Below are positions 1 through 64,000 of a DNA stretch of 64,000 nucleotides, piece after piece. Position 1 is the first letter of the stretch. Each line of letters opens with the position of its first letter. Source of the stretch: Chloroflexota bacterium (GTDB taxonomy: Bacteria; Chloroflexota; Anaerolineae; Anaerolineales; Villigracilaceae); assembly GCA_013388855.1 (NCBI GenBank), contig JACAEM010000008.1:62001-126000 (forward strand), read 5' to 3'. A model generated the notes under the pieces. It did no database searches, was not told the origin of the DNA, and worked only from the letters and a program-made list of their open reading frames with translations. The translations under genes were made by a program, and so were the position numbers.

Positions 1-485
1 TGGCGCGTGCCTATAACCTGGTGGTTAACCCCTCCGGGCGCACGCTCTCCGGCGGTATGGACCCCTCAGCGCTCTACCCGCCCAAACGTTTCTTCGGTGC
101 GGCGCGTAATCTTGAAGAAGGCGGTTCGTTGACCATCATCGCGACCTGCCTCGTGGACACCGGCTCGCGTCTCGATGATGTGGTCTATGAAGAATTCAAA
201 GGCACCGGCAACATGGAATTGCACCTTTCACGCAAATTACAGGAACGCCGAATCTACCCGGCTGTGGACATCGAACGTTCGTCCACGCGTCGCGAGGACC
301 TGTTGCTGGGACCCGATCTTTTACAGCGCGTCTGGCTGATGCGCCGTATGTTCATCCAGATGATCTCTCCGCAACCGCAGGGCGCAGGCATGGATAATTC
401 CGTCGCCACCGAAGCCATCATCACCCGTCTCGACCGCGCCCGCAACAACCAAGAGTTTCTCGAGAACCTGGGCAGAGACGATTAA
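1..485 (+). CDS. rho: Transcription termination factor Rho, C-terminal part (5' end outside window)
   Basis: The frame is open from the first base and encodes the C-terminal end of Rho, the hexameric RNA-dependent helicase that releases transcripts. Visible family landmarks are the R-loop/Q-loop region with SGRTLSGG and [10 protein letters not shown], the stretch [17 protein letters not shown] with its catalytic-site residues, and the [13 protein letters not shown] segment, all nearly invariant in Rho. About 160 residues are present out of a usual 420 or more, so the RNA-binding N-terminus and Walker A lie upstream of the window. The stop is 12 bases before the next gene, which may be co-transcribed. 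Identification is secure. Confidence 0.97.
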
Positions 486-497
486 CCGACTTTCAGC

Positions 498-1556
498 ATG
501 TCAAAACTCGCTTCGATCTTCAAGAACAACCTCTTCAGCATCATCAGTTGGGCTGTCACCTTGATCCTTGTGGGAGGCATGGTGGGCGGCTCATTAATGT
601 GGAAAAAAAACACTGCCACCGTTCAGGCGCCGCCACCCGAGCCGACCGTCGCGCCAGATGAGATTCAGCCCGAAGTGGCGATGCCAGCTCTGGGTATGCC
701 CGAATCGTTCTCATCCATTGAGAGGGAGATCCAGATCAAAACGAATGTCCCGGCGGACAAGCCGCGTTACAAGCCGGTCGAATACCGTGTATCGCGCGGT
801 GATTCTGTGTTTGCGATTTCGGAATCGTTCAAGCTTAAACCTGAAACCGTTTTGTGGGCCAATTATGATGTTTTGCAGGATGATCCCCACAGCCTGGCGC
901 CGGGCATGGTTCTGAAGATTCCTCCCACCGATGGCATTTATTACCAGTGGAAGGAAAACGACACGCTTGAGAAGGTCGCCAATGAATTCAAGGCGAATAT
1001 CGATGATATTTTGAATTATCCGGGGAACGATATAGACTTGGCTGACCCCAAGATCGAGTCGGGATCATGGGTCATGATTCCCGGCGGTGAACGCGAGTTT
1101 GTGCAATGGCTGGTTCCAACGGTGGCGCGCGGTTCATCGGGTACATCGCCCACAAACCAGAATTCGTGTCCCGGTGGGGCGATAGGCAGCGGTGGTTTCG
1201 TATGGCCGGCGGACAATCATTTCCTCTCCGGCAACGATTACTGGTCCGGTCACCTGGGCATCGACATTGCCGCGGGCGAGGGCGCGCCGGTCTATGCCGC
1301 AGACAGCGGCGTGGTGACCATGGCGCAGGGCGGCTACAACTATGGCTATGGCAACGTTATTCAAATCGACCACGGCAACGGTTATTCGACGCTGTATGCG
1401 CACTTAAGCACGATTGGCGTGAGCGTCTGTTCCAGTGTGAGCGCGGGTCAATGGATTGGCGCTGCCGGCAACACCGGCAATTCGCAAGGTGCGCACCTGC
1501 ACTTTGAAGTCCGCCAGAACGGCGGGTTCATCAACCCCTGGTTCGTACTGCCCTAG
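498..1556 (+). CDS. LysM / M23 metallopeptidase, membrane-anchored
   Basis: This is a probable cell-wall hydrolase. Residues 14-35 form one hydrophobic N-terminal segment that acts as an anchor or uncleaved signal. Two LysM-like peptidoglycan-binding modules follow, at about 95-142 and 147-197. A Ser/Gly-rich linker leads to a C-terminal M23 (LytM-type) domain at about 235-350. Zinc ligands fit the family pattern: H252 and D256 in GHLGID, and H335 in HLHF; H333 is the second histidine of the HxH. It would cleave peptide cross-links in the envelope or act as an activator. The start is 12 bases after the rho stop without an obvious Shine-Dalgarno, and birA follows 14 bases after its stop. Confidence 0.92.
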   Translation: MSKLASIFKNNLFSIISWAVTLILVGGMVGGSLMWKKNTATVQAPPPEPTVAPDEIQPEVAMPALGMPESFSSIEREIQIKTNVPADKPRYKPVEYRVSRGDSVFAISESFKLKPETVLWANYDVLQDDPHSLAPGMVLKIPPTDGIYYQWKENDTLEKVANEFKANIDDILNYPGNDIDLADPKIESGSWVMIPGGEREFVQWLVPTVARGSSGTSPTNQNSCPGGAIGSGGFVWPADNHFLSGNDYWSGHLGIDIAAGEGAPVYAADSGVVTMAQGGYNYGYGNVIQIDHGNGYSTLYAHLSTIGVSVCSSVSAGQWIGAAGNTGNSQGAHLHFEVRQNGGFINPWFVLP

Positions 1557-1570
1557 AAAAAACGACCTCG

Positions 1571-2350
1571 ATGGACCAAAACGAACTCAACAAACTGCTC
1601 TCCAAATTAAAACTGGGAAGTATTCGGTATTTCGATTCCCTCGGCTCAACCAATGACGAGGCTTTGGCTTGGGCAACCAGCGGCGCAAAAGACATGTCGC
1701 TCATCGTTGCAGACGAGCAGACGATGGGACGCGGCAGATACGACCGTCCCTGGTTCACGCCTCCCGGCACCGCACTTGCCTTTAGCCTGATCCTGCGTCC
1801 TGCGCTGGAGGAAAGACCCCATCTTTCAAGATTGGTGGGGTTGGCAGCATTATCCATCGCCCAAGCCATCCAGGCGCGTGGCCTCTACCCGGAGGTCAAA
1901 TGGCCTAACGATGTGCTCCTCAATCGCCGTAAAGTCGCGGGAGTGCTGATCGAACTGGTCTGGTCGGGGGAGGATGTCGAGAACGTTGTCATCGGGGTTG
2001 GCGTCAATATTACGAAACGCTCTGTCCCTTCAACGGATATCCTGCGCTTTCCCGCCACCAGCTTGGAGGATGCGTTGGGCAAACCTGTGGAACGAGGGGA
2101 GATTTTGTACGACATCCTTGCTGCGTTCATTTCTCTGCGCCCGCAATTGGGGACAGACAATCTGATCAAACAATGGGAAAAGGTGCTTGCGTATCAAGGA
2201 AGACAGGTGCAGGTGGAAATGGGCGGCGGACAGACCGTCACCGGCAAAGTGGCGGGGTTGGAATCGGACGGCAGTTTGAAATTGCGCGATGAAGATGGCA
2301 AACCAGTGACAGTACGCTTCGGGGATGTGCGCCTGCGCCCCTTCGCATGA
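1571..2350 (+). CDS. birA: Biotin--[acetyl-CoA-carboxylase] ligase (no DNA-binding domain)
   Basis: Biotin protein ligase activates biotin to biotinyl-AMP and transfers it to the lysine of carrier proteins. The biotin/ATP-binding loop is clear: GRGRYDRPW at residues 53-61, KWPNDV at 109-114, and the following KVAGVLIE. A C-terminal SH3-like cap domain occupies about 210-259. At 259 residues it is the short class that lacks the N-terminal winged helix used by E. coli BirA as a repressor, so it should be only an enzyme. It follows the M23 gene closely on the same strand. Confidence 0.93.
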   Translation: MDQNELNKLLSKLKLGSIRYFDSLGSTNDEALAWATSGAKDMSLIVADEQTMGRGRYDRPWFTPPGTALAFSLILRPALEERPHLSRLVGLAALSIAQAIQARGLYPEVKWPNDVLLNRRKVAGVLIELVWSGEDVENVVIGVGVNITKRSVPSTDILRFPATSLEDALGKPVERGEILYDILAAFISLRPQLGTDNLIKQWEKVLAYQGRQVQVEMGGGQTVTGKVAGLESDGSLKLRDEDGKPVTVRFGDVRLRPFA

Positions 2351-2372
2351 TATACTCGGGCACGAGGTCAAT

Positions 2373-2612
2373 ATGTTCGATAATTTACGCGACTCTGCAG
2401 AATCATCCTTCTACGAAGAGGAACCGAACGATCTTTACAAGGAACCGACGCCTCAACCAGTCGCTGCGCGTGTCCCGAAAAAAAGACGCGGCAGTTCCCG
2501 TTTCCTCGGCATGACCGCGCAACAGCGGTTCTTCATTTCTCTCATGCTCATGGTGACAGTCTGCATCATGGGCACGCTCGCACTGTTTGTGCTTGGAAAG
2601 ATGTCGCTGTAA
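2373..2612 (+). CDS. Small single-pass membrane protein, unknown
   Basis: Seventy-nine residues. The start ATG at 2373 is preceded by a GAGGTC ribosome-binding site, which is better supported than the longer reading that begins inside birA. The N-terminal 45 residues are polar and acidic, followed by a basic patch (KKRRGSS), and one transmembrane helix occupies about 55-75. A TATACT element at 2351-2356 could be its own -10 box. The topology suggests a cytoplasmic tail with a C-terminal anchor. No family is recognised. It ends at a strong convergent terminator shared with gyrA. Confidence 0.7.
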   Translation: MFDNLRDSAESSFYEEEPNDLYKEPTPQPVAARVPKKRRGSSRFLGMTAQQRFFISLMLMVTVCIMGTLALFVLGKMSL

Positions 2613-2631
2613 TTTTCACCCGCATACATGC

Positions 2632-2668
2632 AACGTCCCGAAGGCCTGAACCTTCGGGACGTTTTCTT
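2632..2668. terminator. Bidirectional intrinsic terminator between small membrane gene and gyrA
   Basis: A perfect 13-bp stem, AACGTCCCGAAGG paired with CCTTCGGGACGTT around a 6-base loop, is followed by TTTTCTTTC on the plus strand. It lies between two convergent genes and can serve both. An almost identical stem sequence recurs at 13110-13139. Confidence 0.88.
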
Positions 2669-5188
2669 TCAGATCAACTGCGGTTGCGGTTCCACTTTTT
2701 CTTCGTCGCTCATCTGAGCCCCAGCTCGTTTCAGATCCTCGGCGGAAATACGCGCCACCGAAGCGACGTAATCCCCCTCCTGCGGCTTGATGAGGTGTAC
2801 GCCCTTCGTGGAACGTCCCGCCTGTTTGACAGTCTTGTTTTTGATACGAATCGCCACTCCGTTGGCAGTGATGATTGTCAGGTCGTCATCCTTTTGCACC
2901 ACGCGCGCCGCCACGATCTTGCCAATCTCCTTCAGCGCCTTCTGGTCGATGGTGGAGATACCGCCGGTGGCGCGTCCCTTGGGGGAGTACTCCTTGAGCG
3001 GAGTCTGCTTGCCATAACCGCCCGAAGTAACCACAAGCAACGAACCATCCTTCTCGACTACATCCATGCTGGTAACGGCGTCATCCTTTTTGAGTTTTAT
3101 CGCCTGCACGCCTGCCGCCTGTCTGCCCATCGAACGGACTTTGGTCTCGCTGAAACGCAATGCCTGCCCGTTCGTAGTAACAAAGATAACCTCATCCTTG
3201 CCGCTGGTCAGGCGCGCCCAGCCGAGTTGGTCACCCTCCTCCAGGGTCATGGCAATCAAGCCCGAGGGTCGCACCGATTCGAACTCTTCCATCACCACCC
3301 GTTTCACCTTGCCCCGCACCGTTGCCAACATGCAATATCCATGCGCGGAAAAATCCGAAACGGCAATGGCAGCGGTTACACGTTCATTGGGATCGAGTGA
3401 TAATACATTGACCAATGGGATACCTTTCGCGGTGCGGTCTGCGTCGGGAATCTGGTAGACCTTCTCAGAGTAAACCTTGCCCTTGTCGGAGAAGAACAGC
3501 ATCGTATCCAGGCTGCGAGCCGGGATGAGCGCCACGACCTCATCCTCATCCTTGGTGGTATGACCCATCACCCCGCGCCCGCCGCGGCTCTGCGACCGGA
3601 ACGCGGAGGCCGCCACACGCTTGATATAACCGCGCTCGGTGAGACTGATGAGCACCGCTTCATCCTGGACCAAGTCTGCCACCGTTAACTCTTCTTTCGC
3701 CTCCGCCGCGATTCGGGTTCGGCGGTCATCGCCGTATTTCTCGGCCAGGTCACGCATATCGTCCTGAATGAGCGCAAGGATCTTCTTCGGGTGGGCAAGC
3801 AGGTCTTCCAGATAAGCGATCTGCTGGGCAACCTGCTTGTGTTCCTCCTCGATCTTCCATCGCTCGAGGGCGGCAAGACGGCGTAATTGCATGTCGAGAA
3901 TTGCCTGTGCCTGCAACTCGCTCAGTTTAAAGCGGGTCATCAGGTTGATCTTGGCGGTGTCGGAATCCTCTGACTCGCGAATGGTCTTGATGACCGCGTC
4001 GATATTGTTGAGAGCAATCAGGTATCCGTCCAGAATATGCTGACGCGCCTGGGCTTTTGCCAGATCGAAATTCGAACGGCGGACAATGACTGTCTGCCGA
4101 TGTTCGATGAAGATCTGCAGGGCGCGCTTGAGAGAGAGAGTCCGCGGCTCACCATCTACGAGGGCTAGCAGTTGTACGCCATAGGTGGTCTGCAATGCTG
4201 TATATTTATAAAGTTGGTTCAACACTTTCTTGGGCTGGGCGCCGCGTTTGAGCTCGATCACAATGCTCATCCCGCGCTGGTCCGATTCGTCGCGCAAGTC
4301 CGAGATCATGTCAATCTTGTCCTCGCGCACCAGTTCGGCTATACGCTCGATCAGGCTGGCCTTGTTTACTTGATAGGGGATCTCGGTGATGACGATGTCA
4401 TGCCTGCCGTTTTTGTTCTCCTCGATGTGCGCCATACCGCGGACAACCAGCCGCCCTCGCCCCGTCCCATACGCGGATTCAATCCCCTCACGCCCTACGA
4501 TGATCCCGCCGGTTGGAAAATCCGGTCCCTGCACATGTTTCATCAGTTCGTCCAATGAAACATCGTCCATACGGTCATAGTTATCAATCAGGAAGATAAT
4601 GGCACTGGTCAACTCCCGCAGATTGTGAGGCGGGATGTTGGTCGCCATGCCAACCGCGATACCTGAGGTGCCATTCAGGAGCAAATTCGGCACACGGGAG
4701 GGTAAGACCAGCGGTTCCTCGAGCGTATCATCAAAATTAGGGCCAAAATCGACTGTGTCCTTGTCCAGGTCGGCGAGCATTTCCTCCGCCAGCTTCTGGA
4801 GTCGGGCTTCGGTGTAACGCATGGCGGCGGGAGCGTCCCCATCCACCGAACCAAAGTTGCCCTGCCCGTCCACCAACAGATAACGCATGGAGAAATCCTG
4901 CGCCATGCGCGCCATCGTCTCATAGACTGCCGAATCGCCGTGCGGGTGAAATTTACCAAGCACCTCGCCCACGATACGGGCAGACTTCTTGTATGGCGAA
5001 TTGGAGCGGATTCCCAGTTCCTGCATGGCATACAGAATGCGACGATGGACCGGTTTCAGCCCATCGCGGGCATCGGGCAGCGCCCGTGCCACAATCACGC
5101 TCATGGCGTAATCGAGGTAGGCATCCCGCATTTGGGAGTCAATATCGACTTGCTGGATGTTGCCTGTGTTGAGGGTGTTTTCGACCAT
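2669..5188 (-). CDS. gyrA: DNA gyrase subunit A
   Basis: GyrA is the breaking-rejoining subunit of type IIA topoisomerase, which introduces negative supercoils with GyrB. The catalytic tyrosine is Y125 in [10 protein letters not shown]. The quinolone-resistance region reads [10 protein letters not shown], with S86 and E90 at the positions of E. coli S83 and D87, a drug-susceptible-type serine. The C-terminal beta-pinwheel contains a GyrA box, QSRGGRG, which favours gyrase over topoisomerase IV. Length (839) is normal. gyrB is not in the window. A roughly 100-base leader precedes it (see the promoter and hairpin entries). Confidence 0.97.
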
Positions 5189-5220
5189 GAAAATCTCTTT
5201 GTAAGGGGATAAATTGGCAT

Positions 5221-5262
5221 AAAAAAGACACGGTGGACGAGTTTCCGCGACTCCGCGTCTTA
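5221..5262 (-). promoter_or_regulatory. Terminator-like hairpin in the gyrA 5' leader (possible attenuator)
   Basis: On the minus strand an imperfect stem starting AAGACGCGG pairs with CCGTGTCTT (nine pairs including one G-U, then weaker inner pairs) and ends in a run of six U just upstream of gyrA. It lies between the proposed gyrA start of transcription and the start codon. No antiterminator partner has been identified. The role is inference. Confidence 0.4.
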
Positions 5263-5292
5263 ACTAATGAAGAATACGCCTGATTTACTCTT

Positions 5293-5301
5293 ATTATACC
5301 A
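5293..5301 (-). promoter_or_regulatory. Extended -10 promoter for gyrA
   Basis: The minus strand reads TGGTATAAT, an extended -10 element (TGn plus a perfect TATAAT), with no recognisable -35 box. Transcription would start near 5286 and leave a leader of about 100 bases. Confidence 0.55.
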
Positions 5302-5400
5302 CCTCCGCCCACCCCTGCCTTCCCCAAATTCGCATGAAATATACCGAAAATTGTTTCATATAATACAAATTGGGAGTACCCAAAAAGGGCAGGAGGAGCA

Positions 5401-5430
5401 AACAAAAAGACCCGCTTTTCAGAGCGAGTC
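5401..5430 (-). terminator. Intrinsic terminator of tRNA-Leu
   Basis: On the minus strand GACTCGCT pairs with AGCGGGTC (one G-U pair) around a 5-base loop, followed by TTTTTGTTTG. It begins about 20 bases past the tRNA 3' end. Confidence 0.8.
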
Positions 5431-5449
5431 TCCTTCAGGGAAGTTCCTG

Positions 5450-5533
<84 letters not shown>

Positions 5534-5552
5534 ATTTCGCATGGCGGAATGT

Positions 5553-5580
5553 ATTTTATCCCAAAGATGTGTTTTGTCAA
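5553..5580 (-). promoter_or_regulatory. Sigma-70-type promoter of tRNA-Leu
   Basis: On the minus strand TTGACA and TAAAAT are separated by 16 bases, with the -10 box 19 bases upstream of the mature tRNA 5' end. Confidence 0.75.
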
Positions 5581-5910
5581 CCAAACATGGTCGGTGAATC
5601 AAAGCAAGAGCAGTGCTCAGGAGGGAGAAAATCGTCTACAAAAACAGGATTGACTGCGGATTGTCCGCGCGGCCTGTGGGAGATATGATTTGTCAACAGA
5701 CAAATCGCCATGACATGCACACGGTGTTCACACGACTTTGCGACATCTCTTCATTACAATCGTATAAAAAGTGGAACAAAACGCGAGGTTCATCGTCATG
5801 TATGTGTCCTAACAGCGACGGATTGGAAAATTTTCAGTACTGTTAGGGGATATAACTTTTGAGGTCAAAGGATGTTTAATCAAGTGTATACAATGAAAGG
5901 AGAGAAGCCT
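5581..5910. other. Intergenic region with two inverted repeats, no convincing gene
   Basis: About 330 bases without a supported gene. An inverted repeat, GATTTGTC and GACAAATC around a 4-base loop, lies at 5687-5706 and could be an operator or small hairpin. A second pair, CCTAACAG at 5808-5815 and CTGTTAGG at 5840-5847, brackets an AT-rich loop. A 77-codon open frame at 5613-5846 has composition and sequence unlike a conserved protein and is not called. Confidence 0.5.
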
Positions 5911-6033
5911 ATGTTCGTCGTTGCAGTTGTCATCTGCTTGCTCGTGTTCGCCGCACTTGCAAGCGCAGACTTGCTTGTCTCGAATATCAATTCAGACGAG
6001 TTGAGCAACATGGGTGTGGAGAGAAAATCATGA
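5911..6033 (+). CDS. Possible 40-residue secreted or membrane peptide
   Basis: A short frame starts at ATG 5911 with an AGGAGAG Shine-Dalgarno 6 bases upstream and ends at TGA 6033. The first 19 residues are a hydrophobic signal-like helix (MFVVAVVICLLVFAALASA), followed by a polar tail of 21 residues. A strong terminator follows within 25 bases. The site-plus-terminator arrangement supports a real transcript. Whether the peptide has a function is unknown. Confidence 0.5.
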   Translation: MFVVAVVICLLVFAALASADLLVSNINSDELSNMGVERKS

Positions 6034-6055
6034 TGGATGATACCCACATTCCATA

Positions 6056-6092
6056 GCCCGATGCTGAAGCGTCAGCGTCGGGCATTTTTTTA
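6056..6092 (+). terminator. Intrinsic terminator after the small ORF
   Basis: GCCCGATGCTGA pairs with TCAGCGTCGGGC (one T-G pair) around loop AGCG, followed by ATTTTTTT. Confidence 0.88.
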
Positions 6093-6152
6093 TTAAACGG
6101 GGGCAGTTTCCGGCAGGCGCCGAAGGCGGAAGCGAGGACGCCATCCACAAGG

Positions 6153-6158
6153 TATAAT
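6153..6158 (+). promoter_or_regulatory. Probable -10 box of the acyl-CoA dehydrogenase gene
   Basis: A perfect TATAAT lies here. The upstream in-frame ATG at 6157 overlaps this box, so translation is better placed at 6187, about 22 bases after the expected start of transcription. No good -35 is seen. Confidence 0.45.
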
Positions 6159-6186
6159 GGAGAAAATTTTCACACAGGAACATCTC

Positions 6187-7395
6187 ATGGATCTCTCCCT
6201 CTCCTCCGAACATCAAATGGCACAGAAAATGGTTCGCGATTTCGCGCAAAAGGAAATCGCGCCCGTTATCAAGGAATACGATCGCAAACAGGAACCCATC
6301 CCGTTCATGCTCAAGCGCATGGGTGAACTGGGTATTTTGGGGCTGCCCTTCCCCGTGCGCTACGGCGGGCAGGGTATGGATTATCTCGCCTGGGGGCTGG
6401 CATGCGAGGAACTCGAAGCGGTGGACACACATCTACGCGTGGTTATGTCGGTGCACACCGGGCTGTGTGGGATGACGCTCTTCCAATGGGGTACCGAAGA
6501 GCAGAAGCAGAAGTTCCTCGTCCCGCTGGCAAAGGGAGAAAAGATCGGGTGTGGCGCGTTCACCGAACCGGGGATGGGTTCGGATGTGGCGGCGATGCGC
6601 ACCTCCGCCAAACGGGACGGGGATTTCTATATTCTAAACGGCGAAAAGATGTGGATCTCGCTCGCCTCCAAAGCGGACCTGGCGCTTGTCACCGTTAAAA
6701 CGAACCCCTCCGCCCGGAAGCCTTCCGAGGCGCTTTCCTCGTTCATCGTGGACCTGCACAGCGAGGGTGTGAAAACCGGCGATCTGCACGGCAAACTTGG
6801 CGTGCGCGCCGGTTCCACCGGCTGGATCTCGTTCACGGATGTGAAAGTACCCGCTGCCAATCGCATCGGCGAAGAGGGCGAGGGATTCAAGATTACAATG
6901 TCCGGCTTCGACCACGGACGCTACACCGTGGCGTCCGGCGCGACCGGTATCATCCGCGCCTCGCTGGAAGCTAGTGTCAAGTACGCCAAGTCACGTTCGA
7001 CCTTCGGCAAGCCGATTGCCGAACATCAACTCATTCAGGAAAAAATCGCCAAGATGTCGCAGGATTACGAGATCGCGCGATTGTTGTATTATCAAGTGGG
7101 CTGGCTGAAAAATCAGGGCAGACGCTGTACGCGCGAAACGTCGTTTGCCAAGAAGTTCGCCACGGAAGCCTCCTTCAGCGCGGCGAACGAGGCGATCCAG
7201 ATCCACGGCGCGTACGGCTTCAGCGACGAGTACGATGTGGAGCGCTACCTGCGCAATTCAAAGGGCGCGGTCATCTACGAAGGCAGTTCCGAGATCCAGA
7301 CCTTGATTCAGGCTGGCTACGCGCTCGGCGAACGGTCTGACAAGCCTTTGCGTTGTGAGTTGCCTGCCTATGATGAGAAGTCTTGGCAAAGTTAG
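6187..7395 (+). CDS. Acyl-CoA dehydrogenase family flavoprotein
   Basis: This enzyme oxidises an acyl-CoA to the 2,3-enoyl-CoA with FAD and passes electrons to ETF. The start at 6187 gives MDLSLSSEHQ with AGGA upstream and a usual family length of 402. Landmarks are the substrate/FAD loop GCGAFTEPGMGSDVAAM, the beta-domain motif MWIS, R-rich helix SRSTFGKPIAEHQ, and the C-terminal IYEGSSEIQ with the probable catalytic base E365. Substrate class cannot be fixed from sequence alone. etfBA downstream on the same strand supplies the electron acceptor. Confidence 0.93.
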   Translation: MDLSLSSEHQMAQKMVRDFAQKEIAPVIKEYDRKQEPIPFMLKRMGELGILGLPFPVRYGGQGMDYLAWGLACEELEAVDTHLRVVMSVHTGLCGMTLFQWGTEEQKQKFLVPLAKGEKIGCGAFTEPGMGSDVAAMRTSAKRDGDFYILNGEKMWISLASKADLALVTVKTNPSARKPSEALSSFIVDLHSEGVKTGDLHGKLGVRAGSTGWISFTDVKVPAANRIGEEGEGFKITMSGFDHGRYTVASGATGIIRASLEASVKYAKSRSTFGKPIAEHQLIQEKIAKMSQDYEIARLLYYQVGWLKNQGRRCTRETSFAKKFATEASFSAANEAIQIHGAYGFSDEYDVERYLRNSKGAVIYEGSSEIQTLIQAGYALGERSDKPLRCELPAYDEKSWQS

Positions 7396-7402
7396 GTTTA
7401 TT

Positions 7403-7442
7403 GGAAGGTTTGAAGGTTTTTTCAGTAACTTTCAAACCTTCC
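7403..7442 (+). terminator. Hairpin after acyl-CoA dehydrogenase
   Basis: GGAAGGTTTGAAGG pairs with CTTTCAAACCTTCC with one G-T wobble, 12-base loop, then CTGTCTTTT. It acts as a terminator or as one of several GGTTTGAAGG-type intergenic palindromes; similar words occur at 49771-49826. Confidence 0.55.
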
Positions 7443-7464
7443 CTGTCTTTTGAGGTGAATTTGT

Positions 7465-7755
7465 ATGGAAATTCAGCCAATCCACACAAAAATTGAGAAA
7501 TCCATCCAAACGCTGTATGGAATGGTCGTTCTGGAAGCAACTGACGGCTTTCCACGCGGTGAAAGCAATCTGTATTGCATTTCTACGGATGGGAAGATCA
7601 CCTGGAAAGCCGAAAAACCCGATGCCTACACGCTTTATTCCCGCGTCAAGCTCAATGAGGACGGCGCGACCCTCTCCACATACACGCTCAGCGGTCACGC
7701 CTGCGACTTGGATCTGGCGACCGGGAAAATTCTGAGCCAAACCAGCATCCAATGA
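7465..7755 (+). CDS. Hypothetical protein, beta-repeat-like
   Basis: Ninety-six residues with a GAGGTG ribosome-binding site. The middle, around residues 35-92, resembles one to two blades of a PQQ-type beta-propeller (CISTDGKITWK, then a short LDLATGKIL repeat), suggesting a small beta-sheet protein. No signal peptide or catalytic motif is seen. Its function is unknown. It sits between the acyl-CoA dehydrogenase and ETF genes, but the spacing of 69 bases or more on either side does not require a shared operon. Confidence 0.65.
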   Translation: MEIQPIHTKIEKSIQTLYGMVVLEATDGFPRGESNLYCISTDGKITWKAEKPDAYTLYSRVKLNEDGATLSTYTLSGHACDLDLATGKILSQTSIQ

Positions 7756-7828
7756 GTCAAAGGCTGGCAGGTTAAAAAGTTTTCAAGTTAAACTTGCCAC
7801 TTTCCAACCATCAACCCTGTAACCCAAA

Positions 7829-8104
7829 ATGCAACCCTCCCTCGGATTTGTCTTCCTCTTCCTGCTGTTTAGTCTGTTATTCTTTTCCAACTCTTACAAA
7901 CTCTGGTTGAAAACAGATCAGTATTACCAGGACATTTATAATAGCCTAACCGCTCAGCCTTCGCTTTACCCATTCAAGGATTTCTTCCTCAAGCGGATGG
8001 AGAACAAGGAAAGCTGGGTCCTTTGGCAAAAGGTTTTCAGCCTAATCGGGATTCTGGCTGTCCTTGCGGCGGATGTGTTGGTAATAAGAGCGTACTTGGA
8101 TTAA
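7829..8104 (+). CDS. Small two-helix membrane protein, unknown
   Basis: Ninety-one residues with a hydrophobic N-terminal helix at about 5-22 and a second at about 70-88, joined by a polar, aromatic-rich loop of some 45 residues. No family is recognised. There is no strong Shine-Dalgarno before the ATG. It precedes etfB by 88 bases on the same strand. Confidence 0.6.
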   Translation: MQPSLGFVFLFLLFSLLFFSNSYKLWLKTDQYYQDIYNSLTAQPSLYPFKDFFLKRMENKESWVLWQKVFSLIGILAVLAADVLVIRAYLD

Positions 8105-8192
8105 ATCTCCCTGCTTCGGGAGGAAAAACCAATTATCATAGGAATAAAAATCGCAAATCCAAAATCTGAAATCGTAAACTGGAGGAGTCACT

Positions 8193-8963
8193 TTGAAAAT
8201 CATCGCCTGTATCAAGCAAGTACCCGACTCGGAAGCGAAAGTGAAAGCCGAGGGGGGACAAGTCACATGGGGGGACGCGCCGCTGGTCATCAACCCATTC
8301 GACGAGTACGCGGTCGAAGGCGCGCTCCAGCAGAAGGAAGCGCACGGGGGAACGGTCACTGCGTTGTGCATTGGACCCGAATCCGCCAGGGAGGCGCTCA
8401 AACACGCGCTCGCGATGGGCGCGGATGATGCCATCCTTGTCTCTGACCCGGCGCTGAATGAACTCGATACGGTCGGCGCAGCGCGCGTCCTTGCCGCGGC
8501 AATCAACAAGATCGGCGGCGTGGATATGGTTGTGTTCGGACGGCAGACACTCGACAACGGCGCAGGCATCACCCCGGCGCAGACGGCACGCGTTCTCGGA
8601 TGGCCCATGCTCGGGTTAGCAGGTCAAATCAAAGTCCAGGATGGAAGCGTGCAGGTCGAACGAGTCATCGAAGAGGGGAGACAGAGTGTCAGCGCCAAAC
8701 TGCCTGCCGTTCTGAGCGTTGTCCAAAGCATCGGTGAGCCGCGCTACCCGTCGTTCATGGGCATCCGCAAAGCGTCGAAGGCGGTCATCCCGGTCTGGTC
8801 GCTGGGTGATCTGGGCATCAGCGCTCCCGCTCCGGTCGTCAGGCGGGTGGAGTTAATGAACCCGCCTGTCAGCGACACTGCCATTGAGATCATTACCGGG
8901 GAAAGCCCCGACGAAATCGCAGATAAACTCACCGACAAAATCCTCGCGGAGAAAGTGCTATGA
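8193..8963 (+). CDS. etfB: Electron transfer flavoprotein beta subunit
   Basis: ETF beta pairs with ETF alpha to carry electrons from acyl-CoA dehydrogenases to the respiratory chain. Translation starts at TTG 8193 with GGAGGAG eight bases upstream. Family landmarks are MKIIACIKQVPDSEAKV at the N-terminus, NPFDEYAVEGAL, the nucleotide-binding segment GRQTLDNGAGITPAQTARVLGWP and the signature VIEEGRQSVSAKLPAVLSV. Length (256) is typical. The stop overlaps the etfA start by four bases (ATGA), indicating translational coupling. Confidence 0.96.
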   Translation: MKIIACIKQVPDSEAKVKAEGGQVTWGDAPLVINPFDEYAVEGALQQKEAHGGTVTALCIGPESAREALKHALAMGADDAILVSDPALNELDTVGAARVLAAAINKIGGVDMVVFGRQTLDNGAGITPAQTARVLGWPMLGLAGQIKVQDGSVQVERVIEEGRQSVSAKLPAVLSVVQSIGEPRYPSFMGIRKASKAVIPVWSLGDLGISAPAPVVRRVELMNPPVSDTAIEIITGESPDEIADKLTDKILAEKVL

Positions 8964-9973
8964 AAACGCTTGTGTACATTGACCACTTCAAAGGCGAAAT
9001 CCAGCCTGCTTCGTGGGAGGCGTTGGGGTTGGCCAAATCGCTCGGTACGGCAAGCGCAATTGTGTTCGGCTCCGGTGTGGATGCGGTTGTGAAGGCCGCA
9101 TTTGAATATGGCGCCGACGAAGTCTTCGTCGCGGATGATGCCGCGCTGGCAGATTACCGCTCCGAACCATATGCCGCCACTCTTTCGGCGCTCGCTTCTT
9201 CCCAAAGCCCGGACTTGATCCTGTTCCCCACAACGGCTCGAACCCGTGAGCTTTCCGCCATGTCCGCCGTGGATTTGAATACCGGCGTGTTGACCGATAT
9301 TTCCGCGCTCGAAGTCAGTGGTGAGCAGTTGATCGCGACCCGTCCGATCTACGAAGGCAAAGTACTGGAGAAGACTGTTTGCTCCAGCAAGCCTGTGATG
9401 GCAACCATTCGCGGACGTGCCTTTCCCAAGCCCGAAGCCGATGCAAGCAGATCAGGAACTGCCACCAAGGTGGAAGTCAAAGCCGAGACGTTGACCGTCG
9501 TCGAAGGGTATTCTGCTTCAGAAAGCGCCGTGAACCTGGGCGACGCGGGCGTCATCGTCTCAGGTGGTCGCGGCGTCTCGAACAACCCGGCGCTGGTCCC
9601 GCCTGCCGGTCTCGACGATAAGCAAGCCGAGATCTGGCGCGCGCAACAGGGCTTTGCGCTCATCACGGAACTCGCCAACGTGCTCGGTGGTGCAGTAGGC
9701 GCTTCCCGCGCCGCGGTCGATGGCGGATATATTCCATATTCCCATCAGGTCGGGCAGACCGGCAAGGTCGTTACCCCGGACTTATACATCGCCTGCGGCA
9801 TCTCCGGCGCAATCCAGCATCTGGTCGGGATGCGCAATGCCAAGGTGATCGTGGCAATCAACAAGGATGCGGATGCGCCCATCTTCAAGCAGGCACGCTA
9901 CGGCGTGGTGGGTGACCTGTTCCAGATCGTCCCTGCATTGACGGCGGCGTTCAAGAAAAAGCTGGGGAAATGA
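8960..9973 (+). CDS. etfA: Electron transfer flavoprotein alpha subunit
   Basis: ETF alpha holds the FAD that receives electrons from dehydrogenases. The C-terminal FAD domain is evident: [52 protein letters not shown] and [14 protein letters not shown]. Length (337) is normal. It is coupled to etfB by a 4-base overlap. With the acyl-CoA dehydrogenase 1.6 kb upstream this forms a plausible beta-oxidation electron branch. A strong terminator follows. Confidence 0.96.
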
Positions 9974-10024
9974 CCCCCATCCTTTTCCTTCCCCAAATTT
10001 TTGTGAAAAATGGGGGAAGGGGCT

Positions 10025-10054
10025 GACCTCCGAGTTGTCTCGGAGGTCTTTTTT
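10025..10054 (+). terminator. Intrinsic terminator of etfBA
   Basis: A perfect 10-bp stem GACCTCCGAG/CTCGGAGGTC with loop TTGT is followed by six T. A second weaker stem (CCTTCCCC with GGGGGAAGG) lies just upstream at about 9988-10020. Confidence 0.92.
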
Positions 10055-10092
10055 ATCTTTCGGAACAAGAATCTTGCCGGGGTATCCCAATC

Positions 10093-10132
10093 AAAAGACT
10101 CAGAGAACGGGCCGGCGTGCCCATTCTCTGAG
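10093..10132 (-). terminator. Intrinsic terminator of the DUF5666-like gene
   Basis: CTCAGAGAACGGG pairs with CCCATTCTCTGAG (one mismatch) and is followed on the minus strand by TCTTTTGATTG, 18 bases past the stop of the gene at 10150. Confidence 0.75.
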
Positions 10133-10149
10133 TAGTGGGAAAATTCATG

Positions 10150-10521
10150 CTACCGGAAGTGAATTAATTGAGCGCCGATCGTAACCCGCTTTGCCGTCCA
10201 AACCTGATTCGCGACCGTCCCGTTCAAACTGACTGCATCACCCACTTTCAAATCCGTAAAAGTGATCGGCGTGACCACGGTCCCATTCTTCAGCAGGAAG
10301 CGCGTGGAGCCGGCGACCGTCACGTTCAATTCCTTGCCAAGATAGGGTCTGACCAATTTATTCCCGGCAAGCACCTGGACTGTTATGGTTCCGTCACCGA
10401 TCGCGGTTATCTTTCCGGAAAACGCAAATGTCCCACGCGGACCCGGTCCAGCAGCCATCACGGGGGATGCGCTGGCAAAGAACAATCCCAACACCAACAT
10501 AACCAAAATCCATCGTTTCAT
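10150..10521 (-). CDS. Secreted DUF5666-like protein
   Basis: A 123-residue exported protein. Residues 1-23 form a signal peptide ending at a likely cleavage site PVMA-A. The mature part resembles an OB-like DUF5666 domain: SGKITAIGDGTITVQV, then a nucleic-acid-free beta-barrel pattern ending DLKVGDAVSLNGTV. Members are widespread in environmental bacteria and have no assigned function. It stands alone, transcribed divergently from the TadG-like gene. Confidence 0.75.
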   Translation of the reverse strand: MKRWILVMLVLGLFFASASPVMAAGPGPRGTFAFSGKITAIGDGTITVQVLAGNKLVRPYLGKELNVTVAGSTRFLLKNGTVVTPITFTDLKVGDAVSLNGTVANQVWTAKRVTIGAQLIHFR

Positions 10522-10743
10522 AGCTCATCTCCTTTACGAGTTACATACTCACCCATTAGGACGAATCTCTGCATCAGCAGATACTGCATTTTTTCAGGTC
10601 TAGGAAGAAATTGATAAATCGCATCCAAAAAGAATGAGCTGTCAATTTAATTAGGTCAATATCTGGGTCTCCAATAAGACGTCGTAAGGGATGAATCGCA
10701 AAAGGCTCATCTCATTTTTCGACCTCAAGCACAAGGAGACCCA

Positions 10744-11952
10744 ATGAAAAGAAAGATTCTGCGTGAAAAAGGACAGGCATTGATCCTTATTGCCCTGGCA
10801 ATCGTAGGGCTGACAGGTTTTACCGCCCTGGCTGTAGATGGTGGAGCGGCGCTTTCAGACCGCCGCCATGCCCAGAACACAGCTGATGCCGCTGCTTATT
10901 CCGCGGCGCTCGCCAAGATACAAGGGAAAGATTGGGTTGCATCGGGGCTATCCCAGGCAAAGATCAATGGATATGAAAATGATGGTCAAACGAACATTGT
11001 CCATGTGCACTGCCCTCCGGAAAATGGACAATACACCGGCAACCAGGAATACGTGGAAGTGATCATCGAATCGAACGTCCAAACCACGTTCGGTCGCGTA
11101 CTTGGGGTTAATCAGGTCCACAACCAGGTGCAGGCTGTCATCCATGCAAGCACCGCTAAAACGGCGCCTTTGTACTCAGGCGCGGCGATGGTGGCGTTGA
11201 AATCGAACGGGCGTGGAGCTTTCCGTTCACACGGGACCAATTCCACTTCCATTGTCGGAAGCGGGATTTTCGTCAATTCGAATGATGACTGCGCCTTCGA
11301 ACAGGTTGGTAACAGCACGATCGATACGCCTTCAGGCATCCAGATCGTAGGAGGCGCCTGTCTGCATGGCTCCGTTACCCCCGCGAATTCGATCACTTCC
11401 GGCGCCACTCTGGTCCCATATCCGCCCGCCAATCTGCCGCCAGAGCCCACCTGCACACAGAACGCCATCCAAAACGACGATACGCTCTCGCCCGGGAACT
11501 GGTCTGGGAATTTTCCCCCGAGGGGTGTAATGTATCTGCAACCGGGAATCTATTGCGTGGATGGAATGTTCATGGTCAACGCGCATGACACCTTGATCGG
11601 CAATAACGTGCTCATTTACATGCGCTCCGGGAACGTCCACTGGGACGGCAATGCCCAGATCAATTTGACGGCGCCTCTTTCCGGACCCTATGCCGGGCTG
11701 CTGATCTATATGCCAATGAGCAACGACGAGGGGATGATCATCAACGGCAACTCCGATTCGAGCTTCGTTGGCACATTTCTTGCGCCTGCCTCCGACATCC
11801 AGATCAATGGGACATCCGGGAGCGAAGGGTATCACAGTCAAGTCATCGGGTACACCATCGACCTGATCGGTACCGCCGACCTGTTGATCGAATACAACCA
11901 AAACGAGAACCTGCTCGTGAATTTCCCCCCAACGCTTGAATTGGTTGAATAA
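10744..11952 (+). CDS. TadG-like pilus-associated protein
   Basis: The N-terminus carries the prepilin-like TadG/TadE signature: a basic leader (MKRKILREKGQ), then a hydrophobic helix ALILIALAIVGLTGFTALAVDGG cut into the periplasm, followed by DRRHAQNTADAAAYSAAL. About 300 residues of extracellular beta-rich sequence follow, with four or more cysteines and a right-handed repeat-like texture. Such proteins act with tight-adherence pili or as surface polymers. No other tad gene is in the window, so it may be an orphan. AAGGAGA precedes the start; a terminator follows. Confidence 0.8.
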   Translation: MKRKILREKGQALILIALAIVGLTGFTALAVDGGAALSDRRHAQNTADAAAYSAALAKIQGKDWVASGLSQAKINGYENDGQTNIVHVHCPPENGQYTGNQEYVEVIIESNVQTTFGRVLGVNQVHNQVQAVIHASTAKTAPLYSGAAMVALKSNGRGAFRSHGTNSTSIVGSGIFVNSNDDCAFEQVGNSTIDTPSGIQIVGGACLHGSVTPANSITSGATLVPYPPANLPPEPTCTQNAIQNDDTLSPGNWSGNFPPRGVMYLQPGIYCVDGMFMVNAHDTLIGNNVLIYMRSGNVHWDGNAQINLTAPLSGPYAGLLIYMPMSNDEGMIINGNSDSSFVGTFLAPASDIQINGTSGSEGYHSQVIGYTIDLIGTADLLIEYNQNENLLVNFPPTLELVE

Positions 11953-11984
11953 ATCCATACAACCCATTAATAGTTCTCGACAAA

Positions 11985-12018
11985 CAAGACCTCCGGGAAA
12001 AGTCACCCGGAGGTCTTG
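11985..12018 (+). terminator. Intrinsic terminator after the TadG-like gene
   Basis: A perfect 13-bp stem CAAGACCTCCGGG/CCCGGAGGTCTTG with an 8-base loop; the downstream T tract is weak (TAATTTG). Confidence 0.78.
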
Positions 12019-12071
12019 TAATTTGTTGAATATAATAACAGGTACTTTCAAAGTCATCAACGGAAGCAGAT

Positions 12072-13103
12072 ATGAAACAATACAATCTCGGCATCATTGG
12101 CGCAGGCATGTACGGCAAGATCTTGATGCGTTTCTTCCAGCAGGATGAACGCGCGAACATTCTTTGGGTCAACAGCGCCAGCGAAGGGACAACCAAATCC
12201 GCGGCGGCAGAGTTCGGCGTGGAGAAATGGTCCACGGACTATCGCGACGTGCTGGCAGACCCCGCCGTGGATGCGGTGGTCATCGCCACACCTCCCTATC
12301 TGCATGCAGACCAACTGGAAGCGGCGCTCGCGGCAAAAAAGCATGTCCTATTGGAAAAGCCCATCGCCGAGTCACGCGAAAGCCTGGAGCGGATCGTCAA
12401 AGCCGTGGAAGCGGCGCCAAGCCTAAAGGTGCTGGAGGCGTCCTGCCGTCACACACGGTTGACGCGCAAATTCCAGTTCATCAAATCCATGATCGACAGC
12501 GGCAAGCTCGGTGATGTGTATCACATCCACCACAACACACTTTCGCGCGGAACTTTTATTGAATACAACCCGAACGGCGCCTGGGCGATGAACAAAAAAC
12601 TTGCTGCGGGCGGTCCATTTGCCGATCGAGGTGTATATGACCTGTCCTTCCACCTGGGTCTACTGAACGATGTGCCGCAGTTGAAGTCTATGCAGCGCTT
12701 CACCCGCAACGACCTGCGCGATATGAGCAAATGGGTTTCTTTCAGCGACGTGGAACAGCACGGTGCAGCATGGATGGAGTTCAACACGGGGCTCACATAT
12801 TATTATGAAAGTGGCGCTGGTGTTCATAACGAAACGCCCAATGAGACGCGCATCTACGGGACCAAAGGCGGTCTGCGCTTCCAGCATTTCAGTTGGGATT
12901 CGAACGAGATCGAATTCTTCACCACAGAAAATGGCGAGCCGCGTAAGGACACGTTTACCATCGATATGACCAAGGAACCCAATGACAGCCTTGCCATCAC
13001 AACGCACTTCCTGGATTATCTGGACGGCAAAGCAGAGCCGTTGATGACCGTTCCGCTGGCGGCAAAACACATGGAAATCCTGTTCAAGATCATGGACGGG
13101 TAA
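12072..13103 (+). CDS. Gfo/Idh/MocA family oxidoreductase
   Basis: An NAD(P)-dependent dehydrogenase of the sugar/inositol type. The N-terminal Rossmann fold has GIIGAGMYG at about residues 7-15, the conserved VVIATPPYLHADQ, and the catalytic lysine motif LLEKPIA at about 95-101. The C-terminal alpha/beta domain has GGPFADRGVYDLSFHLG, where the histidine and aspartate fit the family's substrate site. Length (343) is typical. The substrate cannot be inferred. The gene is monocistronic, with terminators on both sides. Confidence 0.88.
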   Translation: MKQYNLGIIGAGMYGKILMRFFQQDERANILWVNSASEGTTKSAAAEFGVEKWSTDYRDVLADPAVDAVVIATPPYLHADQLEAALAAKKHVLLEKPIAESRESLERIVKAVEAAPSLKVLEASCRHTRLTRKFQFIKSMIDSGKLGDVYHIHHNTLSRGTFIEYNPNGAWAMNKKLAAGGPFADRGVYDLSFHLGLLNDVPQLKSMQRFTRNDLRDMSKWVSFSDVEQHGAAWMEFNTGLTYYYESGAGVHNETPNETRIYGTKGGLRFQHFSWDSNEIEFFTTENGEPRKDTFTIDMTKEPNDSLAITTHFLDYLDGKAEPLMTVPLAAKHMEILFKIMDG

Positions 13104-13109
13104 TGAAAA

Positions 13110-13139
13110 CGTCCCGAAGGTTATTAAACCTTCGGGACG
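13110..13139 (+). terminator. Intrinsic terminator of the Gfo/Idh/MocA gene
   Basis: A perfect 13-bp stem CGTCCCGAAGGTT/AACCTTCGGGACG around loop ATTA. The core is the same as the stem at 2632-2663, so this terminator sequence has been re-used. Confidence 0.82.
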
Positions 13140-13169
13140 ATGATCATGGATGATTATAGCCACAGAAAT

Positions 13170-13204
13170 AAAAAAAACGCGCAGAACCAAAAGTTCTACG
13201 CGTT
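13170..13204 (-). terminator. Intrinsic terminator of the sigma factor gene
   Basis: On the minus strand AACGCGTAGAAC pairs with GTTCTGCGCGTT (one U-G pair) and ends in a run of seven or more T. Confidence 0.9.
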
Positions 13205-13223
13205 CGAACTCAAATCAAATTAA

Positions 13224-13853
13224 TCATGCATGGGCGAAAGCAGACATGTCCACCTGATACGCCACCGGAAGCAGCCCCTCAAACGAGCGAAGCGCTTTGC
13301 GGAGCTGCATGCGTGCACGTGCCAGGCGGCTCTTGACCGTTCCCACGGGAATACGCGCCGCCTGGGCGGCTTCCTCATACGACATTCCTTCGATATCCAC
13401 CAGGACGACAACGGTCCGATAATCGGGGATCAGACCTTGCAGGCAGCGCTGGATCGCGTTGCTCATTTCAGCGGACTCGGTCGCCTCTTGCGGACCCGCA
13501 GCCGGATCCCGCATCCAGAGCGGAGACTCAATCTCATCGCCTTCGCTATTGACCTGTTCCAGCGAGATGGCGGGTTGTCTCCTCCAGCGGCGCAGTTCAT
13601 CGTAACTGGCGTTGACCGTTACGCGCGCCAGCCAACTCTTAAACGAACCGCCGCGGAACGACCGGATGTTTTTGAACGCCTGGATCATGGCATTCTGCGT
13701 GGCATCATCGGCGGCAAATTCGTCATGCAGGATCCGCCAGGCGATGCGGTAGAGCATGTCCTGGTACTTCATCACAAGCATGTTGAACGCATCCACATCA
13801 CCGCGTTGCGCCGCTCGAATAAGCATGGTCTCGGTGTCTGGAGTATTCTTCAT
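13224..13853 (-). CDS. ECF-type RNA polymerase sigma factor
   Basis: A 209-residue sigma-70 family factor with only regions 2 and 4. Region 2 is visible at about 20-90 (MLYRIAWRILHDEFAADDATQNAMIQAF). Region 4 is at about 140-195 (YRTVVVLVDIEGMSYEEAAQAARIPVGTVKSRLARAR), ending in the helix-turn-helix. A longer, acidic linker lies between them. No anti-sigma gene is adjacent on the same strand. A TATCAT element lies six bases upstream of the ATG, with no Shine-Dalgarno, suggesting a leaderless mRNA. Confidence 0.92.
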   Translation of the reverse strand: MKNTPDTETMLIRAAQRGDVDAFNMLVMKYQDMLYRIAWRILHDEFAADDATQNAMIQAFKNIRSFRGGSFKSWLARVTVNASYDELRRWRRQPAISLEQVNSEGDEIESPLWMRDPAAGPQEATESAEMSNAIQRCLQGLIPDYRTVVVLVDIEGMSYEEAAQAARIPVGTVKSRLARARMQLRKALRSFEGLLPVAYQVDMSAFAHA

Positions 13854-13859
13854 ACATTG

Positions 13860-13865
13860 ATGATA
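13860..13865 (-). promoter_or_regulatory. Candidate -10 box giving a leaderless sigma-factor mRNA
   Basis: TATCAT on the minus strand ends six bases before the start codon, the spacing expected if transcription begins at the A of ATG. No clear -35 is seen. Confidence 0.35.
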
Positions 13866-13955
13866 CCCCCCCGCTGTTACGGGCTTGTCGCAGAGATGTC
13901 ACAGTTTTGTAACACCCGAAAGCCCCCTGCCTCTTCCCAAATGGGAGAGAAAAAT

Positions 13956-14960
13956 TTACCTTCTGGGCAAACGTAGTGTGAAAACCGTCCCCCGTGGTTC
14001 AGCTTGACTCGAACGCACCCCTACTCCACCGCCATGCAACACGGCTATACGATGGACAAGCGCCAGCCCCAAACCGCTCCCGTCTGTACCTCGGGCATTG
14101 GAACCGCGATATAACTCCTCGAAGATTTTGGAGACATCCTCGGGCGGGATTCCCACACCCGAATCCGCCACCTCGATCAGGATGGAACGACCATCCTCCA
14201 GAGCGCGGACCTCGATCGAATCCTCTGCAGACGTGAACTTGAGCGCGTTCTCAACGAGGTTGTACACCGCCAGGACTAGCAGAACTCGGTCTCCCGTCAC
14301 CATGGGAAACGGAGAGGGAATCTTCGGGATGAGCAAAGTGACGTTGCGACCTTCATAAGCCGGGATGGTGCGTGCAGCGGTCACCACATCGTCCAGCAAT
14401 TCCGGTACATTGACCGGGAAACGCTCGATGGAACGTTCTTCGAGGTCCGAAAGTTTACGCAGGTCGGTCAGCAGGCGCGTCAGTCGCTCGACCGCACGAT
14501 TCGCATTTCCCACAGCACGGGCGCGCTCATCTCCCGTCTTTGACTCTTGGAAATTGACCAGCGCGGCGCGCAAACCCGTGAGCGGATTCTTGATCTCATG
14601 GTCGAGCCTGCGCAAAAAGTGACGACGCTTCTGTGCCGCGTCCTGCACATAATCGGCATACAAGGATTGGGCTTCCCAGACCCGCCGCCTGTCCCAATAA
14701 TAGATCCCCAAACCGATCAGGGTGGCAAAAAAACCAAATAGGAATGCAAAGACTCCCGGTGCGCGAAGCGTCACACCCAGTACAAAGGCGGCTATGCCAA
14801 AGTCCACGCTGGAGAGGATCGGGGAGGCAGTCGGAAAAAATATTTGAACAATTGCGAAGAGAATCATCCCCACCAAAAATGGCAAAAGCGACCAAAGAAG
14901 CAATACCTTCCATTTGTTTCTGAGCATACAGTTCTTAACCCTCTCCGTGTACTTGTGCAA
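13956..14960 (-). CDS. Membrane sensor histidine kinase
   Basis: Two-component sensor. Three hydrophobic segments occupy about residues 17-90, with little extracytoplasmic loop, so it may sense a membrane signal. The HisKA box RLDHEIKNPLTG has the phospho-acceptor H121. N, G1 and G2 boxes follow (NLVENALKF, DSGVGIPPED, GSGLGLALV). The start at 14960 overlaps the response-regulator gene by 26 bases; an internal ATG (M12, 14927) would start just after that gene's stop, so the first residues are uncertain. Confidence 0.93.
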   Translation of the reverse strand: MHKYTERVKNCMLRNKWKVLLLWSLLPFLVGMILFAIVQIFFPTASPILSSVDFGIAAFVLGVTLRAPGVFAFLFGFFATLIGLGIYYWDRRRVWEAQSLYADYVQDAAQKRRHFLRRLDHEIKNPLTGLRAALVNFQESKTGDERARAVGNANRAVERLTRLLTDLRKLSDLEERSIERFPVNVPELLDDVVTAARTIPAYEGRNVTLLIPKIPSPFPMVTGDRVLLVLAVYNLVENALKFTSAEDSIEVRALEDGRSILIEVADSGVGIPPEDVSKIFEELYRGSNARGTDGSGLGLALVHRIAVLHGGGVGVRSSQAEPRGTVFTLRLPRR

Positions 14961-15654
14961 TGAAACGATATCCCTCGCCGGGGATGGTTTCGATGAAACG
15001 CGGCTCGGTCGGGTCGTCGTTCAGGGCGCGGCGGAGTTCCGCCATGCGTGTGTCCACGGTACGCGTGCCCGCCGGGTATTCCCAACCCCAGACCACCTCC
15101 AGCAAACGTTCACGGGTTACGGCTTCATCGGGATGTGTCATCAGATATTCGAGCACGGATAACGCTTTTGGGGTCATATCGAGCGCCTTGCCTGCGAGCG
15201 TCACGCGCCGGGCGCGGCGGTCAAGCGAGAGATCGTTCGCGGTCAGCAGCCATGCCGAGGTGAGGGAGCGTCCGCCGGGGCGCGCCCGCCGCAGTACAGC
15301 CCGGATGCGCGCCAATAGTTCGTGTGGGTCGAACGGCTTGTTGAGGTAATCGTCCGCGCCCTCTTCGAGAGCCAGCGCGCGTTCGGAGGCTTCGCCCACC
15401 TGCGTCAGCAGGATGGTCGGCGTCCAAACATTGGAACGGCGGAGCCGCCTTAGGACCTCGCGCCCGTCCATGCGCGGCATGAGTACATCGAGGATAATCA
15501 GTTCGGGATGATGTGCCTGCGCTTTTTCCAGTGCATTGGCACCATCCGAGACGACCAGCACATGAAAACCAGCGCGTTCCAAAAAGGGTGCGAGGCTGTC
15601 CGCAATGGTGGGATCGTCGTCGGCGAGAAGGATGGTGGGTCTATCGAGGGGCAT
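14935..15654 (-). CDS. OmpR/PhoB-type response regulator
   Basis: Receiver domain at about 1-120 with acidic pocket D12-D14, phospho-acceptor D56 in LIILDVLMPRMDG, T84 and K106 (YLNKPF). A winged-helix DNA-binding domain lies at about 140-235 (RLLEVVWGWEYPAGTRTVDTRMAELR, GYRFIA). It is promoter-proximal and overlaps the kinase gene, so the pair is co-translated. Target genes are not evident. Confidence 0.95.
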   Translation of the reverse strand: MPLDRPTILLADDDPTIADSLAPFLERAGFHVLVVSDGANALEKAQAHHPELIILDVLMPRMDGREVLRRLRRSNVWTPTILLTQVGEASERALALEEGADDYLNKPFDPHELLARIRAVLRRARPGGRSLTSAWLLTANDLSLDRRARRVTLAGKALDMTPKALSVLEYLMTHPDEAVTRERLLEVVWGWEYPAGTRTVDTRMAELRRALNDDPTEPRFIETIPGEGYRFIAQVHGEG

Positions 15655-15689
15655 CGGCTTGGGTCGTCAGTGTGAGAAAGAGACCGCTT

Positions 15690-15721
15690 GAAAAAGCCTG
15701 GTCGCACGGGACCAGGCTTTT
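15690..15721 (-). terminator. Intrinsic terminator of the larger NBR1-Ig gene
   Basis: AAAAGCCTGGTC pairs with GACCAGGCTTTT around loop GCACGG; the minus strand continues with T-rich sequence. It separates the surface protein gene from the response regulator. Confidence 0.88.
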
Positions 15722-15743
15722 CGTTCGTCAGAAGCGATGTGTC

Positions 15744-18245
15744 CTACTGGATCCAGGTGAAGGAGGACATGATCGTTGTGAAGACAGCGGATTCCGCTGC
15801 CTTATCAAAATTCGGAGGCGGGGTGGTGTAGACGCCGGGATTGGCGGAGTGCAGGATGAAGACCATGCTGATGCAGGCATTGTTCTTCGCGGCGGAATAG
15901 CCGACCCAGTCATAGATGTTACCCGCCGCAACCCCCTGCCCGGTCTCCTTCAGGAATTGGATGTTGTTGAGCGTGGCGTTCTCGGAGCCTGTGACATTTT
16001 CCATGTTTTTGACCTTGCACGGGGTGAGCCCCTCGGTGACGCTCACCTCGAGATATTTTTCAAGGAGCAGGGTGCCTGAGGCAATTGTCATGTTGACGCG
16101 TCCGGCAGTGTCTGATTGGTTTGCAATGGTCGCGCCGGTTGGGAGGGTGAATTTAAACCCGTATTTGGTGTTTTGATAAGTGGATGCGTTGGGTTGAGTC
16201 GTTGCAGTGGGCGTCGGCGAGATCGTGCCAGAAATCGGCGTGGGTGGTGTCGTGGAGCCGGGACGATAGACACGCGGAGCGACCCACAAGGCGCGGTCAC
16301 CGCTTGCCGTGCCAGCCGCCAGAACGGTGAGGATGAACTTCACATCCTTGCCAGCCAGCGCGCTCAGGTCAATATCGACAGAATAGTATTGACCTTCATA
16401 GCGTTCGAGGAAGGGTCCCCAGAATGTCTTGATGGGATCGGTGCCGGTCTGGTAATCGAGGCGGAAGGCAACGTAACAGTTCGTCGCGCCGCCTTCGCAG
16501 TTGATGACGGACTGGAAGCGGTCGCCACTTTGCACTTTGAACGGAGGATAAAAACCCTGAATGTACCCATTCTGGGTATTTTGCGGAAACGTGAGGATGC
16601 CGGGGCGGCTATCGGTCGCGCCCGTTTCGAGCTTGGGATTACTCACCTTAAGCACAAAACCCTTGGCATCGCCATCCGTACCCGGGCAGGGAAGTTGTCC
16701 TGCGCCGCTATACCATGTTCCCGCACAGGCATTGGAGAAGTCCAAAGCCGTCCCCGCAATGGGCGTAACGGTGGGACCGCCCGGAGTGACTGTCGCGGTC
16801 GGGGTCTTGGTCGGTCCGCCGGGTGTGACAGTTGGTCCTGAAACTTTGATGTCGACCCACCAGGGTTTGTTGCCCTGCGCGCCAAGCCCAAAGAACGCGC
16901 CATTGGCATTTTTGAACATCCAGTACCCGCGGTAGGAACCGGCTGTGGAAGGCGCGGTCATGTTAATGGAGATATCCACGGTCTCGCCCATCGCGACGCT
17001 CTTGGGGAAAGTGGCTGTGGCGGGCGCGCCCATCTGATCGCCGCTGAAGAAGGCGAGCTGGTAGGAGGTCGTCCATGCACAGGTACCGACGTTCTTCAAA
17101 CGCCAGGTCTTGGTGAACTGCGCGCCGGGCTGCATGACGGTCCCATCAGGGATACTTACATCCTTGACAAACTGAACTTTATCGCAGGAGGAAGGTGGTA
17201 CGGTTACGGTGACAGGTCCGGGTGTCTTGCTTGGGGTTGCCGTGGGAGGCGTGCCGGTCACAGTCGGAGGAGGAGGCACGATTCCTTTGCGGGTAATAAT
17301 CGGGTTCCCCCATAGGGCACGGTCACCAGCGGGCGAGCCGTACGCAGAAATGTAGAGGATAAACCTGACTTCCTGTCCGGATAGCGGAGCCAGGCTGATG
17401 TTGGCGTTGTAAGTCAGACCTTCGAATTTCTCACGGAAGGTCCAGAAGGTCTTAATCGAACCGCCGACTTCGTAATCGAGACGGTAGGCGACGTAACAGG
17501 TCGTTGCGCCGGATTCGCATCCAATCGTTGCCTGGAAACTGTCTCCGCCCTCGACTTTGAAGGCGGGATACCGTGCCTGGATAAACCCATTGGTGATATT
17601 CTGTGGGACGAAGAGCAGACCCGGCTTGGAGGATTCCACGCCGCTTTCGAACTTCGGTTTGTCCTTTACAAGAGCAAAACCTTTTGCATCGCCTTCGGCG
17701 CCGGGAAAGGAGAGTCCGCCCGCGCCGCTCGACCAGGTTGCATCCTTTGCACTCGCAGTGAAGTCGTAGACAATGCTTCCACCGGGAGCCGAGCTGGTGA
17801 CGTTGATCTCGACCCACCACGATTTATTGGCTGCTGCTCCGATGCCAAACAAGGTACCGGAGGCGTTCTTGAACTTCCAATAACCGATGTAACGTCCGGC
17901 GTTGGCTGGAGCGGTCATGTCCACAGTCAGATCGACGGTTTGACCCGGGGCAACGTTCGATGGAAACGCAATCGAAGAAGGCGCACCCATCTTTTCACCA
18001 GAATCGAAAACAAGTGAGTAGGAGGTCGTCCACGTGCAGGTACCGATATTCTTCAGACGCCAAGTTTTCTTGAACGCGGTCCCCGGCTCAAAGCGAGTCC
18101 CGTCCGGAACGGTCACGTCCGCGATAAATTGGGCGGCATCGCAAGTTGCCGCAGAGGCATTTGACGGGAATGCCGCCGCAGGTATTAGGGAAATGACCAA
18201 CGCTATGATGAGTGAAAGTGATGCAAATTTAAGTCGGGCTGCCAT
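15744..18245 (-). CDS. Secreted multidomain protein with two NBR1-type Ig-like domains
   Basis: The ATG at 18245 follows AGGAGAC and opens a signal peptide (residues 1-32, ending NASA), so it is preferred to the upstream start. Of 833 residues, two NBR1-like Ig domains (about 33-150 and 350-465) share the patterns FxxDVTxPDGT, KTWRLKNxGTCxW and VAPGQTVD. Each is followed by a cysteine-containing beta-sandwich domain (about 155-315 and 500-660) with DGDAKGF, SRPGxLxxPQN and GDRALW, and Pro/Thr linkers join them. A C-terminal domain (about 690-833) starts YxNTKYGFKFTLP. It is probably surface-exposed and binds a carbohydrate or protein. A shorter paralogue is adjacent. Confidence 0.82.
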   Translation of the reverse strand: MAARLKFASLSLIIALVISLIPAAAFPSNASAATCDAAQFIADVTVPDGTRFEPGTAFKKTWRLKNIGTCTWTTSYSLVFDSGEKMGAPSSIAFPSNVAPGQTVDLTVDMTAPANAGRYIGYWKFKNASGTLFGIGAAANKSWWVEINVTSSAPGGSIVYDFTASAKDATWSSGAGGLSFPGAEGDAKGFALVKDKPKFESGVESSKPGLLFVPQNITNGFIQARYPAFKVEGGDSFQATIGCESGATTCYVAYRLDYEVGGSIKTFWTFREKFEGLTYNANISLAPLSGQEVRFILYISAYGSPAGDRALWGNPIITRKGIVPPPPTVTGTPPTATPSKTPGPVTVTVPPSSCDKVQFVKDVSIPDGTVMQPGAQFTKTWRLKNVGTCAWTTSYQLAFFSGDQMGAPATATFPKSVAMGETVDISINMTAPSTAGSYRGYWMFKNANGAFFGLGAQGNKPWWVDIKVSGPTVTPGGPTKTPTATVTPGGPTVTPIAGTALDFSNACAGTWYSGAGQLPCPGTDGDAKGFVLKVSNPKLETGATDSRPGILTFPQNTQNGYIQGFYPPFKVQSGDRFQSVINCEGGATNCYVAFRLDYQTGTDPIKTFWGPFLERYEGQYYSVDIDLSALAGKDVKFILTVLAAGTASGDRALWVAPRVYRPGSTTPPTPISGTISPTPTATTQPNASTYQNTKYGFKFTLPTGATIANQSDTAGRVNMTIASGTLLLEKYLEVSVTEGLTPCKVKNMENVTGSENATLNNIQFLKETGQGVAAGNIYDWVGYSAAKNNACISMVFILHSANPGVYTTPPPNFDKAAESAVFTTIMSSFTWIQ

Positions 18246-18377
18246 TGTCTCCTCCGAAAATGAACCTTTTACACGCCATGATAGACGTATTTTGATGCAA
18301 AAGCGTTCCAATGCTCAATCATAGCGCATAGACGGAATTCATACAACACCCAATTTGTACTTTTCACGTTTTTTTTC

Positions 18378-18413
18378 AAAAAATGGAGGCGCCAGGACAT
18401 CCCAACGCCTCCA
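18378..18413 (-). terminator. Intrinsic terminator of the smaller NBR1-Ig gene
   Basis: On the minus strand TGGAGGCG pairs with CGCCTCCA around a 14-base loop and is followed by TTTTTTGAAAAAAAAC. Confidence 0.78.
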
Positions 18414-18447
18414 TTTCTCATCCGTCACGGTGTAAACGACCCAATAT

Positions 18448-20343
18448 TTACGGCATCCATCTAAAACTGGACATCAAGGCATCGAATACGCTCGATTCCG
18501 CCGCTTTGTCGAATGGAGACGCGCCGTTATTTGCAGAATGCAGGACAAAGTTCATGCTGATGCAGGCGTTGTTGCGGGTGGTCGAATATGCCTTCCAGTC
18601 GAAGGTATTGCCCAACGCGGAGTCGGTCCCTGTTTCGACGAGGAAATCGATCCCATTGATGGCCACGTTCGATGAACTGGCAGCGGGATTCGTGAAACTG
18701 GTCGTACGGCACGGGCTCAGGACATCCACCACAACAACATCGAGGTATTTCTCGGTTAGGTTCGTCCCGGAAGTGAACGGAAGTGAAACCCGCGCCCTGT
18801 TGTCAGAAAATACAGTCGAGGATGAATTTTCCGGAAGCGTGAAGGTAAAACCATACTTCGAATTGGAATACACGTTCGACGGCGGGATGGGAGTCGAGGT
18901 TGGCGTCGGCACAACCAGCACCGACTGGGATGTCGCGGTAGCCACTGGCGTTCCAGCCACTTTGATGGCGGCGAAGATCGGCGTGTCATATTGGGAGCCG
19001 ACCCCGAAGGTCTTCCCCTTCGGGTTCTTCAGAATCCAGAAACTGAGATAGGAACCAGAGGTCGCTGGGGCGGTGAGATTCACCGAAAGATCGACTGTCT
19101 GCCCTGGGGCTACGCTGGCGGGAATCAGAACCGAGTCAGGGCCGTTCATCTTGTTGCCGTTATAGAAGATCAGGCTGTAGTCTGTCGTCCAGGTGCAGGT
19201 CCCGGCATTGGATAAGCGCCAGGTCTTTGTGAAGGCGGTTCCGGGAGCAAAGGTAGTCCAATCGGGAATGGTGACATCCGCCACGAACTTCGCCCGGTCG
19301 GTGCATTTATCGGGCGGTGTGGTGGGATAAGGGATGGGCGTCGGCGAGGGACCCGGCGTGGGCGTGATCGGAACCGTATCCACCTGCCGCACCAGCCGCG
19401 GCTGGACCCACAACGCCCTGTCACCCGTCGCTGAACCGTTGGCTGAAATCATCAATACCAGGCTGATCTTTTTCCTCCAGGCAATGGAGGAAAGATCGAC
19501 ATCGATGTTCACATAACGACCGTCGTATTTTTCGTTGAACTTCCAAATCGTGTACACCTGCCGGTTGGCGGTCATGTATTCGAGTCGGTAGGTGACATAA
19601 CAGCCCACTGCGCCGCCTTCACAGCCGATGGTCGCCTGAAAATGATCGCCGGGAAAAATATCCATGTCGGGATATACGCCGCGAATGACGCCGCCGTACT
19701 TATCCTGCGGTACGGTCAACAACCCGGGTCTCCCTGCCGAGGTGCCATCCTCCAGCGTTGGATTGTCGAATTTCAGCACATAACCGTATTGCTTTTTTGC
19801 CTCGTTGTACGGGCATGGGATGGGTCCGCCATCATAATGCCAGGTGGCTGAACAAATGTCGGCTGTGAAATCATACGCGGTGACGAACGGTCGCAGAACA
19901 TTAATCGAAACCCAGAATGGTTTGGCGGCTGTCGTGCCAATGCCAAACAACGCGCCTGCGGCATTCTTTAATTGCCAGAAACCGCGGTAGGAGCCGGGTG
20001 TTGAGGGAGCGGTCAGATTCACAGTGACATCCACTGTCTGCCCCGGGGCAACGCTGGAGGGCAAAGGCACGGAATCGGGTCCGCCCATTTTCTCTCCGCT
20101 GGAAAAGACCAGGCTGTATCCGGTCGTCCACGTGCAGGAACCGATATTCTTCAAACGCCAGGTTTTGGCAAACGTTGCGCCTGCCGAAAAATTCGTCCCA
20201 TCCGGCACCGTAACATCCGCCACAAATTGCGCCCAATCACAGGTGGACTGTGCCGCGACGCGCTGCGATGGCGCGCCGATGGATAAGATCAACAGGACAA
20301 GCACCAAGATGGGCGAGAGGGCTCTCAATGATCCATTCTTCAT
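18448..20343 (-). CDS. Secreted protein with NBR1-type Ig-like domains (paralogue)
   Basis: The start at 20343 has AAGGAG eight bases upstream and opens a signal peptide (residues 1-30, ending VAAQ). The 631-residue product has the order Ig domain (about 32-150), cysteine-rich beta domain (about 155-310), Ig domain (about 335-455), Ser/Thr/Pro linker, and C-terminal domain starting YSNSKYGFTFTLP (about 485-631). It lacks the second beta domain of its neighbour at 15744, so the two arose by duplication followed by loss or gain of one module. Probably surface-located. Confidence 0.82.
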   Translation of the reverse strand: MKNGSLRALSPILVLVLLILSIGAPSQRVAAQSTCDWAQFVADVTVPDGTNFSAGATFAKTWRLKNIGSCTWTTGYSLVFSSGEKMGGPDSVPLPSSVAPGQTVDVTVNLTAPSTPGSYRGFWQLKNAAGALFGIGTTAAKPFWVSINVLRPFVTAYDFTADICSATWHYDGGPIPCPYNEAKKQYGYVLKFDNPTLEDGTSAGRPGLLTVPQDKYGGVIRGVYPDMDIFPGDHFQATIGCEGGAVGCYVTYRLEYMTANRQVYTIWKFNEKYDGRYVNIDVDLSSIAWRKKISLVLMISANGSATGDRALWVQPRLVRQVDTVPITPTPGPSPTPIPYPTTPPDKCTDRAKFVADVTIPDWTTFAPGTAFTKTWRLSNAGTCTWTTDYSLIFYNGNKMNGPDSVLIPASVAPGQTVDLSVNLTAPATSGSYLSFWILKNPKGKTFGVGSQYDTPIFAAIKVAGTPVATATSQSVLVVPTPTSTPIPPSNVYSNSKYGFTFTLPENSSSTVFSDNRARVSLPFTSGTNLTEKYLDVVVVDVLSPCRTTSFTNPAASSSNVAINGIDFLVETGTDSALGNTFDWKAYSTTRNNACISMNFVLHSANNGASPFDKAAESSVFDALMSSFRWMP

Positions 20344-20422
20344 AATCATTCTCCTTCCTCCACCAGTATATACCCTCCGCCCATGCCTCTTCAATAGCAG
20401 GTTGCGGCTATTTGCATTACAC

Positions 20423-20428
20423 TATAAT
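20423..20428 (+). promoter_or_regulatory. -10 box of DNA polymerase IV, candidate leaderless start
   Basis: A perfect TATAAT ends seven bases before ATG 20436; there is no Shine-Dalgarno between them. No convincing -35 at normal spacing. Confidence 0.5.
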
Positions 20429-20435
20429 TGTAAAA

Positions 20436-21626
20436 ATGACACGGAAAATCCTTCATCTCGACCTTGATGCCTTCTTCTGCGCGGTGGAGGAAACCCGCAC
20501 TCCTTCACTGCGCGGCAAAGCCTTTGCGGTGGGCGGCAGACCGGAGGAACGCGGCGTGGTCGCTTCGTGCTCATACGCGGCTCGGCGGGATGGGGTCCGG
20601 AGCGCCATGCCAATGAGCCGGGCGCTCCGGCTCAGCCCGGGGTTGATCATCGTGTCCTCGCGTCACCGCCTGTATGGCGAGGTCTCGCGGCAGGTGATGG
20701 ACATTCTCTACTCTGTGACCGGTCTTGTGGAACAGATTTCCATCGACGAAGCGTTTCTCGATATTTCCGACATTCGCGATGATCCCGAACGCTTCGCCCG
20801 CGGACTCCAAGCCCGCATCCGTGACGAACTGCATCTCCCCTGCTCCATTGGGATCGCGTCGAACAAGCTTGTGGCAAAAATTGCCACCGAGGTCGGCAAG
20901 GCGTTGGCCTTGAAACGGATCAAAGCCCAGGGGTTGGCAGAGCCTCCGAACGCGGTGACAGTTGTCCCTGCCGGGAAAGAGGCGGAGTTCCTGCGTCCGC
21001 TGCCTGCCGATATGCTGTGGGGTGTCGGTCCAAAGACATCCAAACGGTTGGCAGAGTTGGGAATCCATACCATTGGCGACATCGCAACGTGGCCCGAGAG
21101 CGAGTTGATCCACCTGTTCGGCGAGAACGGGCGCGACCTTTCGCGTCATGCGAAGGGTATCGACGACCGGCCCGTCGTCATGGAACACGAGACGAAATCC
21201 ATCAGCCAGGAGGTCACGTTTTCTGTGGACATCCGGGATGACAAGGCGCTGGAAAAAACGATACGCGAGCAATCGGCGGAAGTGGCGCGGCAATTGCGAA
21301 AGAATAATCTGGCTGGTAAGACGATCAAATTGAAGATTCGTTGGCCCGATTTCACTACGTTGACGCGGCAAACCACTTTGAGCAACCCGACGGACATGGA
21401 GGATGAGATCGCAAAACGCGCAATTGATCTGATGCGTTCGGTGAGGAAATCGAGTCAGGCCGTGAGGCTGATTGGAGTGGGGGTCAGCGGGCTGGGTGAA
21501 CCGGTACGTCAATTGGGGCTTTGGGATTTTGACGCGGAGAAATCGCGCAAATTGCAGGATGTGCTGGATACTCTGCAGGAGAAGTACGGTAGAAAAGTGA
21601 TCCATCGGGGAGCTTCCCCCGAGTAA
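20436..21626 (+). CDS. dinB: DNA polymerase IV (Y-family, translesion)
   Basis: Error-prone lesion-bypass polymerase. Start at ATG 20436 gives MTRKILHLDLDAFFCAVEE, where the acidic residues D9 and D11 are the first catalytic motif. SIDEAFLDIS carries the second catalytic D/E pair (about residues 100-110). SIGIASNKLVAKIATEVGK and the HhH region LWGVGPKTSKRLAELGI follow, then the little-finger domain. Length (396) is usual. No beta-clamp motif was confidently placed at the C-terminus. No LexA box was recognised upstream. Confidence 0.95.
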   Translation: MTRKILHLDLDAFFCAVEETRTPSLRGKAFAVGGRPEERGVVASCSYAARRDGVRSAMPMSRALRLSPGLIIVSSRHRLYGEVSRQVMDILYSVTGLVEQISIDEAFLDISDIRDDPERFARGLQARIRDELHLPCSIGIASNKLVAKIATEVGKALALKRIKAQGLAEPPNAVTVVPAGKEAEFLRPLPADMLWGVGPKTSKRLAELGIHTIGDIATWPESELIHLFGENGRDLSRHAKGIDDRPVVMEHETKSISQEVTFSVDIRDDKALEKTIREQSAEVARQLRKNNLAGKTIKLKIRWPDFTTLTRQTTLSNPTDMEDEIAKRAIDLMRSVRKSSQAVRLIGVGVSGLGEPVRQLGLWDFDAEKSRKLQDVLDTLQEKYGRKVIHRGASPE

Positions 21627-21636
21627 GGAGACAAAA

Positions 21637-22281
21637 GTGAAAATTCTCGACCTCAAAAAGCAATACAAGCATCTGTATCAACCCTCCGCAAAGAAGATCG
21701 AGGCCGTGCAAGTGCCCAACCTGCAATTTGTCATGATCGATGGCGCCATCGAAAAGGGATCGGAACCGGGCAAATCACCCATGTTTGCAGAAGCGACGCA
21801 AGCCCTGTATGGTATCGCATACACGCTCAAGTTCATGCTCAAGAAGCGCAAAACGGACGCCATCGATTATCCCGTCATGGCGTTGGAGGGATTGTGGTGG
21901 GTGGAGGATGGTTTTTTCGACATCACTGTGAAGGATAACTGGTTCTATACTCTGATGATTCTGCAGCCGGAAGTCATCACACAAGATATTTTCGAGGAGG
22001 CGCGCGAACAGGTCCGAAAGAAGAAAGGCAATGACGAGATGCTCCCGAAGGCGCGGCTTGCCCATTTCGAGGAAGGTCTGTGCGTGCAGGTCATGCACAT
22101 CGGTCCGTACGCCACCGAACCCGTCACCATCGAGCGGATGCGTGAGTTCATGGCGGAAAACGGCTTGAAGGATAATGTCGGTCCGAATGGCAAGCATCAC
22201 GAGATCTACATGAGCGACCCGCGCCGGACCGCGCCGGAAAAAATGAAAACAGTCTTACGCCATCCAGTCGTAAAGATATAA
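21637..22281 (+). CDS. GyrI-like small-molecule-binding domain protein
   Basis: Starts at GTG 21637 with AAGGAGA upstream, 10 bases after dinB. The 214 residues match the stand-alone GyrI-like family: MKILDLKKQYKHLYQPSAK, VPNLQFVMIDGAIEKGSEPGKSPMFAEATQALYGIAYTLKF, then ALEGLWW and HEIYMSDPRRTAPEKMKTVLRHP near the end. Family members bind hydrophobic ligands, and some are hydrolases of cyclopropanated or toxic compounds; the ligand here is unknown. Likely co-transcribed with dinB. Confidence 0.85.
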   Translation: MKILDLKKQYKHLYQPSAKKIEAVQVPNLQFVMIDGAIEKGSEPGKSPMFAEATQALYGIAYTLKFMLKKRKTDAIDYPVMALEGLWWVEDGFFDITVKDNWFYTLMILQPEVITQDIFEEAREQVRKKKGNDEMLPKARLAHFEEGLCVQVMHIGPYATEPVTIERMREFMAENGLKDNVGPNGKHHEIYMSDPRRTAPEKMKTVLRHPVVKI

Positions 22282-22282
22282 T
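22277..22282 (+). promoter_or_regulatory. -10 box of yjbQ-like gene, candidate leaderless start
   Basis: A perfect TATAAT overlapping the last codons of the preceding gene ends six bases before ATG 22289, with no Shine-Dalgarno. The spacing fits a leaderless mRNA. Confidence 0.5.
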
Positions 22283-22288
22283 CACGGC

Positions 22289-22708
22289 ATGGCAGTAAAA
22301 ACTTTTTCCCTATCTCTTAATACTCGTGGGGATGCAGATATTCACGACATCACGGATGCAATTGCGCGCCAGGTTGCACAAAGCGGAATAAATGACGGAA
22401 CCGTGACCGTCTTCTGCCCATCCTCCACCAGCGCGCTGACGACTATTGAATACGAATCAGGCGCGGTGAACGATCTGAGGCGGCTCTTCGATGAAATCGT
22501 CCCGCCAAATCGGGAATATGCTCATAACGCCCGCTGGCACGACGGCAACGGGCACAGCCATATCCGCGCCTCCCTGCTGGGACCGTCGTTGACCATCCCC
22601 TTTGTGAACGGCGACCTGACCCTGGGCACATGGCAGCAAGTCATCTATGTTGATTTCGACAATAAGCCGCGCAGACGGGAATTGGTCATACAGGTGATTG
22701 GGGAATAA
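22289..22708 (+). CDS. YjbQ / UPF0047 family protein
   Basis: A 139-residue single-domain protein of the YjbQ family, sometimes annotated as secondary thiamine-phosphate synthase because some members complement thiE defects weakly. Conserved features are SALTTIEYESGAV, HNARWHDGNGHSHIRASLLGPS with the histidine cluster, and LGTWQQVIYVDFD. The physiological role is unsettled. It follows the GyrI-like gene by seven bases but seems to have its own promoter. Confidence 0.9.
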   Translation: MAVKTFSLSLNTRGDADIHDITDAIARQVAQSGINDGTVTVFCPSSTSALTTIEYESGAVNDLRRLFDEIVPPNREYAHNARWHDGNGHSHIRASLLGPSLTIPFVNGDLTLGTWQQVIYVDFDNKPRRRELVIQVIGE

Positions 22709-22840
22709 TTGGGTCTGTTCCTACCCACTCCGACGACAAACCGACTATTGGGTTATGCAAAGTCACAGACCGGTTTTCGCGCAACTTCTTTCAAATCCCT
22801 GCGTATGCTAGATGGAAATCATTGAAAGGAGTGCAACATC

Positions 22841-23050
22841 ATGAACACCAACTACAAGGCATTGACTCGCAGTACATCAAACCGCATGATCGCGGGCGTG
22901 TGTGCAGGCTTGGGTGAGTATCTCGGCATCGACCCGACCATCGTCCGCTTGTTGACCGTACTGGCTTTCTTCACCGGCTTCGGCGGGATCGCGCTGGTCT
23001 ACCTCATCATGGCAATCGTCGTCCCAGAGCAGACAACCGTACAACAGTAA
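22841..23050 (+). CDS. PspC-domain small membrane protein
   Basis: Sixty-nine residues with AAAGGAG upstream. The signature LTRSTSNRMIAGVCAGLGEYLGIDPTIVRLL is followed by one hydrophobic segment (about 43-62). PspC domains are found in phage-shock envelope-stress systems and in many stand-alone proteins. No pspA or other psp gene is nearby, so its partner is unknown. Confidence 0.9.
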   Translation: MNTNYKALTRSTSNRMIAGVCAGLGEYLGIDPTIVRLLTVLAFFTGFGGIALVYLIMAIVVPEQTTVQQ

Positions 23051-23074
23051 CACCAGTCAATGTGGAACACGAAA

Positions 23075-23108
23075 GGACTCTCAGGCTCGATACCTTGAGA
23101 GTCCTTTT
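23075..23108. terminator. Terminator between PspC and the molybdenum hydroxylase genes
   Basis: GGACTCTCA pairs with TGAGAGTCC around a 12-base loop, followed by TTTTCC on plus and TTTCG on minus. It lies between convergent genes. Confidence 0.78.
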
Positions 23109-23146
23109 CCACTTACTATACTTCGACTTCGCTCGGTGCAAGCTTT

Positions 23147-25972
23147 CTAGTTCTCTCCCCTTTCCCAAATCTCCCTTGCAATGACCTCCTGATCCACAGG
23201 TAATTTATCCACCCGCACGCCGACCGCGTTGTAAATCGCGTTCGTGATGGCGGGAGTGGTGGGGATGCTGCTGATCTCACCCACGCCCTTTGCGCCGTAG
23301 GGCCCGCTGGAGATGGGATGCTCGACGATGATGGAGGTGATCTCCGGCGTGAGCATGATGCCGGGAACGCGGTAGCGCGCCAAATGGTCGGTGACGACGT
23401 AGCCGTTCTCGACAATGAATTCCTCGGTGAGAGCGTTGCCGAGTCCCATCATCACGCCGCCCTCGACCTGTCCCTGCAAGCCAAGCGGGTTGACTGCCAT
23501 GCCCACGTCGTTGGCGGAGATGACCTTCAACACGCGCACCTCGCCCGTCAATTTGTTGACCTCCACTTCGGCGGCTTGGACTCCGAACGAGAAAGCAAAG
23601 TGCATGTCGCCGCCTGTGCCGAGCGGCTGGGTCTTCGGCGCCTCGTATTCATAGCGGACGAGCGGCTTTTGCCCAGAGGCTGTCATTTCCTGGTAGACGT
23701 CCGCGTAGGTCAGCAAATTTCCGTTGACGTGGACGATCCCATTCTCAAAGCGGATCTGCTCCGGGCGCACGTCGAATTTCTCAGCCATCGCAGCGGTGAT
23801 CTGGTCGCGCAAGGTCTTCGCGGCATAGCGGGAGGCATTGCCGGTGACAAAGGTCTGGCGGGAGGCTGTCGTCGGACCGCCATTGGGAGCCAGATCCGTG
23901 TCCATGACCAGGACGCTAACCTGCTCCGGCGGCACCGACATTTCCTCCGCCACGATCAGCCGCATCACTGTGACCAGTCCCTGCCCGAGTTCGGCGGCGG
24001 AACTGCGCACCTGGAACGTACCGTCCGCGTAGAGCTCCACATCCGCGCCGGATTTGTCGGGCGCGCCGCCGCCGAGTCCTGTGTTCTTGTACGCCGCGGC
24101 AAAGCCCCAGGCGCGGAGGAGGTTCGGGTTGGCGGGATCAACTGTCGGCTTGAAGGGAAGCGGATTGTGCTTCCGCATCTCCGCATCCACTTTGTCAATG
24201 CATTCTGTTAATCCGACCGATTCATTCAAGACTTGTCCCGTGTTCGTGACGCTTCCGACGTGCAAAGCATTCATGCGGCGCAGTTCAACGGGGTCAAGGT
24301 TCAGCGTCTCGGCGAGTTTGTCCATCATCGACTCGACCGCGAACGCCGATTGCGTGACGCCGAAACCGCGGAACGCGCCCGCGGGCGGATTGTTGGTGTA
24401 CATGGCGTAGCAGTCGGCGCGCACGTGCGGAATGTCGTACGGACCCGCCGAATGCGTGGTGGCGCGGGTCATGACCTTCTCGCCGAGCGAGGCATATGCG
24501 CCTGTGTCACCGTACAATTCGGTCTCGCACGCGGTGAGCCGCCCATCGCGTTTCGCACCAATCTTGACTCGAATCTGCGTGGCGTGGCGCTTCGGGTGCA
24601 CGAGCAGGCTTTCTTGACGGTCAAACAGCAGTTTCACCGGGCGCTGGGTGGCGTTCGCCAGCATCGCCACATGAATCTGCCCCATCACATCTTCCTTGCC
24701 GCCAAAGCCGCCGCCCATCAACTGCCCGACGACGCGCACGCGCTCCTGGGGCCAGCCCATTACGCGCGCTACCTGCTCGCGATCCTGATAGGGAATCTGC
24801 GAACCGACATAGATTTCCATGCGTCCATCAGGCAGCGGCACACCGATACTGCATTCAGGTTCGATAAAAGCATGGTCGGTGGCAGGCGTGTGGAAGGTGT
24901 GCTCCAGGATCACATCCGCTTCGGCAAAACCCTGCTCTATATCACCCTTTCGCACCTTGATATGCTTGAGGAGGTTCCCCTTCTCGTGGATCTGCGGAAC
25001 TCCCTCCTGACGCGCCTGCACGGAATTCGTGATGACCGGCTGTGGATCAAATTCCGCTTCGATCAAAGCCGACGCCTGCTCAGCGATCTCCTGGCTTTCT
25101 GCGGCAACGATGGCAATCGCGTCTCCCACGTATCGGACGCGTTCCCCAACACCGACCATCACGGGCCAATCGTAGATGACCAGACCGTGATTGCGTTCGG
25201 CGGGAATATCTTCGGCGGTTAATACTGCCACAACACCGGGCAACGCTTTCGCTTTGGAAATGTCAAGTCTGGTGAGAAATCCATGCGGGATCATCGCACG
25301 GCGCACTTTGGCGTACAACATGCCATCGAACACGAGGTCATCGGTGTAGATTGCCTTCCCTGTGACCTTTTCCACGGCTTCGGGGCGCAAGTGCGAGTGA
25401 CCGACGGTTTTGCGGCGGTGGATCGAATCGGGGATGTGCGTCGGCTTCTTGACCGGTTCACCCGTTCGCAAAGCTTCCGCCGCGGCAAGGACGGCGTTCT
25501 CGATGGTCGGGTAGCCCGCGCAGCGGCAGAGCGTATCCTTCAACGCAAAGCGGATCTCATCCTTCGTCGGGTTTGGATTCCGCCTGAGCAGGGCGTACGC
25601 CGTCATGATCTGCCCGGGAATACAGAATCCGCATTGAACAGCGCCATGTTCGACAAAGGCTTCCTGAAGAGGATGGAGTTTCTCCCTCACTCCTTGCCCC
25701 TCTCCCAGCGGGAGAGGGGTTGGGGTGAGGGTGGAAGCCAATCCTTCAATCGTCACCACTGTCTTCCCATCCGCCCGCTCGGCGGGATAGATGCACGAGA
25801 CCACAGGCTCACCGTCCACGAGGACGGTGCATGCCCCGCACTCGGCTTCTTCACAGCCGATTTTTGTCCCGGTGAGGCGGAGTCTCTCACGCAGGAGAGT
25901 GGAAAGGGGTTCATTTGGCTTGGCTTCCAACGTGTGCTGAACGCCATTGACGGTAAGATTTATGTTTGACAT
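23147..25972 (-). CDS. Fused [2Fe-2S] and molybdopterin subunit of a xanthine-dehydrogenase-type hydroxylase
   Basis: A 941-residue fusion of the small iron-sulfur and large Mo subunits. It begins at ATG 25972, five bases after the FAD-subunit stop. Iron-sulfur ligands are C40, C45, C48, C60 and C114, C117, C149, C151. The Mo domain has GGGFGGKE, AFRGFG, and the catalytic glutamate in GAKGVGE near the C-terminus. It should hydroxylate purines, but aldehyde or other substrates cannot be excluded. The insert at about 79-97, between the two cluster domains, is encoded by a palindromic repeat. It is the last gene of a run starting with ABC importers. Confidence 0.92.
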   Translation of the reverse strand: MSNINLTVNGVQHTLEAKPNEPLSTLLRERLRLTGTKIGCEEAECGACTVLVDGEPVVSCIYPAERADGKTVVTIEGLASTLTPTPLPLGEGQGVREKLHPLQEAFVEHGAVQCGFCIPGQIMTAYALLRRNPNPTKDEIRFALKDTLCRCAGYPTIENAVLAAAEALRTGEPVKKPTHIPDSIHRRKTVGHSHLRPEAVEKVTGKAIYTDDLVFDGMLYAKVRRAMIPHGFLTRLDISKAKALPGVVAVLTAEDIPAERNHGLVIYDWPVMVGVGERVRYVGDAIAIVAAESQEIAEQASALIEAEFDPQPVITNSVQARQEGVPQIHEKGNLLKHIKVRKGDIEQGFAEADVILEHTFHTPATDHAFIEPECSIGVPLPDGRMEIYVGSQIPYQDREQVARVMGWPQERVRVVGQLMGGGFGGKEDVMGQIHVAMLANATQRPVKLLFDRQESLLVHPKRHATQIRVKIGAKRDGRLTACETELYGDTGAYASLGEKVMTRATTHSAGPYDIPHVRADCYAMYTNNPPAGAFRGFGVTQSAFAVESMMDKLAETLNLDPVELRRMNALHVGSVTNTGQVLNESVGLTECIDKVDAEMRKHNPLPFKPTVDPANPNLLRAWGFAAAYKNTGLGGGAPDKSGADVELYADGTFQVRSSAAELGQGLVTVMRLIVAEEMSVPPEQVSVLVMDTDLAPNGGPTTASRQTFVTGNASRYAAKTLRDQITAAMAEKFDVRPEQIRFENGIVHVNGNLLTYADVYQEMTASGQKPLVRYEYEAPKTQPLGTGGDMHFAFSFGVQAAEVEVNKLTGEVRVLKVISANDVGMAVNPLGLQGQVEGGVMMGLGNALTEEFIVENGYVVTDHLARYRVPGIMLTPEITSIIVEHPISSGPYGAKGVGEISSIPTTPAITNAIYNAVGVRVDKLPVDQEVIAREIWERGEN
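25684..25731. repeat. REP-like palindrome inside the hydroxylase coding sequence
   Basis: The element reads CCTCAC, then CCCCTCTCCC AGC GGGAGAGGGG, then TTGGGGTGAGG, giving a near-perfect stem. It is related to the copies at 43785-43832 and 60239-60287, and encodes about 16 in-frame residues of low complexity between the two iron-sulfur domains. Confidence 0.85.
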
Positions 25973-25976
25973 ACCA

Positions 25977-26855
25977 TTAATCCCATTCTGCTCGTTTCCA
26001 AGCGATTTCGACCACATCCCTAAACAATCCGTTGACGATATGCCTGCGATAATCGGCGCTGGCGCGACGTGCGCTGGTACGGAATTGGGACTGGGCAAGC
26101 AAGGTTTCTAGCGCGGATTCGAACGTCTCTTCGGTGAGGGATTTGCCGCGTAAAACATCCTCGGCTTGCGTGGCACGGAAGGGAGTTCCGCCGCCGGGAC
26201 CGACGGCAATACGGACATCTTTGATCGTGTCGTTCTCGCGTTCGAGCCAGACGGCACAATTCAAAATGGGAAGCGCCACCCCTTGCGGACGCATGATCCG
26301 TTTGAAGCAGGAGGAGCGATGGGGAGCAGTAAGCGGTAGGTAGAAACCAACAATGAGTTCTTCGCCATGTTTGAGGGAGGATTTGCCGGGGCCAAGGAAT
26401 AGTTCTCTAAACGGAACGATACGCGTGCCCGTCGGGTCAGCAACTTCCGCTTTGGCGTCCAAAGCGAGCAGGGCAATCGTCCCGTCGGCGGCGGGAAGGG
26501 CGTGGGCGACATTGCCGCCGAGGGTCGCCACATTGCGGACCTGCGGCCCGGCGATCAGGTTGCAGGCCTCGGCGAGGGCTTGGGCGTGATGGGCAACTTC
26601 GGGCGTTGTCGTGACGCGGTTGACCGGGACGGCGGCGCCGATGAAGAGTTCATCCCCTCTTTTTTCGAGCGCGGTCATTTCTGTAACTGAAGTCACATCC
26701 ACAAGCGTTTGGACGGGGGAATGACGCCCCTGTTCAAGGTCGAGCAACAGATCGGTTCCCCCTGCAATGGGCAAAAGCGGACGCGGTGCATGCGCAAACG
26801 CGTCCATTGCCTCGGACAGGTTTTTGGGTCGAATGTAATTCTGCCAAAGGTTCAT
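25977..26855 (-). CDS. FAD-binding subunit of the molybdenum hydroxylase
   Basis: CoxM/XdhB-type FAD subunit, which takes electrons from the iron-sulfur subunit to an external acceptor. The start at 26855 (MNLWQNYIRPKNL) fits family N-termini better than the longer reading. FAD-binding motifs are LPIAGGTDLL at about 27-36 and TLGGNVAHALPAADGTIALL at about 111-130. The C-terminal domain contains the GPGGGTPFRATQAEDVL segment. At 292 residues it has normal size. It is immediately upstream of the fused Fe-S/Mo gene, so the two form one enzyme. Confidence 0.92.
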   Translation of the reverse strand: MNLWQNYIRPKNLSEAMDAFAHAPRPLLPIAGGTDLLLDLEQGRHSPVQTLVDVTSVTEMTALEKRGDELFIGAAVPVNRVTTTPEVAHHAQALAEACNLIAGPQVRNVATLGGNVAHALPAADGTIALLALDAKAEVADPTGTRIVPFRELFLGPGKSSLKHGEELIVGFYLPLTAPHRSSCFKRIMRPQGVALPILNCAVWLERENDTIKDVRIAVGPGGGTPFRATQAEDVLRGKSLTEETFESALETLLAQSQFRTSARRASADYRRHIVNGLFRDVVEIAWKRAEWD

Positions 26856-26994
26856 TGGTGGTGCCTTCTTTCTGGACGGCGGCACTTTTCGATGGGATGC
26901 CCACCTTGCGGGATGATGTTGCAGCCCAACGCCGTGGCAATTGCCACGACCACCGAACCGATGGATATGTCTATTTTACAACAGGCGCGCCCTC

Positions 26995-28539
26995 CTAGGG
27001 ATGGACGCCCGCCATCAGCAGGCCGAGCTTTTCGGGAGTTGCAGTTGCGCGCGGAACAATGTCCATGATTTGACCTTCGTAGATGACTGCAATGCGGTCG
27101 GAGAGCGCCAGAATTTCGTCAAGGTCTTCTGAGATGAGCATGATTGCCGCGCCTTTGCGTCGTTCCACCAATAGTTGTTCGCGGACATATTCCGTTGCGC
27201 CGATGTCGAGTCCGCGCGTGGGTTGTGCTGCAATGATGACATGCGGGTTGCGGGAAATTTCGCGGGCCAATACCACTTTTTGAATATTGCCGCCAGAAAG
27301 ATTCTTGGCATGTGTTTCCTGGGATGGAGTCTTGACGCGGAACTGTTTGATCAAGTCATCGGCATGTTTGGAAATGCCGCGCAAGTTGAGGAAGCCGTAA
27401 CGCGAGTAGGGCAGCTTGTGATGTTCGCGCAGAATCATGTTCTCGGCAACGGTGAAATCCTTGATCATGCCGTCGCGCATCCGCTCTTCGGGGATGTAGG
27501 ACAGCATGCGGTCGGTGATTTCACCAGGAGCGAGATTGGTGATCTCTTTGCCTTCGAGGAAGACTTTGCCGCCGGTCACTTTGCGCAAGCCGGTAATGGT
27601 TTCCGCCAGCTCGCGTTGACCATTGCCGGAGACGCCCGCGACGCCCAAAATCTCGCCGGAATGTACATCGAGACTCACACCGCGCAGACCGGGCGTGCCG
27701 CGGTCACTGCCACAGACGACCCGCTCGAGTTTCAAACGGATTTCGCCGATCTCCACCTTGCCGCGGTCAGGGACAAAGCCGACTTCGCGTCCGACCATCC
27801 AGTTGGCGAGGTCCTGCTTGGTGGTTTCGGAGGTGAGACGCGTACCGATCTTGCGTCCGTCGCGCAGGACGGTGACGCGATGGCTGATTTCGACCACTTC
27901 ATGCAATTTGTGTGAAATGAAGATCAACGCGTGTCCATCCTTCACCATCTGGCGCATGATGACAAATAATTCATCCACTTCCTGCGGGGTGAGGACGGCG
28001 GTCGGCTCGTCGAGGATCAATAATGCTGCGCCGCGATACAAAGCTTTGATGATTTCAACGCGTTGTTGCTGTCCCACTGAGAGCTGCCAGATATAGGCGG
28101 AAGGGTCGATCTTCAAATTGTAAATGTCAGCCAATTCGAGGATGCGCTTGGAGACGCGGTCGAGGTCGGTCAGTGCGCCGCGCGAGGAGGGCAGTCCCAG
28201 CGCGACGTTTTCCGCAACTGTCAACGTCTGCACGAGCATGAAGTGCTGGTGGATCATGCCGATGCCAAGGTGGATCGAATCTTTGGGTGAGGAGATCGTG
28301 ACCGGCTTGCCGTTCAACAAGATCTCGCCTTCGTCAGGATGGTACAAGCCGTACAGAATTTTCATCAACGTACTTTTGCCCGCGCCGTTCACTCCCAGCA
28401 AGGCATGAACCTCGCCCGACTTCACGTCGAAATCCACCTTGTAGTTGGCGAGCACGCCGGGGAAGCGTTTGGTGATTCCCCTCATTTCGAGGCTGTCGAT
28501 GCGGGAACGACCGGAGGGGAGTTTGTTTGATTCTGTCAT
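26995..28539 (-). CDS. ABC importer ATPase, BMP/nucleoside type (system 1)
   Basis: A double-domain ATPase (514 residues) of the RbsA/MglA-like class used with BMP-family binding proteins. The N-terminal half has Walker A GVNGAGKST, signature LSVGQQQRVEI and Walker B LLILDEPTAVL. The C-terminal half has LSGGNIQKVVLAREI and the partner ATP-like site. It follows the binding protein at 28611 and precedes the FAD subunit; permeases are at 29700-31783. It should energise import of nucleosides or nucleobases, consistent with the hydroxylase and deaminases. Confidence 0.9.
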   Translation of the reverse strand: MTESNKLPSGRSRIDSLEMRGITKRFPGVLANYKVDFDVKSGEVHALLGVNGAGKSTLMKILYGLYHPDEGEILLNGKPVTISSPKDSIHLGIGMIHQHFMLVQTLTVAENVALGLPSSRGALTDLDRVSKRILELADIYNLKIDPSAYIWQLSVGQQQRVEIIKALYRGAALLILDEPTAVLTPQEVDELFVIMRQMVKDGHALIFISHKLHEVVEISHRVTVLRDGRKIGTRLTSETTKQDLANWMVGREVGFVPDRGKVEIGEIRLKLERVVCGSDRGTPGLRGVSLDVHSGEILGVAGVSGNGQRELAETITGLRKVTGGKVFLEGKEITNLAPGEITDRMLSYIPEERMRDGMIKDFTVAENMILREHHKLPYSRYGFLNLRGISKHADDLIKQFRVKTPSQETHAKNLSGGNIQKVVLAREISRNPHVIIAAQPTRGLDIGATEYVREQLLVERRKGAAIMLISEDLDEILALSDRIAVIYEGQIMDIVPRATATPEKLGLLMAGVHP

Positions 28540-28560
28540 GACGCCATCCTGTAAAGTCTC

Positions 28561-28593
28561 AGACTTCGGAAGTCTGTACGACTTCCGAAGTCT
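28561..28593. repeat. Inverted repeat between binding protein and ATPase of system 1
   Basis: AGACTTCGGAAGT pairs perfectly with ACTTCCGAAGTCT around a 7-base loop. There is no U-run, so it may modulate the ratio of binding protein to ATPase mRNA (barrier to 3' decay) rather than stop transcription. Confidence 0.7.
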
Positions 28594-28610
28594 GCCTCAT
28601 TCAAAATCGA

Positions 28611-29612
28611 CTATGGGAGCGTGATCTTGATACTTCCGTCAATGATCCCTTTTACCGTGTCCTCAGCCAATGGCTTGGCATAGTCAAATACATTGCTATC
28701 CGGGTTGACTTCGATCACTTCGCCGCCGTTGGCAAGATTGGCAGTGAAGGATTGCCCACCGAGCGTGCCGCCCTGGATCAGGTCAATCATCTGCTTGAGA
28801 ACGACCTCCCAGTGATACACCTGGCTGGCAACCACGATCTTGGGCGCCAGGGAGGATTGGTTGGACTGCGTGCCAAACCACAGCACGTTGGCCTCTTCGG
28901 CTTTACCGATCGCGCCGACCACCATCTGTGCGGTTCCGGTCAGGATATCGGCTCCCGCCGCGATGTGGGTTGTTGCAGCTTCGGCAGCCAGCGCCGTATC
29001 TGAGAAGGAGCCGATGTAGTTGACGTTCACCTGAGCGCCAGGCTTGGCGGAGAGTACCCCGGCCTTGAAACCATCCACGTACAATTTTGCGTCACCGGTT
29101 TCTATCGGGCCAATGACACCAATCACATCGGTGTTGGTCAGCGCTGCAGCCAACACGCCGTTGACGTAGCCGCCCTCCTGTGAGGCTGCCTCATAGGCGA
29201 ACACATTCGGCAATCCAAAAGTATCCACGGTGGTTCCCCAGGCGAAGCTGGTATCCGGGAAATCGGGGGCAATCTCCTGCAGGGAGGAGCCGTATTGCGA
29301 TCCATGCGCGATCACCAGGTCGTAGCCTTTGGTGGCATAATCGCGGATGGCTGCCGCAGCATCATCCACGACGAACATGTTCTCGGAATAGACGATCTCG
29401 AATTTATCCGGTCCGCCCATATCCTTCTGCACGCGGACAAGGGCATCGTACATGCTCTGGCTGAACGCCAGGTCGTTGATGGCGCTCGGCATGACCACCG
29501 CCACACGAAATTTCTCAACCGGGGCGGGAGTGGGGGTGGCACCCGCCCCGCACGCGCTCAACACGAGGGAAAGCGCAAGAACGAGAGTCAATAACCATGC
29601 AAACTTTTTCAT
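28611..29612 (-). CDS. BMP-family substrate-binding lipoprotein (system 1)
   Basis: The 333-residue product has a lipoprotein signal (LALSLVLSAC, lipid-modified C21). The body is a Bmp/Med-type periplasmic-binding fold with KFRVAVVMPSAINDLAFSQSMYDAL, VVDDAAAAIRDYATKGYDLVIAHGSQYG and GVIGPIETGDAKLYVDGF. Members studied in firmicutes and spirochaetes bind purine nucleosides. The neighbouring permeases and ATPase complete an importer. Confidence 0.9.
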   Translation of the reverse strand: MKKFAWLLTLVLALSLVLSACGAGATPTPAPVEKFRVAVVMPSAINDLAFSQSMYDALVRVQKDMGGPDKFEIVYSENMFVVDDAAAAIRDYATKGYDLVIAHGSQYGSSLQEIAPDFPDTSFAWGTTVDTFGLPNVFAYEAASQEGGYVNGVLAAALTNTDVIGVIGPIETGDAKLYVDGFKAGVLSAKPGAQVNVNYIGSFSDTALAAEAATTHIAAGADILTGTAQMVVGAIGKAEEANVLWFGTQSNQSSLAPKIVVASQVYHWEVVLKQMIDLIQGGTLGGQSFTANLANGGEVIEVNPDSNVFDYAKPLAEDTVKGIIDGSIKITLP

Positions 29613-29699
29613 CTTCTTCTCCTTATTTGGATGGATACGATTCTTTCTACGGGACGATTGATTCTGTTCTACCAGACTCGCAGGTACACCTCCTCAAGA

Positions 29700-30632
29700 T
29701 TAGTTTTCCCTTTCAAAGGGTTTCGACAACGCGGACGGTGCGCGGACTTTGGAGACTGACGTCACCAGCACAAGGATCGTCAGCACATACGGCATCATCA
29801 CAGCGATTTCAGATGGGACCGGAATATTCAACACCTGCACCCACAATTGCAAGGCATTGATCAAACTGAACAACAACGCGCCGCCCAACACCCCGGTAGG
29901 CCGCCACGCGCCAAAATAGACCAACGCCACAGCAATGAAACCCTGCCCGCTGGTCATATTTTGCTGGAAGACATTCAATAATGCGATGGACAAGGAAGCG
30001 CCTGCCACCCCGGAAAGTATCCCGCCAAGAATGATGGTGAAATAGCGGATGCGACCCACGTTCACGCCGAGCGAATCCGCGGCGTCAGGGTTCTCGCCCA
30101 CCGAACGGATTTTTAACCCCAGCGTCGTCTTGTTCAAGACGAACCAGGCGATTGGAACCAGAAGATACGCTCCATACACCAAGATGTTCTGGCTGAAGAA
30201 AATTTCACCGATGCCGGGAATATCGCTCAAACCGGGGATATGGATTTTCGGAAAACCTTTGACCGTCTCGACGGTTCCCATCAATTTCTGGAAGAGCAGG
30301 TCGCTCATCCCCAGACCAAAGAGGTAAAAGCCAATCCCACTGATACCCTGCTGGGCCTGCAGGTTGACGGTCACATACGCCATCGCCAATCCCATCAACG
30401 CACCAACCAGCATGGCGGTCATCAACCCGAGCCATAGGTTGCCGGTTGTCAGCGTCACATAAAAGGCGGCAAATGCCCCCAGGAGCATCTGTCCCTCCAC
30501 ACCGAGGTTGAGTACGCCGCTGCGCTGGCTGAACGTCTCACCGATGGCAGCATACAGGTAAGGGGTGGCAAGACGGATTCCAGAAGCGAGAATGCCGACC
30601 AAAACGGTCACGGAAAAGAGGTCTGAAATCAT
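29700..30632 (-). CDS. ABC importer permease, BMP/nucleoside type (system 1, second)
   Basis: The true start is ATG 30632 with GGAGG upstream and a 4-base overlap (ATGA) with the stop of the preceding permease; the much longer open frame upstream is the other permease read in another frame. The product has 310 residues and 8-9 hydrophobic segments. It carries the LivH/RbsC-like signature YLYAAIGETFSQRSGVLNLGVEGQMLLGA and GENPDAADSLGVNVG before the coupling helix. It pairs with the permease at 30629. Confidence 0.9.
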   Translation of the reverse strand: MISDLFSVTVLVGILASGIRLATPYLYAAIGETFSQRSGVLNLGVEGQMLLGAFAAFYVTLTTGNLWLGLMTAMLVGALMGLAMAYVTVNLQAQQGISGIGFYLFGLGMSDLLFQKLMGTVETVKGFPKIHIPGLSDIPGIGEIFFSQNILVYGAYLLVPIAWFVLNKTTLGLKIRSVGENPDAADSLGVNVGRIRYFTIILGGILSGVAGASLSIALLNVFQQNMTSGQGFIAVALVYFGAWRPTGVLGGALLFSLINALQLWVQVLNIPVPSEIAVMMPYVLTILVLVTSVSKVRAPSALSKPFEREN

Positions 30633-31783
30633 GTGCCAGCCTCCGTGTGAGGCACCGGTTGCTCGTCCGCAGGAGGCGGGGAGTCTCCATCCTGTCTGGC
30701 AACCGAGAGTCTCCGTCTCTGCCGCTTTTGCCGCCAAATCTCGCTGCTGACAACAAAGACGACCACCAGCCCATTCAGGGCAATGACCAACGCAGAGGGC
30801 ACCTGCACCACCCGCTGCATACTGTTGGCGCCCACCAGCAACGCCCCGAACAGGATCGAGGCAGGGATCGACCAGATCGGATGCAGCTGCCCGAACAAGG
30901 CGGCGACAATCCCGTTGAACCCGGCGCTTCCGGTAAAGCCTGAAGCGGACCCATCCGTAATCATGCGGTAGTTCACCCCAAAGACCTGCGTCGCGCCTGC
31001 CAGCCCCGAGAACGCGCCGCTCAACAACAGAGCCAGCACGATGTAACGCGGCACCTTGATGCCCGCATACCGCGACGCATGTGGGTTCTGCCCCACCGCA
31101 CGGATGCGATAACCCAGCGTGGTGCGCCACAAAAGAATGTAGACAAGAACGGCAAGGATGACCGCAATCAACGCGCCGAGATGCAAGCGCGTCGGAATCA
31201 GACGCGGCAGGCGGAAAATCTCCAGCAGGCGGGCAGTCTGGGGAATCTTCGAAGCCAGTTCCGCCTGGGCGGGATCGATCATTGGCCCGCGCAGGAGGAA
31301 ATTCATCAACTGCACTGCAATGGCATTCATCATGACCGTGCTTAGGATTTCATTCACACGAAAATATGCTTTTAACACCCCCGGTATGCCGCCCCAGACC
31401 GCCCCCCCTGCAAAACCCGCCAGCATGGCAAGCGTAATCACCAGCCAGCCTGGCAAAGTGGTGAACGTCAGACCGACCCACGTTGCCACAATGGCGCCAA
31501 TAATCATCTGCCCCTCGCCGCCAATATTGATCACATCGCCCCGGAACGAGATGCAGATACCCAATCCGACCAAAAGCAACGGCGTGGCTTTGACCAAAGT
31601 CTCTGCAAAGGCATTGGATGTGCCAAAGGCTCCCACCCACAGTGCCTTGTAAGCCTCGATGGGGTTGACCTTCAAAAAGAGCAACATTACGGCGCCGACA
31701 AGCAGAGCCGCTAATGTGGCAAAGACCGGCAGGAGTCCATCAATAAGACGGGAAACCCATTCACTTTCGAATACTTTTTTCAT
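30629..31783 (-). CDS. ABC importer permease, BMP/nucleoside type (system 1, first)
   Basis: A 384-residue membrane protein from ATG 31783; an ATG four codons upstream (31795) is equally possible and neither has a strong Shine-Dalgarno. About nine hydrophobic segments and the family motifs ISFRGDVINIGGEGQMIIGA and AVGQNPHASRYAGIKVPRY are present. The C-terminus has a basic tail KRQRRRLS followed by a proline-rich end (residues about 358-384). It is coupled to the next permease through ATGA. Confidence 0.86.
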   Translation of the reverse strand: MKKVFESEWVSRLIDGLLPVFATLAALLVGAVMLLFLKVNPIEAYKALWVGAFGTSNAFAETLVKATPLLLVGLGICISFRGDVINIGGEGQMIIGAIVATWVGLTFTTLPGWLVITLAMLAGFAGGAVWGGIPGVLKAYFRVNEILSTVMMNAIAVQLMNFLLRGPMIDPAQAELASKIPQTARLLEIFRLPRLIPTRLHLGALIAVILAVLVYILLWRTTLGYRIRAVGQNPHASRYAGIKVPRYIVLALLLSGAFSGLAGATQVFGVNYRMITDGSASGFTGSAGFNGIVAALFGQLHPIWSIPASILFGALLVGANSMQRVVQVPSALVIALNGLVVVFVVSSEIWRQKRQRRRLSVARQDGDSPPPADEQPVPHTEAGT

Positions 31784-31973
31784 AGTAGCCGCCATTACTT
31801 CGTGGAGTACAGACTCAACTTGCAGAGACCGGATCACAGCTACCGATAAATAGCCGTATGAAGGAGCATCATCCATTATTCAGTTGTCGATTTGGTTTTA
31901 TAACGACTTCATGCCCTTAAGATATTTCAAAGAACGCTTCCCAAAAAGACCGCCTCGTCGGGCAACGACTACG

Positions 31974-32972
31974 TTAATCTCTTTCGAACGGCACCCCCAG
32001 CGCGGCGGGAGGCGAGGCGCGCATGGCGCGGAACGCTTTCGCAAAGAATCGGCGCGTCGGTTCGGGCAGGGACGCCAGAGTCCGCTCGACCCATTCCGCA
32101 TCGCCGATGTTCACCAACAGCAGCGTCAGGATCATCAAAGGGAAGGGCGCCACCTGCAACACCTGCGATGGGATGTTTGGCAGGCTGGGCTGGAGCACAA
32201 GTCCGAGCCATTGCAACAAGGCGAATAAATAGGCGCCAAACGCGGCGCGTAGTGGATTCCATCCGCCGAAGATGGTGATCGCCAGCGCAATCCAGCCGAT
32301 TCCATCCAAGCCGGAAATTGTCCCCTTCCATCCGGCTTTGACGCTCAGCGAATAGGTCGGTCCCGCCAATCCGATGAGCGCGCCGCCGAGCACCGTGTAC
32401 ACATACCGCATCAGGTTGACATTCGCACCGCGCACATACGCCGCGGCGGGACGTTCGCCGATTCCTTGCAACATCAACCCCGGGCGCGTGCGGAAGATCC
32501 AAAACCAGGAAACAAAGATGACAATGAAACTCAGGTAAGTCATCAGGTCATGATTGAAGAACAGAGTGCCAATCACGGGAATCTCCTTGAGACCGGAGAG
32601 CGGCCAGGCCGGCAGGCGCGGCCCTGCCAGTCCCATGAACGGATTGCCCAGAAAATAAGAAAGGTCGCGGCAGACCAGGGCAAGGACAAATCCCACAGCC
32701 ACTTGGGATTGCTTCAACGTGATCGAGGAAAAGGCGACGATCAGCGCCACCGCGGCTCCAATCAGCATCCCGGTCAGGAATCCGAGAAACAGGTTCCCGG
32801 TCCGAACCGAGACGGCGAAGCCTCCCATCGCAGAAAGCAGGATGGTCCCGTTCATCGAGAGGTTGATCACACCTGCCCGCTCTGATAACGTCTCGCCCAT
32901 CACGGCAAAGACGACGGGCGCCGCCGCCACGAGAACGCTTGCCAGTCCTATGAGTATAGTGGTGGAATCCAT
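31974..32972 (-). CDS. ABC importer permease, BMP/nucleoside type (system 2, second)
   Basis: Start at ATG 32972 with GAGG five bases upstream, seven bases after the stop of the previous permease. The 332 residues show about nine hydrophobic segments. The motif AVMGETLSERAGVINLSMNGTILLSA replaces the usual NLGVEGQ, and GERPAAAYVRGANVNLMRY corresponds to the coupling loop. It is similar to the second permease of system 1 but diverged, so the two systems are not a recent duplication. Confidence 0.88.
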   Translation of the reverse strand: MDSTTILIGLASVLVAAAPVVFAVMGETLSERAGVINLSMNGTILLSAMGGFAVSVRTGNLFLGFLTGMLIGAAVALIVAFSSITLKQSQVAVGFVLALVCRDLSYFLGNPFMGLAGPRLPAWPLSGLKEIPVIGTLFFNHDLMTYLSFIVIFVSWFWIFRTRPGLMLQGIGERPAAAYVRGANVNLMRYVYTVLGGALIGLAGPTYSLSVKAGWKGTISGLDGIGWIALAITIFGGWNPLRAAFGAYLFALLQWLGLVLQPSLPNIPSQVLQVAPFPLMILTLLLVNIGDAEWVERTLASLPEPTRRFFAKAFRAMRASPPAALGVPFERD

Positions 32973-32979
32973 GTGAACC

Positions 32980-34020
32980 TCACGAACGCCGGGCAATGCG
33001 TTGCCGGACGCCTTCGACAATCAAAACAAAGAGCACAAGCATTCCCTGCAAAACTCCGGAAAGCGATGAATCCAGTTTAAGCACGATGGGAAGTTGAATG
33101 CTCCCGATGTTGAGGGCGGCAAAGAACAACGCCACCGGCGCCGCCCAGATGGCTTGATAGTTGACGAGCATTGCCACCATCAAGCCGAGATAACCGTAGC
33201 CGCTTGAGATCGATGGAATCAAGCGGTAATAAACGGCTGTCACCTGCATGGCGCCGGCGATCCCTGCCAGCGCACCGCAGATCAAAAAGGACAACATCAT
33301 GTATTGCCAGGTGGGAACGCCAAGCAGGTACGCCGCGCGGAAGTTCTTCCCGACCGCCTTGAGGCGGAGTCCAAAATACGTGCCTTGCAAAAGAAAGTAT
33401 ACGAAGACGATTGCCAGGATTGCAATTACCAGCGCCCATGGGCTGAGACGCAGTTCAGGGAACAAGGACAGGTGAAGCGCTTCATCGAAAGGTTCGGTGC
33501 CGCTCATCGACGCAACGCCGGGGCGTTTCCACGGACCAAAGATCAAATAAATTGTCAGCGCGGTAGCGACGAAATTCAACCCCAACCCGCCGAAAATCTC
33601 ATTCACACCGCCAAACGTCTTCAGGGCGCCAGCCAGCAGAGCCCATACTGCGCCTCCCGCCATTCCGGCAAGGATCGCGAGAAAAAGGATCAATGATGGG
33701 GAAAGACCTGTATCCTGCAACTCGCGCAGCGCCCATGTGGTGGCAATGGCGCCAAGGGTGATCTGTCCCTCCACGCCGATGTTCCACAAGCCCGTCGCAA
33801 ATGTGACCAGCAATCCCGCGCTCACCAGCAGGAGCGGCACCCATGAAACGAGCACATCGGAAAATTTCTTGAAGGAACCAAAGGCTCCTGTAACGATATT
33901 TTTATATGCCTCCAGTGGAGGGGCCCCTGCCGCCAGCAGGATCAACGATGTGAATAATAATGCCAATACCAGTGCGGCGATTTGAAACCCAACATTAACC
34001 CAACGGCTGTTCTTTGTCAT
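32980..34020 (-). CDS. ABC importer permease, BMP/nucleoside type (system 2, first)
   Basis: Starts at ATG 34020 with GAGGAT upstream. The 346-residue protein has about nine hydrophobic segments and the motifs FATGLWNIGVEGQITLGA and AVGKNFRAAYLLGVPTWQY. It lies between the system 2 ATPase and second permease in one operon. Confidence 0.88.
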   Translation of the reverse strand: MTKNSRWVNVGFQIAALVLALLFTSLILLAAGAPPLEAYKNIVTGAFGSFKKFSDVLVSWVPLLLVSAGLLVTFATGLWNIGVEGQITLGAIATTWALRELQDTGLSPSLILFLAILAGMAGGAVWALLAGALKTFGGVNEIFGGLGLNFVATALTIYLIFGPWKRPGVASMSGTEPFDEALHLSLFPELRLSPWALVIAILAIVFVYFLLQGTYFGLRLKAVGKNFRAAYLLGVPTWQYMMLSFLICGALAGIAGAMQVTAVYYRLIPSISSGYGYLGLMVAMLVNYQAIWAAPVALFFAALNIGSIQLPIVLKLDSSLSGVLQGMLVLFVLIVEGVRQRIARRS

Positions 34021-34028
34021 GGTTATCC

Positions 34029-35498
34029 TCACGAAGCCCAACCCTTGCCGCCAATCAACTGACCCAGTTGCTCCACCGTGGTCGTTGAAGCATCCAAAGG
34101 CTGCGATACCCTGCCGCTGAAGAATACCAATACACGATCACTGTATTGCAGGATCTCCTCCAGGTCGGATGAAATGAACATGATGGCAGTGCCTTTCCTG
34201 CAACGCTCCTTGAGTTTTCCCCAGATATAGATCACCGATTCGATGTCCAACCCGCGCGTGGGATGTTCGATCAGGACCGCCGACAACGGGTCCCGAAGCA
34301 GTGAAAGCAAAGCCCGCTGCTGGTTGCCGCCGGAAAGCGACTCGATGGTATGTACCGGCGTCCCTTTGATGTTGAACGCCGCGATCTTTTCCTGTGCCTG
34401 CTTGAGTCCGCGTTCGTGATTGATGAACACATCCTTCGATTTTTCTGCAAGGACATAGTGCTCGGTCAGGGACAGTCCGGGTACAAGCCCCTCCTCCAAA
34501 CGGGCGGCGGGTAAAAACTCCACGCCGTTCCGCTTATATACATGATACGACTTGCCAGTCAGATCGCGCCCCCTCACTTTTACATGCCCGCTCACCGGGC
34601 GGACAATCCCGGCGCAAGCCCGCAGAAACGCTCCCTGCCCGCTGCCCTCCATACCCGCCAGCCCAATCACCTCCCCGCCGCTGACTTCGAGACTCACGTC
34701 CTTAATCTTCAGTCGAACATCCTCGATGGAAACGTTTTGCAACGACAGTACGCTTCCATGCCGCTCGAGGGTCTGCCTCGCTCCGAGGGAAATCTCCTTC
34801 CCGAACATCATTTCCACCAGTTTTTTCGTGTCGAAAGGCTTTTTTGCTTCCCCGACAAGACTGCCCTGCCTCAGTACAGCGACCTGGTGGCAAAGCACCT
34901 CGACATCCTCCAGTTTATGGGAGACAAAGATGATGGTTTTCCCTTGTTCGGCAAGCGTGCGCAGCGTGGCAAATAGTTTTTCTTTTTGGCTGGCACTGAT
35001 CCCGGTGGTTGGCTCATCGAGGATGAGCACGCGCGCGCCCAGCCATAATAACCGGATAATTTCAAGCTGCTGCCGTTCGCCCACCGTCAGCGAGTCGACG
35101 TAGGCGTCCGGGTCGAGGGAAAAGCCGTATTGTTCGGCAATCAGTTTGAAGTCCCGCGTGACCGAGGCGCGGTTGGGGAAGAGTCCGCCCGAATGACCTA
35201 TCATGAAGTTGTCGATCACGCGCATGGGAGGGAAGTCCAGCGGGTCCTGGTGCAGCATTCCGACGCCATGATGGATGGCGGTGGCGGGTGATTGAATGAA
35301 AACCGCCTTGCCGTCCAATAATATTTCGCCTTTATCGGCATGGATGAAGCCCGAAAGTATTTTCATCAGGGTGCTTTTCCCCGCGCCGTTCTCCCCCAGA
35401 ATCCCTTGAATGGTTCCGGCGGGAATGTTGAGCGTGATGTCGTTGTTGGCGTGGTTGTTGCCAAAATACTTGTGGATACCGCGCAATTCGACTTTCAT
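34029..35498 (-). CDS. ABC importer ATPase, BMP/nucleoside type (system 2)
   Basis: A 489-residue double ATPase. N-terminal half: Walker A GENGAGKST, signature LTVGERQQLEII, Walker B VLILDEPTTGIS. C-terminal half: ESLSGGNQQRALLSLL and ALLI-type Walker B VLIEHPTRGLD. It is the counterpart of the ATPase at 26995 in a second importer operon, 106 bases downstream of the system 2 binding protein gene. Confidence 0.9.
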   Translation of the reverse strand: MKVELRGIHKYFGNNHANNDITLNIPAGTIQGILGENGAGKSTLMKILSGFIHADKGEILLDGKAVFIQSPATAIHHGVGMLHQDPLDFPPMRVIDNFMIGHSGGLFPNRASVTRDFKLIAEQYGFSLDPDAYVDSLTVGERQQLEIIRLLWLGARVLILDEPTTGISASQKEKLFATLRTLAEQGKTIIFVSHKLEDVEVLCHQVAVLRQGSLVGEAKKPFDTKKLVEMMFGKEISLGARQTLERHGSVLSLQNVSIEDVRLKIKDVSLEVSGGEVIGLAGMEGSGQGAFLRACAGIVRPVSGHVKVRGRDLTGKSYHVYKRNGVEFLPAARLEEGLVPGLSLTEHYVLAEKSKDVFINHERGLKQAQEKIAAFNIKGTPVHTIESLSGGNQQRALLSLLRDPLSAVLIEHPTRGLDIESVIYIWGKLKERCRKGTAIMFISSDLEEILQYSDRVLVFFSGRVSQPLDASTTTVEQLGQLIGGKGWAS

Positions 35499-35560
35499 GG
35501 ACGTTGTCCTTTATTCGGAGGAAAGACCATCGTTCAGGTATTTCTCCTGTCAGTTGATAA

Positions 35561-35600
35561 AAAAACGGGGGGAAGGCAAACGCCTTCCCCCGCGAAAAAA
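35561..35600 (-). terminator. Hairpin after the system 2 binding protein gene
   Basis: CGGGGGAAGGC and GCCTTCCCCCG form a strong stem around AAAC, with an A/T-rich flank giving TTTTTTT on the minus strand. It probably terminates most transcripts after the binding protein and allows excess of that protein over the ATPase and permeases. Confidence 0.8.
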
Positions 35601-35604
35601 CGGG

Positions 35605-36894
35605 CTATTGAGGAACGCTCTGTCCCTCCATGCCTTCGAGCAATTGCGGCAGGTACCAGATCTGCTGGTCGGTGCCAACCTCGCCATCGGCAAGATAAGC
35701 GGTGCCGTCCTGCAGGTTGATCGGCCCTGTCCACAGGTTGAGTCCGCCGGCCAGCGCGGCAATGAACTCATCCATCTGGGCGGAGGCCTCGGGGCTCAGC
35801 GCATCGCCTTTCACAAAGCCGACTGCGGTGGTCTCGAGGTTGTTGATGTCTGACCAATCCGGTCCATTCCACTGGAAGTTGGACTCAAAGGTGCCTTCCT
35901 TGGCAGCGGTGATGGTCTCCAGATAAGCCGGGCCCCAGTTGAAGTACGGAACACCGAGACAGACGCTCGCGCCTTCTTCGCATGAACCGATGAAATCATA
36001 CGGAACCGCAAAGACTTCCTTGCCGGCTTCCGATGCCTTTTTGGCTTCTGTGAGTCCCTCGGTGGTGTCGATGCCAGAGATGATCACATCGTAACCGGTG
36101 TTGATGAAGTCGTTGGCGACTTGAGTCGGGTCGGACGTAAAGCCCGGGATGTTGAACCAGAAACCGATCCATGTGACTTTGAATTTCAGGTCGGCGGCAT
36201 CCTTGCCGGCGTATTCAGTCCAGCAGTATTTTGCGCCGAGGTACGCCGAGGCGGCGAGACGGCGGGTCTCATCGTTGATCAATGGACCAAGATAGCCGAT
36301 CTGCCCGGTCTTTGTGGAAAGAGCCGCAGCGCAGCCAGCCATCATCTTGCCGTATTCCATGCGTCCCATGATGTTAACCATGTTCGGGATCGCCTCATAG
36401 GCTTTTCCATCCGGCCACACCTGATCTCCGGAGGCCATGATCACATTGATCTCGGGATGAGCCTTCGCAAACGTGGTCGAGGCATCCTTCATATCATCCG
36501 AGTTGAAGATGACCAGTTTCGCGCCCTGTGAGACCAATTCTTCGGCAAGTTGGTCCGGCGTTGTTCCAGGGCGGTCAGCAGGGTTGACCTTGTCGAGGTA
36601 AATCATCTTCGCGCCAAGTTTTTCCTCCACATATAGCCCCGCCTCATAGTGAGCCTGGCTCCAGCCGTGGTCATTATAGGGACCGACGAGAAGCATACCA
36701 AATACAAACTGTTCTTCTGCTGGGGGTTCAGTGGCAGGCGCCTCGGTGGCGGCAGGCGGTTCTGTGGGTTCCGGGGCTTCAGTGGCGGGCGCCTCGGTGG
36801 GCTCCGGGACTTCAGTAGCAGGCGTCCCACAAGCCGACAGGATCAATGACAATACTGTCAGCGCGGCGAAAACGGTCAAAAGTGATTTGCGCAT
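35605..36894 (-). CDS. BMP-family substrate-binding lipoprotein (system 2)
   Basis: Start at ATG 36894 with GAGGAG upstream; lipoprotein signal ends LSLILSAC (C21). A repetitive acidic linker of Glu, Pro, Thr and Ala (about residues 24-58) tethers the binding domain, and its DNA is a degenerate tandem repeat at 36720-36830. The domain matches Bmp proteins: FGMLLVGPYNDHGWSQAHYEAG, GAKLVIFNSDDMKDAS, IGYLGPLINDETRRLAASAYLGAKYC. At 429 residues it is longer than system 1's. The ligand is inferred as nucleoside-like. Confidence 0.9.
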   Translation of the reverse strand: MRKSLLTVFAALTVLSLILSACGTPATEVPEPTEAPATEAPEPTEPPAATEAPATEPPAEEQFVFGMLLVGPYNDHGWSQAHYEAGLYVEEKLGAKMIYLDKVNPADRPGTTPDQLAEELVSQGAKLVIFNSDDMKDASTTFAKAHPEINVIMASGDQVWPDGKAYEAIPNMVNIMGRMEYGKMMAGCAAALSTKTGQIGYLGPLINDETRRLAASAYLGAKYCWTEYAGKDAADLKFKVTWIGFWFNIPGFTSDPTQVANDFINTGYDVIISGIDTTEGLTEAKKASEAGKEVFAVPYDFIGSCEEGASVCLGVPYFNWGPAYLETITAAKEGTFESNFQWNGPDWSDINNLETTAVGFVKGDALSPEASAQMDEFIAALAGGLNLWTGPINLQDGTAYLADGEVGTDQQIWYLPQLLEGMEGQSVPQ

Positions 36895-37038
36895 TTCTAC
36901 TCCTCTTTGATTTGTTTGATTTTTCGAGATCCAGGCGGTAATGAGATTCTTCCTTCGCTTCGGCAGCCTCCTTTCACGGTTCAACCATCAAGATTGTATA
37001 TACAAGAGAACAATTTTATCATGGCTCATCATGTCTAA

Positions 37039-37049
37039 TTGTAGGACAA
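37039..37049. promoter_or_regulatory. Weak GntR-operator-like palindrome upstream of system 2
   Basis: TTGTAGGACAA has the outer arms TTGT and ACAA of the TTGTC-N-GACAA operators near 51.2 and 52.8 kb, with two central changes. It is about 145 bases upstream of the binding-protein start. Confidence 0.3.
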
Positions 37050-37072
37050 ATTCCACATTTTTTACAAGTACG

Positions 37073-39076
37073 TTACTCACTACTGCACAAGAACATACTC
37101 TCAACTTCCGAGAACACTTCGCTTCTCTTCACGCTGTCGGTTGTCTCCGTTTTGATTCGCGTCCACAACCTGCACAACGGTCTGCCCAACTCTGTCGAAA
37201 ACGCATACGCCCTCTGCGACAGTTCAACCGCGCGTGACCATTCTCCAGCGTGAGCATACCCCTCGATGAAAACAAAATACTCCGCCGGGTCATATGGATG
37301 CATGTCAAACGATAATGCCAATTCAGTCATCTGCAAAACGGTTGCCCAGTCCCCGAACTGACGAGCGAGATCCGCCTTTTCGAAATAATAGCAATAGTCG
37401 TGTTCAGGCTCGGGTCCATACACTTTCGGCATCTGCGCAAACGGCTCGTTGAGGATCAAACCCGGATCAGAAATCCTCGCGGCAATCCGCATAAAGCTTG
37501 GTTCAGGAATGAGGCGGTTGGTGCGCTCAATATCCGGGTCAAGGACCCGCAGACAGCCGGGCGGGGAGAAATACATCGCCAGCGCGCGCGAGGTGCTCCC
37601 CTCGAAATGTCCAGCCAGGTAATTGTATCGGATCGAGAGTCCCGCCTCCAGCTTCGGCAGGGAACCGCCCAGCCTGGACCTCGGATGGAACAAAGCGTAT
37701 GGAATATGATCACTGCCAGTATCCGGCGCGTAGATCCAATTCAGTGCCGCGCTCAATGAGTTATCCGCGTAGTAATGCAACACGCCCTCGTTCAATAACA
37801 CCAGCGTATCTGGTTGAATCCCCGGAGCGCGCCACGTCATTTGCCAGAATAATTCCTTTTGTATCTCCCAATCTCGGGCATAGTCAAGCGATGTGAGATA
37901 TTGCTTCCCTGCCGCCAGACTAATCATCGAAACCAACAGGATGGTTTGCAATCGTTCCCACGGGATCATCCTGGCGATGCCCCCAAACAAGAGGCTTGCC
38001 CCCAATAGAAAAGGCAGGACGAATCGGCTTGCAGGCCATTCAAGGGAAGGCTTGAAGCCAATCATCCAGAAAGGCCAGCCAGCCAGAAATACGGCCAACG
38101 CGCCCAGCCCTGCCATCCAAAACACATCCCTTAAATTTCCGCGAGGCGGTCGATTGTCACTGCGAGGCAGGAGCAGAAAACCGGTTGTAACAACAAAGGC
38201 TGTCATTAAAACAACAAGATAATAACCATTCAACCATGAACTTTCGATGGGCATTTCCCGAAGATCGAATACATGTACCCACGCATTTTTCAGCACCAAT
38301 TTCAAACTGAGCCCGATAGACTGGATCAATGCTCCGAGAGTCTCCGCCGGCGCGGAGTTCAACTGATCGGCAAGGCTGATCCCATAGGTCTGGTTATTGA
38401 AAATGAACAAACGCGAAAATACGGCCAGAAGAAACACTGATAAATACGGCATCCACATCTTCATGATCCGAATCAGTCTTGCGCGGAGTTCCATTGGCTC
38501 ATTGCGGAGGATCATCACAATGACACCTACACGCGTCAATTCCAATACATAAAAATATTCCATCATCCACAAATTCAGCGCGGACAGGAAAAGCCCAGGC
38601 ACCGTCCATATCCAATACCGGTTTGGCGATTCGAACGCCAGCAACATGCACAGGAGTGAAAAAAGGAAAAAGAATAGTACGATATAAAAATGGCTGTAAA
38701 GGTAAGCAGTCCAATGCTGGTTGAAACCGGGGTAAACGAGGAAAAGCAATGCAATTCCCAAAGCCCAGCGGGGTCTGCCCGGCCACAACCTATCCACAAT
38801 GGCATACACAACCATCGCACAAACCCATCGCCAGAACAAGGCAAAGACCTGCCAATAGACAGGCACCTGTGGCATCAACTGTGTCGTCACCTGATGGAGC
38901 ACGCCCCACAACGGTCGATTGGTGGAGAAATACCGGGTCAATGCCTCAGGTCCCAATTGATAACGGATCCACGTGATCGGCAGGTCGTCCCAGTAAAAGC
39001 CCAGGCGAGGGATCAATAAACCGTATGCAAGAATTGTTGCAAGCAGGAGGACGGCGAAAGGGCGCAGATATTTCAT
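37073..39076 (-). CDS. GT-C-like polytopic membrane protein with C-terminal repeat domain (copy 2)
   Basis: Start at ATG 39076, eight bases after the stop of its paralogue; the upstream reading overlaps that gene. The 667 residues have about 10-12 hydrophobic helices. An acidic pair in LGFYWDDLPITWIRYQ (about residues 20-35) follows helix 1, as in GT-C glycosyltransferases (acidic motif facing outside). After the last helix about 230 residues lead to a TPR-like end, YYFEKADLARQFGDW and FVFIEGYAHAGEWSRAVEL. It may be a transferase using a lipid-linked sugar, but no family is certain. Confidence 0.7.
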   Translation of the reverse strand: MKYLRPFAVLLLATILAYGLLIPRLGFYWDDLPITWIRYQLGPEALTRYFSTNRPLWGVLHQVTTQLMPQVPVYWQVFALFWRWVCAMVVYAIVDRLWPGRPRWALGIALLFLVYPGFNQHWTAYLYSHFYIVLFFFLFSLLCMLLAFESPNRYWIWTVPGLFLSALNLWMMEYFYVLELTRVGVIVMILRNEPMELRARLIRIMKMWMPYLSVFLLAVFSRLFIFNNQTYGISLADQLNSAPAETLGALIQSIGLSLKLVLKNAWVHVFDLREMPIESSWLNGYYLVVLMTAFVVTTGFLLLPRSDNRPPRGNLRDVFWMAGLGALAVFLAGWPFWMIGFKPSLEWPASRFVLPFLLGASLLFGGIARMIPWERLQTILLVSMISLAAGKQYLTSLDYARDWEIQKELFWQMTWRAPGIQPDTLVLLNEGVLHYYADNSLSAALNWIYAPDTGSDHIPYALFHPRSRLGGSLPKLEAGLSIRYNYLAGHFEGSTSRALAMYFSPPGCLRVLDPDIERTNRLIPEPSFMRIAARISDPGLILNEPFAQMPKVYGPEPEHDYCYYFEKADLARQFGDWATVLQMTELALSFDMHPYDPAEYFVFIEGYAHAGEWSRAVELSQRAYAFSTELGRPLCRLWTRIKTETTDSVKRSEVFSEVESMFLCSSE

Positions 39077-39083
39077 AAACCAC

Positions 39084-41048
39084 TTATTGAGGAGCACACG
39101 CAAATAAATTGTGAATCTGACCCAGCGCTTCGTTTCTCTCCACACCGCCGGCTGTCTCCGTTTCAATGCGTTCCCACAACCGACATAACAACGGTCCCAC
39201 TACTTCCTTCGAGACCCTGTAGGACACCTTCGATAGTTCGACCGCGCGTTCCCACCTCCCTGCATGGGCATATCCTTCGATGAACACAAAACGTTCCAAC
39301 GGATTGTTAGGATAATCGCTTAAAGCGAAAGCCTCATCGCCCAAACGGGTAACCGTTTCCCAATCCCCAAGTTGACGCGCCAACTCAGCCTTTTCAAAGT
39401 AATAACACCAGCCATGTCCGGGCTCGGGTCCATAGATCGCAGGTATCACCGCTTTTTGCGCCGCGAGGATCCTGTCAGCATTGGACAATGCCGCAGCGTC
39501 ACGCATCAGGCTGTCGGCTGAAAGGAAGCGGTTTTCCACATCCAAAACAGGGTCAAGCAACCGCAAACAGGCTGGCGGATCGTAATAAAACGCCAGGGTC
39601 TGTGAGGTATTGCCTTCAAATGTTCCGGCAAGATAATCGTATCGGATCGGGATATCCGGCTTCAACGCGGGCAAAGATGAATTTATACGGTTGGTGGGAT
39701 AGAACAACACATAATCGATCTTGTCGCTTCGATTGTCGGGCGCATAGATCCAGTTGAGCGGTGCGCTGATTGAGTTGTCGGCGTAGAAAGACAATTCCTC
39801 ATTCATCAGCACGAGGGTTCCCGGTTTCAGCCCCGGAGCGCGCCAGGTCATCTGCCAAAAGAGATTCTTCTGCGATTGCCAGTCGCGCAGGTAATCGGTG
39901 GACCATAGAAATTGACGCCCCGATGCCAGACCGATCAGCACAGCCAATAACGCGTATCGCCACCTCTCGCGCGGTATCAATGCCAGTAACCCGGCAAGGA
40001 TCAGGCTTACGCCCAGCATGAATGGGAGGGTAAAGCGGCTGGCAGGATGAGCCAGTGAAATATTCAAGCCTGTCGCCCAGAAAGGTACGCCCGCAAACGG
40101 GAGCAGGAACAATCCCAGGCCGATGGCATACCAGGCATATCTGTTCGTCTTCTCTTCCCGGCTTGATTTGAAAAAATAAACAACCATGATGGCAAACACA
40201 GTCAGAATCACGGCGACATACAAAGCAACGGTTCTGATCCCGTGTGTGGAGGGATCCAATCCGGTAAAGACCTGGCTCCATGCCGCAAAAGTGACCGTCC
40301 ACAGGCTGGCCAGGATACTTTGAAGAAGCGAAAGCAATGTCGTAAACGGATCGGTTTTGAGCTGCGACACCAGACTGAATCCATACACCTGATTGTTGAA
40401 AATGAATAAACGGAACAAAACCGCCAGGGCAAATAACGCCAGATAGGGAGTCCACAGTTTGAAGGTAGAGCGGAGGCGTTCTTTCGGGTCAGGGTATGAG
40501 TCGCGCAGGAAAGTCCAAATGAATCCCACACGCGCCAGTTCCAGCACAAAGAAATATTCCATCATCCACAGGTTGAGTGCGGAAAAGATCAGTGCAACAA
40601 CGGTCCGCCGGCGGAGCATGAGATAAATGGAAAGGAGAAAAAAGAAAAGGACGATGAAAAAATGGCTGTAAAGATATGCCACCCATTGCTGGTTGAAGCC
40701 GGGATATAAAAGAAAAAGCAGGGAAAGACTCAGCGCAAAATCAGATTTGTCCTTCCATAATTCACGGATGATCGCCCAAACCACGACGGCTCCGAACCAA
40801 CGCCAAAGCAAGGCAAAGACCTGCCAATATATCGGAACCTGCGGAAAAATGAGGGTGGTCATCTGATAAAGCCATCCCCATGCTGGACGGTTGTTGGAAA
40901 AATACTGCGTCATCGCCTCCGCTCCCAATTCGTAGCGGATCCACGACATGGGCAAGTCATCCCAGTAAAAGCCCAATTGCGGAATCAAAATTCCGTACGC
41001 GAGTACGGCTGTGACAAGCAGAATAAGCGATGGATGAATACGTTTCAC
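39084..41048 (-). CDS. GT-C-like polytopic membrane protein with C-terminal repeat domain (copy 1)
   Basis: A paralogue of the protein at 37073, sharing LGFYWDDLPMSWIRYELG, FNQQWVAYLYSHF, SALNLWMMEYFFVLELARVG, the ending FEKAELARQLGDWETV and VFIEGYAHAGRWERAVELS. The start is set at GTG 41048 (654 residues) because the upstream reading would begin inside a perfect hairpin at 41082-41115; no strong Shine-Dalgarno supports either choice. The product probably acts in envelope polysaccharide or glycolipid synthesis. The pair separates the purine importers from carbamate kinase. Confidence 0.68.
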   Translation of the reverse strand: MKRIHPSLILLVTAVLAYGILIPQLGFYWDDLPMSWIRYELGAEAMTQYFSNNRPAWGWLYQMTTLIFPQVPIYWQVFALLWRWFGAVVVWAIIRELWKDKSDFALSLSLLFLLYPGFNQQWVAYLYSHFFIVLFFFLLSIYLMLRRRTVVALIFSALNLWMMEYFFVLELARVGFIWTFLRDSYPDPKERLRSTFKLWTPYLALFALAVLFRLFIFNNQVYGFSLVSQLKTDPFTTLLSLLQSILASLWTVTFAAWSQVFTGLDPSTHGIRTVALYVAVILTVFAIMVVYFFKSSREEKTNRYAWYAIGLGLFLLPFAGVPFWATGLNISLAHPASRFTLPFMLGVSLILAGLLALIPRERWRYALLAVLIGLASGRQFLWSTDYLRDWQSQKNLFWQMTWRAPGLKPGTLVLMNEELSFYADNSISAPLNWIYAPDNRSDKIDYVLFYPTNRINSSLPALKPDIPIRYDYLAGTFEGNTSQTLAFYYDPPACLRLLDPVLDVENRFLSADSLMRDAAALSNADRILAAQKAVIPAIYGPEPGHGWCYYFEKAELARQLGDWETVTRLGDEAFALSDYPNNPLERFVFIEGYAHAGRWERAVELSKVSYRVSKEVVGPLLCRLWERIETETAGGVERNEALGQIHNLFACAPQ

Positions 41049-41081
41049 TTTGGCGATGGATGGATAATTGGACGAGTTAGC

Positions 41082-41115
41082 ACTTGGGTGGTCGACCGAA
41101 AACGACCACCCAAGT
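41082..41115 (-). terminator. Hairpin after carbamate kinase
   Basis: ACTTGGGTGGTCG pairs perfectly with CGACCACCCAAGT around an 8-base loop, 22 bases past the carbamate kinase stop. It lacks a good U-tract, so its termination efficiency is uncertain. Confidence 0.65.
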
Positions 41116-41136
41116 ACGCAACACAAAACAATGAAA

Positions 41137-42087
41137 CTACTTGACGATCCACGTACCGGTCTCGCCTTTGAGGGCGCGACCGATGTTCTCAGGGTTGGTA
41201 ATGAGTGCCTGCTTGCCGCCGTTTTCGAGGAACCAAATGATCGCCTGGATCTTCGGCGCCATCGAACCTTTGGCGAAGTGCGTACCCTCGGCTAGATAAG
41301 CTTTGGCTTCTTCCAGCGTCATCTTGTCGAGCCACTGCTGATTCGGCTTGCCAAAGTTGATGGCGACCTTTTCCACCGCAGTAGCAATCAGGAACAATTC
41401 CGCGCCGATTTCCTGCGCCAGCAGGGATGAGGCAAAATCCTTGTCAATGACCGCCGCCGTGCCTTCGTACTCGCCATTGCCCTTGTCGATGACCGGAATG
41501 CCGCCACCGCCCACCGTGATGACGGTCACACCGGCGTTGAGCAATAACTTGACCGACTCCAACTCGATGATCTTTTTCGGCAATGGAGACGGAACGACTC
41601 TTCTCCAACCTCTGCCTGCATCCTCGACCACCGACCAGCCCATCTCCTTTTCGCGTTTCTTCGCCTCGGCTTCATCCATGAATGAACCGATGGGCTTGGT
41701 TGGCTTTTGAAAGGCAGGATCGTTTCTATCCACCAGCATCTGCGTGATAACGGTCGCCGCGCCCTTCTTGATGCCGCGCCGATGATATTCGTTCTGCAAC
41801 GCCTGCTGAAACTCATACCCAATGGCGCCTTGTGAATCCGCCCCGCAAACATCCAGCGGGACTTCGTGCATGCCTTCCACTTTCGCGGCGATCTCGGAGC
41901 GGCGCAGGATGAACCCAACCTGTGGTCCATTGCCGTGACCGATTGCCAGGTCCCAGCCTGCTTCGATCATATCCGCAATGTGATGGGCAGTCTCCTGTAA
42001 CGCCAGCATCTGGTCTTCGACTGTAACGTTCTTATCATCCTTGATTAGGGAGTTGCCTCCAACGGCAACGACTGCTAATTTCGACAT
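41137..42087 (-). CDS. arcC: Carbamate kinase
   Basis: Carbamate kinase turns carbamoyl phosphate plus ADP into carbamate and ATP, usually as the last step of arginine, citrulline, ureido or allantoin catabolism. The family pattern is clear: VAVGGNSLIKDDKN, GNGPQVGFILRRSE, AVITVGGGGIPVI (written VTVITVGGGGIPVID) and a C-terminal ITNPENIGRALKGETGTWI. The length (316) is standard. It lies near YgeW- and PyrB-type carbamoyltransferases, so it likely harvests ATP from the carbamoyl phosphate they form. GAAGGAGAT precedes the start. Confidence 0.93.
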   Translation of the reverse strand: MSKLAVVAVGGNSLIKDDKNVTVEDQMLALQETAHHIADMIEAGWDLAIGHGNGPQVGFILRRSEIAAKVEGMHEVPLDVCGADSQGAIGYEFQQALQNEYHRRGIKKGAATVITQMLVDRNDPAFQKPTKPIGSFMDEAEAKKREKEMGWSVVEDAGRGWRRVVPSPLPKKIIELESVKLLLNAGVTVITVGGGGIPVIDKGNGEYEGTAAVIDKDFASSLLAQEIGAELFLIATAVEKVAINFGKPNQQWLDKMTLEEAKAYLAEGTHFAKGSMAPKIQAIIWFLENGGKQALITNPENIGRALKGETGTWIVK

Positions 42088-42110
42088 TTATAAATCTCCT
42101 TCATAAATAT

Positions 42111-42227
42111 CATTGCGAGGAGGAATGAAGGTTGAGCAGGACGAAGTCTGTATCGAAACCCAACCCGACGAGATCATCTACTCCTTGAGCTGGGATCGTT
42201 TCGTCGTCCTGCGGGCTCCTCGCAATG
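42111..42227. repeat. CATTGCGAGGAG-type inverted-repeat element
   Basis: Outer arms CATTGCGAGGAG (42111-42122) and CTCCTCGCAATG (42216-42227) are perfect complements. Inner arms GCAGGACGA (42136-42144) and TCGTCCTGC (42204-42212) are also perfect. The 117-base palindrome has no ORF and lies between carbamate kinase and the YgeW-type gene. It resembles non-autonomous repeats common in bacterial genomes. Confidence 0.8.
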
Positions 42228-42235
42228 ACGACAGA

Positions 42236-43225
42236 TTATGCCATCGTCAACGCCATGACCGCTTTCTGGGCGTGGAGGCGGTTCTCGGCTTCATCGAACA
42301 CCACAGAGTTGGGACCATCCAACACCTTGCTGGTGACTTCGATATCGCGGTCGGCGGGAAGCGGGTGCATGTAGATGGCGTCGGGTTTGGCAACCTTGAG
42401 TTTGGCGTCGTCCATGATCCAGTTCTTGAAGGAATCCTGGAGTTTCTTGCCCTCTGCCTTGTCGTTGGTGGTCAACAGAGGACCCCATGATTTGGCGTAG
42501 ATGACATCCGCGTCTCTACAGGCTTCGGTCATACCGTCTTTGTCCTCGATGATCTCAAAGGCGGTACCGGCGATCTCCGCTTGTTCCTTTGCCTGCTCCA
42601 CGATATCGGGCATGAGTTGGAAGCCGGGCGGATAGGCAAGCGTCACGTCCATGCCAAAGCGGGGCATTTGCAAAATCAGGGATTGGGGAACAGAAATCGG
42701 CTTGAGATACGAAGCGGCGTATGCCCACGAAACGACGATTTTCTTCTTGCGCAAGTCGCGTCCCTTCTTCTCCATGATGGTCATGAGGTCGGCGAGGCAT
42801 TGGAAGGGATGGTAAATGTCACATTGCATGTTGAGGACTGGCGCGCGGCTGGATTTGGCGACATCGTTCAAATATTTGTTGCCGTCGCCAAAATCACAGT
42901 GGCGGATGGCGATTCCGTCAAAGTAGCGCCCGAAGATTTCGCCGATTTCGACGGGGGTGTCGCCATGCGCAATCTGGGTGGTGTTGCTGTCGATGAAGGC
43001 GGCATGACCGCCCAGCTGTGCCATGCCCGCTTCGAACGATCCACGCGTGCGGGTCGATGAGAAGAAGAACAACATCGCCAGCACCTTGTCGCGCAGGTAT
43101 GGATGCGGCTCGCCAAGGGCACGCTTGCGTTTCAAATCCCAGGCAACATCCAAAACGGTTTCGACTTCCTCTTTGGTGAAGTCCAAGTCGCCAATAAAGT
43201 CGCGACCGCGAAAATTGGTTTGCAT
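42236..43225 (-). CDS. ygeW: YgeW-type knotted carbamoyltransferase
   Basis: A 329-residue member of the aspartate/ornithine carbamoyltransferase superfamily. The carbamoyl-phosphate motif is FSSTRTRGSFE (56-65). It has the MHPLPADRDIEVTSKVLDG signature (287-305) with the variant HPLPAD instead of the ornithine HCLPA motif, as in the YgeW group. In ygeW-containing purine clusters this enzyme phosphorolyses a ureido intermediate to carbamoyl phosphate; the exact substrate here is inferred. AAAGGAG precedes the start. The neighbour is carbamate kinase. Confidence 0.85.
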   Translation of the reverse strand: MQTNFRGRDFIGDLDFTKEEVETVLDVAWDLKRKRALGEPHPYLRDKVLAMLFFFSSTRTRGSFEAGMAQLGGHAAFIDSNTTQIAHGDTPVEIGEIFGRYFDGIAIRHCDFGDGNKYLNDVAKSSRAPVLNMQCDIYHPFQCLADLMTIMEKKGRDLRKKKIVVSWAYAASYLKPISVPQSLILQMPRFGMDVTLAYPPGFQLMPDIVEQAKEQAEIAGTAFEIIEDKDGMTEACRDADVIYAKSWGPLLTTNDKAEGKKLQDSFKNWIMDDAKLKVAKPDAIYMHPLPADRDIEVTSKVLDGPNSVVFDEAENRLHAQKAVMALTMA

Positions 43226-43264
43226 ACGAATACTCCTTTGTATGTATATTATTTTGTTTCAAAC

Positions 43265-43397
43265 GGTGGCCGAGTAGTCCGGGACGAATGCAAAGGACAT
43301 ATCGGGACCACATGCTTGCAATTGTTGATCTCAATACCTGCACTTGCGTGCCGGTACAAGTGTACGAACAAGAAGACACTCGTTCTACCCGACCACC
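43265..43397. repeat. Degenerate GGTGGTCGAGTAG-type inverted-repeat element (copy 2)
   Basis: The left end GGTGGCCGAGTAG and right end CTACCCGACCACC differ from perfect complements at two positions. Interior words such as TATCGGGACCACA and ATCTCAATACC match the copy at 44928-45056 after a small insertion. It lies in the leader region of the YgeW-type gene and is eroded. Confidence 0.6.
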
Positions 43398-43478
43398 TCT
43401 ATTATATTGACACTCTCAAAATTTCCCGCCGGATTTCGATCGTTTTCATAATCAGCAGTCAGGTCGCTGCGAGGGCGG

Positions 43479-43772
43479 CTAATCCCTGCCGTGCTGGTCC
43501 GGGACTTTGGAAACATCCTCGGTCAGGGCGTCCAAGATTTGGTGGAGGTCACGAGCCGCTTCCGTCAGCCATTTCACCGTATTTCGGAATTCTTCGGCGC
43601 TCACCTCTCCAGACAGGCAATCGCAAATATCATCGCTGGCTGTCTGCAACAGATGCGCGGATGACTCGACAGTGACAATGGGTCGCAGCAACTCGCGGCG
43701 CAGGACAATCAATTTCTGCTCTGCGCTCGCTGCGCCGTAGCGTTTGCGTAGGTCGTCGAAGATGGTTGTCAT
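43479..43772 (-). CDS. Small helical protein resembling a histidine-kinase dimerisation hairpin
   Basis: Ninety-seven residues, almost wholly helical, with AAAGGAG upstream. Residues about 18-45 (QKLIVLRRELLRPIVTVESSAHLLQ) resemble a HisKA helix, but the phospho-acceptor histidine is replaced (RRELLRPIVTVE). The second half has heptad-like hydrophobic spacing. No ATPase domain follows. It lies between the YgeW and PyrB-like genes and could be a small protein-interaction or regulatory partner. No family is assigned. Confidence 0.6.
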   Translation of the reverse strand: MTTIFDDLRKRYGAASAEQKLIVLRRELLRPIVTVESSAHLLQTASDDICDCLSGEVSAEEFRNTVKWLTEAARDLHQILDALTEDVSKVPDQHGRD

Positions 43773-43784
43773 GGTGTCTCCTTT

Positions 43785-43832
43785 CCCTCATCCCTTGCGC
43801 CTCTCCCACTAGGAGAGAGGTTGGGGTGAGGG
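43785..43832. repeat. REP-like palindrome between the helical protein and PyrB-like genes
   Basis: CCTCATCCC, CCTCTCCC, ACTA, GGAGAGAGG, then TTGGGGTGAGG. It is related to the elements at 25684-25731 and 60239-60287. Confidence 0.8.
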
Positions 43833-43842
43833 GAAAACTACT

Positions 43843-44796
43843 CTATTCCATTGCGCCGAGAACCAGCGCCAGCAAGGCCATGCGCATGACCACACCGTTG
43901 AAGGCTTCCTGCCAGTAGCGCGACCATTTGGTGATGTCCACGTCGGTGGGGATCTCGTCCATACGCGGCAGTGAATGCAGCAGAATGGCGTCGGATTTGG
44001 CTTTGGTCTCCAGCAATTCGCGCGTGATCTTGTAGTTGGCGGGCGTCAGGTTGAGTTCGCCCGTGCGTTCATCGCGAGACTTGGTGTAATCGGGCTGTAC
44101 CACTGGCTCGACCAGGATCACGTCCGCTTCGGCGATGGCTTTCTCGACATGATCTTCCTCTTTGAAATTCACGCTGTACTGTTTCAACTCCTTTTTGAAG
44201 TCTTCAGTCAGCCCCATATCGGGCGGAGCCACAAACGTGAGTGGGCAATCGAACTGACTCAGGGCATAACCGAGGGAATGCATCGTTCGCATGCGCATAT
44301 CGCCGACCGCCAGCCACTTCAATCCATCGATGCGACCCTTCTCGCGCAACACGGTATAGAGATCGGTGAGGATTTGCGTGGGGTGTTCGCCCCAGCCGTC
44401 ACCGCCGTTGATAATAGGCACGCTCGCCCATTTGGCGGCCTCGTGCGGTGCGCCCTGCTGGAAATGGCGCATCACGATCACGTCACCATAAAACTCCAGC
44501 ATCTTCACAGTATCCTTGATGGACTCCTGATAGAAGTCACCGGCACGAGTCATCTTGGCATCAGAAAATCCCGTCACGTGACCGCCGAGGCGGTGCATGG
44601 CAGATTCATGAGCCAGACGAGTGCGCGTCGAAGGCTGATAAAAGGCAGTCACCAAGGTCTTCTCTTTGAGCATGTCCACGTTCTTGCGCGCCCGCGCGAT
44701 GGGTTCCATCTTCGCGGCAACGTCAAAGACGTGGAAAAACTCATTTCGCTCGAACTCCTTGAGCGAGAGAATGTCACGACCAGCGAAACTACGCAT
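43843..44796 (-). CDS. PyrB-like aspartate/ornithine carbamoyltransferase family protein
   Basis: A 317-residue carbamoyltransferase. Carbamoyl-phosphate residues PSTRTR at 55-60 and the aspartate-carbamoyltransferase-like GDGWGEHPTQILTDLYT and C-terminal HSLPRMDEIPTDVD (274-287) are present. By similarity it groups nearer PyrB than the YgeW neighbour. Because it sits within a catabolic operon with carbamate kinase, it may act in reverse on a ureido compound, but a plain biosynthetic aspartate carbamoyltransferase is the alternative. No pyrI or other pyr gene is nearby. Confidence 0.8.
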   Translation of the reverse strand: MRSFAGRDILSLKEFERNEFFHVFDVAAKMEPIARARKNVDMLKEKTLVTAFYQPSTRTRLAHESAMHRLGGHVTGFSDAKMTRAGDFYQESIKDTVKMLEFYGDVIVMRHFQQGAPHEAAKWASVPIINGGDGWGEHPTQILTDLYTVLREKGRIDGLKWLAVGDMRMRTMHSLGYALSQFDCPLTFVAPPDMGLTEDFKKELKQYSVNFKEEDHVEKAIAEADVILVEPVVQPDYTKSRDERTGELNLTPANYKITRELLETKAKSDAILLHSLPRMDEIPTDVDITKWSRYWQEAFNGVVMRMALLALVLGAME

Positions 44797-44927
44797 ACGA
44801 ACCTCCTATTCAGTTGTGAAAAGATTTAGGACAGGACAAATTCTCCTTTGCTTCCATGAATCCTTCTTTGGCGGTTCAGACTCAGCCGGTAATGGATTCG
44901 GTTTCTAAAGCTTTCTCTCAGTTTATC

Positions 44928-45056
44928 GGTGGTCGAGTAGCCGAAGGCGTACCGAGACCACCTGTTACAAGATACATCTTGTTAATTATTGGTCTCGATA
45001 CGGGCGCTACGCTTCGACTACGCTACCGCTCAGCGCGAGCGCCCTACTCGACCAAC
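44928..45056. repeat. GGTGGTCGAGTAG-type inverted-repeat element (copy 1)
   Basis: Left end TGGTCGAGTAG (44930-44940) and right end CTACTCGACCA (45044-45054) are perfect complements. Inside are a shorter palindrome (GGTGGTC with GACCACC), ACAAGAT with ATCTTGT, and GGGCGCT with AGCGCCC. It lies between the YgeY-type and PyrB-like genes. This is the better preserved of two copies. Confidence 0.8.
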
Positions 45057-45059
45057 GGA

Positions 45060-46268
45060 CTACTTCACCTTCTCGTTCAACACCTTCGGGAACAGAGCAT
45101 AGAACTCTGTCGCAGCGACAACTTCGTCGAGCGGGACCTGGTCATTCACAGTATGAGCCCAAATCTCATCGCCGGGACCAAAGCCGATGGAGGGAATCCC
45201 CGCCTTGCCAGCCCAGTATGTCCCGTTCGTGGAGAAGCTCCACTTGCCGGTGGGACGCGTCTCATTCCACAATTGCCGAATCGTTTCCTGTCCGGCTTGC
45301 ACGATGGGGTGTTTCTCTTCCAACGCCCAGGCGGGATAATATTTATCAACCGGGAAAACAAAGCCGGTATAGGACGGCTCATCGTAGAAAAGCTCCTCCA
45401 CTTTGATCTGGTCACGCAGGAAACCGGGGATCAAATCTTTGACCTGTTGTACCGCCTGTTCCTTTGTTTCACCGAACGTCAGGCGGCGGTCAATGAAGAT
45501 GGTAAAACCATCCGGCACGGCGTTGATGGATGCGGTGCTGATGCGCGTGTCGGTCACCATGATCGTGCCCTTGCCGAGGAACGGGTCAGTATGCAGGTGC
45601 GCATCCAGATCGCGGATACCCGAGATCACGTTGAGCATCTTGTACAGTGCGCTGTCACCCAAGTGATGCGAGGCGGCATGCGCCGATTTCCCGGTGGAAG
45701 TCACTTTCAATTCCACGCGACCTTTATGTCCGCGATAGACCTGCATTCGGGTCGGCTCGCCGATGACCACAAAATCGGGTCTGACCTTCGGGTCTACTTC
45801 CACGAAAGTGTTGGGGGCGATGCCATCACACCACTCTTCCATATTGCCGAAATACCAGGCTGTCGTATCTTCGAGCAGACCAAGCTCTTTGGCAAACGAC
45901 AAGCCATATACCATGCCCGGCGTGGAGGCTTTCTCGTCCGACGCGCCACGCGCATACAGGATTCCATTCTCGACCTTGCCCTTGAACGGATCCCACTGCC
46001 AGGAGGCGGGATCGCCAATGCCTACGGTGTCGATGTGCGAATCGTAGACGATGACGCGTTTACCTGAGCCGATGCGACCCATGATATTACCCATCTTGTC
46101 AAAGCGGACTTCCTCGAAGCCCAGCTTCGTCATCTCGGCGCCAATGCGTTCCCCGACTTCCTTCAACTGTCCATCCATACTGGGGATGGCACAGATCTCG
46201 CGCATAAAGGTTATGATATTATCTCGATTTTCTTCCACCCTTTTCTTTATTTCTTTCACTTCCGTCAT
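45060..46268 (-). CDS. YgeY-type M20 family metallohydrolase
   Basis: A 402-residue M20 peptidase/deacylase-like zinc enzyme. Start ATG 46268 has GAGG eight bases upstream; an in-frame GTG nine bases earlier is less suitable. Metal-site motifs are VYDSHIDTVG, GASDEKAS, MEEWCDG with the catalytic glutamate, GEPT and WAHTVNDQV. The dimerisation domain insert is present (about 180-290). YgeY proteins accompany ygeW and carbamate kinase genes and are thought to deacylate or hydrolyse a ureido/amino acid intermediate. The precise bond is unknown. Confidence 0.85.
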   Translation of the reverse strand: MTEVKEIKKRVEENRDNIITFMREICAIPSMDGQLKEVGERIGAEMTKLGFEEVRFDKMGNIMGRIGSGKRVIVYDSHIDTVGIGDPASWQWDPFKGKVENGILYARGASDEKASTPGMVYGLSFAKELGLLEDTTAWYFGNMEEWCDGIAPNTFVEVDPKVRPDFVVIGEPTRMQVYRGHKGRVELKVTSTGKSAHAASHHLGDSALYKMLNVISGIRDLDAHLHTDPFLGKGTIMVTDTRISTASINAVPDGFTIFIDRRLTFGETKEQAVQQVKDLIPGFLRDQIKVEELFYDEPSYTGFVFPVDKYYPAWALEEKHPIVQAGQETIRQLWNETRPTGKWSFSTNGTYWAGKAGIPSIGFGPGDEIWAHTVNDQVPLDEVVAATEFYALFPKVLNEKVK

Positions 46269-46344
46269 TTCATACACCTCATAAGTTTGAATATTTGCAG
46301 GTTTACAAATTCACCCTGCAATTCGAAAACTTGTAAACCTGAAA

Positions 46345-47064
46345 CTAACTGTTTCCAATCCGTCTCACCACATGGAAATTGAAATAGCCCGGAATAAAGT
46401 AACTCACCGTGTAATCCACGATACGCCCGTCTTCGGTGTAGAGTTGCGAAATAAACTGCAACAATACATCGCCTCGTTGGATCTCAAGCGCCTTGGCGAC
46501 CTCGGCAGTGGCATTGGTGGCGCTGATGGCTGCGCGGGAAACGGTCAGTTTGTCGCCGCGATGCAGCAGAAAGTCCAGGATAGAACCGGTGAACCCATCC
46601 GGCAGATCGGCAGGTGAGATGACATCGAAGGGCAGGGTGTCGATCAAATAGGCGACCGGGCGGCTGTCGGCGCGGATCACGCGTCGGACGCGCGTGAGGC
46701 GTGTTCCATCCGGCACCCCCAGTCCCGCGGACACATCCTTTGCGGACTCCACCTGGTCGGCATGCAGATCGCTGACCGTAGTCTGCAAATTCATGCGGCG
46801 CGCCATGGTATCGACGCTTTCCAACACTTCCAGCCCCGCGTCGATGACGGGAACCTTGCCCACCACATACGTGCCCGAACCCTGCCGGCGGCGGATCAGC
46901 CCCTGTGTTTCGAAAGTCCGCATCGCCTCGCGCAGCGTGGCGCGCGAAACACCCATTTGCTTCGCCAGGTCGGGTTCCGAGATCAAGCGCTGACCTGCGG
47001 GAGTGCGCGCGATCAACTCAGCAAGATCAGCCTGCAAACGTTGAAACGGAAAATTAGCCATCAT
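46345..47064 (-). CDS. GntR-family (HutC/UTRA) transcriptional regulator
   Basis: A 239-residue one-component regulator. The N-terminal winged helix has SEPDLAKQMGVSRATLREAMRTFETQGLIRRRQGSGTYV (about 28-70), and a UTRA-like ligand domain occupies about 80-238. It overlaps the adenine deaminase stop by ATGA, so it is coupled to that operon. The palindromes AGTTGTCTGACAACT and AAGTTGTCAGACAACTT at two operon promoters in the same island have the symmetric form bound by this family and are likely its sites. The inducer is unknown. Confidence 0.9.
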   Translation of the reverse strand: MMANFPFQRLQADLAELIARTPAGQRLISEPDLAKQMGVSRATLREAMRTFETQGLIRRRQGSGTYVVGKVPVIDAGLEVLESVDTMARRMNLQTTVSDLHADQVESAKDVSAGLGVPDGTRLTRVRRVIRADSRPVAYLIDTLPFDVISPADLPDGFTGSILDFLLHRGDKLTVSRAAISATNATAEVAKALEIQRGDVLLQFISQLYTEDGRIVDYTVSYFIPGYFNFHVVRRIGNS

Positions 47065-48851
47065 CCCTCCAAAACTGGAACAAACTTGAACTGGGTCACA
47101 TCCACGAGACCCTTGTCTGAAATTCGCAACTCGGGGATCACCACGAGCGCGAGCAATGACAATTGCATATTCGGGTTATTCAACGTGCATCCGCACGACT
47201 TGAACCCTTTCAGGATCGTCCCCGCCTTCCTTGCCACAACATCCGCTCTTTCATTGGACATAAGACCGGCGATCTTCAACTCGACCTGACCGATGACTTT
47301 TCCGTTCCTGACGACCACCTGCCCCCCTCCGCTTCGCGCCAAGGCGTTGCCTGCCACCGCCATGGATTCTTCATCCGTGCCGACGACGATCATGTGATGC
47401 GAGTCATGTGCAACCGTGGAGGCGACGGCGCATTTGGCGGTGAAACCAAACCCACTTACCAGGCCGACCATGATGCCGTTCATCCCATCGTGACGTTTGA
47501 TCAACGCAATCTTGGCAATGTCGCGCGCAATATCCGGTTTGATCTCGCTGTCTACAGGTTGAACATCGAATGTCAAATGCCGGGTGGGCGCCTGATTTTC
47601 GATCACTCCGATGACATTTGCCTTTAACACACCATTCGCCTTCTTCGGCGTCCGCAAGATGAAATCGGAGGCGGTCAACTTCTTTTTCAAATGGACGGAG
47701 TTTGTCACCCACGCAGGATAGGTGAATTTCGGCAGGCTCACTTTCCACTCGCCCTTTTCAGCAATGACCTGTCCTTTTGCGATGACCATCTCAGCTTTGA
47801 AATTCCTCAAGTCCTTCACCAACACCACATCTGCCCAGCGACCGGGGGCGATCATGCCCATCTCGCGGCTCAAGCCAAAATGCTCGGCAGTGTTAATTGT
47901 CATCATCTGAATGGCTGTGATTGGATCGAGTCCCTGTTCGACGGCGTGGCGCAGGACACGGTCCATATGACCATCGTGGGAAAGCGTCTGGGCATGGGAG
48001 TCGTCCGTTACAAGGATGAAACGGCGCGAATCCATGCCGAGGTGCGTGATCGCGCCCACCTGCGAAGCAACGTCCAGCCACGAGGAACCGTACCGCAACA
48101 TGGCTTTCATGCCCTGACGCACACGTTCCACCGCGTCTTCGAGATGAGTACCTTCGTGATCGTCTTCCGCGCCGCCCGCGACATAGCCATGGAAGGGAAG
48201 TCCGAGATCGGGCGAGGCGTAATGCCCACCGATGGTCTTGCCGTGCGCGTGCGTGATGGACATTTCCTCCAGCATGTTCTGATCACCCATGAACACACCG
48301 GGAAAGTTCATCATCTCGCCGAGACCAATAATACCTTTCCATTTCATCGCCTGCGCCACTTCCTTCGGACCGATATGCGCGCCGGGACTCTCGAACCCCG
48401 GAGCGGACGGCACGCACGAGGGCATCTGCACCCACACATGGATGGGTTGCTGTTGCGCTTCGTCCACCATCAACTTGACGCCCTTCAAGCCAAAGATGTT
48501 GGCGATCTCATGCGGGTCGATGAACATGCCGGTTGTGCCGCGCACCGCCACCGCCCGGACGAATTCCGTGACCGTGACCATGCCCGACTCGACATGCATA
48601 TGCCCATCGAGCAAACCAGGGACAAGATAACGTCCCTTTGCATCGATGACCTTCGTCTTTTTTCCGATGGTGTGACTCGCATCCTCCCCAACGTAGGCGA
48701 TATGCCCATCCCTGACGGCGATATCGGTGCCGGGGATGATCTCACCCGATTGGACGCTGACCCACTGTCCATTGCGGATGACCAGGTCAGCGGGGGCGCG
48801 TCCCATGGCAGTATCGACAAGTGCGCGGGTTAATTTCAGGGATGAAGGCAT
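47061..48851 (-). CDS. ade: Adenine deaminase
   Basis: Adenine to hypoxanthine deaminase of the amidohydrolase superfamily. Start at ATG 48851 with GGAGACA upstream; a long non-coding-looking extension upstream in the same frame is not part of the protein. The 596 residues have GHMHVES (H84, H86, E88) metal-site motif, the second-domain IDPHEIANIFG, and the C-terminal AHDSHHMIVVGTDEESMAVAGNAL. It would provide hypoxanthine to the hydroxylase. The downstream GntR gene is coupled. Confidence 0.93.
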   Translation of the reverse strand: MPSSLKLTRALVDTAMGRAPADLVIRNGQWVSVQSGEIIPGTDIAVRDGHIAYVGEDASHTIGKKTKVIDAKGRYLVPGLLDGHMHVESGMVTVTEFVRAVAVRGTTGMFIDPHEIANIFGLKGVKLMVDEAQQQPIHVWVQMPSCVPSAPGFESPGAHIGPKEVAQAMKWKGIIGLGEMMNFPGVFMGDQNMLEEMSITHAHGKTIGGHYASPDLGLPFHGYVAGGAEDDHEGTHLEDAVERVRQGMKAMLRYGSSWLDVASQVGAITHLGMDSRRFILVTDDSHAQTLSHDGHMDRVLRHAVEQGLDPITAIQMMTINTAEHFGLSREMGMIAPGRWADVVLVKDLRNFKAEMVIAKGQVIAEKGEWKVSLPKFTYPAWVTNSVHLKKKLTASDFILRTPKKANGVLKANVIGVIENQAPTRHLTFDVQPVDSEIKPDIARDIAKIALIKRHDGMNGIMVGLVSGFGFTAKCAVASTVAHDSHHMIVVGTDEESMAVAGNALARSGGGQVVVRNGKVIGQVELKIAGLMSNERADVVARKAGTILKGFKSCGCTLNNPNMQLSLLALVVIPELRISDKGLVDVTQFKFVPVLEG

Positions 48852-48871
48852 TCTGTCTCCATTATCAATAG

Positions 48872-49192
48872 CTACGATCGAATTTGATAAAACAATACGA
48901 CAACTACGACCCATAGGCTGGCAAAAAACGCAGGAAACAACAACAGCCAGGCCCAGGATTTTTTCTTCGCACGTACGGCTACCGCAGAACCGATCTGAAA
49001 CAACGGTAGCAGAATGGGCAGGCGGTAAAGACCCGGCGAACCAGACAGATAATATGAGAACGGTATGAACAGGACCGCACCGATAAGCACCAGCCAGAAC
49101 TTCTCTTTGAGAATACCGACAACCGAGAGCAAAAGCGACACAAGCACAGCCGGGAAGCCAAACAGAAGAACAACGAAAACCTGGGCCATCAT
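48872..49192 (-). CDS. Small polytopic membrane protein, unknown
   Basis: About 106 residues with GGAGG four bases before ATG 49192 (the next codon, 49189, is also ATG). Three or four hydrophobic helices (about 5-25, 30-45, 57-70, 80-100) and a basic loop RAKKK. It lies between the P-loop kinase and adenine deaminase genes, with small gaps, suggesting co-transcription. No function can be given. Confidence 0.65.
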   Translation of the reverse strand: MMAQVFVVLLFGFPAVLVSLLLSVVGILKEKFWLVLIGAVLFIPFSYYLSGSPGLYRLPILLPLFQIGSAVAVRAKKKSWAWLLLFPAFFASLWVVVVVLFYQIRS

Positions 49193-49203
49193 ATCGCCTC
49201 CGC

Positions 49204-49764
49204 TCAATGGTACCTCCCAGCAATTAATGGAATAGCCTTAAGAGGCTGGATGTCCATGTTGTCGTTCAAAACAAATTCCAGAACCCGCTCATAATTCTGA
49301 TCAACAGTATGAAGCGAGTCAATGAACAGGGCGGTCCCCGGCTCCCATTCACGGAAGCGCTGTCGCTGGTGCTGAATGCGCTCCCAAGTGGCGATCTCAG
49401 GGTGTTTCAACTCATTGAAATGGCTGGTCACTCTTTCCTTCCAAACATTCTCATCGGAAAGAAAAACGTAGATCGGCAAAAAGCCGACATTATGCTTGCG
49501 GGCCAGTTCCTGGGCATGGTGACGGTCCATGTTCATAAAGACCGACTCGGCAATAACGCTGAGTCCCAGTTCCAGTTGGGTGTTGACCACATCGAGCAGG
49601 ACCGCGACTCTCGAATCCCAGAACGGAATACCGGCATTTTCCGGCACATCACCGATGACATCATCGATGCAAATGAACGGAAAGCGTAATTCACGCGCCA
49701 GCCGCTTCGCTAAAGTTGTTTTGCCTACACCCGGTAAACCTGAAAAAATGATCAGCTTGTTCAT
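49204..49764 (-). CDS. P-loop kinase-like ATPase
   Basis: A 186-residue protein starting at ATG 49764 (MNKLIIFSGLPGVGKTT). Walker A is GLPGVGKTT. The sequence has the pattern of small-molecule kinases of the AAA_33/zeta-toxin-like group, with ESVFMNMDRHHAQEL, VYVFLSDENVWKERV-like sugar/nucleotide kinase lid and RIQHQRQRFREWEPGTALFIDS. Substrate unknown; in context it may phosphorylate a nucleoside. The longer upstream reading has no support. Confidence 0.75.
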   Translation of the reverse strand: MNKLIIFSGLPGVGKTTLAKRLARELRFPFICIDDVIGDVPENAGIPFWDSRVAVLLDVVNTQLELGLSVIAESVFMNMDRHHAQELARKHNVGFLPIYVFLSDENVWKERVTSHFNELKHPEIATWERIQHQRQRFREWEPGTALFIDSLHTVDQNYERVLEFVLNDNMDIQPLKAIPLIAGRYH

Positions 49765-49825
49765 CAAGTTCAAAAGTTTGAGGTTGGAAGGTTCAGAGGT
49801 TTGGGCGTTCAAACGTTCCAACTTG

Positions 49826-51205
49826 CTAACCCGCCAACAACCTCCGGGCTGCTTTGTTGTGTTTCTCAATCAGTTTTCGCTCGTCAACGGTGGCTACGCA
49901 TCCTTCCTTGACGATGAACCTGCCTCCGACTACGGTGTAATCCACGCGGACAGGTTGACCGAACACAATCGCCGAAACGGGGTCGTGCATCCCTGTAAAC
50001 TCGATGCGGTTGAGGTCGACGGCAAAGAAGTCAGCACACTTTCCACTTTCCAAACTTCCGATGTCTGTCCTTCCCAAAACCGCCGCCCCTCCACGCGTTC
50101 CCAAATACAGCGCCTCTCTTGCCGTCATCAATTTGCGATTCGGATCGTTGGATAATGAATAACCCGTGATCCCATCTTTCACGCGCGACAGCAACATCGC
50201 ATTGCGGACTTCCGCCAGCAGGTGCGAACCGTCATTGGAGGCGGAACCGTCCACGCCGAGACCAACGTTGACACCCGCTTGCCGATATTCCTTGATGGGA
50301 GCAATGCCCGAAGCCAGCCTCATGTTGGATGTTGGACAGTGCGCCACACCGCAATTGTGTCTGGCAAAGACTTTGACCTCCTCGTCATCGACCCAAATTG
50401 CATGCGCGAACCAGACGTCGTCGCCAACCCAGTCCACTTCTTGCATGTATCCGACGGGACGATGGCCGAATTTTTGCAGGCAGAATTGTTCCTCATCTTC
50501 GGTCTCGGCGAGGTGCGTATGCAGGTGCACGCCGTATTCACGCGCCAATTTGGCGGACTGTTTCATCAGTTCGCCGGTCACGCTGAAGGGGGAACACGGC
50601 GCAAGGACAATTTGAACCATCGAACCGGGTTTGGCATCGTGATAGTTCTCGATCAGGCGCTGTGAATCTTTGAGGATGGAATCTTCGTCATCTACCACGC
50701 TGTCGGGCGGGAGTCCGCCTTTCGATTCGCCGAGGGACATGGAGCCGCGCGAGGCGTGGAGGCGGAGTCCGATTTCGGAAGCCGCGGCAATTTCATCGTC
50801 GAGTTTTGAACCGTTTGGATAAAGGTATAGATGATCCGAGGCCGTGGTGCATCCCGAAAGGGCAAGCTCAGACAGCGCAGTCTGGGTCGAGATGAAAATA
50901 TCCTCGGGGTTTATACGCGCCCAGATCGGGTAGAGGGTTTTGAGCCAGTTGAATAGATTGGCATCCTGCGCGGCGGGGATGGCGCGCGTGAGGGTCTGGT
51001 AGAAGTGGTGATGTGTGTTGACAAGACCCGGCAGGACAACGTGACCCGTGAGGTCAAGGACTTCGTCGGCAGTGGCAGGAAGCTCAGACATCGGTCCGAC
51101 TTCCTGGATAAGCCCGCGGCGAATAAAAAGACCACCATCGGGAATTTCCCGCTGATGGTCATCCATGGTGACGATATGGGCATTCTTGACTAGGAGGGTG
51201 GTCAT
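49826..51205 (-). CDS. 8-oxoguanine deaminase / SsnA-related amidohydrolase
   Basis: A 459-residue zinc amidohydrolase from ATG 51205. It has the NTHHHFYQTLTRA metal motif (H65, H67 with extra H66), HLAETEDE, and VDGSASNDGSHLLAEVR. The AEL-x-x-SGCTTASDHLYLYPNG pattern is typical of 8-oxoguanine deaminases, which turn 8-oxoguanine into urate; guanine or cytosine-like substrates are alternatives. SsnA-type genes accompany YgeW/YgeY clusters. A perfect operator palindrome lies in its promoter. Confidence 0.88.
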   Translation of the reverse strand: MTTLLVKNAHIVTMDDHQREIPDGGLFIRRGLIQEVGPMSELPATADEVLDLTGHVVLPGLVNTHHHFYQTLTRAIPAAQDANLFNWLKTLYPIWARINPEDIFISTQTALSELALSGCTTASDHLYLYPNGSKLDDEIAAASEIGLRLHASRGSMSLGESKGGLPPDSVVDDEDSILKDSQRLIENYHDAKPGSMVQIVLAPCSPFSVTGELMKQSAKLAREYGVHLHTHLAETEDEEQFCLQKFGHRPVGYMQEVDWVGDDVWFAHAIWVDDEEVKVFARHNCGVAHCPTSNMRLASGIAPIKEYRQAGVNVGLGVDGSASNDGSHLLAEVRNAMLLSRVKDGITGYSLSNDPNRKLMTAREALYLGTRGGAAVLGRTDIGSLESGKCADFFAVDLNRIEFTGMHDPVSAIVFGQPVRVDYTVVGGRFIVKEGCVATVDERKLIEKHNKAARRLLAG

Positions 51206-51258
51206 GTTATTTGATGGTTTCAAGTCTGTTGGTCGGTTCGTCCAGTCGCCTAGGCCAA

Positions 51259-51305
51259 AGTTGTCTGACAACTATAGTGTAGCACAAAAAGAGGGAGACT
51301 GTCAA
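51259..51305 (-). promoter_or_regulatory. Promoter and operator of the 8-oxoguanine deaminase operon
   Basis: On the minus strand TTGACA (51300-51305) and TACACT (51276-51281) are separated by 18 bases. The perfect palindrome AGTTGTCTGACAACT (51259-51273) begins just downstream of the -10 box, so a bound GntR-type protein would block initiation or clearance. Confidence 0.8.
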
Positions 51306-51319
51306 CAATGAGAAGAGAT

Positions 51320-51355
51320 AAGCCGCCGTTTGGTCTGCACGGCGGCTTGTTTTTT
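51320..51355. terminator. Hairpin at the end of the PLP-enzyme gene
   Basis: AAGCCGCCGT pairs with ACGGCGGCTT around a 9-base loop; on plus it is followed by GTTTTTT, on minus by ATCTCTTCTC. It begins right after the PLP-enzyme stop and separates it from the deaminase promoter. Confidence 0.8.
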
Positions 51356-52820
51356 ATATCAACCCCACTTCCTTATTGAACTCGACGATCAGTTCGTCAA
51401 TTTCATCCGCCTGCTTTTGCACGTCAGTCCAGTAATTCGGCTCATACCATTGTTGTTGAATCTCTTCGTAGGTTTTACCCTGTTGCTCGACCCACGTGTA
51501 ATATTTCAGGTTATGAACGCGGCGGCGGTCGGTATAGCGCAGTTCGAGCATGTTATCTGTAGATTGACCATGCAGGTAACGGGCAAAATCTGCGGCGGCG
51601 TCACGCTCGGTGTATTGACCAAACTCCTGATGCATCTCATGGATGCGTGAGCGGTAAAGTTCCATCGAGTCGGTTAGGACGGTGAGCAGAATGTCATTTT
51701 CTCCCATCTCGTAATACTTGGCGGCTTTGATTGCCGAAAGCACGTTCGAGATGCCGGAGAAACCCAATAAATCGAGGTTGGAGACCAGTGATTCGGGGAC
51801 TCCTTTTTCAACAAGATAGGCGCGTCCGCTTTCCTCGTTGAACAGGCGGGCGAGGTTGACCACGGCATTATCGTCAATGGCGACGACGACATCGGTGTTC
51901 TTGACGTTGTGAATCCACGGCACGTGCTTGTCGCCGATGCCTTCGATGCGGTGTGCGCCGAATCCGTTTTCGAGCAGGGTTGGGCATTGCAGAGCTTCGC
52001 TTGCCACAATCTTGCTGTCGGGGAAGAGTTGCTTCATGTAATCGCCGCTGGCGATTGTTCCTGCCGAGCCGGTGGCAGATGCCATGCCGCGATAGCGGTC
52101 ATGCGGACCCATGACCTGCTTCAACACTTCCTCCATCGCGTGACCTGTCACTTCGTAGTGCCAGAGATAGTTGCCGAATTCATCGAACTGATTGAAGATC
52201 ATCAGATCCTGCCCGGACTTGCGCAGTTCCCAGCACTTGTCGAAGATTTCCTTCACGTTCGATTCGGAGCCGGGCGTTTTGATGACTTCTCCCGCCACGC
52301 TGGCAAGCCAGTCGAACCGTTCCTTCGACATGCCTTCGGGGAGGATGGCGATGGATTCACATGCCAGCAACGCGGAGTCATACGCGCCGCCGCGGCAATA
52401 GTTCCCTGTGGAGGGCCAGACGGCTTTCTGCACCGTCGGGTCGAACTGACCTGTGACCAGCCGCGGCACAAGACAACTGAACGCCGCTCCGACCTTGTGC
52501 GCGCCCGTCGGAAACCACTTGCCGACCAGCACGATGATGCGCGCCGGGACTCCCGTCAGTGTGGAGGGAAGTTCGAGATAGTTGACCCCGCCGAAGGTCC
52601 CGCCAGAAGCGATGGGTTCATTCTTCCATGTGATTCGGAAGAGGTTGCGCGGATGAATGTCCCAGAGCCCGATTCCCTTCAATTCATCCTTGATTTTTGC
52701 CGGAATCTTCGAAGGGTCCTTCATTTGTGCATAAGTGGGGATAATGATGTTACGCTCTTTCGCGCGTTTGACGGCATTTGCGCGGCGTGATTTTTCAACG
52801 GTCAAGTCGATGGTAGTCAT
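51354..52820 (-). CDS. Fold-type II PLP-dependent enzyme (unassigned subgroup)
   Basis: A 488-residue relative of tryptophan-synthase-beta/cysteine-synthase-like enzymes. The PLP lysine is K109 in WFPTGAHKVGAAF; the phosphate loop is ATGSAGTIASGD (249-260); an asparagine loop reads STGNYCRGG. It is about 90 residues longer than YgeX-type 2,3-diaminopropionate ammonia-lyases, and with differing motifs. In ygeW/ygeY clusters a diaminopropionate lyase completes the pathway to pyruvate, so this protein may replace it, but a thiolase-like or other beta-elimination role is possible. Confidence 0.78.
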   Translation of the reverse strand: MTTIDLTVEKSRRANAVKRAKERNIIIPTYAQMKDPSKIPAKIKDELKGIGLWDIHPRNLFRITWKNEPIASGGTFGGVNYLELPSTLTGVPARIIVLVGKWFPTGAHKVGAAFSCLVPRLVTGQFDPTVQKAVWPSTGNYCRGGAYDSALLACESIAILPEGMSKERFDWLASVAGEVIKTPGSESNVKEIFDKCWELRKSGQDLMIFNQFDEFGNYLWHYEVTGHAMEEVLKQVMGPHDRYRGMASATGSAGTIASGDYMKQLFPDSKIVASEALQCPTLLENGFGAHRIEGIGDKHVPWIHNVKNTDVVVAIDDNAVVNLARLFNEESGRAYLVEKGVPESLVSNLDLLGFSGISNVLSAIKAAKYYEMGENDILLTVLTDSMELYRSRIHEMHQEFGQYTERDAAADFARYLHGQSTDNMLELRYTDRRRVHNLKYYTWVEQQGKTYEEIQQQWYEPNYWTDVQKQADEIDELIVEFNKEVGLI

Positions 52821-52835
52821 ACCTTCCTCCTGAAA

Positions 52836-52883
52836 AAGTTGTCAGACAACTTGTATTATACTTCACAATCGATTCACCTACAA
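52836..52883 (-). promoter_or_regulatory. Promoter and operator of the PLP-enzyme gene
   Basis: On the minus strand TTGTAG (52878-52883) and TATAAT (52855-52860) are 17 bases apart. The perfect 17-bp palindrome AAGTTGTCAGACAACTT (52836-52852) lies two bases downstream of the -10 box, covering the transcription start; CAGGAGGAAGG follows as ribosome-binding site. Confidence 0.85.
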
Positions 52884-53266
52884 TATACTTTCGCTTGGGC
52901 AAGATTTTCTTCAACGGGTCCCATCATATCGAGGATGAGAGTTCCTGCCGCGAGGGAGTGAGGTGTTTTTTGACTCTTTCCCATCTAACCTTGCAACTCA
53001 TGCCAGCCTCATGGACTTTCGACCGTGCCCATTGAATCGACTCGTCCAAGCAACGCATTCGATCACGCACCATTCTGCCTGATGCCGTTTCACGGGCGTT
53101 CGCCGCTCCTGCAGCAATCAAAGATGATGAATTGTTCCAACATGAACGCACGCGTTGCAAACAGCATCAGCAATTCGTATCCAATATTTCAATGACGGAT
53201 ATGAAAGCTGAAAAATTTTTTAACGAAACCGTATGGTTATTTTAATGTATCGATTTCGAATCGGGG
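52884..53266. other. Intergenic region without a convincing gene
   Basis: About 380 bases. A 78-codon minus frame (52924-53160) has no Shine-Dalgarno or known relatives and an unusual serine/arginine composition; it could be a decayed gene fragment. Promoter-like A/T runs occur toward 53210-53240. No inverted repeats of note. Confidence 0.45.
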
Positions 53267-53278
53267 TATGATGATGTC

Positions 53279-53475
53279 AAGAGAAAGGAGGTAGCCATAG
53301 AGACACCGCCTGAAATGCAAGCCCACGGAAGGACTGGGAAGCCTTAACCTGGTCAGAAGCAGAAGTCCAGCTTTAGAACCAGACGTTCCCCTAACGATAG
53401 GAAGGCACGCAACCCCCACTTCCTTCCAGCCATAGTTTATTACCTGACGGACGGGTGCCCCCCGTCCGTCCTTTA
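53279..53475 (+). ncRNA. Putative structured small RNA (about 195 nt)
   Basis: A TATGAT (53267-53272) could be the -10 box, and a strong terminator (GACGGACGGG/CCCGTCCGTC at 53446-53470, then CTTTATTTAT) ends the unit. Between them there is no ORF. The middle folds as a long rod: GGAAGGA and TGGG pair with CCCA and TTCCTTCC, then GCCTT with AAGGC, then CTGGT with ACCAG, with internal bulges. Length and shape recall 6S RNA, but conserved 6S sequence was not recognised. It may be an unnamed regulatory RNA. Confidence 0.5.
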
Positions 53476-53478
53476 TTT
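53446..53478 (+). terminator. Intrinsic terminator of the putative small RNA
   Basis: Ten-bp stem GACGGACGGG/CCCGTCCGTC around a 5-base loop, followed by CTTTATTTAT. Confidence 0.88.
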
Positions 53479-54643
53479 ATAGCGAATAAAGGGCTTTACG
53501 CATTCGCTCCAGTCCCTGGTTGAGAATTCTACGCGAAGTACCAAAGTTGAGGCGTACAAACTGTTCATTCCCCTTGCCGAATTTTCCCCCATCGCTGAGC
53601 GCCACCTTCGCCTTATTCAGGAAAAACTCAAACGGGGAAGGCTGAAGCCCATACTCCGAGAAATCCAGCCACATCAAATAGGTTGCGTCGGGCTTTGTCA
53701 GGCGCACACCCGGCAAATTTCTTTCCATATATTCAATAATGAAATCCCGATTGGCGGTAAGATAACGCCGCAATTCCTTCAACCACGCATCCGCCCTGCC
53801 CGAATAGGCAACATGAGCGGAAGTCAGTCCGGTCGAAGATACCTCAAAAGACATGCCGTAGGCTGTATCGAAAAACTTTTTCCGCAATTCGGCATCGGGG
53901 ATGATAGCAAACGCGCATGCCAGCCCCGGCACATTGAAAGCCTTCGACGCTGAAATCAAAGTGATGGTGTGTCTTCCGATCTCAGGCGACAGACTCGCCA
54001 GCGGCGTAAACTTCGCGCCGCCCAGCAGCAATTCACTGTGGATTTCGTCGGAGACAATTGAGACGTCGTTTTCAAGGCAAATCTCCGCCATGCGTTTCAA
54101 CTCACCGCGGGAATAGATCTTTCCAACAGGATTATGCGGATGGCACAACAAGAACATGCCCGATTTTTTAACGCCCCTCTCGAACGCCTCAAAATCGACC
54201 TCGTAGCTGATCCGGTTTCCATCGAGCTTTTTCACCAACCGCGCGACACTCTGCCGCGCTCCTGTTTTGTGTTCCGTTTCCAGAAACTCGTTGTAAACAG
54301 GGGTCTGGATCAAATACCCTTTTTTCGGCGAACATAATATCCGCGCCGCGATGTTGTAACCATTGTTGACACCTGCTGTATAGACGATCCAATCAGGGTC
54401 AACGTCCCAATGGTAAAGTTTCTTCATACGGGCGGTGATGGTTTCCATGAAAGTTCGGGTCGGGAATGCGTATCCCAGCACGCCATGCTCCACTTGCCTG
54501 TGGAGCGCAGCTCGAATCTGCGGCGCGGCGGGAAAGTCCGCGTCTGCAACCCACATGGGAAGTACATCTTTCGGATAGAATGTCCATTTATTGAGAATGT
54601 TCGGATCGCGGCGATTGGATGTGATGTTGAAGTTGTATGCCAT
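53477..54643 (-). CDS. MalY/PatB-type aminotransferase (cystathionine beta-lyase family)
   Basis: A 388-residue fold-type I PLP enzyme. The active-site lysine is K234 in ISASKAFNVPG; other landmarks are MWVADADFPAAPQI and LLCHPHNPVGKIYSRGEL (about 166-182), and the arginine near the C-terminus FVRLNFGTSR. Members cleave cystathionine or cysteine-type thioethers, or act in regulation. The neighbour is an O-methyltransferase on the same strand. Specific substrate cannot be predicted. Confidence 0.92.
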   Translation of the reverse strand: MAYNFNITSNRRDPNILNKWTFYPKDVLPMWVADADFPAAPQIRAALHRQVEHGVLGYAFPTRTFMETITARMKKLYHWDVDPDWIVYTAGVNNGYNIAARILCSPKKGYLIQTPVYNEFLETEHKTGARQSVARLVKKLDGNRISYEVDFEAFERGVKKSGMFLLCHPHNPVGKIYSRGELKRMAEICLENDVSIVSDEIHSELLLGGAKFTPLASLSPEIGRHTITLISASKAFNVPGLACAFAIIPDAELRKKFFDTAYGMSFEVSSTGLTSAHVAYSGRADAWLKELRRYLTANRDFIIEYMERNLPGVRLTKPDATYLMWLDFSEYGLQPSPFEFFLNKAKVALSDGGKFGKGNEQFVRLNFGTSRRILNQGLERMRKALYSL

Positions 54644-54691
54644 GATGTTCCTTGTGAAATGTGATATTTGTAGAGCGAGATTAATCTCGCT

Positions 54692-55330
54692 CTACTTTTT
54701 ATATGCAACGACCATACCATCCCGCACAGGGGCAAGAGAAACAATCCAATCGGAATCAGTCGTAATGTCACGCGTGAAGCGGCGGATGGCTTCGGTAGAT
54801 GGCTCACGGTCATTCGGGTCGAGCGTTTGCCCATGCCAAAGCATGTTGTCGATGATGAGCAATCCGCCGGGACGTATCTTTTCTTTGATAACGGGAAGGG
54901 AGTCGGGGTACCCCTCCTTGTCAATATCGTTGAAAATGATGTCGAATAGACCCGGCGTCTGGCGGAGAGTCTCAATTGCTTCGGCAATGTGGAAACGGAC
55001 CAGGTCTGCGCTTCCCAATTCGGACAAATGTTTCTGCGCTCGTTTCGACAGATCGTCATCCCAGACGGTATGATGTACCACTCCACCCCCATTTTCTTTC
55101 ACTGCTTTTGCAAACCAAGCTGTGGAATACCCATAGCCGGAGCCAAGCTCAAAAACAGACCTGGCATTGATCATGCGCGCCAGTTGGTAACAGTAATATC
55201 CGCAGGCGGGGCCGATAATGGGAAAGCCGTTCTTTTCCGCGATCTCTTCCATCTTCCGGAGTTCAGGTTCACGCGATGGAACGAGGGACGTGATATATTG
55301 CTGAACTTTTTCATACAATATTTGGGGCAT
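54692..55330 (-). CDS. Class I O-methyltransferase (CCoAOMT-like)
   Basis: A 212-residue SAM-dependent methyltransferase. SAM-binding motif FELGSGYGYSTAWFAKAV (about 77-94) and the acidic loop DIIFNDIDKEGYPDSLPVI, followed by GLLIIDNMLWHG, match the caffeoyl-CoA O-methyltransferase group, which needs a divalent metal. Substrate is unknown. The upstream neighbour is the SGNH lipoprotein gene and downstream the PatB-type gene. Confidence 0.9.
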   Translation of the reverse strand: MPQILYEKVQQYITSLVPSREPELRKMEEIAEKNGFPIIGPACGYYCYQLARMINARSVFELGSGYGYSTAWFAKAVKENGGGVVHHTVWDDDLSKRAQKHLSELGSADLVRFHIAEAIETLRQTPGLFDIIFNDIDKEGYPDSLPVIKEKIRPGGLLIIDNMLWHGQTLDPNDREPSTEAIRRFTRDITTDSDWIVSLAPVRDGMVVAYKK

Positions 55331-55385
55331 GTCTCATCTCCTTATCTATCGATAAACGGGTATGGGTAATAAAAACGGACGCCGA

Positions 55386-56090
55386 TTAGTGTAAAGCCCG
55401 GAGAACTTCAGGCAGAGTTTGTTTTGCCCATTCGGCATACATTTTTCCCGAGGGGTGCAACCCATCGGAAGCGATCAATGTGGGGTCATTCAAGGCTTGA
55501 CGCGAGATGGGAGTGATGTCCACATAATGAGCGCCGGCTTTCTCGGTCTCTTCGCGATTGACGGCGTTGAAGGCATCGATGTCATTGGCGATTTGTCCTC
55601 GATCGCGGTTTGCGGCAAACGGCGTGACGCCCCAATCAGGGACGGATAGCACAATAACGCGGTTTGCATCTCCACCGGCATATTCGATGGATTTGGTCAG
55701 AAGAAAGATGAACTGTCTGCGATATTCGTTGATATCGTAGCCGCGATACTGATTGTTGACTCCGATCAACAGGGAAACCAGATCGTACGGCGGCTCCAGA
55801 TTCCTTTCCTGAATACCTTCCCATAACTCCTGTGTCGTCCAACCTGTACGGGCAATGGTGATGACTTCCACGCGCCTGCCGGAAAACCCCGGAGAAGATT
55901 CGAGCAGCGCGGCAAGTTGATTGGTCCAACGTTCAGGCGTATCCACACTCTCGCCAATTGTGTAAGAGTCACCCAGGGCAAGATATCGAATGGACGGCAT
56001 GGAGGTCACCTCAACAAGAGTGGGTGTGGGAACAGAAGAAACACAAGCAGTCAGGCAAAGTAAGAGAAACAATGCGATGCGATTTATCAT
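55386..56090 (-). CDS. SGNH/GDSL hydrolase lipoprotein
   Basis: Start at ATG 56090 opens a lipoprotein signal (LLLCLTAC, lipid-modified C16); the longer frame upstream overlaps crtB's end. Of 234 residues the mature part has the SGNH blocks: block I ALGDSYTIGE with S42, block III LIGVNNQYRG and block V SDGLHPSG with D209 and H212. Enzymes of this fold are esterases or acyltransferases, often on cell-wall or glycan acetyl groups. Its target is unknown. Confidence 0.88.
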   Translation of the reverse strand: MINRIALFLLLCLTACVSSVPTPTLVEVTSMPSIRYLALGDSYTIGESVDTPERWTNQLAALLESSPGFSGRRVEVITIARTGWTTQELWEGIQERNLEPPYDLVSLLIGVNNQYRGYDINEYRRQFIFLLTKSIEYAGGDANRVIVLSVPDWGVTPFAANRDRGQIANDIDAFNAVNREETEKAGAHYVDITPISRQALNDPTLIASDGLHPSGKMYAEWAKQTLPEVLRALH

Positions 56091-56113
56091 GCGATTATAT
56101 TCCCAAAACAATA

Positions 56114-56143
56114 CAAGGGCATGGTGTGGATACCATGCCCTTG
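56114..56143 (-). terminator. Hairpin after crtB
   Basis: CAAGGGCATGGT pairs with ACCATGCCCTTG around a 6-base loop, about 35 bases past the crtB stop. The T tract on the minus strand is weak (TATTGTTTTGGG). It overlaps the upstream region of the SGNH gene. Confidence 0.7.
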
Positions 56144-56176
56144 CGTCAGGGAGAGTACTTCGGATGTGCCAATTCC

Positions 56177-57121
56177 CTACAGTGACTTGACTCTCAGCCA
56201 AAGGCTTGGAATTCGACTCAACTTGCCAAGAGCGCCCAGGGAAGCACGTCGGCTAAACACATCGTAATCATGTCTTTCGATGTCATCGAGGATGCCCTGA
56301 TAAAAAACGGACGCGGCACCAATGGCGAGCTGCCCTTCCCGTTCCAACATTTTCACGCCTGCCCACGATTCTTCGTAGAGGTGCCGCGTCCGTTCGATTT
56401 GGAATTTCATGAATTGTCTCCAGTTGTCGGTCACACAACCCTCGGCAATATCCTGCTCACGGATGCCGTAGAACGTCAATTCTTCGCGCGGCAGGTAAAG
56501 ACGTCCGCTGCGATAGTCTTCACCAACATCACGCAGGATATTGGTCATTTGCAGGGCAACACCTAGTTTGATGGCATATGGGACAGCATCATTGTTCTTG
56601 AAACCGACAATGTACATGCTCATCAATCCCACCGTGGAAGCAACGCCATAGCAATATGTGGCCAGTTCGTCAAAGGTTTGGTAACGCGCCTGAAGGAGGT
56701 CGCGTTGGACGCCGTCGATGAGTTGCAGGGCGTAGTGGCGGGGAATGTGGTAACGGGTGAGAGTATCTGCCCATGCGGCAGCGACCAGGTCATTTTCTGC
56801 GAAGGAGCCGGTTTCGATCATCCGACGCCAGTAATCGAGGCGGGATTCGCGTTCATCGTCCGTTGATTCATCCACAATATCATCCACCGTGCGGCAAAAA
56901 GCATATAGGGCGCGGACTGCGGAGCGTTTCTCTTCGGGCAACAAGCCGGATGCAAAGTGAAAAGATTTGCTGTGTTCGGCGGTAATGACCTCAGCATGTT
57001 TGTAAGCCTGCCGTAGAGCGACATCGCCAGCCCAGTAGGAAAAGAATGGGCGGGTCGAAGGATGAGGGGCATTGCCGGCGAGGGCAAGTAATTGGTTTTC
57101 CCAGTGTGCTTGTGCTTGCAT
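56177..57121 (-). CDS. crtB: Phytoene (squalene/phytoene) synthase
   Basis: Condenses two geranylgeranyl diphosphates to phytoene, the first committed step of carotenoids. Both aspartate-rich motifs are present: DDIVDESTDD (81-90) and DVGEDYRSGRLYLP after NILR (about 200-218). Length (314) is normal. It has AGGAGCC before the start and a consensus promoter divergent from crtI. Squalene synthase is the alternative, but the adjacent desaturase favours phytoene synthase. Confidence 0.92.
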   Translation of the reverse strand: MQAQAHWENQLLALAGNAPHPSTRPFFSYWAGDVALRQAYKHAEVITAEHSKSFHFASGLLPEEKRSAVRALYAFCRTVDDIVDESTDDERESRLDYWRRMIETGSFAENDLVAAAWADTLTRYHIPRHYALQLIDGVQRDLLQARYQTFDELATYCYGVASTVGLMSMYIVGFKNNDAVPYAIKLGVALQMTNILRDVGEDYRSGRLYLPREELTFYGIREQDIAEGCVTDNWRQFMKFQIERTRHLYEESWAGVKMLEREGQLAIGAASVFYQGILDDIERHDYDVFSRRASLGALGKLSRIPSLWLRVKSL

Positions 57122-57148
57122 AGGCTCCTCCGAATAAGTGTTGGGTAT

Positions 57149-57189
57149 ATTGTATATATTTCACTAATTTTGTCAAGGTTTTGTAAAGG
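57149..57189 (-). promoter_or_regulatory. crtB promoter with two 11-bp repeats
   Basis: On the minus strand TTGACA (57171-57176) and TACAAT (57149-57154) are 16 bases apart. CCTTTACAAAA and CCTTGACAAAA (57168-57189) are consecutive 11-bp direct repeats that cover the -35 box and the bases just upstream. Their nnTnKACAnnn form recalls Thermus CarH sites. Confidence 0.75.
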
Positions 57190-57202
57190 AAAATTTTTTC
57201 AA

Positions 57203-57232
57203 TATTGACAAATATTAGACAACACATATAAT
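57203..57232 (+). promoter_or_regulatory. crtI promoter with two 11-bp repeats
   Basis: TTGACA (57205-57210) and a perfect TATAAT (57227-57232) are 16 bases apart. TATTGACAAAT (57203-57213) and ATTAGACAACA (57214-57224) are two consecutive 11-bp units with GACA in register, spanning the -35 box and spacer. They are likely CarH-type operator sites. Confidence 0.75.
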
Positions 57233-57275
57233 TATCTCACTGCGATGCCAACCGTTTGAAAGAAAAGGAAAAACC

Positions 57276-58814
57276 ATGACCAAACCAACAGCCCTTGTGA
57301 TCGGCGCCGGCATTGGCGGAATCGCCACCGCCGCCCGGCTTGCCAAAAATGGATATGACGTGACCGTGCTCGAAAAGGAATCGACTCCCGGCGGACGCTG
57401 TAACCAGATCGTCCGCGACGGTCACCGATTCGACATCGGACCGACGCTGTTCCTCATGCCCGAGATCTGGGAGGAGACCTTTGCTTCTCTCGGCGAAAAG
57501 ATGAGCGACCATCTCGCCCTGAAGCGCATCGACCCGACCTATAAAGTCCACTTCGATGACGGCTTGCAACTGGCGCTGACGTCCAATATCGGTGACATGC
57601 AAACCCAGCTCGAAAAAGTGGAAAAGAGCGCCTTTACCGGTTTCTTGAACTACATTGCCGAAGGAAGCAAGCACTACAAACTCTCGGTGGAAAAGTTCGT
57701 CGGGCGGAACTTCTACAGTCTCTTCGAGTATTTCAGCCTCGCCAACCTGCCGCTCATCGTGCAACTCAAGGCGCTGCAAAAGCACTACGCCAACACGGGT
57801 CGCTTCTTCAAGGACGAGCGGCTCAAAGCCGCGTTCACGTTCCAGAATATGTACCTGGGTCTCAGCCCTTACGACGCGCCTGCCACCTACTCCCTGCTCC
57901 AATACACGGAACTCGCGGAGGGCGTGTGGTACCCGATGGGCGGGATGTACGCCGCGATTCAGGCGTTGGTGAATGTGGCGGAACGGTTGGGGGTGAGGTT
58001 TGTGTACAACACGGCTGTCAAATGTTTGAACGTCGAACGTTCGAACGTTCAACGAGTGCATAGCGCCACCCTCGAAGACGGACGCGAGTTGACGGCGGAT
58101 ATTTTCATCGGCAACGCAGACCTGCCCTACATCTACAAAGAACTCCTTCCCGACCGCGCCGAAGCCGAAAAACTGGATAAGAAACTCTACACCTGCTCCA
58201 CCATCATGTTCTACTGGGGCGTGGACAAGCAGTATCCGCAAATTGCCCACCACAACGTCTTCCTCGGCGGCGACTACAAAGCCTCCTTCGACCGCATCTT
58301 CAAGGATCACACCCTGCCCGAAGTGCCGTCGTTTTACGTTCACGCGCCCGCCCGCACTGACCCCGCCGCCGCGCCCGCAGGTCAGGACACGCTTTACGTC
58401 CTCGTCCCCGTCGGTCACCTCGACGCGCGTACCGCTCAGGACTGGGACGCGCTGGTCCGCCGCGCCCGCGAGACCGTGTTCGCCCGCCTCGCCAAAGAGA
58501 TGGGCGTCACCGACCTCAGGGAGCACATCAAGTTCGAGATCGTGTACCAGCCCAAAGTCTGGAAAGAACGCTTCAATCTGGAGAAAGGCGCGGCGTTCGG
58601 GCTGAGTCACAACTTTTGGCAGGTCGGTTATCTCCGCCCACACAATCGTCACGCCAAATATAGAAATCTCTACTTTGCAGGCGCGTCCACCCACCCCGGC
58701 ACAGGACTGCCCATCGTCTTGCTCTCCGCCCGCCTGACCACTGAGAGGATTCTGAAAGAAAAGGGTACAATAGCTGTGCAAAAGGTGAATCATCCCGCCT
58801 TGAAGCCAGCCTAA
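57276..58814 (+). CDS. crtI: Phytoene desaturase
   Basis: A CrtI-type flavoprotein that introduces double bonds into phytoene. The N-terminal Rossmann dinucleotide-binding motif VIGAGIGGIATAARLAKNGYD with EKESTPGGRC is typical; a C-terminal FAD-contact motif NLYFAGASTHPGTGLPIVL is at about 465-485. Length is 512. AAAGGAAAA precedes the start. The number of desaturations cannot be told from sequence; lycopene is the usual product. The CarH-like regulator follows after 21 bases, in a probable operon. Confidence 0.93.
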   Translation: MTKPTALVIGAGIGGIATAARLAKNGYDVTVLEKESTPGGRCNQIVRDGHRFDIGPTLFLMPEIWEETFASLGEKMSDHLALKRIDPTYKVHFDDGLQLALTSNIGDMQTQLEKVEKSAFTGFLNYIAEGSKHYKLSVEKFVGRNFYSLFEYFSLANLPLIVQLKALQKHYANTGRFFKDERLKAAFTFQNMYLGLSPYDAPATYSLLQYTELAEGVWYPMGGMYAAIQALVNVAERLGVRFVYNTAVKCLNVERSNVQRVHSATLEDGRELTADIFIGNADLPYIYKELLPDRAEAEKLDKKLYTCSTIMFYWGVDKQYPQIAHHNVFLGGDYKASFDRIFKDHTLPEVPSFYVHAPARTDPAAAPAGQDTLYVLVPVGHLDARTAQDWDALVRRARETVFARLAKEMGVTDLREHIKFEIVYQPKVWKERFNLEKGAAFGLSHNFWQVGYLRPHNRHAKYRNLYFAGASTHPGTGLPIVLLSARLTTERILKEKGTIAVQKVNHPALKPA

Positions 58815-58835
58815 ACCAAAGAAGGAAATAAAAAA

Positions 58836-60161
58836 ATGGTAAGTACAACCCCCGTCTTTAACCTCAAAGTGGTCCTCAAAGAGACAGGCCTGCCTGCCGA
58901 CACGTTGCGCGCCTGGGAACGCCGCTATGGCTTGCCCGTACCTCAACGCACCCCCGGCGGGCACCGTCTTTATTCGGAACGCGACATCCAGATCATCAAG
59001 TGGCTGATGGCCCGCCAGATGGAGGGACTTTCCATTTCGCGTGCGGTGGATCTGTGGAACGAACAGGTCGCCTCAGGCTCCGACCCGCTGGCTGGTCTGT
59101 CAACTTCGAGCCTTGCCGCCGTTCAGACGGGTTCTGCTCCCCATATCACCTCCGAAACAACCCTCGACGCTCTGCGCTCGCAATGGGTGAATGCCTGCAT
59201 GAACTTCAACGAAACCGCTGCCGAACAGACCTTGAATCAGGCATTCTCCATGTTCCCCATCGAAGCCGTATGCGTGGAAGTCCTGCAAAAGGGCATGTCG
59301 GAGATCGGCGGCATGTGGTACGAGAACCGCGCCAGCGTTCAGCAGGAACATTTTGCCTCCGGGCTGGCCATGCGGCGGCTGGACGCGCTCTTGATCGCCT
59401 CCCCCGCCCCTTCGCGTCCCCATACCGTATTGGTGGGATGCCCTCCGAACGAGTGGCATACCTTCACGCCGCTCCTGCTTGCCCTTTTCCTGCGCCGCCG
59501 CGGGATCAATGTCATTTATCTGGGCGCCAACGTTCCTCCCGCGCATTTCGAAGAGACGGTACAAAGTGTGCGCGCCAATCTCGTCATCCTCGTCGCGCAG
59601 ACCCTGACCAGCGCTGCCCACCTGCAACACACCGCCAACGTACTTTCCAACAAAGGTATCACTGTCGGATATGGCGGGCGCATCTTCAACATGCAGCCAG
59701 AAATCCTTTCCTACATCCCAGGGCATCATCTCGGCAACGACGTTTCCGCCTCTGTCAACGAAGTGGAACTAATCCTAAACAACAGGCGCAAACCGCTGAA
59801 ACTCAAAGCCGCCTCACAGGAGTACGTCGCCGCCCATCATTTTTTCCTCTCCAAACGCGCCGAGATCGAAACGACTCTGCGTACGCTCGTCAAACCCCTG
59901 CGCATTTCCAGCGAAGATTACCAGACCGGTATGCAATTCCTCGGCGACAATATCGCATCCGCCCTCTCCCTCGGCAATATCCACTATGCATCCGATGAAA
60001 TGGAGTGGGTCAAATTCCTGCTCCATGCCTACGACCACCCCGATGAGGAGTTGATAGGCTTCATCAACGCCTATGCCAAAGCCATCGACAAGCACATCAA
60101 CGGCGCGGGCGAACCCATCAAGCGTTGGCTGGCGGAGGAGGTTGCAAAATTACATGCGTAG
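58836..60161 (+). CDS. carH: CarH-like B12-dependent MerR-type photoreceptor-repressor
   Basis: A 441-residue protein with a MerR winged helix (about 8-75; AWERRYGLPVPQRTPGGHRL), a four-helix B12-binding cap (about 110-190), and a cobalamin Rossmann domain (195-320). Three light-sensor features are seen: W161, then nine residues, then E171-H172 (Wx9EH), and E206-W-H208 (ExH), where the histidine is the expected lower cobalt ligand. A C-terminal extension of about 110 residues is unassigned. It should repress the crt genes in the dark as a tetramer bound to AdoCbl. The crtI operon would put it under its own control. Confidence 0.88.
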   Translation: MVSTTPVFNLKVVLKETGLPADTLRAWERRYGLPVPQRTPGGHRLYSERDIQIIKWLMARQMEGLSISRAVDLWNEQVASGSDPLAGLSTSSLAAVQTGSAPHITSETTLDALRSQWVNACMNFNETAAEQTLNQAFSMFPIEAVCVEVLQKGMSEIGGMWYENRASVQQEHFASGLAMRRLDALLIASPAPSRPHTVLVGCPPNEWHTFTPLLLALFLRRRGINVIYLGANVPPAHFEETVQSVRANLVILVAQTLTSAAHLQHTANVLSNKGITVGYGGRIFNMQPEILSYIPGHHLGNDVSASVNEVELILNNRRKPLKLKAASQEYVAAHHFFLSKRAEIETTLRTLVKPLRISSEDYQTGMQFLGDNIASALSLGNIHYASDEMEWVKFLLHAYDHPDEELIGFINAYAKAIDKHINGAGEPIKRWLAEEVAKLHA

Positions 60162-60238
60162 GATTCGCCCTTTCGCGTAGGACACATTCTCTACGTGCCC
60201 GTCGGCGTGAGATGGTTCATAGCGTCGACGCGTGCTTT

Positions 60239-60287
60239 CCCTCACCCCCAACCTCTCTCCCGCTGGTAGAGAGGTTGGGGGTGAGGG
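60239..60287. repeat. REP-like palindrome upstream of the DUF1295 gene
   Basis: CCCTCACCCCCAACCTCTCT, a short loop, and AGAGAGGTTGGGGGTGAGGG form a near-perfect stem. Its right arm ends GAGGGTGAA immediately before ATG 60292, so the repeat apparently supplies the ribosome-binding site. Confidence 0.85.
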
Positions 60288-60291
60288 TGAA

Positions 60292-61188
60292 ATGACAAAC
60301 AAAAGCAACTTGATGAAACCAATTGACTTTAAATCCCTTCTGATTCTTCCGCTTCTCATCCTCATCGGCTTCCTCGTCGCGCTGGCGGGAAGCCAGGGCG
60401 GCGCGACGCTTGGCGGAGTCCCCGTCTTCGCGCTCGTGGTCGCGCTGGCGTTCCTCATTCAATGGCTGGTCTTCATCCCTGCTTATATTTTCCAGACCGA
60501 AAAATACTTCGACCTGACAGGCAGCATCACCTACATCACTGTGATAAGTGCCGCGCTGTGCTATACCCGCTACACCGTCCCGTTGGATGCGCGCTCGTTC
60601 CTTGTTGCGGCGTTGGTCAGTGTCTGGGCGGTTCGGCTCGGAGCGTTCCTCTTCAGCCGCATCCGCAAGGCGGGCAAAGACGACCGTTTCGACGAAATCA
60701 AGCCGAATTTCCTGCGCTTCCTCAACGTGTGGACCATTCAAGGGCTGTGGGTGACCTTCACCGCCGCGGCGGCGCTAGTGACCATCACCTCCGCCACGCG
60801 CAAGGGACTGGACGCGTTCGCCATCGTCGGCGCGCTGGTGTGGGTCATCGGCTTCGCCATCGAAGTCATCGCCGATGCGCAGAAAAGCCGCTTCAACGCC
60901 GACCCATCCAACAAGGGCAAGTTCATCTGCACAGGATTGTGGTCGCGCTCGCGGCATCCCAACTACTTCGGCGAGATTGTCCTGTGGATCGGCATCGCCA
61001 TCATCGCCATCCCTGTTCTGCAAGGCTGGCAGTGGATCGCCATGATCTCGCCGCTCTTTGTGACCTTGCTTCTCACCCGCGTCAGCGGCATTCCCCTGCT
61101 TGAGAAGAAAGCAGACGCGAAATGGGGCGGGCAGGAAGAGTACGAAGAATACAAGAAGAACACACCCGTTTTGATCCCGCGGCTGTAA
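60292..61188 (+). CDS. DUF1295 steroid 5-alpha-reductase-like membrane protein
   Basis: A 298-residue protein from ATG 60292, after discounting 20 codons of repeat. About six or seven hydrophobic helices and the DUF1295/ICMT-like C-terminal motif CTGLWSRSRHPNYFGEIVLWIG and EYEEYKKNTPVLIPRL. Proteins of this type are reductases or methyltransferases using NADPH or SAM. It follows the CarH-like gene; a role in carotenoid tailoring is possible but not shown. Confidence 0.85.
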   Translation: MTNKSNLMKPIDFKSLLILPLLILIGFLVALAGSQGGATLGGVPVFALVVALAFLIQWLVFIPAYIFQTEKYFDLTGSITYITVISAALCYTRYTVPLDARSFLVAALVSVWAVRLGAFLFSRIRKAGKDDRFDEIKPNFLRFLNVWTIQGLWVTFTAAAALVTITSATRKGLDAFAIVGALVWVIGFAIEVIADAQKSRFNADPSNKGKFICTGLWSRSRHPNYFGEIVLWIGIAIIAIPVLQGWQWIAMISPLFVTLLLTRVSGIPLLEKKADAKWGGQEEYEEYKKNTPVLIPRL

Positions 61189-61196
61189 ATAATTCA

Positions 61197-61244
61197 CCAC
61201 GGAGACACATATTTTAAATTCTCCATGACACCGTGTCTCCGTGG
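61197..61244 (+). repeat. Inverted repeat between DUF1295 and DUF4345-like genes
   Basis: CCACGGAGACAC and GTGTCTCCGTGG are perfect complements separated by 24 A/T-rich bases. It may be a terminator-like or transcript-end structure. Confidence 0.65.
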
Positions 61245-61271
61245 CAAAGACTTCACTTCAAAAGGAAATCA

Positions 61272-61616
61272 ATGACCTTCCTCAAAATTCTCCAACTCAT
61301 CGCCGTCCTGCTCACCATCGTGACGGGATTCGTTTCCCTCCTCTGGCCGCGCAGTGTGCAAGGCTTCACGGGGCTGACTGCCGCTGATGGGCGCGGCATC
61401 ACTGAGATCCGCGCCATCTTTGGCGGACTGTTCATCGGGCTGGGTCTCGCCGTCTTTGTGCTGGCGACGCGCGAAGTCTATCAGGCGCTCGGCATCATGT
61501 ACCTCGCCATCGCCGCCGTGCGTCTCGTCTCCATCTTTGTGGATAAGTCCTCCGTCCAATCCAATTGGATCAGCGTCGCCACGGAGATCATCATGGGAAT
61601 TATTCTCGTTCTTTAA
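61272..61616 (+). CDS. DUF4345-like small membrane protein
   Basis: A 114-residue protein starting at ATG 61272 with AAAAGGAAA upstream. Four hydrophobic helices are visible (about 5-25, 44-62, 66-82, 92-112), with the LTAADGRGITEIRAIFGGLFIGLGL segment typical of DUF4345-like proteins. Function is unknown. It precedes the MFS gene. Confidence 0.72.
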   Translation: MTFLKILQLIAVLLTIVTGFVSLLWPRSVQGFTGLTAADGRGITEIRAIFGGLFIGLGLAVFVLATREVYQALGIMYLAIAAVRLVSIFVDKSSVQSNWISVATEIIMGIILVL

Positions 61617-61651
61617 CCCAACTCAAACCCATTAGAGTTACCAAGGTACTC

Positions 61652-62881
61652 ATGAATAACAAACGCCTCTTTTCCATCATTTTCGTGGTCTTCATTGACC
61701 TTCTGGGCTTCAGCCTCATCCTGCCGCTATTGCCTTACTATGCCGAAACATTTCAAGCCAGCAAATTTACCACGGGACTACTCGTCGCCTCCTATGCCGC
61801 CGCGCAATTGATTGGCGCGCCCATCCTGGGTCGCCTCTCCGACCGTTACGGACGCCGTCCGCTTCTGCTTGCTTCCATCTTCGGAACCTTCCTCGGCTTC
61901 CTCCTGCTTGGATTTGCCAACGCGCTTTGGATGCTCTTCGCCTCCCGCATCATTGACGGGTTCACGGGCGGCAACCTGTCCATTGCGCAAGCCTACATCT
62001 CCGACGTGACTGACGCAAAGAACCGCGCCAGGGGGCTGGGACTCATCGGCGCCGCCTTCGGGCTTGGCTTCATCATCGGACCCGTCACAGGCGGATTGCT
62101 CAGCCAGTATGGCTACAACGTTCCTGCATTTGCAGCGGCGGGACTTTCGCTCATCAACCTCGTCCTGATTTATACCTGGTTACCCGAATCGTTGACAAAG
62201 GAGCGGATGAGACAGGCTGGGGAGCAGAGTCAGCCCAAAGTCACGCTGGATGCGCTGATGGTCGCTCTGAAGCGCCCATTCACGGGACCCATCCTCATCA
62301 CCCGCTTCTTTTTCGGACTGGCGTTTGCCATCTTCCAGACCATTTTCTCGCTCTATGCCCTGAGCCGCTTCAACCTGTCTGCCCGCGATACTGGCTTCGT
62401 GCTGACGTATGTGGGCATCCTCTCGGTCTTCGTGCAGGGATTTCTGGTCGGCAGGCTGACGACGCGCTTCCGCGAGGACGTGCTCATCACATTCTCGGTC
62501 GCGCTGATGGCAGTTTCCCTGCTCGGCTGGGCGCTGACGCCGTCGGTCTTCTGGCTGTTGGTGGTGCTGACGCCCACCGCCATTGCAGGCGGGACGTTGA
62601 ACACCCTGCTCTCCAGCACGCTGACCAAAGCCGTCACGCCGCAGGAAGTGGGCGGCATTTTGGGGTTGTCCGCCTCCGTCGAGTCTGCCACGCGTATCTT
62701 TGCTCCTATTCTCGGCGGCGCCTTGCTCCAGCAGGTTGGCACGTGGGCTCCTGGCGCGTTTGGGGCAGTCCTCATGTTTGGCTTAACCGTCTATGTCATT
62801 GTCAAAATTTACAACCATCCCATCGCCGCCGCCCTGCGGGAACAGTCCGCTGTGGCTGCACATCCCTCTGCGAGTGACTAA
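61652..62881 (+). CDS. MFS transporter, TetA-like
   Basis: A 409-residue 12-helix major facilitator from ATG 61652 with CAAGG upstream. Motif A between helices 2 and 3 is GRLSDRYGRRP; the start reads FIDLLGFSLILPLLPYYAETF, as in tetracycline-type drug-proton antiporters. Because many such proteins export other compounds, tetracycline resistance should not be assumed. It is followed after two bases by the DICT-domain-like gene. Confidence 0.88.
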   Translation: MNNKRLFSIIFVVFIDLLGFSLILPLLPYYAETFQASKFTTGLLVASYAAAQLIGAPILGRLSDRYGRRPLLLASIFGTFLGFLLLGFANALWMLFASRIIDGFTGGNLSIAQAYISDVTDAKNRARGLGLIGAAFGLGFIIGPVTGGLLSQYGYNVPAFAAAGLSLINLVLIYTWLPESLTKERMRQAGEQSQPKVTLDALMVALKRPFTGPILITRFFFGLAFAIFQTIFSLYALSRFNLSARDTGFVLTYVGILSVFVQGFLVGRLTTRFREDVLITFSVALMAVSLLGWALTPSVFWLLVVLTPTAIAGGTLNTLLSSTLTKAVTPQEVGGILGLSASVESATRIFAPILGGALLQQVGTWAPGAFGAVLMFGLTVYVIVKIYNHPIAAALREQSAVAAHPSASD

Positions 62882-62883
62882 CC

Positions 62884-63462
62884 ATGAATAAAGACATTCT
62901 CGGCAATTTCTATCGGCGGATGCTTCCGCTCTACCCGCCGCGGACGGAGGCGCTCCTCCGTCGCACCTCCCCTTCTGACCTGCAACGGCTGACCTTCCGT
63001 TACATTTTCACCGTGGATGGAATGACCGAAATCAGTCACATGATCGAAGGGCTGATCACCGCCAGCCCGGGCGTGTCTGATTCGCATGTCTCCTTCCAGT
63101 ACTTCTCGTCGCGGCTCTCGCCCCAAATAGACCGCTACAAGCTGGTTGCCCAGTCCTCCCGAGGGTTGTGGCTCTATGGCGTGCCGGATGCCCAACTGCC
63201 TGAACTTCCCAACACCACCTATGTGGATACCTCGGGCACACCGCTCGAAAACTACTGGTACGTGATTGCCTACGGTCCCGGCATCAGCGCCACCCTGCTC
63301 GCCGAAGAGATCACCCCCGAAGAACGCCTGCCCGGCGAGCCGCGCATGTACGAGGGCTTCTACACCTTCGAAGCCGATACAACCTACCAGGTGTTGACAG
63401 TCCTGCATCAGTTATTCCCCGAAAAGGTCCCAACACCGACCATGCCAGAATTGATGACTTAG
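62884..63462 (+). CDS. DICT-domain-like sensory protein
   Basis: A 192-residue soluble protein with DICT-like texture: an N-terminal helix, then TVDGMTEISHMIEG, VSFQYFSSRLSPQIDRY, LWLYGVPDA, YWYVIAYGPGISATLLAEE, and GFYTFEADTTYQVL. DICT domains are found in cyanobacterial-type cyclases and two-component proteins, often with light sensing. No output domain is attached. Its position two bases after an MFS gene and near CarH suggests a shared transcript. Confidence 0.6.
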   Translation: MNKDILGNFYRRMLPLYPPRTEALLRRTSPSDLQRLTFRYIFTVDGMTEISHMIEGLITASPGVSDSHVSFQYFSSRLSPQIDRYKLVAQSSRGLWLYGVPDAQLPELPNTTYVDTSGTPLENYWYVIAYGPGISATLLAEEITPEERLPGEPRMYEGFYTFEADTTYQVLTVLHQLFPEKVPTPTMPELMT

Positions 63463-63498
63463 AAACGCCCTCCACCCGAACCACGAAAGGAGCAAACC

Positions 63499-64000
63499 AT
63501 GTTGATCGAAACCGCCCGTTACGAACTGCCGCCCGAAGGTATCACCCTGCTCGGCTACATTGTCCGCCGCATGCACAAAACGGAATGGCTTGTCAAAGCC
63601 TCCGCCGCGCTTGCCGAAGGGAAGACCGAACAAGCGCTCGAATACGCGGCGGTCTATGCGGCAACCTCCTCCACTTCGTTCGGGCGGGCGTATTACCAGC
63701 CTCGCTTCAACCGCGTCGGCGACCAGGTCAGCGAAGCCGACCCGACCACCGGCGCAACAGTGACGGCGAAACTCGAAAACGACTCGCCGCATTACCACAT
63801 CACCTACGAAGCCATCCTGCCAGACAGCGGCGCCTTCCGCGGCTCCGAGCGGATCACCGGCACCACCGTCGGCTGGCGCGGGTTGGGCATGCCCGCTCCA
63901 TCAAAGTTCACCTTCACTTCAGGCAATTACACCGCCGAATTCGAAGGCGTTCTCACCAGCGAACTGGCGCTCTCCCTGTTCGGCAATGCCCGCATCCGCG
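63499..64000 (+). CDS. Hypothetical protein, 3' end beyond window
   Basis: Open from ATG 63499, with AAAGGAG upstream, to the last base, 167 codons without a stop. The visible part has two mixed alpha/beta halves, beginning LIETARYELPPEGITLLGYIVRR; the second half is rich in Thr, Ser and Gly with alternating beta strands (VTAKLENDSPHYHITYEAIL). No family is recognised. It follows the DICT-like gene by 36 bases. Confidence 0.7.
   Translation, partial: MLIETARYELPPEGITLLGYIVRRMHKTEWLVKASAALAEGKTEQALEYAAVYAATSSTSFGRAYYQPRFNRVGDQVSEADPTTGATVTAKLENDSPHYHITYEAILPDSGAFRGSERITGTTVGWRGLGMPAPSKFTFTSGNYTAEFEGVLTSELALSLFGNARIR

Follow-up and report, generated by a model that had tools for sequence, protein, structure and literature searches.

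Published CarH operators consist of tandem 11-bp TnnACA repeats lying across the -35/-10 region (PMC9304148), with the consensus given as nnnnTnnACAn in that paper and as nAnnTnnACAn in PMC8156234. It has been documented that two tandem repeats are enough for stable binding of one CarH dimer, as in Cystobacter; that an intact Wx9EH motif distinguishes CarH from CarA; and that in Thermus CarH the His following the Trp serves the bis-His light state (PMC9304148). Among the photocobilins, the full-length form of 8j2y binds AdoCbl fully, and one member shows weak biliverdin binding (PMC10979010). According to the same paper, Schneider et al. 2022, in their work on photoglobins, proposed roles in transcription-factor regulation, and the MerR-B12-photoglobin fusion architecture may already be listed there. 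Statements taken here from PMC9304148, PMC8156234, PMC10979010 and PMC10147662 refer to those portions of the papers that were available.

We analysed a carotenoid locus within a window of DNA (the whole stretch under study, 64,000 nucleotides). The crtB gene (56177..57121, minus strand) encodes a 314-aa protein of the phytoene/squalene synthase family (SQS_PSY, Pfam 5.8e-77), whose exact product is not settled because all six listed NCBIfam models score below their cut-offs. The divergent crtI gene (57276..58814, plus strand) encodes a 512-aa protein of the phytoene desaturase family (TIGR02734, 499.8 bits, cut-off 238.1). A carH-like gene (58836..60161, plus strand) begins 21 bp past the crtI stop codon and encodes a 441-aa regulator with a MerR HTH domain, a B12-binding domain and a C-terminal globin/phycobiliprotein-like domain. 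DUF1295 and DUF4345 proteins are encoded downstream of carH, at 60298-61185 and 61233-61613 of the window.

The 154 bases that separate crtB from crtI carry two divergent promoters with consensus-like hexamers. The crtB promoter (57149..57176, minus strand) has a -35 box TTGACA at 57176-57171, a spacer of 16 bp and a -10 box TACAAT at 57154-57149, and the crtI promoter (57205..57232, plus strand) has TTGACA at 57205-57210, again a 16-bp spacer, and TATAAT at 57227-57232. An earlier note had proposed that each promoter is overlaid by a pair of adjacent 11-mers and that all four fit nnTnKACAnnn, and direct reading of the sequence bore this out; the four 11-mers also match TnnACA. The crtB-side operator (57168..57189, minus strand) consists of the upstream 11-mer CCTTTACAAAA (57189-57179) abutting CCTTGACAAAA (57178-57168), which contains the -35 box. 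The crtI-side operator (57203..57224, plus strand) consists of TATTGACAAAT (57203-57213), with the -35 box inside, abutting ATTAGACAACA (57214-57224), which lies within the spacer. The -35 box is thus placed inside one repeat on either side. The results of pattern searches showed that only two TNKACA pairs with 11-bp spacing exist in the 64-kb window, both at the crtB/crtI promoters, and that two of the three TnnACA pairs with this spacing are found there as well. The pattern TNGACAN5TNGACAN5TATAAT had a single match in the whole 4.03-Mb genome, the crtI promoter region, and a strict Thermus-like triple repeat (three copies of NNTNTACA) had 0 matches in the whole genome. Judged from the sequence, the paired 11-mers are real operators of the CarH kind, with protein binding to them inferred.

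A close counterpart is found in Thermus thermophilus. The crtB-carH intergenic region of strain SG0.5JP17-16 reads TGTACA-11-TTGACA(-35)-11-TATACG, closely resembling the crtB side of the window, and the two systems share tandem 11-bp TnnACA repeats, a -35 box in the second repeat and a crtB gene adjoining the switch. The Thermus-like operator that the earlier note had suggested stood as far as this layout is concerned, but the repeat form it had given, nnTnTACAnnn, differs from the published TnnACA. Unlike the Thermus case, the present locus has two divergent operators, and the repeat order is reversed at crtI, where the -35 repeat comes first. It had also been claimed that the arrangement is simpler than the three repeats of Thermus; each promoter indeed carries a pair, but the claim remains uncertain because a third TnnACA, TATACA, stands at 57156 on the crtB side, 20 bp from the -35 motif. 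Myxobacterial CarH operators (the divergent crt promoters of Sorangium, and Cystobacter) share the divergent crt promoters, a variable number of TnnACA repeats and the sufficiency of two, whereas a single operator has been suggested there for both promoters and here one pair serves each (PMC9304148, available portion). The Bacillus megaterium CarH operator likewise has tandem 11-bp repeats across -35/-10, but with four repeats, or three plus one degenerate, in the available portions of PMC8156234 and PMC9304148.

We then compared the region among relatives. Relatives of crtI at E <= 1e-200 were present in 57 of 152 family genomes, giving 58 loci (one genome contributes a second copy, L054); crtB was divergent from crtI in 54 of them, and in 55 a CarH match lay downstream of crtI in the same orientation. 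Intergenic regions were taken from 53 of the 58 loci, leaving out L041 (long gap), L048 (contig end) and L079-L081 (other arrangement), and repeat positions were counted relative to the best promoter of each region. The crtI spacer repeat was found as TnnACA in 46 and as TnKRCA in 48 of the 53 regions, while the crtB repeat upstream of the -35 box matched TnnACA in only 16 and TnKRCA, which allows G at the A position, in 41. With both strands pooled, the regions contained 66 TnnACA pairs 11 bp apart compared to 0.8 expected from dinucleotide shuffles, and 0 and 3 pairs at the neighbouring distances of 10 and 12 bp; minor peaks occurred at distances of 9 (10 pairs) and 20 (13 pairs) and at some longer ones, such as 45 (16 pairs). 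The 11-bp spacing and the motifs persist in most of these regions, so that the condition which the earlier note had named as refuting, a loss of the spacing in close relatives, did not come true. In the crtI spacer copy the information content was 1.9 bits for T, 1.5 for A, 2.0 for C, 1.8 for the final A and 1.0 at the K position, compared with 0.0-0.6 bits in the non-motif columns 10, 12 and 18-21 and 0.8-1.1 bits in columns 8, 9 and 17. At the crtB promoters, a minority carried TnKRCA at +9 (7/53) or +20 (9/53).

At the level of whole genomes, the crtI-type pattern occurred in 61 of the 152 family genomes compared to 2 for a reversed-pattern control, and the crtB-type pattern in 45 compared to 0. 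A carH match was present in 56 of the 61 crtI-type and 43 of the 45 crtB-type genomes. Kinship among the genomes inflates these conservation counts, so that independent sites carry more weight; moreover, each crt pair includes the -35 box as one of its halves. The divergent crt region with its operators was present in two copies within one genome or assembly in G139 (L040, L054) and in G090 (L077, L086). The best-scoring spacer was 16 bp in 50 of 53 crtI, 51 of 53 crtB and 32 of 32 fasciclin (FAS1) promoters, the last of which are described below. A common promoter-like site, TGGACAAATCATTGACAAAAT..TATAAT, was seen in two genomes that lack a carH match (L094, G146:C195:586-624; L095, G147:C65:90953-90991).

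The regulator contains a MerR DNA-binding domain (residues 11-73, 58866..59054, plus strand; Pfam, alignment) with the sequence RAWERRYG, and a B12-binding region (residues 116-289, 59181..59702, plus strand) with W161-x9-E171H172 and E206-W-H208. For the alignment, 50 of 57 extracted proteins were used; truncated or short ones were left out, and L036, which is broken into pieces, was not extracted. RAWERRYG, W161, E171, H172, E206 and H208 were invariant in the 50 orthologues. The CarH signature is therefore represented by RxWERRY, by Wx9EH and by the lower axial His, for which the His of ExH stands at the aligned position. Within the B12 motif D/ExHx2G/P...SxT/V...GG, ExH and GG were invariant in the 50 sequences, T stands at the G/P position and V-A-Q at SxT/V; aligned with the regulator, photocobilin 8j2y has S at the first place of SxT/V. 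The nearest NCBIfam equivalog, CarH NF052513, scored 144 bits, below its cut-off of 400, and the residue following the Trp is Tyr, not the His present in many CarH proteins. We rejected the identification as CarH sensu stricto, since the protein falls below the NF052513 cut-off and lacks the bis-His residue. The CarH-like neighbour of the earlier note was upheld as a MerR/B12 protein with the CarH signature, and revised from a plain CarH to a long form resembling the photocobilins, a variant of the CarH kind.

A one-genome-per-species scan for relatives of the regulator was evaluated for the best 80 of 584, from which L195 was not extracted. Among the 43 proteins of at least 400 aa, the residue after the Trp was Y or F in 38 and H in 3, including L196 and L204, whose matches to the query reach only residues 317 and 331; of the 36 shorter proteins, 16 had E there and 11 had H. 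The tblastn matches that reached the C-terminal domain, among these best 80 of 584, were L154-L195. Their record titles name groups that we take to belong to the Chloroflexota. Because the scan covered the best 80 of 584 relatives, long forms outside this phylum are not excluded.

The C-terminal helical domain (residues 328-440, about 113 residues, 59817..60155, plus strand) was assigned a photocobilin/phycobiliprotein-type fold from predicted models. In the AlphaFold model of the regulator (mean pLDDT 89), residues 328-440 formed a well-predicted helical domain. Foldseek and VIA searches with the whole chain gave the photocobilins 8j2w, 8j2x and 8j2y as the best PDB matches, ahead of CarH: VIA aligned 318 residues to 8j2w (model 108-441, Z 30.1, rmsd 2.7), whereas CarH 5c8e reached Z 23.4 across 203 residues. 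When the domain was modelled separately (pLDDT 91.6), Foldseek returned 0 matches at E <= 0.001, with phycobiliproteins as the best rows at E 0.02-0.1, and VIA gave Z values of 10-13 with phycobiliproteins, the biliverdin-binding smURFP, the RsbR globin and photocobilin. Since the domain is helical, the matches of its isolated model are suggestive and only supportive; the match of the whole chain weighs more. Searched by sequence against the PDB, the C-terminal 153 residues gave no match up to E 10, and Pfam searches of 41 domain copies found no consistent family, with at most 2 of 41 for any one model. The fold assignment rests solely on predicted models and on a profile that picked up 8j2y, with no solved structure.

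The shared and differing features of the described proteins are as follows. T. thermophilus CarH/LitR (PDB 5c8d/5c8e) shares the MerR and B12 domains, Wx9EH and ExH, but has nothing beyond the B12 domain and carries a His directly following the Trp, whereas the present regulator has the additional helical domain and Tyr. The photocobilins SasPcob and AbDPcob (8j2w, 8j2x, 8j2y) share the succession of a B12 domain and a globin-like bilin domain, as well as a non-His residue after the Trp; SasPcob is standalone and AbDPcob carries a diguanylate cyclase, as far as the available portion of the source goes, whereas here an N-terminal MerR domain and candidate operators are found. Bilin binding is an inference. 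W391, which aligns with the bilin-contact Trp (AbPcob Trp289, numbering matched by us), was invariant in the 50 orthologues and present in at least 90% of the 41 domain copies, and no Asp was found at the place aligned with the biliverdin-binding Asp270 of SasPcob, where the alignment is gapped. Heme oxygenase PF01126 was not found in the genome that contains the window and was found in 1 of the 152 family genomes; bilin supply is therefore not assured, although other bilin routes lay outside the search.

Operators were also found upstream of carH itself. Among 20 family loci in which carH comes first and has no crtI before it, 16 showed a TnKRCA pair no more than 300 bp upstream, compared to 1.3% expected from the remainder of those same loci; the other 4 showed looser copies by eye. 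This tally excluded L093 (short form), L135, L137 and L139 (crtI before carH) and L144 (16 bp flank). A second set comprised 40 more distant long-form carH genes from named records for which 150 bp or more upstream was available, among the best 80 of 584 relatives. A pair was present within 350 bp upstream in 17 of these (2.8% expected), and in 8 more it preceded a crtI gene located before carH (L154, L155, L157, L158, L161, L164, L179, L186). The remaining 15 loci had no pair either within 350 bp or before crtI; 14 had none in the fetched DNA, and L171 had one only inside carH. Some of these 15 have short flanks, and L172 is a clear miss, with the crtB-crtI-carH arrangement yet no pair. The Flexilinea record L195 retained a crtI-like layout at merely 34% identity. 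At the sites with a pair, the operator follows carH to other genomic positions.

Outside the crt region, matches to the crtB-type pattern were seen in three genomes from the genus, in every case directly upstream of a gene for a fasciclin protein; the one case run contained Pfam PF02469 three times. By our own reading of the N-termini, with no predictor behind it, these proteins are secreted. FAS1 relatives at E <= 1e-25 were found in 31 of the 152 family genomes; each of these 31 also has a carH match and 30 have crtI, while a carH match was present in 89 of the 152 overall and 27 of the 57 crtI genomes had no FAS1 match at this threshold. We took upstream regions from 32 of 34 loci, some genomes giving two (the fragments L100 and L126 were left out). 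A pair of TnnACA or TnKGCA at 11 bp was present in 31 of the 32 regions, with 51 pairs compared to 0.3 expected, and in 28 of 29 regions without the discovery cases (L098, L099, L084). Strict TnnACA pairs numbered 13, in only 9 of the 32 regions, and the best -35 box was exactly TTGACA in 19. Measured from the -35 box, TnKRCA stood at +9 (20/32), +20 (8), +29 (6), +40 (23) and +51 (21), giving steps of 9-11-9-11-11, in which the +20 copy fuses with the -10 box. The 11-bp ladder is what the available portions of the literature describe, and the 9-bp step is our own observation. The genome that contains the window has two FAS1 genes with CarH-type tandem repeats upstream, at G000:C15:142431-143934 (L082:3932-5435) and near 91000 of G000:C17 (L128), and counterparts in relatives have up to six motifs on the 9/11-bp lattice (for example L114). 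The regulon likely extends to the fasciclin genes, with control being inferred.

We consider it probable that the two pairs are CarH-type operators, each over one divergent sigma-70-type promoter and bound by the regulator encoded behind crtI. This rests on the observed repeats, their conservation, the linkage to carH, the conserved B12/light residues and the predicted domain architecture. By inference, in the dark an oligomer of AdoCbl-bound regulator would occupy the tandem TnnACA-type 11-mers at both promoters, covering the -35 box and spacer at crtI or the -35 box and upstream DNA at crtB and thereby blocking RNA polymerase. Light would break the Co-C bond of AdoCbl, the oligomer would dissociate, and crtB, crtI and carH would be expressed; with carH co-transcribed from the crtI promoter, the repressor would be autoregulated and reset. 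DNA binding, dependence on AdoCbl and light, repression and the oligomer state are all inferred, and the same regulator would probably control the FAS1 genes elsewhere in the genome. That the repeats might be no more than conserved -35 boxes with a chance AT-rich resemblance has in its favour that the -35 hexamer forms one half of each pair and fits TnnACA alone; but the other half is conserved at spacer or upstream positions that ordinary promoters leave free, the FAS1 promoters carry the unit as far away as +40 and +51, and the paired motif tracks carH, which leaves this explanation with hardly any credibility.

Binding by a regulator other than the carH product also seems very improbable. 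The link between the carH product and the repeats is inferred without biochemical data, and five crtI-type genomes as well as two crtB-type genomes (G146, G147) lack a carH match at E <= 1e-30; on the other hand, the motif and its 11-bp spacing are the published CarH unit (PMC9304148, available portion), the operator precedes carH itself in most loci where carH comes first, and no second homologue of the carH product turned up in the genome at E <= 1e-5. A regulator that binds the operators without being an AdoCbl light sensor, either CarA-like and B12-independent or responding to another ligand through its C-terminal domain, could explain the partly degenerate B12 motif and the Tyr replacing the bis-His residue. 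We regard this as unlikely, since Wx9EH and the His of ExH are invariant in 50 sequences and the photocobilins 8j2w and 8j2y, the closest structures, in which Gln and Tyr follow the Trp in the alignment, are photoactive, as given in the available portion of PMC10979010. An AdoCbl-dependent CarH-type switch remains the preferred reading.

A further extension of the CarH-type switch is offered tentatively, and we hold it to be doubtful: dual-chromophore repressors, combining MerR with a complete photocobilin (B12 plus bilin), may control both carotenoid synthesis and fasciclin proteins as possible carotenoid carriers in Anaerolineae, with operators on the 9/11-bp lattice (9-11-9-11-11 from the -35 box at FAS1) wrapping whole promoters and repeat pairs about two helical turns apart. 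The algal fasciclin protein AstaP binds carotenoids, and the cyanobacterial homologue tested did not, according to the available portion of PMC10147662. Because that homologue bound none, a carotenoid role of the present proteins is only a guess, and cell adhesion is the default expectation.

The operators themselves are of the known CarH kind. Among the matches listed in a search of open-licence literature, we did not see operators in Anaerolineae, their attachment to a MerR regulator of photocobilin-like build, the targets encoding fasciclin proteins or the 9/11 lattice; titles and starts of abstracts there showed no Anaerolineae CarH operator and no link between CarH and fasciclin. For many uncultured Chloroflexota, the analysis provides an operator defined by sequence together with a candidate regulon, and it connects an architecture of the photocobilin type with DNA sites and target genes. 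It thereby becomes possible to test directly whether a transcription factor can make use of a bilin-type chromophore as its second one, and why this regulator lacks the bis-His residue of CarH. Through the fasciclin link, a surface protein induced by light becomes a candidate open to testing, and, if the regulator works, a new short optogenetic promoter/regulator pair would be available.

Finally, a loose operator pattern was searched in the genome that contains the window and gave 33 matches, compared to 12 for the reversed control. Matches at 29 loci were looked at, 20 of them under an ORF of at least 100 aa, and three matches were left out. The own-genome loose matches examined revealed no convincing target beyond crtB, crtI and the two FAS1 genes. 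One site, TGTACAAGAATTGTACA at G000:C15:38475-38491 (L239), lies outside ORFs and has a pair motif readable on both strands; it could be a further target or the palindrome of another regulator.
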